Shown here piece after piece: positions 1 through 35,314 of a stretch of 35,314 nucleotides of DNA. Positions within the stretch are counted from its first letter, which is position 1, and each line of letters begins with the position of its first letter. The position numbers and the translations under genes were made by a program. The DNA is taken from assembly GCA_030647415.1 (NCBI GenBank), contig JAUSKB010000008.1, positions 1-35,314 of the forward strand, given 5' to 3'. Below the pieces are notes generated by a model. It saw nothing but the letters and a program-made list of their open reading frames with translations. It ran no database searches and was not told where the DNA came from. This DNA is from a bacterium (GTDB taxonomy: Bacteria > Patescibacteriota > Minisyncoccia > UBA6257 > GWB1-50-10).

Positions 1-227
1 TCCAGGTGCCACGGCACCCCGCACACTGTCGTCGTCGCGCGCCGTACCGTCGCACTGTCGCCCCACAACAGGCACTTTTCCCATGTATGATGGCCATGCA
101 GGCCAATTGTGCGCCAAAAGCGGCCCGCAAGCCTCATATGGGTTCATGTTTCGGACACATGCATCAACCAAATTTCCGAGACAAACTCTCGGGCGAATAA
201 GACCTATATGCAAAACATCAATATTCG

Positions 228-262
228 GGAAGTCCGACTTCCGAATGGAAGATCGGACTTCC
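228..262. repeat. Inverted repeat just 3' of fusA, possible terminator hairpin
   Basis: GGAAGTCCGACTTCC gaat GGAAGATCGGACTTCC. Confidence 0.55.
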
Positions 263-267
263 AAATA

Positions 268-2382
<2,115 letters not shown>

Positions 2383-2447
2383 AAGAGATTTGTTATTATT
2401 TAATCAGCTTTTTCAACACGATCCATAATTCGAGAAGAGGTGATAAA

Positions 2448-2618
2448 ATGATTTCAATCTTTCTGGTGGCAGGGAATTCTCTTATCAGCTTCTGTCTTAC
2501 TATGATGGGAGGTGTTCTTTTCGGCTACTGTCTCGCAACATTGGGAAAGTATCGAATCTCATTTTGGGGATTGATAGCTGGAATCCTCATGATTTTTGTG
2601 GGACTCAATCTTCTCTAA
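2448..2618 (+). CDS. Small hydrophobic (membrane) protein, 56 aa, not in ORF track
   Basis: ATG at 2448 with AGAGGTG SD upstream; MISIFLVAGNSLISFCLTMMGGVLFGYCLATLGKYRISFWGLIAGILMIFVGLNLL*; followed by an intrinsic terminator. Confidence 0.65.
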   Translation: MISIFLVAGNSLISFCLTMMGGVLFGYCLATLGKYRISFWGLIAGILMIFVGLNLL

Positions 2619-2632
2619 GTGCAAACTACTTC

Positions 2633-2658
2633 GGCCAGCTCTGCTGGCCATTTTTTTA
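2633..2658 (+). terminator. Rho-independent terminator of the 56-aa ORF
   Basis: GGCCAGCTCTGCTGGCC followed by ATTTTTTTATT. Confidence 0.8.
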
Positions 2659-2676
2659 TTTCAATCGGCCCATATT

Positions 2677-3147
2677 CTACCGCAGGAGCGATGCAAAAGC
2701 CCTATTTGCCTCGGCCATCCGGTGCATATCGTGCTTCTTCTTGATGGCCGTCCCCTCGCCCTTCGCCGCCAAGAGGAGCTCGTTCGCGAGCTTCACGGCC
2801 ATCGGCTTTCCCTTCCCCGCGCGCGCCGCCGCGATGAGCCAGTGAGTGGCGAGGAAGAACTTGCGCTCCGGCCGGATGTCGCGCGGAATCTGGTAGTTCG
2901 CGCCGCCGACGCGCCGCGAGGTCACCTCGACCAAGGGGGTTGCCTGCTCAAGCGCCTTCTCGAACGTCTTCACGGGCTCCTCCTTCGTCTCCTTCGCGAT
3001 GCGGTCCATCGCGCCGTAGAACACCTTCTCGGCGGCCATCTTCGCGCCGCCGGTCATGAGGTAGTTGATGAACCGCGTGACGTCCGTCCGCTGGTACTTA
3101 TAGTCCGGCTTGTGCTCCCGCCGGGTGAAATAGGTGGCTTTTCTCAT
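2677..3147 (-). CDS. rpsG: 30S ribosomal protein S7
   Basis: 156 aa; KYQRTDVTRFINYLMTGGAKMAAEKVFYGAMD, S7 signature. Confidence 0.97.
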   Translation of the reverse strand: MRKATYFTRREHKPDYKYQRTDVTRFINYLMTGGAKMAAEKVFYGAMDRIAKETKEEPVKTFEKALEQATPLVEVTSRRVGGANYQIPRDIRPERKFFLATHWLIAAARAGKGKPMAVKLANELLLAAKGEGTAIKKKHDMHRMAEANRAFASLLR

Positions 3148-3158
3148 ACTAATGGCGT

Positions 3159-3257
3159 GATACTAATATACTAATTCGTGCGAATGATGCGAATCATACG
3201 AATGAAATCCCATTGGTATCTATTCGTATCATTCGAATGCATTCGTATATTGGTATC
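3159..3257. repeat. ~99-bp imperfect inverted repeat in the rpsL-rpsG spacer
   Basis: GATACTAATATACTAATTCGTGCGAATGATGCGAAT is matched by the reverse complement of the other end, GATACCAATATACGAATGCATTCGAATGATACGAAT. Confidence 0.65.
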
Positions 3258-3668
3258 TCATTTCTTTGGCGTCTTCGCGCCGTACTTCGACCTCTGTTGC
3301 TTCCGCTGCACGCCGGCGGTGTCGAGTACGCCACGGACGATGTGGTACCGCACGCCCGGCAGGTCCTTCACGCGGCCGCCACGGATGACGACGACGGAGT
3401 GCTCCTGCAGGTTGTGCCCCTCGCCGGGAATGTACGCCGTGACCTCCATGCCGTTCGTGAGCCGCACGCGCGCCACCTTCCGAAGCGCGGAGTTCGGCTT
3501 CTTCGGTGTCGTCGTAAACACCTTGAGGCAGACGCCGCGCTTGAACGGCGACGGCGAATTTACGGGCCGGTTCTTCAGGGAATTGAAGTAGAACCCCAAG
3601 CCGGGGCTTTTATCCTTCCTTTGTGCGCTCGTGCGGCCGCGCTTGATGAGTTGTTGTACGGTGGGCAT
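3258..3668 (-). CDS. rpsL: 30S ribosomal protein S12
   Basis: 136 aa; [46 protein letters not shown]. Confidence 0.98.
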
Positions 3669-3677
3669 ACACTATAA

Positions 3678-3833
3678 AATCCTAAATCCTAATTTCGAAA
3701 TCCTAAATTCTAAATTCTAAACGGTACGCGATTTTGTTTTGAGTTTTACTCATTAGAATTTGTTTTCCGCCAGGGGCAGATCCGCCTTTGGTGGAAGGGT
3801 TTGGGGTTTCGTGCTTAGGATTTCGAATGCATG
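3678..3833. repeat. Heptamer-like AATCCTA/AATTCTA repeats plus distal inverted copy and an embedded CCGCC...GGTGG hairpin (3767-3794)
   Basis: AAATCCTAAATCCTAATTTCGAAATCCTAAATTCTAAATTCTAAAC; TTCGAAATCCTAA is mirrored by TTAGGATTTCGAA near 3821. Confidence 0.6.
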
Positions 3834-3866
3834 AGTACGTTAGCGAAATACCATCAAAAAGTCAAA

Positions 3867-4481
3867 CTAGCTACCCACGAGAAATCGGAAGATGGTGAAA
3901 ATAATGGGCCCGAGGAACTGCGCGCCGAACCAGATGAAGGCGACGAGGATGAAGAGGCCATACCGTTCGAGCGTCTGCCGGAGCGCGCCCGCAGACGCGG
4001 GCAAGATGGCGTAGAGCAACTTCGACCCGTCGAGTGGCGGAATCGGCACCAGGTTGAAGATTGCGAGCGATATGTTCACGATGACGATAAGCGTCGCGAG
4101 GTCGATGAACGCTGCGTACCCGGGAACGGTCGCGAGTACCCGGACGACGATACCAAACACGACCGCCAGGATGAGATTCGATACGGGTCCCGCGAGCGCG
4201 ATGAGCGCCCCGTCACGGTCCGGCCGCTTAAGGTTCGCCGGGTTATACGGCACCGGCTTCGCCCAGCCGAACACCACGCCGCCGGGAATGAGCGACAGGA
4301 AGAGCGGCACGAGGATGGATCCGACGGGGTCAATGTGCTTTAGGGGATTTAGGGTGATGCGCCCGAGGAGCCGCGCCGTTGGGTCGCCGAGCCGCTCCGC
4401 GACCGCGCCGTGCGCCACCTCGTGGATGATGACGGAACCTAAAAGTACAAGGAGTTGGAAAATGAAGAGTGGCATGTTCAT
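3867..4481 (-). CDS. Site-2 protease family (M50) membrane metalloprotease
   Basis: HEVAHGAVAERLGDPTARLLGRITLNPLKHIDP...NLVPIPPLDGSKLL; start at MNMPLF preferred because the upstream codons fall in a repeat. Confidence 0.93.
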   Translation of the reverse strand: MNMPLFIFQLLVLLGSVIIHEVAHGAVAERLGDPTARLLGRITLNPLKHIDPVGSILVPLFLSLIPGGVVFGWAKPVPYNPANLKRPDRDGALIALAGPVSNLILAVVFGIVVRVLATVPGYAAFIDLATLIVIVNISLAIFNLVPIPPLDGSKLLYAILPASAGALRQTLERYGLFILVAFIWFGAQFLGPIIFTIFRFLVGS

Positions 4482-4500
4482 GCGATGAGACGAATGGTTT

Positions 4501-4605
4501 ACCCTGTTAGAGTTTTGCACATAGTCTTACGTACTGCACACATACTTGTACCAGCAGACGAATTATACCTTTGAAAGTTGCGCGCGTGCAAAACTCTAAT
4601 AGGGT
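4501..4605. mobile_element. MITE-like element copy A
   Basis: ACCCTGTTAGAGTTTTGCAC ... GTGCAAAACTCTAATAGGGT terminal inverted repeats, 105 bp, TA on both flanks. Confidence 0.7.
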
Positions 4606-4621
4606 ATAATACTATCAAGTT

Positions 4622-5248
4622 ATGAACCAAAATAACACGCCGGTGTTTGTGACCATCATCGTCGTCGTGCTCGTGTTCGCCGGGGCGCTCTTCTTCGCCT
4701 TCGACCGCATCGCGACGCTCTCGGGTAACGTAAAGAGTATCGAGGGGAGGATCACGGCGCTCGCCGTCCCGCCGACTGGCGGACAGGCACTACCGACATC
4801 AACGCCGCCGACTCCCCCGCCACCGCCAGCTAGCGAGCCAACTTCTACATCGATCACTATTCCCGCGGCTATAATTTTCCAGACCTCATCGAGCGAGGCA
4901 CTGCCACCGCAATCCCGGCTCACGGTGACCGTTGAAAGCGCAAAGCGTGAGGTGGATGGCAGGGTGACACTGGGCTTGAAAGTTTTCAGCGGCGAGGCGA
5001 CCGGGTACGCCGCGCTCGACCCCCGCACACTCTTTGAGCTCTTGAACCTCGAGGGCGACAATGTGAAAGCGAACGACATGACCGGCTCCTTCTCCACCAT
5101 CCCCGCGAAGGGCGCCGTTTCCGGCACACTCACCTTCCAGACCGACCCTGCCCGGCGCACCATCATCCTCCAGGTGAACTTGCCTGAAGCAAAGTTCTAC
5201 GAGTTCGACTTCGACCGCAAGACGTACAAACAAGCGGAGGTGGGGTAG
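4622..5248 (+). CDS. Hypothetical protein with N-terminal TM anchor
   Basis: 208 aa; VTIIVVVLVFAGALFFAF TM then Pro/Thr-rich linker and a beta-rich C-terminus. Confidence 0.75.
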   Translation: MNQNNTPVFVTIIVVVLVFAGALFFAFDRIATLSGNVKSIEGRITALAVPPTGGQALPTSTPPTPPPPPASEPTSTSITIPAAIIFQTSSSEALPPQSRLTVTVESAKREVDGRVTLGLKVFSGEATGYAALDPRTLFELLNLEGDNVKANDMTGSFSTIPAKGAVSGTLTFQTDPARRTIILQVNLPEAKFYEFDFDRKTYKQAEVG

Positions 5249-5282
5249 CAGCAAACTAAGATTCCCTTCCGGCATCAGACGT

Positions 5283-5307
5283 CCCCGCCTTGCTGGCGGG
5301 GTGTTTT
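5283..5307 (+). terminator. Rho-independent terminator
   Basis: CCCCGCCTTGCTGGCGGGG TGTTTT. Confidence 0.75.
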
Positions 5308-5332
5308 CGCTCTCGCGTCGTCGCGCTCCGAG

Positions 5333-5366
5333 ACCCGCCCGAACGTACCGTTTGGTACGGGCGGGT
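5333..5366. repeat. GC-rich palindromic repeat, intergenic copy related to those at 8473 and 20104
   Basis: ACCCGCCCGAACGTACCGTTTGGTACGGGCGGGT. Confidence 0.6.
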
Positions 5367-5420
5367 GTGCCGTCGGGGACTGCCGATCCGCTTTCTGGTG
5401 GGTAAAAGGGAAAAACACAA

Positions 5421-5446
5421 ACCCCGCGACTACTCGCGGGGTCTTT
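5421..5446. terminator. Hairpin terminator
   Basis: ACCCCGCGACTACTCGCGGGGTCTTT. Confidence 0.6.
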
Positions 5447-5460
5447 ACTGCTAAACCTTT

Positions 5461-7143
5461 CTACCAACTCCCTTTCGCACCGCCGCCGCCCGAGCGGCCG
5501 CCGCCGAAGCTGAATCCATTGTTGCTACTTCGACTGCTTTCCTCTCGTCTTCGTTGGTTGCTCTGAATCCGCTCTCGCTCTCTCCGGCGCGCCGCGTCCG
5601 CTGCCGCGATTACTGCGGCGATGTCGCTGTTCGCTTGCTGCTTCGCACCGTTTGCGAGCGTCAACGCCGTCTCGATCGCTGCCGCAACTGCGAGCCAGTC
5701 GGTTCCCAGAGATCCGTTGCCCATGAGATGCGATGCCTTCCGAAGCGATTCTTCCGCATTCTTGGCGTCTTTCTTGGCGTCCGAGCCGACCCGATGATCG
5801 TCAATTGCAGCATACGCTACGTCCACTGCCTGTTTTGCGGCCGCGAAGTTCTTTGGAGAATCTAGTCGCGCACGCTCCGCTTTTTTTGAAAATTCCATAA
5901 CGATCGTAAGCGCACCCTCCGCTGCGACGAGCGCCTGCGATACCGAAGCGAGGGCCTTTCCCGCTGTATCGAACGACTGTTTCTCTATCGAACCGAGACT
6001 TGCCGCGTTCTCTGCATGCTGTTTCGCGAGACGAAGCTCTCGCTCCAGAGTCTCGAAGAAGCTTTTGTGGTCACCCAGGTTGATCTTAGGATGGTGCACA
6101 GTGAGCGTCCGGAATGCGTCGCGCGCCTTCGGCAGCAGATCGCGTATCCGCTTGCTCTCGACGTCTGTCGTTTTCAAGACTTTCCCGCACAGATCCGCAG
6201 TCGCGCTCTTCGAATACAGATCGCCCACCTTGCCATGCACTGCTTCCTTCACCGCGGCCGCGAGCGTTTGCATACTCTTAAAGTACGACGTTGTCCCTTT
6301 CTGATCGAACGATCCAAGCTCTTCGATGCTTGGTTGTAGCGTTTCAAGGTCCCGCATGACATCCGGAGCGTCTTTAAAGCCACGTCGTTGCAATTCTGCG
6401 ACATGCCTGCCTGCCGCGAGAAAACAATCGACGGCTGCACTCAACAGCCATACCGCTTTCTCGCGTGCCGCGGCGCGTTCGGCCCCGGCGCGCTTACGAC
6501 GAGCGTTGAGATGCAAAGCAATACCCGCAAACGCCCCAAAAAATACGATGCTGAGTATGACCGGCCATGCCGCCGCCCAGAATTGCCTGCTCTCTTCGGC
6601 TTGAATGCGCGCGTCTCGCTCGGCCTGCTCGCGCTCCGCCTGACGCTCCGGCGACGTCTGGTACCGCAGGTGCGACGTGATGCCGTCGACGGCCGCGCGG
6701 ATACCCAGCGCGTAGTTTCCAGATCGGAAGTGCTGCGTAAGGCTCTCGCGCCCGATCCGGCCCGCAGCAGCGTCCGTAAGGTATCCCTCAAGGCCGTACC
6801 CCACCTCGATCTTCCATTCGCGATCATCTAGAGCGATGAGCAGCAACACGCCGTTGTCCTTGCCTTTCTTCCCGATCCCCCACCGTCCGAACAGGTCAAC
6901 GGCGTATTGCTCGATAGGTTCGTCGCCGAGCGTCGATATGACGACGACCGCAATCTCCTGCGTCGTCTCCCATTCATACGCGTGGAGCGTCGTCTCAAGC
7001 GAACGGTCGTCCTGCACGGTCAGCGTGGTTTTCGTGAAATCGGTGACGAAGCCGTCACGATACCGATGGTCGGGAATTTCCCCGACCGCCATCCTCACAA
7101 ATACAACAACAAGCAACGCACAGGTTGCGATTATGTTTTTCAC
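5461..7143 (-). CDS. TPM-domain (YgcG-like) secreted/membrane protein with coiled-coil region and Gly-rich tail
   Basis: Signal/TM start, VVVISTLGDEPIEQYAVDLFGRWGIGKKGKDNGVLLLIALDDREWKIEVGYGLEG is the TPM domain; SFGGGRSGGGGAKGSW tail. Confidence 0.88.
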   Translation of the reverse strand: MKNIIATCALLVVVFVRMAVGEIPDHRYRDGFVTDFTKTTLTVQDDRSLETTLHAYEWETTQEIAVVVISTLGDEPIEQYAVDLFGRWGIGKKGKDNGVLLLIALDDREWKIEVGYGLEGYLTDAAAGRIGRESLTQHFRSGNYALGIRAAVDGITSHLRYQTSPERQAEREQAERDARIQAEESRQFWAAAWPVILSIVFFGAFAGIALHLNARRKRAGAERAAAREKAVWLLSAAVDCFLAAGRHVAELQRRGFKDAPDVMRDLETLQPSIEELGSFDQKGTTSYFKSMQTLAAAVKEAVHGKVGDLYSKSATADLCGKVLKTTDVESKRIRDLLPKARDAFRTLTVHHPKINLGDHKSFFETLERELRLAKQHAENAASLGSIEKQSFDTAGKALASVSQALVAAEGALTIVMEFSKKAERARLDSPKNFAAAKQAVDVAYAAIDDHRVGSDAKKDAKNAEESLRKASHLMGNGSLGTDWLAVAAAIETALTLANGAKQQANSDIAAVIAAADAARRRERERIQSNQRRREESSRSSNNGFSFGGGRSGGGGAKGSW

Positions 7144-7322
7144 TGTAACCTCCTTGTATTACTATGATTGAGACTGTGAAATTTCTGGAGAAATAGTGCA
7201 CTATTATAGATAAGATGTCAACTTTTTTGTGTACATTCGCAAATACAAACCCCGCGAATGAATCACAGTGTCCATATGTTGCATTTTAAATCTCCTTGGG
7301 TATACTGAGTGCACTTTTACCC

Positions 7323-7535
7323 ATGCGGCAATGCGAACGGTGCGGAAAATCATTCATCATGGGCGGGACGCGAAAGCTCCTGCGAGGTCACTACAATCCG
7401 ACGTCGTGGACCAAGAAGCGGGCGAATTTGCAGTGGACTCGCCTCCACACCGTGGGCAAGCCCACGGGGCAGAAGGTGACCCGACGTTCCATGGTCTGCA
7501 CGAACTGCCTTCGGACGCTGTCGAGGGTAAAGTAG
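7323..7535 (+). CDS. rpmB: 50S ribosomal protein L28
   Basis: MRQCERCGKSFIMGGTRKLLRGHYNPTSWTKKRANLQ...VCTNCLRT; CxxC pairs as in zinc-binding L28. Confidence 0.85.
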   Translation: MRQCERCGKSFIMGGTRKLLRGHYNPTSWTKKRANLQWTRLHTVGKPTGQKVTRRSMVCTNCLRTLSRVK

Positions 7536-7557
7536 TGAGTAGGAAGATACAAGATTC

Positions 7558-7659
7558 ACCCTGTTAGAGTTTTACCCGCACGCCGTTATCTTGATACCGA
7601 GTAGCATACAATACTAATCGAATGCGTGCAATAAAGTGTTTGTAAAACTCTAACAGGGT
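7558..7659. mobile_element. MITE-like element copy B
   Basis: ACCCTGTTAGAGTTTTAC ... GTAAAACTCTAACAGGGT, 102 bp. Confidence 0.7.
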
Positions 7660-7686
7660 AAAAGAGAAAAGAGATAAAGAGGGGGC

Positions 7687-7730
7687 AACAACATCCTTAC
7701 ATACTGGAGTATGTAAGGATGTTGTTTTTC
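7687..7730 (+). terminator. 19-bp perfect stem with T-tract
   Basis: AACAACATCCTTACATACT GG AGTATGTAAGGATGTTGTT TTTC. Confidence 0.65.
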
Positions 7731-7751
7731 ATTGAAAATTCAGCGATGCGC

Positions 7752-7778
7752 AAACCCCGCCATTTCGGCGGGGTTTTT
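7752..7778. terminator. Rho-independent terminator
   Basis: AAACCCCGCCATTTCGGCGGGGTTTTT. Confidence 0.8.
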
Positions 7779-7796
7779 GATGTAGATTGAATCGGC

Positions 7797-8030
7797 TCAG
7801 CTAAAAATCGAGCCCACTTCATTTCCACTTGCAGTGACATCTCGGATAACCTTTTCCCAGCGACGCTCAACTTCTTCCGGAGACAGAAACTGCGCTTCCG
7901 GTCCGATCCCATCGTCTGTTGGGCTACCCTGTTTGGACATTCGCTCCCGCTCCCGACGCTCGTACTCCGCCCTATCCTCAGGTGGAATACCACCACCATC
8001 ACCCCACATATCACCCCACATAAATCCCAT
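7797..8030 (-). CDS. Hypothetical small protein
   Basis: MGFMWGDMWGDGGGIPPEDRAEYERRERERMSKQ...; GGAGG upstream of the ATG at 8030. Confidence 0.6.
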   Translation of the reverse strand: MGFMWGDMWGDGGGIPPEDRAEYERRERERMSKQGSPTDDGIGPEAQFLSPEEVERRWEKVIRDVTASGNEVGSIFS

Positions 8031-8205
8031 ATTCCCTCCTTTTTCTTTTGTCGTTTTTCCTTGTAGTTTCGTGCTCACCCCACCCTACACCACCTCCCGC
8101 TTCCGTTGCAACATCCGATGTTCCATACTATGACTGTCTACTTGTCTCTCGTCTCTCGTTGGTTGTAGGTTGTTGGTCGTACGTTATTGGTTGTTGGTTA
8201 CCCCT

Positions 8206-8733
8206 ATGGACCTCCTCTCCCATGCGCTCTGGGGCGCGACCATCGTGCGGAAACGCCACCTCGTCTGGTGGGCCGCCCTCTTTGGCGCGCTCCCGGACCT
8301 GGTGGGGAGCGCGCCGGGATTCCTCTACCTCCTCTTCGCCCGAGGCATCCTCTGGGGCACCGACACATGGCAGCTCATGCCCGCATGGACGCATGACGCG
8401 TACCACCTCTCGCATAGCCTGCTCGGCATCGCCGTCGTCGCCGTCACGCTCGCGTGCGTCGGCAAATGGCATGCCCGAACGACCGATACCGTCCGGTCGG
8501 GCGGGTGGTTAATCCTCATACTCCCTTTTTCATTTCACATTGTTCTTGACCTATTCACACACGTGACTGACCCGCTCGCGCGACTGTTGTTTCCATTCGT
8601 GGCATGGGACGCCGCACACGTCATCGGCGTGAACTGGTGGGAATCCGGGTGGATTATCGCCACGAACATCGCTACCCTCATCCTCATGAACGCGTTCCTC
8701 TGGCGGCGATGGCGCTTCCCGACACCTGTGTGA
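8206..8733 (+). CDS. Membrane-bound metal-dependent hydrolase-like (YdjM/DUF457-like) protein
   Basis: MDLLSHALWGATIVRKRHLVWWAALFGALPDLV...HSLLGIAVVAV...FHIVLDLFTH. Confidence 0.7.
   Translation: MDLLSHALWGATIVRKRHLVWWAALFGALPDLVGSAPGFLYLLFARGILWGTDTWQLMPAWTHDAYHLSHSLLGIAVVAVTLACVGKWHARTTDTVRSGGWLILILPFSFHIVLDLFTHVTDPLARLLFPFVAWDAAHVIGVNWWESGWIIATNIATLILMNAFLWRRWRFPTPV
8473..8504. repeat. GC-rich palindromic repeat inside the CDS 8206-8733
   Basis: GCCCGAACGACCGATACCGTCCGGTCGGGCGG; differs at 2 of 32 positions from the copy at 20104. Confidence 0.8.
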
Positions 8734-8736
8734 GCG

Positions 8737-8774
8737 AATATACCGTATATAACGGCCGTTATATACGGTATATT
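8737..8774. repeat. 38-bp palindrome family PAL-A, copy 1 (perfect dyad extends to 8736-8775)
   Basis: AATATACC GTATATA ACGGCCGT TATATAC GGTATATT. Confidence 0.9.
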
Positions 8775-8843
8775 CTCGGAGGCGTACGGCCGACACTCGC
8801 GCGCTTGCCACCAACCTAGCGAGCGGTCATACTAGAAACTCGA

Positions 8844-8914
8844 CGGGCTGTAGTATACCGGTAGTACGCTTGCATGGGGTGCAAGTAGACCGGGTCCAAC
8901 TCCCGGCAGCCCGA
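8844..8914 (+). tRNA. tRNA-Pro (anticodon GGG)
   Basis: CGGGCTG/CAGCCCG acceptor stem, anticodon arm CTTGC-ATGGGGT-GCAAG, T arm CCGGG-TCCAACT-CCCGG. Confidence 0.9.
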
Positions 8915-9023
8915 CTGAGGAGTAATGACGACGAAGTACTGAGGTTAGTAAACCGAATGTACCGAACGAAGGTGAGGGAGGTGCTGAGCGCAGCAGCGCG
9001 AACGTACCGACACGAATTTTAAT

Positions 9024-9046
9024 CTAGCGGAGTTTAACTCCACTAG
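9024..9046. repeat. Short inverted repeat upstream of small ORF promoter
   Basis: CTAGCGGAGTTTAACTCCACTAG. Confidence 0.5.
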
Positions 9047-9048
9047 CA

Positions 9049-9078
9049 TTGACACCGAACCAGTTCCTGGTTTAGTAT
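9049..9078 (+). promoter_or_regulatory. Sigma70-like promoter for the 35-aa ORF
   Basis: TTGACA, 18-bp spacer, TAGTAT. Confidence 0.5.
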
Positions 9079-9116
9079 GGTTTCAGACTTATTTTCCACT
9101 AATTTCGGAGGTTCGT

Positions 9117-9224
9117 ATGAAACAGCTCAAGATGAGCAAGGAAGTACGATGGAATATCGCCTATGCAACTGTGTTGACGATTTGCGTTTTGCTTCTTGTG
9201 GTTCTGAAAATTCTCTTCTGGTAA
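9117..9224 (+). CDS. Single-TM small protein, 35 aa, not in ORF track
   Basis: GGAGG 5 nt upstream of the ATG; MKQLKMSKEVRWNIAYATVLTICVLLLVVLKILFW*; terminator downstream. Confidence 0.7.
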   Translation: MKQLKMSKEVRWNIAYATVLTICVLLLVVLKILFW

Positions 9225-9268
9225 TGTGGTGGGCGCGGCAATTGCGCGCCTCGTGAAATAGCACACAA

Positions 9269-9298
9269 AAAAACCTCTCCATCATGGAGAGGTTTTTT
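9269..9298. terminator. Bidirectional rho-independent terminator
   Basis: AAAAACCTCTCCATCATGGAGAGGTTTTTT. Confidence 0.9.
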
Positions 9299-9320
9299 CG
9301 TTCGAAGCCGCGCCCCCGCC

Positions 9321-10217
9321 TCATTTCACCTGCGCCTTCCGGCCCCAGAGGTAGAGGAGCGGGCTTGCGACGAAAATCGAGGAGTAGGTGCCGAACATGG
9401 TGCCGACGAGCATGGTGAGTACAAAATAGAAAAGTGAGGTCGGGCCGAATATGAGGAGTGCGACCAAGACGAGAATGAGCGTGAGCGAGGTGTTGAACGA
9501 CCGCACATAGGTTTCCTGGACACTCTGGTTCACGATGACCGCGAGGTCCACGCGCTTCCCCTTCTCCTTGAGTAAATGTTCCCGAATCCGGTCGAACACC
9601 ACGATGGTGTCGTGCACCGAGAACCCCATGACCACGAGGAGGGCGACGATGAAATTCGTGTCGATTTCAATGCCTTTCCAGTTGCCGAGAATGGCCAGCA
9701 TGCCAGTCGGGATGATGACGTCATGGAACAACGTGAGAAGTGTCACCACGCCGTATTTCCACGACCGCACCGGTTCCGAAACCTTCCGGAAAGCAAAGGC
9801 GACGTAGAGCGAGATGCCGAGAAGCACAAGGACAATCGCCCAAAGCGCTTTCGTGCGGAGCTCGGACCCGATAACCGGACCGATGTTCGAGAAGCTCCGT
9901 TCCTGGTACTCCCCTATGCCGCGTAGCACCGTCTGATAGGTCGCGTACTCGGTGGGGGTGATACTTGGCAGGCGGATGAGAAAATCCCCGCCGCTCGCCC
10001 GCTTCACCGTCGCCTCATGTGCGGGCACGGCAACATGGAGCACTTCCACAAGCGCCTGTTCGGTCGGGGCGGAATCCATGAAGGCGACCTGCCACTGCGA
10101 GCCGCCCTTCAGGTCTATGCCCTGCCGGAGACCGAAAACGGCGATTGCGATGATGCTCGCGGCGACCACGACGGCGGAGAAGCCGAAGAACCAGTGTTTT
10201 TTGGAAATCAAATCCAT
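9321..10217 (-). CDS. secF: Protein translocase subunit SecF
   Basis: 298 aa; GIDLKGGSQW, FSVHDTIVVFDRIRE. Confidence 0.95.
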   Translation of the reverse strand: MDLISKKHWFFGFSAVVVAASIIAIAVFGLRQGIDLKGGSQWQVAFMDSAPTEQALVEVLHVAVPAHEATVKRASGGDFLIRLPSITPTEYATYQTVLRGIGEYQERSFSNIGPVIGSELRTKALWAIVLVLLGISLYVAFAFRKVSEPVRSWKYGVVTLLTLFHDVIIPTGMLAILGNWKGIEIDTNFIVALLVVMGFSVHDTIVVFDRIREHLLKEKGKRVDLAVIVNQSVQETYVRSFNTSLTLILVLVALLIFGPTSLFYFVLTMLVGTMFGTYSSIFVASPLLYLWGRKAQVK

Positions 10218-10425
10218 CCTGTTAGAGTTTTACCCTGTTAGAAATTTGCATATTAATTTATTTGCCATACACATGCCAGTGCCAAAGCAGAATGTATACC
10301 GAAAAAGCAGCGCGCATGCAAATCTCTAACAGGGTGAACACACAATCCGTTGGATGTAAAAAAATTGTTGTCGTGTAAATAAATTTTCATAAGAAATCTT
10401 TGTATTCGTAAAACTCTAACAGGAT
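10216..10425. mobile_element. MITE-like element copy C-outer, interrupted by a nested copy
   Basis: ATCCTGTTAGAGTTTTAC ... GTAAAACTCTAACAGGAT, 210 bp containing a 104-bp second element. Confidence 0.7.
10232..10335. mobile_element. MITE-like element copy C-inner
   Basis: ACCCTGTTAGAAATTTGCA ... TGCAAATCTCTAACAGGGT, 104 bp. Confidence 0.7.
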
Positions 10426-10436
10426 AAATAGGAAAT

Positions 10437-11705
10437 TTATTGCTTCGCAGGCGTCACCGTCTCACGGCTCATGTAGAGGCGGAGGAACGACCGGGTGATA
10501 GTAATGGCGGAGAACATGCTCATGATGACACCGAGGAAGAGCGTGAGCGCAAACCCACGCACGAAGCTTGAGGTGAAGGAGTAGAGCACCGCGGCGGTGA
10601 TGAGCGTGGAGATATTCGAATCACGAATGGAGGTCCACGCCCGCTTGAACCCCTCCTCGATGGCTGTTTTCCGGAGAAAGCCGCGCTTCAGCTCCTCCTT
10701 AGTCCGCTCGAAAACGAGGATATTCGCATCCACCGCCATACCGATGGAGAGGATGAACCCCGCGATGCCGGAGAGCGTCATCGTGACTCCCGTGAGCTTG
10801 AAGAGCGCGGCGGTGAGCGCGATGTACATGAGGAGCGCCGCGGCGGCGAAGACGCCGAGTGTCCGGTAATACAGGAGCATGAACAGGATAACCATCATCG
10901 TCCCGATCGCGCCGGCAAGCACGGCCTTCGTGAGCGAATCCTGCCCGAAGTCGGCGTCCACCGTCTGCTGATTCACGAGTGTGATGGGCGCGGGAAGCGC
11001 GCCGGCGTTGAAACGCTCGACGAGCGTCCGCGCCTCCTGGAGCGTGAACCTGCCGGTGATCTGCGCCTTGCCGCCGCTGATCTTCTCCTGCACGACCGGC
11101 GCCTCGATAAGCTGGTTGTCCAGGAACACCGCAATCGGCTTTCCGACGTTCTTGCCCGTCAGCTCCTCAAACAGCTTCGCGCCCTCATCATTGAACTCCA
11201 AACTCACCTGTGCCGCACGGGTCACGGAGTCGAGGGTGAGTTGCGCCCCCTTCACGTAGCGGCCGGTGAGCGCAGTCGGGACGAATGCGGTCGTCGAGGT
11301 TCCGTTCACGTCCACCTGGGTCACCTCCCGGAATTCCAAAAACGGCGTCTCACCGATCTCCTTGATCGCCTGATTCACGTCCTTTATGCCGGCAAGCTCC
11401 ACCACGAGCCGCGTCCGCTCGCCCGCAACCTCGGTGTACACCCGCGGTTCGGAGACACCGAACAGGTTTACCCGGCGTTCGATAACATCCCGGAGGCCCC
11501 CGATGACCGATTCCTGGTCAGCACCCTGGACATTCGAGAGGTCCATCTCATAGGTCAAGACGCTCCCGCCCGCGAGGTCGAGGCCGAGCTTCCACGGCAG
11601 GACATGACTCCACCGCCAAAAAAGCGGCTGGTACGAAAAAAGCCCTGCGGCGACCGAGAGCGCAATCGCGACGACGATCCACACGCGAAGGCGACGATAC
11701 TGCAT
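10437..11705 (-). CDS. secD: Protein translocase subunit SecD
   Basis: LGLDLAGGSVLTYEMD, FILSIGMAVDANILVFERTKEE; start at MQYRRLRV. Confidence 0.95.
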   Translation of the reverse strand: MQYRRLRVWIVVAIALSVAAGLFSYQPLFWRWSHVLPWKLGLDLAGGSVLTYEMDLSNVQGADQESVIGGLRDVIERRVNLFGVSEPRVYTEVAGERTRLVVELAGIKDVNQAIKEIGETPFLEFREVTQVDVNGTSTTAFVPTALTGRYVKGAQLTLDSVTRAAQVSLEFNDEGAKLFEELTGKNVGKPIAVFLDNQLIEAPVVQEKISGGKAQITGRFTLQEARTLVERFNAGALPAPITLVNQQTVDADFGQDSLTKAVLAGAIGTMMVILFMLLYYRTLGVFAAAALLMYIALTAALFKLTGVTMTLSGIAGFILSIGMAVDANILVFERTKEELKRGFLRKTAIEEGFKRAWTSIRDSNISTLITAAVLYSFTSSFVRGFALTLFLGVIMSMFSAITITRSFLRLYMSRETVTPAKQ

Positions 11706-11721
11706 ATATCGTGCTCTAGTG

Positions 11722-11727
11722 TATACT
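11722..11727 (+). promoter_or_regulatory. -10 element placing TSS at the start codon (leaderless)
   Basis: TATACT 7 nt before ATG at 11735. Confidence 0.45.
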
Positions 11728-11734
11728 AAGCGTG

Positions 11735-12760
11735 ATGAAGTATCAACTGACCACGCTCGTCTTGGGCGAAGTGTCTCGGGAGATGCGCGGCACCATCTTC
11801 CAAATGAAGACCCTCCGGAGCGCACCGCACTACTTCGAGGTGTCCGTCCCCCACCAGGTCATGGTCGGCGAGGAGCGTCACACCATCGACGGACGTGAAG
11901 TAGTGTTCGACCTGAAGGGCTACCCGCCGGATATCCTGCTCATTCAGACGACCACGGAGGTCCCCGACATCTTCAGCGAGGATATCTTCACCCTCGAGGA
12001 GCAGATCTACAACCAATGCCGCGAGATCTTGGAACGGCACGGTGGCAACCGGCGCTTCAGTGAGATGTACTCGATTTTCGAGGTTGCTGGATATAAAGGC
12101 GACCCGGAGCAGTTCATGCCCCATGCGTCGCGCATGGCCTCGCTCCTCAAATCGGAGCGGGTTGAGCTTGACCCGCGGGAGGTCGAGTACACGCTCGCCA
12201 CGCAAATCAAGTACGCCCGGCACGACCTCGCCATCATCGATTGGGACGGCGCCTTCCTCTTCGACATTGAAGGTGTCTTCGCGCCAACCGTGGAGCTCTT
12301 GACGCTCGCGAACGTCCAGCTCCTCCGTCACCGGATTACCGACCGGCGGCTCGACGAGCACCTCGAACGCATGGCCTCCCTGGTAAAGACCATGCCGAAA
12401 AAACTCTCCATCTTCCGACCGACGGCGAAGGAAATCGACCGGCAACTTGAAGAGATCGTCCGCTACCGAATGCTCGCCATCCAGGCATTCCAGACCGTCG
12501 AACGTGAGATTAAGCTCATCGGCGACTGGTACTCGGCGCGCATTTTCGATATCGCGGCACGAAAGTTCAAAATCCTCGAGTGGCGCGACTCCATCAAGGA
12601 GAAGCTGGAGTTTATCGAAGACATCTACACGATTGTGGTGGAAAACTTCGGCCTCTCCCGCAAGGACCGCGCCGAGTTCGCGCAGATCATCTTCTTCTTC
12701 ATTCTCCAAATCGGCTGGCTCGCGCTCATCATCCTCGAATTCATTTATTTCACCCGATGA
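11735..12760 (+). CDS. RMD1/YagE (DUF155) family protein
   Basis: C-terminal RYRMLAIQAFQTVEREIKLIGDWYSARIFDIAARKFKILEWRDSIKEKLEFIEDIYTIVVEN plus terminal TM matches the DUF155 pattern from memory. Confidence 0.65.
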   Translation: MKYQLTTLVLGEVSREMRGTIFQMKTLRSAPHYFEVSVPHQVMVGEERHTIDGREVVFDLKGYPPDILLIQTTTEVPDIFSEDIFTLEEQIYNQCREILERHGGNRRFSEMYSIFEVAGYKGDPEQFMPHASRMASLLKSERVELDPREVEYTLATQIKYARHDLAIIDWDGAFLFDIEGVFAPTVELLTLANVQLLRHRITDRRLDEHLERMASLVKTMPKKLSIFRPTAKEIDRQLEEIVRYRMLAIQAFQTVEREIKLIGDWYSARIFDIAARKFKILEWRDSIKEKLEFIEDIYTIVVENFGLSRKDRAEFAQIIFFFILQIGWLALIILEFIYFTR

Positions 12761-13239
12761 TACCAATGAACCGACCACAGGCCATACACGCGCTTCTCGC
12801 CGCAACCGACCAAGCGATCACCGCGCTTGAAGCACAGCTCGCGGAAACACAGCGCCATGCCGGCGCGGCACCGAGCGCTATGGAATCGCACAGCGACACG
12901 ACTCGGAGTCAGCTGCAAGCTGTCGTCATAAACACGAGGAGTGCTCTCGATGGGAAACGGCGGATGCGTGCCGGCATCGCGGGCGCGGTGGCAAGCGCGG
13001 ACACATCAGTGCGACCGGGATCCCTCGTCACGATAACGGACCCGACGCACGGACCGCTCACCTACCTCGTCCTCGATGCCGGTGGCGGCGTAGAAACAAC
13101 CGTGGATGGTGAACGGGTCTTCGTCCTCGGGAGCGCGACTCCGCTCGCAAAGCTCCTCATCGGCCACCAGGCCGGAACGACGCTTATGTTTCGGCAAGCA
13201 ACCGCCGAGCGGACGCTCACTATTCAGACCATTGCGTAG
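12757..13239 (+). CDS. GreA/GreB-type C-terminal domain protein
   Basis: RPGSLVTITDPTHGPLTYLVLDAGGG...VLGSATPLAKLLIGHQAGTTLMF; ATGA overlap with upstream gene. Confidence 0.6.
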   Translation: MIPMNRPQAIHALLAATDQAITALEAQLAETQRHAGAAPSAMESHSDTTRSQLQAVVINTRSALDGKRRMRAGIAGAVASADTSVRPGSLVTITDPTHGPLTYLVLDAGGGVETTVDGERVFVLGSATPLAKLLIGHQAGTTLMFRQATAERTLTIQTIA

Positions 13240-13248
13240 CTGCCGTCC

Positions 13249-14895
13249 CTACCCTCGCTTGAGGTGCGCAAATGAGTACTGTTGTGTCGCCCCCACCTTC
13301 TTCCCCGGATTGAAGATGTTCTGGGGATCGAAAATCTGCTTCACCCGCTCGAAGAGCGTGTACATTTCCTGCCCGAACTCCTCACGGAGGTAGGGGCTCC
13401 GGATGAGCCCGTCGTTATGCTCACCGGTCAAGGACCCGCCATACTGCAGCACGAGCTTGAACACCTCCGCCGCCACGCGCGGAATCTTTTCGCGCTCGCG
13501 CGCGTCCGAAAGCTTCATGAGCGGGATGATGTGGAAATTCCCGTCGCCGACATGCCCCGCAATGGTGTAGAGCAACTGATGCCGATCAAGAATCTCATAG
13601 AGCTTTGGGAGAAACTGCGGGAGCACCTCCGGCCGCACCACGCAGTCATCAATGAATGGGGCGGTCTGGCGGTCCGTAATTTTTTCCCGGAGCAGGGTGA
13701 AGCTCTCTCGCCTGACCAGCCAGTACTTCTCACGTTCGCGGTCGGAACGCGCCTCGCGGACCGTCGCCGGGAACCGCCCAAATTCACGGGCAAGTGCATG
13801 GACCTTCTCGAGAGCGGCGGCCGTGGTCTCCTCCTCGAATTCGATAAGCAGGACAAGCTTTGGCAATCCCTTGGTGACCGCCATCCAGACCTCGGGGAGG
13901 AACCGTACCCCAAGCGAGAGGAAGTGGAAGAAGCCCATGCGGCTCGCAAACGAGGAAAAGAATTTGAGTGCGAGCCGGAATGTGTGGTCGTCAAACGATT
14001 CGAAGCTCGTCGGGTGGAATGGAAGCACCGTATGGACGATCTCCGCGAGCGGCGCGAGGTCACGAAGCATAACCACGAGCATACCGGCACCTGCCCGCCT
14101 TGGTACGAGCCGGAACGACGCCTCCGTCACGATGCCGAGCGTCCCTTGGGACCCCACGATAAGCTTCGTGAGATCGAACCGCTTCCCGTTCCATACGTCC
14201 CAAAGGTTGTATCCCGACGAGTTCTTTGAGACCTTCGGGCGCGACCGGTCGAGGAGTTCTCGATTCTGCTCGATGAGCGTGGCGACGCTGTTATAGAGCC
14301 GTCCCTCAAACGTCTGCTCGCGCCGCTTCCGGTCAAGCTCCTCCGGCGTCATACGGTGGAGCGCGTATTCATGCCCATCGGAAAGTACCACCTTCAACCC
14401 CACGACGTACCGGTCAGTCTTCCCGTACGCGAGCGACTTCTCGCCGCCGGCGTTGTTTGATACCATCCCCCCCACCGCGGCGAGCTCCCGGGATGCGGGG
14501 TACGAGGGGAGAAATCCTCCCAGAGCGAGCGTCGCCCGTTCAAAATCGCGGTAGAACACACCGGGCTGCGCCGTCGCGGCATCGAGGCGAACATCCACGA
14601 TGCGGTTTAGGTGCGCGGTACAGTCGACGACGATGGATTCCGTGAGCGGACCGCCGGACATATCCGTCCCCGCCGAACGGGCGGTGAGGGATAGCGCCGG
14701 ATATTCCGTTTTCTTTTCCGCCACAAATCGAACGAGCGCCTGAACGTCCGCGCTATCGAGCGGCCGAACCACGACCGACGGCATCACTTCGAAGAGGCTC
14801 GCATCGCGCGAGTACGCCACGAGTGTCGCCACATCATCGAGTACCTCTCCGCGCACCACGGCTTTCAATTCATCCGCGAGCGTCATCCCATTCAT
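13249..14895 (-). CDS. FAD-binding oxidase (GlcD/D-lactate dehydrogenase-like)
   Basis: SLTARSAGTDMSGGPLTESIVVDCTAHLN, AAVGGMVSNNAGGEKSLAYGKT, GEHNDGLIRSPYL, FDPQNIFNPGKK. Confidence 0.92.
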   Translation of the reverse strand: MNGMTLADELKAVVRGEVLDDVATLVAYSRDASLFEVMPSVVVRPLDSADVQALVRFVAEKKTEYPALSLTARSAGTDMSGGPLTESIVVDCTAHLNRIVDVRLDAATAQPGVFYRDFERATLALGGFLPSYPASRELAAVGGMVSNNAGGEKSLAYGKTDRYVVGLKVVLSDGHEYALHRMTPEELDRKRREQTFEGRLYNSVATLIEQNRELLDRSRPKVSKNSSGYNLWDVWNGKRFDLTKLIVGSQGTLGIVTEASFRLVPRRAGAGMLVVMLRDLAPLAEIVHTVLPFHPTSFESFDDHTFRLALKFFSSFASRMGFFHFLSLGVRFLPEVWMAVTKGLPKLVLLIEFEEETTAAALEKVHALAREFGRFPATVREARSDREREKYWLVRRESFTLLREKITDRQTAPFIDDCVVRPEVLPQFLPKLYEILDRHQLLYTIAGHVGDGNFHIIPLMKLSDAREREKIPRVAAEVFKLVLQYGGSLTGEHNDGLIRSPYLREEFGQEMYTLFERVKQIFDPQNIFNPGKKVGATQQYSFAHLKRG

Positions 14896-14937
14896 TGTAT
14901 AGAATCAGAAAAACAAAAGGTCCCCAAGTTGAATCCC

Positions 14938-14976
14938 GAGGCGAGACCTTAAAAAGGAATCTTAAGGTCTCGCCTC
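14938..14976. repeat. 15-bp perfect stem upstream of the FAD oxidase gene
   Basis: GAGGCGAGACCTTAA aaaggaatc TTAAGGTCTCGCCTC. Confidence 0.75.
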
Positions 14977-15059
14977 CTCCTACCCAACGCTCGTCTCACC
15001 CTTGAACGAATATGGAGTAAATGGACGGTTGGTGCCAGAGAGGACGCCACCCGAGCACC

Positions 15060-15593
15060 TTACTCGATACCAAGGAGCTCCACCTCGAAAATGAGCGTCG
15101 CGTTCGGCGGAATGGGACCGCCGGGCGTTCCCTGGGCGCCATATGCCAGTTCGGGTGGGATGATGAGCTTCCGCTTCCCGCCCACCTGCATCCCCTTCAC
15201 GCCCTCGTCCCACCCACGAATCACCTGTCCCGCACCCAGCGTGAACGTGAACGGCTCACCGCGGTCGCGCGAACTGTCGAACTTCGTCCCATCCTCGAGC
15301 ACGCCCACATAGTGCACCGAGACATTTTTCCCCGGCACCGCCTCCGCGCCCGTTCCCTTCACCTCCTCGACAATCTTGAGTTCCGGCATGTTTGTTGGTT
15401 GTGGTGGTTTGTTTACCTCCTGCGACGATACCGGTTCTGGCTGTACAATCGGCGTCGAGCCGAGACTGCTGTCCGAGAGCGGCGGCGTATCCGCTGGATT
15501 CTTTGTGCTCGTTCCGGCAACCGTGTAGATTGCGACGACGAGAACGAGGGCGATACCGCCCCACATGAGCACGTTTTTTGTTTCCGGTGTCAT
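15060..15593 (-). CDS. FKBP-type peptidyl-prolyl cis-trans isomerase, membrane-anchored
   Basis: N-terminal [64 protein letters not shown]. Confidence 0.95.
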
Positions 15594-15651
15594 GCTGTCC
15601 CATTGTACCACATCAACGGTCTATAATGACGGCAAACACACTCCAAGGATA

Positions 15652-15689
15652 AATATACCATTAGCGACGGCCGTCACTAATGGTATATT
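15652..15689. repeat. PAL-A palindrome copy 2 (3' of PaaX/Cas2-like gene, upstream of FKBP)
   Basis: AATATACC ATTAGCG ACGGCCGT CACTAAT GGTATATT (one mismatched pair). Confidence 0.9.
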
Positions 15690-15725
15690 CTGGGCTGGTA
15701 CCCCACGCTTTAGTGTCGCGTCCTT

Positions 15726-16379
15726 TCACCTCAAATGCACCCTCGTCCGGTCCTTGAGCGTCCCTTCCCTCCCCACCTCGAAGATTTCTAGGTGGTGGAG
15801 AATACGAAGGGTGCGAGCGTCCTTCAGGAAGCGTTCGGGGAGCGACCGTGTGCCGAGCCAGACGCTCTGGTGGAGCTTCCGGTACTCGTTCCGGACGAGC
15901 ACGGCACGGACCCAGTCGCGCTTCCACCGCTCGCGCTCGGGGATGTCATAGGACACTATCGTGATCGCCGTGCGGTCGGGTCCCGGCGGGTACGACCCCG
16001 GGTCCGGAACGTGCGGGCGCTTTGCGCGCAATTGTCGTTCGCGGAGACCACGCTCGGTGAGCCGGACTGTCGCGGCTCCGCCACGGCCATGACGTTCGAC
16101 GATGCCGTCGTGCACCAAGTCGGTAATCGTCCGGTAGTAGCGGAGCCGGGACCGGAGCCGCTCGTCCCGACGCTCGGCGCGCGCCGCGAACTTCCGCTCG
16201 TGCCTCGCGGCCGCCGGACCATACCCAGGACTCGGGTGGAGGCGCATGGGCGCCGGGGTGCTCGGGTCCGTCGTGGCGGCGTAGATCTCGTCGCAAAGGT
16301 CGGTCACGATCCACTCCGTGCCGGCAAGCACCTCCATCACTTGCGCGCGCAGTGATCTCCACCGTGCCACATTCGCCAT
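15726..16379 (-). CDS. PaaX-like/Cas2-fold transcriptional regulator, paralog 1
   Basis: C-terminal ITIVSYDIPERERWKRDWVRAVLVRNEYRKLHQSVWLGTRSLPERFLKD, homologous by eye to 19250-19741; N-terminal winged-helix-like region. Confidence 0.7.
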   Translation of the reverse strand: MANVARWRSLRAQVMEVLAGTEWIVTDLCDEIYAATTDPSTPAPMRLHPSPGYGPAAARHERKFAARAERRDERLRSRLRYYRTITDLVHDGIVERHGRGGAATVRLTERGLRERQLRAKRPHVPDPGSYPPGPDRTAITIVSYDIPERERWKRDWVRAVLVRNEYRKLHQSVWLGTRSLPERFLKDARTLRILHHLEIFEVGREGTLKDRTRVHLR

Positions 16380-16385
16380 TTCATA

Positions 16386-16423
16386 ATTATACCATTAGTG
16401 ACGGCCGTAGCTAATGGTATATT
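16386..16423. repeat. PAL-A palindrome copy 3, overlaps putative -10 of paralog 1
   Basis: ATTATACC ATTAGTG ACGGCCGT AGCTAAT GGTATATT; minus strand reads TGGTATAAT 6 nt before the ATG. Confidence 0.88.
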
Positions 16424-16463
16424 TTAACGCGACTGGAAACGGGGATATTTTAGCTGGGAAAGT

Positions 16464-16808
16464 TCATGATTCGGTCTCAATGACCGCTACTTCGTCGCCG
16501 ACCTCCGTCCGGCTCGCGTCCACGGACCATTCAGGGAGCTCAAGCGCGTACGCTGCGGTCGGTTTCCAAAACACAAAGGAGCCGGGGCGCATGGAACGCT
16601 GGACCATCTTTATGATCCCCCTCTGGTCGAATACCACGACGTCGATGGGAAACTTCATTCCGAACGTGTGGATACCGAACCGCGTTTTCAGGAGGAGCGG
16701 CCGCGCCTCCGTCCGGTGCAAGAGGCCGACGAGCTTCTCGCCAAACGTAACCGCCCGCCGCACATCCTCGGCAATGACCGTCTGTTTGGTTCGATTCAAG
16801 ATGCGCAT
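16464..16808 (-). CDS. DUF192 family protein
   Basis: LVGLLHRTEARPLLLKTRFGIHTFGMKFPIDVVVFDQRGIIKMV... Confidence 0.85.
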   Translation of the reverse strand: MRILNRTKQTVIAEDVRRAVTFGEKLVGLLHRTEARPLLLKTRFGIHTFGMKFPIDVVVFDQRGIIKMVQRSMRPGSFVFWKPTAAYALELPEWSVDASRTEVGDEVAVIETES

Positions 16809-16815
16809 GATAGTA

Positions 16816-17448
16816 TCAGCCTTCTAAAAACTTGAGGAGTTGCTTTTTTGTAATCTCCGGATTTTCTGCGTACCCAGGATGTTTAGTATAGAGTAATTTT
16901 TTCACACCATCATCGTCGCCCGACGTAATACCTTGAAGCCATCTATTAAGAACACTAACCACCCTTGTTTCCCTACTAAACAACTGACCGAGTATTTCCT
17001 TAGAAACGTGCGTCTCCACGCCAATAAACTCGACGGCATATTCACTGCCCAATACTTTCTCAAAAATAAGTTTAGTTCGGTTCATGTGGTAATCCGATGT
17101 TATCACAATGACTTTGTTCCAATGGTGAACGCGGAGATACTGAATTTTGCAAAAGTAAGCGTTGCCGATGGTATCTTTTGATTCCTCTTCTTTGAAAATC
17201 ACATCCGGGGAAACTCCAAGCACTGTAGCATATTCCTTCATCGCTTCCGCCTCAGTCTGTAACGGCGTATCCTCTCGCCAGAAATCCCAACAACCGGACA
17301 TGAGCAAACGCGGTGCGGCGCCTTCTCGAAACAAATCAACTCCTTTTTGTACGCGCGACCGAGCAATGTCAGGCAAAGAGCCATCCGAATTCACTCCACC
17401 TCCGAGAATGATAATCACATCTTTCGTTGTATTATTTTTGTTTTGCAT
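16816..17448 (-). CDS. YdcF/SanA-like DUF218 family protein
   Basis: VIIILGGGVNSDGSLPDIARSRVQKGVDLFREGAAPRLLMSG...DTIGNAYF...VITSDYHMNRTKLIF. Confidence 0.9.
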   Translation of the reverse strand: MQNKNNTTKDVIIILGGGVNSDGSLPDIARSRVQKGVDLFREGAAPRLLMSGCWDFWREDTPLQTEAEAMKEYATVLGVSPDVIFKEEESKDTIGNAYFCKIQYLRVHHWNKVIVITSDYHMNRTKLIFEKVLGSEYAVEFIGVETHVSKEILGQLFSRETRVVSVLNRWLQGITSGDDDGVKKLLYTKHPGYAENPEITKKQLLKFLEG

Positions 17449-17458
17449 TTGAGTCTTT

Positions 17459-18316
17459 TTAAAAGCATGACCGGAGAATACCAATGTTCTTCGCATCCGG
17501 CCCTTCATCATCGAACCCAGGCACCTCAAGGAGCCAAACTTTGTCGTGAAGGCGCTTTTCGTTTGCTAAATTCTTAAAAGCCGTGATGCCCATAAACCCC
17601 TCACCAATGTTCTCGTGCTTGTCGTGGTGCGAGCTAGATTCGGTCATGGAATCGTTCGCGTGAATCACGGTGAGATTCTCCATGCCGATAGCAGTATCCC
17701 ATGCATCGAAAAGTTTCGTGATGTTCGCTGGCGTGTACTCCGTGATGATACCCGCCTCAAAAGCGTGCGCGGTGTCGAAGCAGACCTCCACGCGGTCGGA
17801 CGCCGCACCATTGAACAGGCGCGCCACGTCTTCGATAGTCGCACCAATCTTATCCCCACCGCCCGCACTGTTTTCAAGGAGGAGTTTTGCCGTTCCGGGG
17901 ACCGCCTTCAGCACCTTTTTAATTCCCTCAATCTCCTGCTCAATCGCCGCATCGCGGTCTATCCCCTTTGATGAGCCAAGGTGAAAAATGAGTCCGTCCG
18001 CGCCGATGGCCGCCGCAATCTTCAGGTGGTCAACCAAACTCTGCACCGAGTTCATATAGAAGTCCGGGTTTGCGCTCGCGAGGTTCACGAGGTACGCCGC
18101 GTGGAGGTAGCACCCGCGGAGACCGCTCTTCGCGTATACATCGCGGTACCGCGCTACGTCATCCGCACTCGGGTGCTTTGCGCGCCACGACTGCGGCGAC
18201 GCGCCGAATATCTGGATGGCGTCCGCGCCAATCGCCTGCGCGTTCGTGACCGCGTTCACCAACCCACCCGCCGCGGAGACATGCCCCCCGATGATTGGCT
18301 TCGATTTTGCTCCCAT
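17459..18316 (-). CDS. nfo: Endonuclease IV (AP endonuclease)
   Basis: GGHVSAAGGLVNAV, LLLENSAGGGDKIGATIEDVARLF, VCFDTAHAFEAG, VIHANDSM. Confidence 0.95.
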   Translation of the reverse strand: MGAKSKPIIGGHVSAAGGLVNAVTNAQAIGADAIQIFGASPQSWRAKHPSADDVARYRDVYAKSGLRGCYLHAAYLVNLASANPDFYMNSVQSLVDHLKIAAAIGADGLIFHLGSSKGIDRDAAIEQEIEGIKKVLKAVPGTAKLLLENSAGGGDKIGATIEDVARLFNGAASDRVEVCFDTAHAFEAGIITEYTPANITKLFDAWDTAIGMENLTVIHANDSMTESSSHHDKHENIGEGFMGITAFKNLANEKRLHDKVWLLEVPGFDDEGPDAKNIGILRSCF

Positions 18317-18339
18317 GTCTCTATTGTACCAGTAGCTTT

Positions 18340-18370
18340 AAAATTAACGACATCATAAGTCGTTAATTTT
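18340..18370. repeat. 12-bp-arm inverted repeat just upstream of the nfo -10
   Basis: AAAATTAACGAC atcataa GTCGTTAATTTT. Confidence 0.7.
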
Positions 18371-18403
18371 TTTGTGGTATAATAATGTTCAGCGGTATCG
18401 AAA

Positions 18404-18425
18404 AGCCCGCGCATATGCGCGGGCT
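18404..18425 (-). terminator. 22-bp perfect palindrome, probable terminator of 18433-19059
   Basis: AGCCCGCGCATATGCGCGGGCT followed on the minus strand by TTTTC. Confidence 0.55.
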
Positions 18426-18432
18426 CGAACCA

Positions 18433-19059
18433 CTAAATTCGAACTACTGCAATCTTCCAGTCCGCGAGACAGCTATTGTCTATGGAACAAAAACTCATCC
18501 CACGCTTCTGTTCACTGTTCCTGCTCACCCAGGATACGCAGACCCCAGAACCTTCCCTCTCCGAAATTTGACCACCAATGATGTTTCCCAGCACCTTAGT
18601 GTCTAGAAGGTCCACGATATGGATCGCCCCGAACTCCTTGAACGTCGTCATCCGATACTTCAACCGATTCAGCCTGGCAATCACCGAGCCAACGTCTCCT
18701 TCTTGGCAGACATCCGTATCGGGAGATAGAATTTCAATATCAAAGTCACCTGGGAGAATGGTTCCTTGTTTCTCTGAGTGATGAAGAATAATATCTTCAT
18801 ACCTGCATAGCTTCTTATAGACCTCTCTCCATGAATGCACTTCCGTCGTACGAATGGAATACCTCTGAGAAAATCCGAGAAAATTCCAGAAGTCCCGGCG
18901 GTCGATCTTACGAAAATCCATCATCGACAACTTGCTCAAGTCGGACAGAAATCCGCTTTCAAGTAATGCCTGAACGTATTCCCGGTCCTCTGCCGCCGAG
19001 GAGAGAATGCGTATCAAATCCCCCAACTGTGGCCAGGTTGCCTTTTTTCTGCTATCCAT
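18433..19059 (-). CDS. Hypothetical protein
   Basis: 208-aa ORF, no recognised family. Confidence 0.6.
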   Translation of the reverse strand: MDSRKKATWPQLGDLIRILSSAAEDREYVQALLESGFLSDLSKLSMMDFRKIDRRDFWNFLGFSQRYSIRTTEVHSWREVYKKLCRYEDIILHHSEKQGTILPGDFDIEILSPDTDVCQEGDVGSVIARLNRLKYRMTTFKEFGAIHIVDLLDTKVLGNIIGGQISEREGSGVCVSWVSRNSEQKRGMSFCSIDNSCLADWKIAVVRI

Positions 19060-19249
19060 GGCAATCCTCCGTGGTTCGCGTTTGCGCCGTCCGGAATCTC
19101 CGGTTCGCGGTACTAACGACCATTGTGAATGAACGTCTCTTTTCTACACCTCTTTCCCCGCTACGTCAATAGTAACAACTTTTGTGTGATAGCACTTATT
19201 TTGTTATCATGAATCAAACGAGCGCTTTAACCCCAAGTATGCAACCTCC

Positions 19250-19741
19250 ATGAGTTTCACCAACGACCTTTTTGAGTTCTTCGAAGAGTTCCGCGGACCA
19301 TACCGCGTCGTGCGGTACTACTACAGCAACCACTATTACCAGATACACCAGACGCCGGCACAGCGGATCGCTGACACTACCTTCCGCGTCACCCTCTCCC
19401 GGCTCAAGCAACGAGGTCTCATCGCGAATACCCGCGGCGCCTGGCACATTACCGCACTCGGCAAGCGCGAGCTCCTGAAACGCGCTCAATCGCGGACCGA
19501 GCAAGTTGACATCCGAAAGAAACAAAAATCACTCATCATCATCTTCGATATACCTGAATCGCTGAAAGCGAAGCGGAACTGGCTCCGCACAGAGCTCGTC
19601 GCGCTCGGCTTCGAGATGCTCCAAAAGAGCGTCTGGTTCGGTCCGGGGCCGCTCCCCCGCTCGTTCCTCGACAAGCTCAAAAACCTCGACCTGCTTCCAT
19701 ACATCAAATTCCTCGATGCGAGAGAATCCGATATCATCTAG
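19250..19741 (+). CDS. PaaX-like/Cas2-fold transcriptional regulator, paralog 2
   Basis: wHTH-like N-terminus; LIIIFDIPESLKAKRNWLRTELVALGFEMLQKSVWFGPGPLPRSFLDKLKNLDLLPYIKFL. Confidence 0.75.
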   Translation: MSFTNDLFEFFEEFRGPYRVVRYYYSNHYYQIHQTPAQRIADTTFRVTLSRLKQRGLIANTRGAWHITALGKRELLKRAQSRTEQVDIRKKQKSLIIIFDIPESLKAKRNWLRTELVALGFEMLQKSVWFGPGPLPRSFLDKLKNLDLLPYIKFLDARESDII

Positions 19742-19752
19742 TGAACATAGTT

Positions 19753-19796
19753 CATATTAACACGTTATATGCGGTCGCATATAACGTGTTAATATG
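19753..19796. repeat. 44-bp palindrome between paralog 2 and uvrC
   Basis: CATATTAACACGTTATATGCG GT CGCATATAACGTGTTAATATG, 21-bp perfect arms. Confidence 0.9.
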
Positions 19797-19797
19797 C

Positions 19798-21126
19798 TTA
19801 TCGTAACGAATTTTTACTGCGGAGCATACGGTGGTAGGCGACGGCGAAGCGGTGCGCTTCGTCGCGAACGCGGATGAGCGTCCGCTCGTCAATCCCCTTC
19901 GGGATTTTTCCGATGACGTCGTTCCGCTTCCGCTCCGGCCCTTTCGCGATACCGACGACGGGAATCGTGAGCCCCGCCTCGGCGACCACCCGTTCCGCGG
20001 TGTGCACCTGCCCCACCCCGCCGTCTACCATGATGAGCGTGGGCAATTCCCAATCGTGTCCGAACCGCCGGAGCAGGACCTCGCGGAGCATGCCCGTGTC
20101 CCCGCCCGAACGACCGGCACCGTCCGGTCGGGCGGAATCCGATTGCTCGATGGTACGGATCCGGAACTTCCGGTACTCGCGTTTGTCCGGCTCGCCGTCC
20201 AGGAAAACAACCATAGAGCCAACTGCAGACGTGCCGGATATATTCGAGATGTCGTACCCTTCAATGCGATTCCCCTCGACTCCGCTCGGGACAAGCAGGG
20301 CAGGCCCCTCGATGCGGACCGGCTCGTAGGGTAACGAGCGCTTCCCGGACAGGAACTCGTCCTCCCCGATCAAGGCCACGTCCCGCACGTGCCGCAGGGC
20401 GTATACCTGCCGCCGGATGCGTGCCGCCTCCTCGAATTCGAGCCGCTTCGCGGCGCCGTTCATCTCCCGCTCGAGCGACTTTAGTACGGCCTGCGTCTTG
20501 CCGCCCAGGACCAGTGCGAGGTTTCGTATGGCCTTCCGATAGGCGACACGGTCCGCCCGCCCCACACATGTGCCGGGGCAGAGCCCGATCTGCGCATCGA
20601 AACACGCCCGCCGTCGCCCTGCTTTGGCGGGTAAAGCCGCTAGCCGTTCTAACTCTTCGGGCGAATGAAGATTATACGGGAAGACGCGGCGCAGGATACG
20701 GAGCGCCTCGCGAAGCGACCCCGCGGTCGTGAAGGGGCCAAAAAGTTTTCCTCGGGCAGACTTCGCCGCGGCGCGGCCACGAACGATGAGTACGCGAGGA
20801 AATGCGTCTTTGGTGATTTCAACAAAAAGAAAGCTCCGGTCGTCCTTCTCACGGATATTAAATGGCGGTTGGTGCTTCTTGATGAGCAGAGACTCGAGTA
20901 TGAGCGCCTCGAGCGCGGTCCCGGTCTCCTTAGTCCCGATGCGCCGTATCCGCGAGATGAGCGATTCGATGCGCGAGTCGTGGGGACGGAGGAAGTAGCT
21001 CGACACACGACGTTTCAACACTGACGCCTTCCCGATGTACAGGAGTTCCCGCTTCGCGCCGTACATGAGATACACGCCGGGGGTGTCGGGGAGATTCTTG
21101 TAGAGCTCAGTTCGGTCAACCGCCAT
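19798..21126 (-). CDS. uvrC: Excinuclease ABC subunit C, short form without C-terminal HhH region
   Basis: GIY-YIG domain (LPDTPGVYLMYGAKRELLYIGKA), UVR motif, IEGYDISNISGTSAVGSMVVF..., ends at FAVAYHRMLRSKNSLR. Confidence 0.95.
   Translation of the reverse strand: MAVDRTELYKNLPDTPGVYLMYGAKRELLYIGKASVLKRRVSSYFLRPHDSRIESLISRIRRIGTKETGTALEALILESLLIKKHQPPFNIREKDDRSFLFVEITKDAFPRVLIVRGRAAAKSARGKLFGPFTTAGSLREALRILRRVFPYNLHSPEELERLAALPAKAGRRRACFDAQIGLCPGTCVGRADRVAYRKAIRNLALVLGGKTQAVLKSLEREMNGAAKRLEFEEAARIRRQVYALRHVRDVALIGEDEFLSGKRSLPYEPVRIEGPALLVPSGVEGNRIEGYDISNISGTSAVGSMVVFLDGEPDKREYRKFRIRTIEQSDSARPDGAGRSGGDTGMLREVLLRRFGHDWELPTLIMVDGGVGQVHTAERVVAEAGLTIPVVGIAKGPERKRNDVIGKIPKGIDERTLIRVRDEAHRFAVAYHRMLRSKNSLR
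20104..20135. repeat. GC-rich palindromic repeat inside uvrC
   Basis: GCCCGAACGACCGGCACCGTCCGGTCGGGCGG, encodes SARPDGAGRSGG on the minus strand. Confidence 0.8.
20607..20631. repeat. CCCGCC...GGCGGG repeat inside uvrC
   Basis: CCCGCCGTCGCCCTGCTTTGGCGGG; encodes PAKAGRR on the minus strand. Confidence 0.5.
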
Positions 21127-21132
21127 GCGCCC

Positions 21133-21161
21133 ATCCTACCGCACTACCGCAACGCTGACAA
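21133..21161 (-). promoter_or_regulatory. uvrC promoter, leaderless
   Basis: minus strand TTGTCA, 17-bp spacer, TAGGAT, then 6 nt to the ATG. Confidence 0.6.
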
Positions 21162-21165
21162 AATA

Positions 21166-21197
21166 TCATTCTAACATTCTTAAGAATGTTAGAATGA
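21166..21197. repeat. PAL-B 32-bp perfect palindrome, copy 1
   Basis: TCATTCTAACATTCTTAAGAATGTTAGAATGA. Confidence 0.95.
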
Positions 21198-21271
21198 CGC
21201 AGGACTTGACCGCCGCGCCAACCGGATATACAACTGAATACAGTTCACTTCAATAAAAAGAGGATTGCGTC

Positions 21272-21679
21272 ATGAAAGACAATATGAAGGCTACTTTGTT
21301 CGGGAGCGCTCTTCCGATATCACTATGTTTCGCAATTGCATTCATTGCGACGCTGAATCAGTGGCTAAACATAAACGTTTTCGAATGGTATCTATCCACA
21401 TCCGCAATATGTTCTGGTCTCTGGGGTTTCGCTGTTTTCTACGCGATTCGTGACCAGCACGACCCAATCAGCAAAAGGTACGCACGGTGGCTCGGTGGAA
21501 GTTTCATCATCACGAACATTCTTGTTGCTTCAATTGTCGCTATCTTGACGAATGGTACGGAATTGCTCGGGGCACGAATTGCCGTCTCGAGTATAATCAC
21601 ATTCCTTTGTTTTAGTATGGGCGCAGGAATCAGTGATATGGTTAGAGTTATAAGAAAACGATATGGCGCCCAGAAATGA
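21272..21679 (+). CDS. Hypothetical multi-TM membrane protein
   Basis: 135 aa with about four hydrophobic segments; AAAGAGGATT SD-like sequence upstream. Confidence 0.7.
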   Translation: MKDNMKATLFGSALPISLCFAIAFIATLNQWLNINVFEWYLSTSAICSGLWGFAVFYAIRDQHDPISKRYARWLGGSFIITNILVASIVAILTNGTELLGARIAVSSIITFLCFSMGAGISDMVRVIRKRYGAQK

Positions 21680-21774
21680 GCGGGTGCCATGAGCGACCGC
21701 AGCCTCATAACACAGCGCAGCGTCCCCTTAGGGACGCTGTTTCTTTTTCTCTTCCATCATTCATGTCTCATACC

Positions 21775-24300
21775 TCACTTCTCCTTCAACACCTTCCGCA
21801 AGTACGGCGCCGTCGCGCTTCCTACCTTCCGCGCAACCTCCTCGGGCGTCCCCACCGCCACCACCTTCCCGCCTTTCTCGCCGCCATCGGGACCAAGGTC
21901 AATGACCCAGTCGGCGGACTTAATCATGTCGAGGTTGTGCTCGATGACCACCACGGTGTTCCCCCGGTCCACGAGCCGCTGGAGGACGGCGAGGAGCATC
22001 TGCACGTCCGCAAAGTGGAGGCCGGTCGTCGGCTCGTCGAGCAGATAGAGGGTCCGGTGCGTGTCTCGTTTCCCGAGCTCGGCACCGAGTTTCACGCGCT
22101 GCGCCTCGCCGCCCGAGAGCGTCGTCGCGGACTGGCCGAGCGTGATGTACCCCAAACCCACCTCGTTCAATATCGAGAGCCGGTCATAGAGCCACGGGAT
22201 GTCCTCGAAAAACGCCGCCGCCTCCTCCACCGTCATTTGGAGCACTTCATAGATATTTTTATCCTTATACTCGACTTCCAGCGTCTCGCGGTCGAACCGC
22301 TTCCCCTTGCAGACGTCGCAGGAGATGTACACCGTGGGCAGGAAGTGCATCTCAATGGCAATGGTGCCGTGACCCTCGCAGTTCTCGCACCGTCCCCCCT
22401 TCACGTTGAAGCTGAACCGACCTGGCTTGTACCCGCGGACGCGCGCATCCTCGGTCGCGGCGAAGAGGTCGCGAACGAAGGTCCACGCCCCAACGTAGGT
22501 CGCCGGATTCGAACGCGGCGTGCGGCCGATGGCCGACTGGTCCACGTTCACCACCCGGTTCAGGTACTCGAGCCCGAGCATGCGCTTGTGCGCGCCCGGC
22601 TTGAACGCCGCCCCATTCCACCGGTCCGCGAGCGTCTTGTAGAGCACGTCGTACACGAGCGACGACTTCCCTGACCCGGAGACACCAGTCACCGCCACAA
22701 ACCGCCGGAGCGGGATATCCACATCAATGTTCTGTAAATTGTTCGCGGTCGCCCCACGGATTTTCAGCGACTCACTCGTCTTCGAAACCTTGCGGCGCTC
22801 TTTCGGCACCTTGATAAAATGCTTGCCTCTCAGGTATTGCAGGGTGAGCGAGTTCTGCTTCGTGTCGGTGAGGATTTCGGGCAACGGTCCGGCCGCGACG
22901 ATATTCCCGCCGTGCACCCCCGCACCCGGCCCAACGTCAACCAGGTAGTCCGCGGACCGGATGGTCTCCTCGTCGTGTTCCACGACGAGCACGGTGTTTC
23001 CGATGTCCCGCAGGTCCTTCAGGGTCTGGATGAGCTTCGCATTGTCGCGCTGGTGGAGACCGATGGTGGGCTCGTCGAGAATGTAGAGCGTCCCGGTGAG
23101 CCGCGAGCCAATCTGCGAGGCGAGGCGAATCCGCTGCGCCTCGCCGCCCGAGAGCGTCCCGGACCTCCGCTCGAGGGTGAGGTACTCCAGCCCCACATCG
23201 AGCATAAACTTGAGCCGCGACCGTATTTCCCGGAGCGGCACCTCGGTGATCTCGCGGAACTGTACGGTGCCGTGAGTCAAAAGTCTCGTAGCAAACGCAT
23301 GCGCGTCCACAATGGACATAGCCGTCACGCCCGCAATGTTCTTGCCGTCCACGAGCACCGAGAGCGCCTCGGGCTTGAGCCGTTTCCCGAGACAGACGGG
23401 GCAGATTTGCTCGGACCAGACACTCTCCGTGCCGAGGCCGTTGCACGCCTGGCAGGCGCCGAAGGGGCTGTTGAACGAGAAAAGGCGCGGCTCGATCTCG
23501 GGGAAGGAGAATCCGTCGTGGGGACAGGTGAACTTCGCGGAGAGGGAAATCTCCTTTTCGGCGATGATGGTTACTACATCCGAGCCGTACTTCAACCCCG
23601 ATTCGATGGCCTCGGCGAGCCGGAGACGATTGTCCTTCAACCGGAAGTCGAGCGTCGCCGGAATGCGGTCCACCACGAGATCAATGGTGTGCTGCTCATG
23701 GCGCTGAAGGTCGATGCGCTCTCGGAGGGAAAGGAACTTCCCGTCGATGCGCACCTCATTGAACCCCGCGTTCAGGAAATCGTAGAGCATCTGGTAGTAC
23801 TCCCCCTTCCGGCCGCGCACGACCGGCGCGAGGATGACGAGGTTCTTCCCCTTCCGGTTTTCCTTCGCGATTTGAACGGCCACGTCCACGATCTCCTCGT
23901 TCGTCATCCGCTTGATCTCCCTGCCGCACGTGGGGCAAAAGGGCGTCCCCGCGCGCGCGAAGAGTACCCGCAGATAGTCGTAGATCTCCGTCGTCGTGGC
24001 GACCGTCGAGCGCGGGTTCGCGGAGTGGCTCTTCTGGTCGATGGAGATGGCCGGCGAGAGGCCTTCGATTTCGTCCACGTCCGGCTTGTCGAGCCTGCCT
24101 AAGAACTGCCGTGCGTAGGCGGAGAGCGACTCGATATACCGCCGCTGGCCCTCCGCGAAGATGGTGTCGAAGGCGAGCGAGGACTTGCCCGACCCCGAGA
24201 GGCCGGTGAAGACCACGAGTTTATCCCTCGGAATTTCGAGGTTAATGTTCTTGAGATTATGCTCCCGGGCGCCTTTTATGATTATCTTGTCTTTTGCCAT
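21775..24300 (-). CDS. uvrA: Excinuclease ABC subunit A
   Basis: [55 protein letters not shown]; two LSGGEAQR signatures; start placed at MAKDK rather than the upstream repeat-derived extension. Confidence 0.98.
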
Positions 24301-24357
24301 AGTTCCTGAAATTTTCGAGCTTGTCGTCCCAGCGAAGAAAATTTCACTGGAACTATG
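24299..24357 (-). promoter_or_regulatory. uvrA leader inverted repeat covering RBS and start codon
   Basis: minus strand ATAGTTCCAGTGAAATTTTC-N20-GAAAATTTCAGGAACTATG. Confidence 0.65.
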
Positions 24358-24361
24358 AGCA

Positions 24362-24398
24362 TCCCGCCGGAGGTCGTCTGGGGCGACCGCAGGCGGGA
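24362..24398. repeat. GC-rich hairpin repeat in uvrA upstream region
   Basis: CCCGCCGGAGGTCG tctgggg CGACCGCAGGCGGG. Confidence 0.6.
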
Positions 24399-24488
24399 CA
24401 CATACCATACCGAATCGCCCCTCGGGTTGGCTTCCCAGGAGGGTATGAGGGCAAGTGTAGCGGACGGGAGCAGAAAGTCAAAAACAAA

Positions 24489-24512
24489 AAGAGGGCTCAT
24501 CGAACCCTCTTC
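24489..24512 (-). terminator. Rho-independent terminator of 24521-24871
   Basis: minus strand GAAGAGGGTTCGATGAGCCCTCTTTTTGTTTTT. Confidence 0.85.
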
Positions 24513-24520
24513 CTTCCGTA

Positions 24521-24871
24521 TTATTTGCCCTTGATGTCCCGCTCGACCGTTTTCCCAATCTGGTCTACCTGTGCAAGCACCTGCTGGACCGCCTGCCCCT
24601 CTGGGGAGGCAAAAAGCTGGACGATGGGACTCTCGGGATCTTTCAGCTCACCGTCGGTGAACTCTTTGGCGATCTTGACCAGTGCCCGCATCTTTTCCTC
24701 AGCTATTGCCGCCGTATTAAACACCGGCGGTGTGCTCACGATGGGACGGCAGTATTCATCCGGACCATGCGTAATCCATCCTGAATACTTCCCGTTCTCG
24801 TCGGGACCAGCGGATATGATAATGATGGAGTCCTCGTTTCCCGCGATGGTAAACAATGTCAGTGCTGTCAT
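24521..24871 (-). CDS. Hypothetical protein
   Basis: MTALTLFTIAGNEDSIIIISAGPDENGKYSG...; GGAGG just upstream of the ATG, terminator downstream. Confidence 0.65.
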   Translation of the reverse strand: MTALTLFTIAGNEDSIIIISAGPDENGKYSGWITHGPDEYCRPIVSTPPVFNTAAIAEEKMRALVKIAKEFTDGELKDPESPIVQLFASPEGQAVQQVLAQVDQIGKTVERDIKGK

Positions 24872-25020
24872 GCTCCCTCCGTTATTTGAAGAATGTTCGC
24901 TGCCTGAAGCTTGCCAGAAGGTGGGAACCACTGTCAACATGCCGACGGCTTGACCCGACGGGAGGCGCGCGGTAGGCTCGGAACAGTCAGTATTTCACAA
25001 AGTAGAGAAAGGAGATTATT

Positions 25021-25380
25021 GTGCTTACCGAAGAAACGAGGCGACAAATCGAAGCGGAAGCTACGCGACACCTCGGCACGCCGTATACCCGCGACTTTAA
25101 TTGCATGACGTTCGTCCGCACCATGTACCGGGCCGTCGAGCTTACGTTACCTCCTGTGGCGGCAAACGTGAGATTCATGGAACTCGCTGACCCGCCCATC
25201 GGGCATATCCTCTACCTCCGTCATAAAGAGTCCTCGGTTCGGCGTAGCTACACGCACGCCGCGATCATCCTACCCGGCCGCCGGTGCATTCACTGCTCCT
25301 ACTATTTCGGCGGAAAGGTCGTTGTTAGCGAACTCGACGAACTCCTCAAGACATACGACGTCGCTGGAATTGAGAGATGA
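25021..25380 (+). CDS. Small NlpC/P60-like (papain-fold) protein, tentative
   Basis: GTG start with AAAGGAG SD; NCMTFVRTMYRAVE, GHILYLRHKE, THAAIIL arrangement. Confidence 0.5.
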   Translation: MLTEETRRQIEAEATRHLGTPYTRDFNCMTFVRTMYRAVELTLPPVAANVRFMELADPPIGHILYLRHKESSVRRSYTHAAIILPGRRCIHCSYYFGGKVVVSELDELLKTYDVAGIER

Positions 25381-25407
25381 TTCGAACTGAAAATCAGTCG
25401 ACAACAC

Positions 25408-25431
25408 ACCCGCCCTCCCCGGCGGGTTTTC
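25408..25431 (+). terminator. Rho-independent terminator
   Basis: ACCCGCCCTCCCCGGCGGGTTTTC. Confidence 0.8.
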
Positions 25432-25448
25432 GTCATGTCATCGATTTT

Positions 25449-25484
25449 TCTCATTCTAACATTCTTAAGAATGTTAGAATGAGA
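25449..25484. repeat. PAL-B palindrome copy 2, 36-bp perfect
   Basis: TCTCATTCTAACATTCTTAAGAATGTTAGAATGAGA; inner 32 bp identical to copy 1. Confidence 0.95.
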
Positions 25485-25498
25485 TTTTTACATTCTTG

Positions 25499-26278
25499 CT
25501 AGACGAAAAGAAGAAAGAGGGCGGCGGCCACGATACGGTACCAGCCGAAGGCGGTGAAGGTGTGGGACTGGACGTACGTGAGGAGCCACTTCACCACAAA
25601 CAAAGCAACAACAAACGAAGCAACAAAACCAACACCTAAAATACTAAAATCAGCCGACGCGAACGAGGAGGCGCTCTTCGAGAAGTCGAGGACGGTCGCC
25701 GCGAGCATGGTCGGCACCGCGAGGAGGAAGGAGAATTCGACGATGGTCCGGCGTTTCAAGCCGAGGAAGAGGCCTCCCACGATGGTAGCCGCCGCGCGCG
25801 AGACGCCGGGGATGACCGCGACGGACTGACAGGCACCGATGAAGAGCGCCTGCGAGTAGGTGATAGTCCCAACGTCCTCCGCAAGCGTGTGCTCCGGCGG
25901 GGGGTACTTCCGGTACCATCGCTCAAAGACGACGAGCACAATGCCGCCGAGGAGCAGGGACCAGATGACGACGCGCACATTCCCCAAGAGCACTGATTTA
26001 ATGACGGGATAGAGCAGAAGTCCGACAATCGCCGTGGGAACAAAGGCGACCGCGATGCGCTTCATGACCTCCCAACGCACAAAGAGGTCCTTCCAGTAGA
26101 GCGCAACGACGGCGAGGATGGCGCCGAGCTGGATGGCGATCTCGAATGACTTCAGAAACTCCGTCGTCGGGATACGGAGCAGATTCGAGGTGAGGATGAG
26201 ATGTCCCGTCGAGGAGATGGGAAGGAACTCGGTGACGCCTTCGACGATGCCGAGAATGATTGCGTGGAGAAGATTCAT
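25499..26278 (-). CDS. uppP: Undecaprenyl-diphosphatase
   Basis: GIVEGVTEFLPISSTGHLIL; VIPGVSRAAATIVGGLFLGLKR. Confidence 0.97.
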   Translation of the reverse strand: MNLLHAIILGIVEGVTEFLPISSTGHLILTSNLLRIPTTEFLKSFEIAIQLGAILAVVALYWKDLFVRWEVMKRIAVAFVPTAIVGLLLYPVIKSVLLGNVRVVIWSLLLGGIVLVVFERWYRKYPPPEHTLAEDVGTITYSQALFIGACQSVAVIPGVSRAAATIVGGLFLGLKRRTIVEFSFLLAVPTMLAATVLDFSKSASSFASADFSILGVGFVASFVVALFVVKWLLTYVQSHTFTAFGWYRIVAAALFLLFV

Positions 26279-26295
26279 GCGGTAGCTACTGCAAG

Positions 26296-26565
26296 CTAAT
26301 AATCAACGTAACAGAACTGGGAATTAAAAGTTCCTCCTTTTGCCTGACACGAACGCCGGCTCAGCATGCTGGACTCGCCATTTGGAAGTGAGCAGCTGCA
26401 TGTCGGTCCAGGTTCAGGCGGATTACGCATGATTTGCAATAGATCACCCGCTGTCCTGCCGCTCCCTGTGGTCAAAATCCAAACAATAAACGCCGCAATT
26501 GCAATCAAGAAACCGACCACGAATAGCCATCGCCACCAACCAGTAACGCCGTTGGTCAACTTCAT
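26296..26565 (-). CDS. Hypothetical single-TM protein with Cys-rich C-terminus
   Basis: MKLTNGVTGWWRWLFVVGFLIAIAAFIVWIL...CSCSLPNGESSMLSRRSCQAKGGTFNSQFCYVDY. Confidence 0.6.
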   Translation of the reverse strand: MKLTNGVTGWWRWLFVVGFLIAIAAFIVWILTTGSGRTAGDLLQIMRNPPEPGPTCSCSLPNGESSMLSRRSCQAKGGTFNSQFCYVDY

Positions 26566-27923
26566 ACCCCGATAAGCCGCTCAACGGCGCCCTCGACAAG
26601 CTCGAGCGGCACCTCCTCCTGCGTGCGTCGCGCGAGGTCCTTCACCTGGGCGACCTGCCGCGCAACCTCATCCTTTCCTATAATGACCACGATGAGGTAC
26701 TCCTGCGCGACCGCATAGGCGAGCTGACCCTTGAAATTCCCCTCGTTTCCGAGGTAGAGGTCGGTGGCGATGCCCACGCGCCGTAGTTCCCCCGTCACCT
26801 TCGCACACACCTTCCTCGCCTCCGGGGCAAAGTTCAAGACGATGACTTTCGCTGTGAGCGACTGCTCAATAATCATGCCGAGCTCACGCATGGCGACAAA
26901 GAGTCGATCCACGCCAACGGACGTTCCGGTTGCCGGCACCGGCTGGGCACCGAACCGCGCCACCAGGCCGTCGTACCGGCCGCCAGAAATGACGCTCCCG
27001 ATATTCGGCAGTGCGGTTAAGGTTGTTTCAAAAACGGTTCCGGTGTAGTACCCCAAGCCCCGCGCGACGGAAAGGTCGATTTTCCAAGCGTCAGGGGGTA
27101 CGCCGAATGCGTTGAGGCAGGCGGCTATTTCCGCAAGCTCCCGAATCCCCTCCTCCGCCTGCGGTGATGACGCGAGGAGGCGCCGCGCGTCGTCCAGCAC
27201 AAAAGTCGGCGCCTGACAAACTTCGACAAACGTGCGGAGTTTCTCGATGGCTCCGGTGGGGAGCTGTACCGCACCGGCGAGTTCCGCTGCCACCGCATCC
27301 CACTCGCTCTTCCCGAGCTTGTCGATGGCGCGAAGCACGGTGGGCGTGAGCGTTTCCGGAAACCCGGCATAGACCGCGAGGCCGTTCAACACCTTCCGGT
27401 TGCTCACGCGGATGAGAAAGGAACCATCACCGAACCCCACCGCCCGCATCGTCGCATCCATAAGCGCGACAATCTCCGCGTCCGCGAGGAGGTCCGCGCT
27501 CCCCACGATGTCCGCATCGAGCTGGGTGAACTCGCGGAACCGACCCGCCTGCTGCCGCTCGCCTCGCCATACACGGCCGAACTGGTATCGCTTAAAGGGC
27601 TTCTTGATCTCATTGGGATACTGCGCCACCACGCGCGCGAGTGGCACCGTGAGGTCAAACCGCAATGACAGGTCGTCTTTCCCCACGTCTTCCATCCCCT
27701 CCTCGCTCCTCGTCGCCTTCCGCACTCGAAACAGCATCTTGTCTGACTCCTTCTCGCCGCCGAGCAGCACATCCGTTTTCTCGATACCCGGCGTGTCGAG
27801 CGGCACAAACCCGAACCGCTCGAAGACCTCTTTGATCTTTTCGAGCATCTTCTGCCGCGGAATCATCTCCTTCGGGAGGTAGTCGCGGAACCCCCCGGCG
27901 AGCTCCGGCACGATGGAATCCAT
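26562..27923 (-). CDS. hisS: Histidyl-tRNA synthetase
   Basis: GFRDYLPKEMIPRQKM, FKRYQFGRVWRGERQQAGRFREFTQLDADIVG, ARGLGYYTGTVFE. Confidence 0.97.
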   Translation of the reverse strand: MDSIVPELAGGFRDYLPKEMIPRQKMLEKIKEVFERFGFVPLDTPGIEKTDVLLGGEKESDKMLFRVRKATRSEEGMEDVGKDDLSLRFDLTVPLARVVAQYPNEIKKPFKRYQFGRVWRGERQQAGRFREFTQLDADIVGSADLLADAEIVALMDATMRAVGFGDGSFLIRVSNRKVLNGLAVYAGFPETLTPTVLRAIDKLGKSEWDAVAAELAGAVQLPTGAIEKLRTFVEVCQAPTFVLDDARRLLASSPQAEEGIRELAEIAACLNAFGVPPDAWKIDLSVARGLGYYTGTVFETTLTALPNIGSVISGGRYDGLVARFGAQPVPATGTSVGVDRLFVAMRELGMIIEQSLTAKVIVLNFAPEARKVCAKVTGELRRVGIATDLYLGNEGNFKGQLAYAVAQEYLIVVIIGKDEVARQVAQVKDLARRTQEEVPLELVEGAVERLIGV

Positions 27924-27936
27924 ATGAGTTTAGTTT

Positions 27937-28041
27937 ACCCTGTTAGAAATTTACACACAAACATCTAAGATTTAAAAACATCAACAATGTTAAAAAAGAT
28001 ACCATTTGATACGCAGATTGTTTGTAAATTTCTAACAGGGT
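27937..28041. mobile_element. MITE-like element copy D
   Basis: ACCCTGTTAGAAATTTACA ... TGTAAATTTCTAACAGGGT, 105 bp. Confidence 0.7.
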
Positions 28042-28073
28042 TTACCCTTCACTGCCACGACAATAGGGCGATA

Positions 28074-28901
28074 CTAAAACTCTTCTCTCCCCAATAGAAA
28101 CGCCTCCTCACCCGGGCAGTGCCGCTCGCGGCAAAACACCACCACACAGTTGGTAGGAGCAGGGACCGAACGCCCCCCGTCGGTACCAATAAGTTCGCCC
28201 GTGCGAACCTTTTCGAAATCGGCAAAAGCGCGGCTCGGGGAAAAGTCTGTTTCGGTGATGTGAATGTGGAACATCGCTACAGTCCGCTGGGTTCGGATCC
28301 CTGACGCAATTGCCGAGTGTGGCGCAAAGCCAAGCGCAGAGAGGAATGTGAGGACTGATTCTCTCGCGAACGTCACGCCTTGGGTATCCCCGTGGTACCC
28401 GCACTCGAGGCAAATACCAACTTTGCCCCGTTGATTCATGTAGTATTCGGTCGCTCCGGGCTCAAGCGTGTCCCAACCGGACGATCGGATCGAGACCGGC
28501 AACCGCTCGGCAACCGGGTACGAATGGGGTTCGCAAATCGCGAACGGGATGCTCTGCGGCGACGCGCTTGAGTGGAGGTCGAGCAACGCATCACCCATAT
28601 CGAAATACGGCATGAGATCAAGCGCGCGGCGGCGCTCATAAGAACCGCGCTCGGCGGCGTTCAGGAGCGCGCCCGGTCGAAACGCCCTGTTTAGATTCAT
28701 CTCGGTGCTGCGAACTCCTTTTTCGACCGCGCGGGGATTCCCGATTATGAGGTACACGATTCCGAAACTAACGGAGAGTGAGGCAACAAGACTCTGAATA
28801 GCCGCAACACCATTCGGCTCATTCCCGTGGACGCCCGCGAGAACTATCGCCGTTTTTCCCGGCTCAGCTCCACTAATCTTGAAGATACCTTCTGGCGTCA
28901 T
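28074..28901 (-). CDS. Succinylglutamate desuccinylase/aspartoacylase-like (M14 superfamily) protein
   Basis: KTAIVLAGVHGNEPNGVAAIQSL; DALLDLHSS; CLECGYHGD. Confidence 0.85.
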   Translation of the reverse strand: MTPEGIFKISGAEPGKTAIVLAGVHGNEPNGVAAIQSLVASLSVSFGIVYLIIGNPRAVEKGVRSTEMNLNRAFRPGALLNAAERGSYERRRALDLMPYFDMGDALLDLHSSASPQSIPFAICEPHSYPVAERLPVSIRSSGWDTLEPGATEYYMNQRGKVGICLECGYHGDTQGVTFARESVLTFLSALGFAPHSAIASGIRTQRTVAMFHIHITETDFSPSRAFADFEKVRTGELIGTDGGRSVPAPTNCVVVFCRERHCPGEEAFLLGREEF

Positions 28902-28986
28902 ATGGACACATAATGCACCAAAAGGGAGCTAGGTGAAATAGAAAGCCGGCGCGCTGGGCGACCGGCTCTACATAACATCCTCAAAG

Positions 28987-29982
28987 CTACTGCCCAGAGA
29001 TTAACCGAACGGTTTCTCGAAGCACCCCCAATTCTCCCTTCGAGAATGGCAACCTTCCCTCGCTAGGACCAGTGGGCAATACCGTATCCATCTTCCCCTG
29101 CTTCTGGGCTTTGTTTATTTCCTCGATCTCCCATTTCATTCGCAGTAAGAACTCACCAAGGGAGCGGAAGTTGTGCGAAGAATTGAATGGCGTGTATGAG
29201 CCGCCGTCCGGATTACTCCGCGCACGGATCTCATCCCAGAACGGCCCCAGACATTCCTTGGTTAGATATGTCCCGGTATACCGTGAACTTGTATCGCGAT
29301 ACTTACTGAATATCGAGAATGTCGGCACCAATACCGTCTTCCCATCGGCTAACAACGGATCGAGCATCTCGGGAAAATCACCGAGTAGCCGGAGGCGCTC
29401 CCGCATGAGCCGCATGCGCTCCTCCCGTTCGCGGAGAGTTCGGTCAATAGTTTTGAAGCATCGCGCGACCATCTTTGCCGCGGAATGGTAGAGGGCGATA
29501 TTCCGAAGAAACTCGAGCATTCCCGCAAGTTGCTCCGATGTGGGGCTTGAGGAAAATCGAAGTAGTAGATCACTGCGTTTTATAATCTGCGCGGCGAGCC
29601 CGCTGGAATTCGCCTCAAAATACCCGGGACGACCACCATCGCATTCGAGGTGCATCTTCACGTACCACGATCCTGAACGTTCGAGCATGAGGTCAAACTG
29701 CCCGCTCATGTCGGACCCATCAAGAACCATCATCGCGCGCTTCTTTTGCCACGTCTCCGGCGGCGGCGCTTTGTATATCCCGGACTCGGAAAATACCGGC
29801 ACGTCCAGCCATGGGACAAGCGGAAGGAGAATGATTCGTACCTCCTCGAGTATTTCTGCGAGCGCTTCGGGATTCAACCGCTTCCTGATCTTCCGGGCGG
29901 CCTCAAATAGCCGCTCTTTTTCCGCCGTGGAAATCCTTAGTTCCGGGCGGTCATTCTGCTTTTTACCTCTGGGCGTACCCAT
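28987..29982 (-). CDS. Hypothetical protein
   Basis: start at MGTPRGKKQ with AGAGGTGGAG SD; own promoter at 30078-30105. Confidence 0.7.
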   Translation of the reverse strand: MGTPRGKKQNDRPELRISTAEKERLFEAARKIRKRLNPEALAEILEEVRIILLPLVPWLDVPVFSESGIYKAPPPETWQKKRAMMVLDGSDMSGQFDLMLERSGSWYVKMHLECDGGRPGYFEANSSGLAAQIIKRSDLLLRFSSSPTSEQLAGMLEFLRNIALYHSAAKMVARCFKTIDRTLREREERMRLMRERLRLLGDFPEMLDPLLADGKTVLVPTFSIFSKYRDTSSRYTGTYLTKECLGPFWDEIRARSNPDGGSYTPFNSSHNFRSLGEFLLRMKWEIEEINKAQKQGKMDTVLPTGPSEGRLPFSKGELGVLRETVRLISGQ

Positions 29983-30077
29983 AACTCCACCTCTTGTTGA
30001 TTTATGAATGGAAATCGGCAATGTACGGCGCGGCGAACCAATGCCGGACTGCCAGATTTATTTGAACCGCTCCCCGC

Positions 30078-30105
30078 ACAATACCACCGAGCACAACGTT
30101 GTCAA
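30078..30105 (-). promoter_or_regulatory. Sigma70-like promoter for 28987-29982
   Basis: minus strand TTGACA, 16-bp spacer, TATTGT. Confidence 0.6.
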
Positions 30106-30138
30106 CTTCAAACGCCAAGACAAACGGAGGAGGTGTTC

Positions 30139-31068
30139 CTAGTCAAAAAGCGAGATGAGGTACGCGTCAATCTCGCGCTGGTCGAGGTCATAGAAAAACT
30201 TTTTGCTATCGTGGAGTACGGTCGCAAGCTTCACCCCCACAAACCGCCAATGCCACGGCTCAAACTGGTAGTAGGCGTTCCCCTTCGGGTAGGAGAGTGC
30301 AAACCCGAACTGGTGGGCGTGGTCCACAAGCCATGTGTACGCCGCCGACGTCTCGAACCTCGAGAACACGGCGCGGTCCGGCGTAGTAATGTCTATCGCG
30401 GTGCCGAGCTGGTGCTCCGAGTACCCCTGGTCCGCGGAGAACTTGTTCGCGCCCGAGCCGTACACGACCTTGTAGCCGGATTTGACCGCCGCCTGCTCCG
30501 CGAACGAGCGGTAGGCCGAGACGACCTGGAGCGTCACCCCATCACGCGCGGCGGCGGCGAACATCGAGTGGAGGCGAGCGAGGACGTCCGAGAGGATGAG
30601 TTGCGGCTGTTTCACATCGTAGAGGTACCGTGAGTCGATTGCGGAGAGCCTCGCGGGAATGTAGTTCTCGTTCAGAAAGTAGACCTTCGAGTACTTTTTT
30701 ATGAGCTCTGGGTCGGTCTCGGCGAGCTTCTGGAGCGTGCCCACAGTCCCCGTGATGTCACGGATTTGTTCTGCGAAGAGTGTGTTCTTATTCTGCTCCT
30801 CGCCGAGGACGCGCCGTACCTCATCGAGCGTCGCGGTGAGCGCGGCGTTCTCGCTCGCCCTCGAGGCGAGTGCGGCGGTGAGCGACGCAATGGATTCGCG
30901 CTGACGTACCCCCACTACCTCAAGAAGCGACACCTGTACTTCGCTCCGGATGAGTGCACGCGCGAGCTCCCCGTAGCGGTACGCGCCGTACGCGAACAGC
31001 CCAAAGATAACAACCGTCCCGCCGATAATTGCGAGGAGCCGCCGCGGATTGAGTGGAACCTTTTTCAC
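30139..31068 (-). CDS. D-alanyl-D-alanine carboxypeptidase, VanY-like (M15)
   Basis: VVSAYRSFAEQAAVKSGYK...GYSEHQLGTAIDI...EPWHWRFVG. Confidence 0.93.
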   Translation of the reverse strand: MKKVPLNPRRLLAIIGGTVVIFGLFAYGAYRYGELARALIRSEVQVSLLEVVGVRQRESIASLTAALASRASENAALTATLDEVRRVLGEEQNKNTLFAEQIRDITGTVGTLQKLAETDPELIKKYSKVYFLNENYIPARLSAIDSRYLYDVKQPQLILSDVLARLHSMFAAAARDGVTLQVVSAYRSFAEQAAVKSGYKVVYGSGANKFSADQGYSEHQLGTAIDITTPDRAVFSRFETSAAYTWLVDHAHQFGFALSYPKGNAYYQFEPWHWRFVGVKLATVLHDSKKFFYDLDQREIDAYLISLFD

Positions 31069-31166
31069 GCATCTATTTTACCACGGCCATAGATTCTTGC
31101 TCCCCGAGTGGGACGTTATTGGAACTTTTGTGTAGAGAAATGGAAGTTGAGGAGTAGACACAGGAA

Positions 31167-31187
31167 AGCCGCCCTTGGGGGGCGGCT
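31167..31187 (-). terminator. Hairpin downstream of 31202-31942
   Basis: AGCCGCCCTTGGGGGGCGGCT. Confidence 0.6.
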
Positions 31188-31201
31188 CTACTTCGATCAT
31201 C

Positions 31202-31942
31202 TTATAAAGTAATCACCCAGGGTCTTGAAACTTCAAGAAACTGGGAAACTTTTTGAAGGTCAAAAGTCGCATCATGATTCGAGCGCACCCGTGTTTCCGT
31301 ATCGATCCAGATGTGGCCTCGAGCAACTTTAGAAATCTTTTCAAGTTCCTCACCTACATTATCCGGCGAAAGTCCTCCGGCATAGCCCGCATACCCGATA
31401 TATTCTGGCCATCGTTTCGGCAATACGCCAGCACCGCCGGACGCGTCAAACAGCGGCAACGCGGTGAATCCCGACCGCGATTCCATCTCGTAGAAGATGG
31501 CTTCGTTATTACTGTTCCCATCCATCTGAAAAATGATCTGTTTGTCGGGTAGATGCTGCCTCAGAATGCTGCTGAATTTTTTTTCATCAATGCGGTGCGG
31601 CTCGCGATGAAAATTCAACTGGAAGCGATCAAACATTGCCCAGGTATATCCGAACTCATCAAAGAAGTCTGACTCACCTTGACACAGTTTTCTGACCCAG
31701 CTACCACAAAGGTGACCGGACAGTCTGAACGCTTTCCCTTGAGACTTCCTTTCGTACCATACAAGATACAGTTCTCTGAGCCAATCTTCAGACGGAAATC
31801 GAGTACTCCCAGTTCGCCGCTTCGAGAGCAGGATGCCGAATTCAACAAAGGGGAAGTCTTCGGCAATCGGAATCAGTTCTTGGGGTCGAATGCTGTCATC
31901 CGCGCCAGTAACGGTGACGGTCTTCACAATCTCTTGTTTCAT
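31202..31942 (-). CDS. TrpF-like (phosphoribosylanthranilate isomerase-like) TIM-barrel protein, tentative
   Basis: alternating beta/alpha pattern; C-terminal YIGYAGGLSPDNVGEELEKISKVARGHIWIDTETRVRSN resembles the phosphate-binding end of TrpF; GGAGG SD. Confidence 0.45.
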   Translation of the reverse strand: MKQEIVKTVTVTGADDSIRPQELIPIAEDFPFVEFGILLSKRRTGSTRFPSEDWLRELYLVWYERKSQGKAFRLSGHLCGSWVRKLCQGESDFFDEFGYTWAMFDRFQLNFHREPHRIDEKKFSSILRQHLPDKQIIFQMDGNSNNEAIFYEMESRSGFTALPLFDASGGAGVLPKRWPEYIGYAGYAGGLSPDNVGEELEKISKVARGHIWIDTETRVRSNHDATFDLQKVSQFLEVSRPWVITL

Positions 31943-32014
31943 TACGTACACCCTCCTTGTATTCTTTTTTGTGATTTGATACTTCGTTCAAAGTACTACT
32001 CCCCGGCCATACTC

Positions 32015-32130
32015 GTCAAATCTCGCTGCTCCCCCTGCTGGACGCGTTCACTTGTGGTGAGCGGAGCCGAACCAGAACCGTGGATTGGAGGGAAGTGGCG
32101 GCGGAACTCTCGCTCATACCGGTGTTCGTA
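32015..32130 (-). repeat. ~116-bp repeat R1 upstream of 31202-31942
   Basis: near-identical to 33098-33214. Confidence 0.9.
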
Positions 32131-32141
32131 TGAAAATAACA

Positions 32142-32160
32142 AGCCGCCCGAAGGGCGGCT
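32142..32160 (-). terminator. Terminator of 32165-33019
   Basis: minus strand AGCCGCCCTTCGGGCGGCTTGTTATTTTC. Confidence 0.75.
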
Positions 32161-32164
32161 CCTT

Positions 32165-33019
32165 TTACTGTATGCCAAAATATTTCTGAAAGTCACTCCA
32201 CCAGCTTCGCTGATCCTGTTGGAACGTTGTTAACGACGTAGCTATACTCCGAATAGCTACGGTGATCGAGGTTCCGAAGTCTGCAGGAAATGAGACTTCA
32301 CGAATCTCGCGAACAGTGGAGAGTTCTCGAAGTTTCCGGCGCTGTGCGGCAACAACAAAGAAGATTGCGACGGGATAATATCCGCGTTTGAAGCTAAACA
32401 GGTACCGTAATTCATCAGCAAGCTCGACGTAGCTCTGAGAACAGAAATGGTTCCAGAGGCTAGTCGCCTGTTCTTGCCACGGCTTCAGAAGAAGTGGCGG
32501 TGTAGCTATCGATTCCTCTAACTTCCATATCCCTGCCCGAACTTCTGAAAACGGTACTCCTCCGATACGTGAGAGTTCGCGCATAAAGCATGGTAACTTC
32601 GCGTCTTTACCGAACGCGGCCACACTGCTCTGCACCACCGCAATGTACCGGATGGAATCCAGGTACAGCATGTGTCCACCGGCATACGGACCTGGTAAAA
32701 AGTACCAGCACTGCTTTGATCCCTCCATAAAACGAAGCTGGGTGGAACCCTCCGGTTCAAAAATACTCTTTAAGGTGAGGAGTGATACATACCACCGCTT
32801 ACAATAGTCAGCAAGAACGAGCATGCGAGTTCCCGGCAATAAAGCGAGAATTTCATTCACAGACACCGGATCATGTTCAGAATTGTCAGGATAGTGATTT
32901 TCCCACGGGCAGTTTGCATCCGGACATGCCAATGTACCTTCTTGTGGCTTGAGTGAAGTGTGCCATTCCGAGAATTTCCTATGTCTGAAAAGTTGAATAC
33001 CGTTCGTTATTTCTATCAT
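32165..33019 (-). CDS. Hypothetical protein
   Basis: ~284 aa, no recognised family; own terminator and upstream repeat R2. Confidence 0.7.
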   Translation of the reverse strand: MIEITNGIQLFRHRKFSEWHTSLKPQEGTLACPDANCPWENHYPDNSEHDPVSVNEILALLPGTRMLVLADYCKRWYVSLLTLKSIFEPEGSTQLRFMEGSKQCWYFLPGPYAGGHMLYLDSIRYIAVVQSSVAAFGKDAKLPCFMRELSRIGGVPFSEVRAGIWKLEESIATPPLLLKPWQEQATSLWNHFCSQSYVELADELRYLFSFKRGYYPVAIFFVVAAQRRKLRELSTVREIREVSFPADFGTSITVAIRSIATSLTTFQQDQRSWWSDFQKYFGIQ

Positions 33020-33097
33020 CTCCAAACCCTTCCTAAAATTGTGATTGTTAATTGATTGTCTTACTCTGCACTAAAGAAAGCTCGTTTATAAAATATT

Positions 33098-33214
33098 GTC
33101 AAGTCTCGCTGCTCCCCCTGCTGGACGCGTTCACTTGTGGTGAGCGGAGCCGAACCAGAACGGCGGATTGGAGGGGGTAGCGGCGGAACTCTCGATGATA
33201 CCGGCGTTTGCGTA
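33098..33214 (-). repeat. ~116-bp repeat R2 upstream of 32165-33019
   Basis: TCTCGCTGCTCCCCCTGCTGGACGCGTTCACTTGTGGTGAGCGGAGCCGAACCAGAAC shared exactly with R1, then diverged but alignable. Confidence 0.9.
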
Positions 33215-33250
33215 AGTAAATCGCCCTATCATCTTAAGACGCTTTGTATT

Positions 33251-33838
33251 TCACTCCATAATATTCTCCAATCTGGTTATATGCTCATTTAGGATCGATT
33301 GGTTGTGCGCGAAAACTTCTTCTCTTGGTGCTCCGGTTTCCGCATCAGGTCCATATCCAATCTCTCGGAGGTCGCCAAGAAGCACCTTCGCAATGCCCGT
33401 GTCGAGTTCGACGTCAAAAAAGACGTTGGGTTCGTTTATCACTAAACCATCGTCTGCAGCTTTGGTAACCAGCTTTTCCACGTCGGACTTCAGTTCTTCA
33501 ATATTTGAGATGTGTACTTTTTCATAATTACCCTTACCACCGCAGAAATCGATTACCCTATGGGTGCCTCCTTGACGGAGGTCTGTTACGTATTCAACTT
33601 TATTTTCAGCATCGTATCTCCAGGTCGGGAGTACGGGATAGCCTCTCTTCTGTAATGCCGTATGCCATTCCGGCCCCTGCATAAATTCAATGGAATACCC
33701 CTGGAATTTTTTTCGTAACAAATCGCGGGAATGTTCTCCGGAAGAGAGTGTCACTGAATCAATCTCTGAACGAGGGCCACTATATACCTTTTCGTTTTCT
33801 GTTATTTTGAACGCGTCCTCGTTAAATTCTTTTGCCAT
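33251..33838 (-). CDS. Hypothetical protein
   Basis: 195 aa MAKEFNEDAFKITENEKVYSG... Confidence 0.7.
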   Translation of the reverse strand: MAKEFNEDAFKITENEKVYSGPRSEIDSVTLSSGEHSRDLLRKKFQGYSIEFMQGPEWHTALQKRGYPVLPTWRYDAENKVEYVTDLRQGGTHRVIDFCGGKGNYEKVHISNIEELKSDVEKLVTKAADDGLVINEPNVFFDVELDTGIAKVLLGDLREIGYGPDAETGAPREEVFAHNQSILNEHITRLENIME

Positions 33839-33906
33839 AGGTTAAATTAGAGTTCAGTATAGGTCAAAATTTTTCGGATAAGAATCTCACTACTCGAGGG
33901 CTCCTA

Positions 33907-34452
33907 TTAACCGAGTGTGTACTCCCACCCCGGCTGCCACTTCCCTTTCTTGCGCCAATCGGCTGCGAACGCCTCCTCCCACGTCATGCCCTTGAGGAGC
34001 ATGTCGAGCGCCAGCTGCGGGGCCTTATGTGCGACGATGGCCACGGACTTGCCGTCATAATCACGCTTGAGGTCCGCGAGGAAGCCCGCCACGCGCTCCT
34101 TCACCATCTCGTAGCTCTCCCCTCCCGGCATCGGGGTCGTGATGGACCGCTCCTGCATCGGTTCGACCATCTCTGACGGTTTGCCGTTCAGGTCGCCGTA
34201 GTTGCACTCCCGGAGCCGTGCGTCGGGGATGATCTTGTACTTGTCGCCCCACGTCAGCTTCGCGGACTCGACGGCACGCTTCAAATCCGAGGTGAAAACG
34301 ACATCGAAGTGCCGGTCCTCGGTAAGGGGCCCTAACTCCTTGGATTGTCGTACACCTAACTCCGAAAGTCCCACATCGGACCAGCCAGAGGAGAGTCCTT
34401 GCTCGTTGTCAGTGGTGGTCCCGTGGACGAAGTAGGTGATGCGTATGACCAT
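33907..34452 (-). CDS. Histidine phosphatase (phosphoglycerate mutase-like)
   Basis: ITYFVHGTTTDNEQGLSSGWSDVGLSELGVRQSKELG; LRECNYGDLNGKP; VAIVAHKAPQLAL; first catalytic motif reads VHG rather than RHG. Confidence 0.85.
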   Translation of the reverse strand: MVIRITYFVHGTTTDNEQGLSSGWSDVGLSELGVRQSKELGPLTEDRHFDVVFTSDLKRAVESAKLTWGDKYKIIPDARLRECNYGDLNGKPSEMVEPMQERSITTPMPGGESYEMVKERVAGFLADLKRDYDGKSVAIVAHKAPQLALDMLLKGMTWEEAFAADWRKKGKWQPGWEYTLG

Positions 34453-34506
34453 ACTTCAAATCATAACTCGGAAACCCCGTCCTCGCGACGGTGAATTACT
34501 AGCGAC

Positions 34507-34716
34507 ATGTATAGCAGGAAGCTAGAGGAGTATAAGGACCGGCAATACGAAATAAGCACTCGCCTCGAGGAACACACCCGAGCGGACGAGAGCTACCATA
34601 TCACCGCTGGGACCGTGTTAAACCTCGCCCGCCGCGCGCGTGAACTCTTTGACCGAGTGGGCAATCTTATGGGAGAGAAAATAGACCATCGTATATTTCG
34701 AGTCCGAGCGGGGTAA
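34507..34716 (+). pseudogene. Probable C-terminal remnant of a large serine recombinase
   Basis: STRLEEHTRADESYHITAGTVLNLARRARELFDRVGN resembles the helical region C-terminal to the recombinase domain; no N-terminal catalytic domain upstream. Confidence 0.5.
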
Positions 34717-34741
34717 CGCGGATAGGACTCGAACTGAATAT

Positions 34742-34774
34742 CGAGAGGCCTTAGGTAAAACCTGAGGCCTCTCG
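34742..34774. terminator. Strong hairpin after the recombinase remnant
   Basis: CGAGAGGCCTTAGGTAAAACCTGAGGCCTCTCG. Confidence 0.55.
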
Positions 34775-35099
34775 GTCGCTCGATACTAAATCCTTAAGCT
34801 CCCCGGGTAGGACAATCTCACGTCGCTATTCGCTATACAGCAAATCGCTCCCACGAACCCAGCGGTTCGTGTGCTCCGCGACGGTGAACCTCCCGGTACG
34901 AGCTCACCCCGTGTTGGAAGGAATGGGAAACCAGAAGGTGTCCCAGACGGGGGTCGGGGTGAGCGATCCCGATTCCCCTTCCCCGTTCGAGTCCTACCCG
35001 TGTCGCTCGCGATAAAACCGCCTCTCGGCGGTTCTATCATGCTCGCTCATCTCTATAGTACCGCTCGAACAATTTTTATGGAAGATTTGAGCTAGTTTA

Positions 35100-35144
35100 C
35101 CTAGTCATACGGGTAGTCATACGCTCCTTGCCCGTATGACTAGG
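35100..35144. repeat. 14-bp-arm inverted repeat with internal direct repeat
   Basis: CCTAGTCATACGGG tagtcatacgctccttg CCCGTATGACTAGG. Confidence 0.8.
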
Positions 35145-35314
35145 CACGAAAGCTGAAAGCCCTATCAAACATTACCTTTTAGACAGCACCTCCTCGCAAA
35201 AGCCAAGCCCTACTTCACTCCGCTCCGGCTTGCTAGCCGTCGCTCCGTGAAATGTCGCGGGTTCGCGTTTGGGTGGCTCGGCCTTCTCTCCTGTTCTGCT
35301 ATTTCTTTTTGCTC

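Follow-up and report, generated by a model that had tools for sequence, protein, structure and literature searches.

A PaaX_M-type gene and the palindromes that enclose it probably form a single self-dispersing element in genomes of the CPR, a group of tiny uncultured bacteria, similar in its organisation to REPtrons, with a partner protein that combines a winged helix with a Cas2 fold. The focal example is a unit of ~770 bp, made up of a palindrome, the gene of a 217-aa protein and a second palindrome, and lies in a window of 35,314 nucleotides (Table 1). Comparison with related genomes revealed the unit organisation, palindrome pairs private to each unit, solitary copies linked to the gene, presence or absence of units and the copying of element ends. 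The initial annotation had offered two readings for this locus, a small autoregulated regulon or a REP-like mobile unit of palindrome and protein. The mobile unit is the best supported of the two and, as an organisation, it is strongly supported by flanking palindromes of its own, differing loci, gene-linked solitary copies and presence/absence.

Three copies of the palindrome family, named PAL-A, are located at 8737-8774, 15652-15689 and 16386-16423, in agreement with the initial annotation. Its strict pattern, AATATACC-N7-ACGGCCGT-N7-GGTATATT, is exact in the first two copies and fails in the third, which begins with ATTATACC and therefore misses the outer 8-mer on one side. Shuffled windows contained 0.00 matches to the exact pattern and 0.11 with 3 mismatches allowed. 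In addition, the window holds 7 palindromes of PAL-A strength, compared to 0 in first-order Markov versions of it, and the PAL-A palindromes are real and far above chance. A search of the whole focal genome (G000; 963,714 bp in 38 contigs, 99.65% complete) with a looser core and up to 3 mismatches yielded 14 copies, and none for the reversed pattern. The claimed matching of the two N7 arms is real, since 84 of 98 positions pair in the 14 copies, compared to 59% with partners shuffled (maximum 75.5%). The extended consensus reads GAAT-RTACC-N7-ACGGCCGT-N7-GGTAY-ATTC, and matches to PAL-A with no more than 1 mismatch occur in the focal genome only; the same holds for its gene clade.

The focal gene is real as well (Pfam PaaX_M, E 1.4e-8). 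Both predicted positions of its palindromes were confirmed: the upstream one overlaps a putative -10 box, a layout repeated in the sister unit C19:63488, and the downstream one lies ~36 bp past the stop codon and ~40 bp before the FKBP start. Annotated neighbours of the gene are FKBP, DUF192, DUF218 and an AP endonuclease, with neither Cas1 nor CRISPR noted among them; this gene order was kept by no relative compared.

Table 1. Features of the focal unit, the second PaaX_M gene and the solitary PAL-A copy in the window.
Feature	Position	Strand	Basis or remark
Upstream (left-end) palindrome, focal unit	16386..16423	-	97% inverted match to 15651-15687
Putative -10 box TATAAT	16386..16391	-	Outer arm of upstream palindrome, 6 bp before ATG
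PaaX_M gene, 217 aa, N-terminal winged helix and C-terminal Cas2-like ferredoxin domain	15726..16379	-	Pfam PF20803
Downstream (right-end) palindrome, focal unit	15652..15689	-	Sequence, genome motif search
Solitary PAL-A palindrome	8736..8775		40 bp perfect; directly 3' of stop codon of 8170-8733 gene
Second PaaX_M gene, 163 aa, other clade	19250..19741	+	Pfam PF20803, E 6e-15; tree
Downstream palindrome of second gene, centre GCGGTCGC	19753..19796	+	Strong palindrome
Probable degenerate upstream palindrome of second gene, GTAACAAC..GTTATC	19172..19208	+	By eye; failed automatic pair test

Other repeats also occur in the window. A second palindrome family, TCATTCTAACATTCTTAAGAATGTTAGAATGA, is present at 21166-21197 and 25449-25484, with the two copies identical over 32 bp, and again at L168 (1718-1751). 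A third, AACATCCTTACAxACTGGAGTxTGTAAGGATGTT, is found at 7687-7726 and at L170 (762-803) and has compensated arms; no partner gene was found for either family. Spacers at 4497-4615, 7554-7669, 10212-10435 and 27933-28051 carry inverted-repeat pairs ACCCTGTTAGA..TCTAACAGGGT with arms ~57-70 bp apart, and a similar pair, CCCGTTAGAA..TTCTAACGGG, occurs in G033:C90 (L157). Near the right end, a 78-bp direct repeat (96% identical) lies between genes at 32015-32092 and 33098-33175.

Seven PaaX_M genes are encoded in the focal genome. Six of them (C19:63488, C19:74173, C19:109751, C16:1879, C35:6888 and the focal gene) are enclosed by a matched palindrome pair, with ~700-800 bp between the partners and a sequence of its own in each pair. 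Between the focal unit and C19:63488, identity is 72% over 779 bp; the similarity extends from one palindrome to the other and stops there, and the arms at both ends contain ATTAG in one unit and ATAAT in the other. Based on the protein tree, four of the seven genes belong to a clade private to this genome (support 100/100), which indicates that the unit has multiplied here and sits at separate loci. No genome contained near-identical gene copies of recent origin.

For the comparison with relatives, we used 59 related CPR genomes with 0-10 PaaX_M copies each; 39 of them contain such genes, and 87 genes were compared. The association of palindromes with such genes, which the initial annotation had singled out for comparison across relatives, is widespread: the upstream flank strongly matches the downstream flank in 83% of the 87 genes, compared to 0.4% for flanks reassigned between genes and 5% for neighbouring genes, and ~13% have no detectable flank match. 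A stricter palindrome-pair test was passed by 54 of the 87 genes; for these, the median unit is 728 bp long and the downstream palindrome starts a median of 24 bp past the stop codon. The named relatives, all of them CPR, are Jorgensen-, Lipton-, Wolfe-, Vogel-, Zambryski-, Harrison- and Collierbacteria and other Parcubacteria, in many cases with the same flanking palindromes. No relatives were found in viral contigs and phages, plasmids gave two remote PaaX-like matches, and a first contig scan with the focal protein as query gave no match.

An autoregulated PaaX-type repressor could also leave palindromes around its gene, namely as operators on both sides; the solitary sites would then make up a small regulon, and gene loss and horizontal transfer would account for the patchy distribution. 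The protein is indeed repressor-like, given its winged helix, its PaaX_M domain and E. coli PaaX as top fold match, and an exact TATAAT is located within the upstream palindrome or directly behind it in 20 of the 54 units, compared to 3 of 54 for the downstream palindrome. This frequent overlap with the gene's predicted -10 box makes autoregulation, one part of the regulon proposal, plausible. The regulon itself is not supported: solitary copies are not specific to promoters, being situated in 5 convergent, 8 tandem and 2 divergent spacers, and the vicinity to FKBP is not maintained in relatives. A regulon of FKBP and tRNA-Pro was rejected for these two reasons. Against the repressor system as a whole, most units have a matching second palindrome past the stop codon, and some solitary copies carry sequence from an element end, as described below. 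We consider such a repressor system unlikely, although part of the observations could be accounted for by autoregulated operators together with horizontal transfer.

Gene and palindrome coevolve. The palindromes vary from gene to gene and agree within one gene, with half-arm distances of 2.0/17 inside one unit, compared to 10.4/17 from one unit to another. Distances between proteins are correlated with those between palindromes (r=0.29, reached in 0 of 2000 permutations), and the palindrome centres sort with the clades of the protein tree (CATATG, CCATGG-CTATAG and CGATCG-CGGCCG). Such tracking of protein clade and single gene would not result if the palindromes were the termini of a different transposon, host-encoded or extinct, and the Cas2-fold protein a passenger that regulates these termini or profits from them. 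The palindromes are also mostly missing where the gene is missing. Even though the unit has no known transposase signature, target-site duplications are lacking and some palindrome families of the focal genome have no known gene there, we judge a passenger role to be very unlikely.

Returning to the self-dispersing element, a link between the gene and solitary copies was observed for the CATATG clade. The pattern CCTCA-N-CATATG-N-TGAGG, with the arms left unconstrained, yielded 66 copies spread over 15 genomes, with up to 13 per genome; the reversed control gave 0. Of the free arm positions, 513 of 574 (89%) are complementary, compared to 45% after shuffling. Copies are present in 10 of the 11 genomes with a CATATG-clade gene and in 5 of the 48 without (Fisher 5e-7). 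The family CACC..GCCATGGC..GGTG is represented by 5 copies each in G011 and G063, all with C..G at one arm position in the former and all with A..T in the latter, and is absent from two congeners without this gene type.

The initial annotation had suggested looking for empty sites, and presence and absence of a unit were observed at one site in genus g12. Here, the G011 unit is located between two conserved genes, which are adjacent without a unit in G033 and G063; G027 has another ORF at this site, and G063 carries its own relative of the G011 gene at a different locus. G021 and G060 likewise differ in presence at an orthologous site, together with a local rearrangement. All these comparisons are between species of one genus rather than between strains, and the intergenic sequences cannot be aligned. 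For the G001 unit, the flanks of an empty site were not found in the congener, and at the solitary site L165 the palindrome is absent in congeners with a spacer that does not align. As a separate observation, a tRNA-like gene beside a palindrome unit in G021:C2 (L113, 2599-2890) is apparently split by an intron-like insert; between species it retains 93-94% identity, and its orientation with respect to its neighbours is reversed in L137.

Copying of an element end is evident in G022, where two solitary copies share 79-100 bp with the 3' end of this genome's C19 unit (84-94% identity), covering the spacer behind the stop codon and the palindrome. These solitary copies arose through copying of DNA and are not convergent operators; solitary copies that match a unit end identically along 43 bp were also observed. 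A search for target-site duplications in the 54 units found none above expectation (2 observed, 1.3 expected), which, together with the lack of near-identical recent copies, indicates that movement of the gene is rare or old. No PaaX remnants were detected by tblastn beside the solitary palindromes of the focal genome. Judging from these sequence comparisons, presence/absence, similarity that stops at the palindromes and scattered 3'-end copies indicate dispersal. Independently of this, one solitary palindrome of the focal genome (C3:176; L236, G000:C3 ~170-210) resembles one end of the C19:74173 unit in its left arm and the other end in its right arm. It is a possible excision scar, as a deletion between two palindromes would leave, and, as a single case, is not proof.

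The Cas2 fold is best known from CRISPR. A Pfam scan of 29 members of the family matched PaaX_M in all 29, CRISPR_Cas2 in 21 and HTH_45 in 11, and listed no transposase family, including Y1. The PaaX N-terminal model matched weakly in 2 of 29 relatives; neither this model nor PaaX_C matched the window proteins, which hit PaaX_M only. AlphaFold2 predicted a winged helix and a ferredoxin domain for both window proteins (pLDDT 84 for the focal protein and 87 for the second). The best PDB fold matches by Foldseek were weak (best E 0.003), with PaaX (8a39) on top and PaaX-like (3kfw, 3l09) and Cas2 structures (5xvp, 5zyf) also listed. Asp and Pro of the FDIPE motif and Ser of QKSVW, the Cas2 signature, are kept in 87 of 87 aligned proteins.

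Among known systems, the likeness to REPtrons (REP/RAYT) is pronounced: one gene sits between two short palindrome copies, palindrome and protein coevolve, extragenic solitary copies follow the gene, and genomes with the gene are rich in cognate repeats. For rayt genes, 3' ends inside BIMEs are reported, and dispersed copies carry the gene 3' end plus spacer (Nunvar et al., PMC2817692), as observed here in G022. However, the unit is not a REPtron, because its protein has a winged helix and a Cas2 fold without an HUH/Y1 domain and it encodes no HUH transposase. The palindromes are also near-perfect and loopless with a fixed palindromic centre of 6-8 bp, no GTAG/CGTC tag is shared by listed units and solitary copies, and copy numbers reach ~15 compared to hundreds for typical REPs.

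In E. coli PaaX, too, a winged helix precedes a central domain of Cas2 type (PF20803). In contrast to the window proteins, E. coli PaaX matches PaaX N, PaaX_M and PaaX_C alike, has Glu at the Cas2 Asp position (manual alignment) and has no flanking palindromes at its gene, and the unit lacks a paa operon. Cas2 and VapD share the FDIPE Asp, a conserved Arg and a Q-x-S-V-F/W motif similar to QKSVW, in line with the CRISPR_Cas2 matches, whereas the unit protein is fused to a winged helix, and no antitoxin partner was noted for it. A single ORF between matched ends, a promoter in the left end, dispersed copies and presence/absence at orthologous sites (G011 versus G033 and G063) are reminiscent of insertion sequences, which differ from the unit in that it has no known transposase or target-site duplication and each of its ends is itself a palindrome. 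In the open-access literature, preprints excluded, we found no earlier description of this gene-palindrome association.

The Cas2/VapD superfamily includes nucleases (PMC10491678, PMC11980593). Together with the short distance of the downstream palindrome from the stop codon, this would fit a system at the RNA level, in which transcribed palindrome hairpins act as terminators or processed RNAs in concert with a Cas2/VapD-like ribonuclease. At imperfect positions, however, the gene strand has 26 G.T and 27 A.C mismatches, so that a G.U wobble is not preferred, and the equal numbers speak for a DNA rather than an RNA structure. The missing wobble bias led us to reject RNA hairpins; as the hairpins are moreover loopless and the two sides match each other, an RNA-level system is extremely improbable.

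For the self-dispersing element, we infer that the protein binds the palindromes and that the Cas2 fold takes part in mobilisation. The protein, probably as a dimer, would bind its own palindrome through the winged helix, reading the fixed centre and the outer blocks as sequence, while the variable middle would merely be kept complementary. Binding at the upstream palindrome would cover the -10 box and repress the gene. The palindromes may be extruded as hairpins at the replication fork and recognised by the same protein, followed by nicking by the Cas2-fold domain with its invariant Asp or by host enzymes. In this way palindromes, and occasionally a whole unit, might be copied or moved without target-site duplication. 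The lack of such duplications argues against a transposon of the DDE type; it would be compatible with recombination or with a route that uses single strands or hairpins.

As a more tentative proposal, which may well not hold, the units would constitute a new class of mobile element. One Cas2-fold protein with a winged helix would suffice, in the absence of Cas1 and of any known transposase, to recognise the cognate palindrome and to spread both palindromes and gene in CPR genomes. The units could represent a present-day case of a Cas2-type protein that serves DNA mobility outside of CRISPR. If so, a family common in CPR and filed under the name of a repressor domain would be partnered with palindromes in a system analogous to REP/RAYT but based on an unrelated enzyme, and a class of repeats would be accounted for in genomes thought to be streamlined. 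The units would also provide many natural protein-palindrome pairs for studies of recognition. Moreover, Cas2-type proteins would gain a role in DNA dispersal without Cas1, which would bear on the origin of the CRISPR adaptation module.
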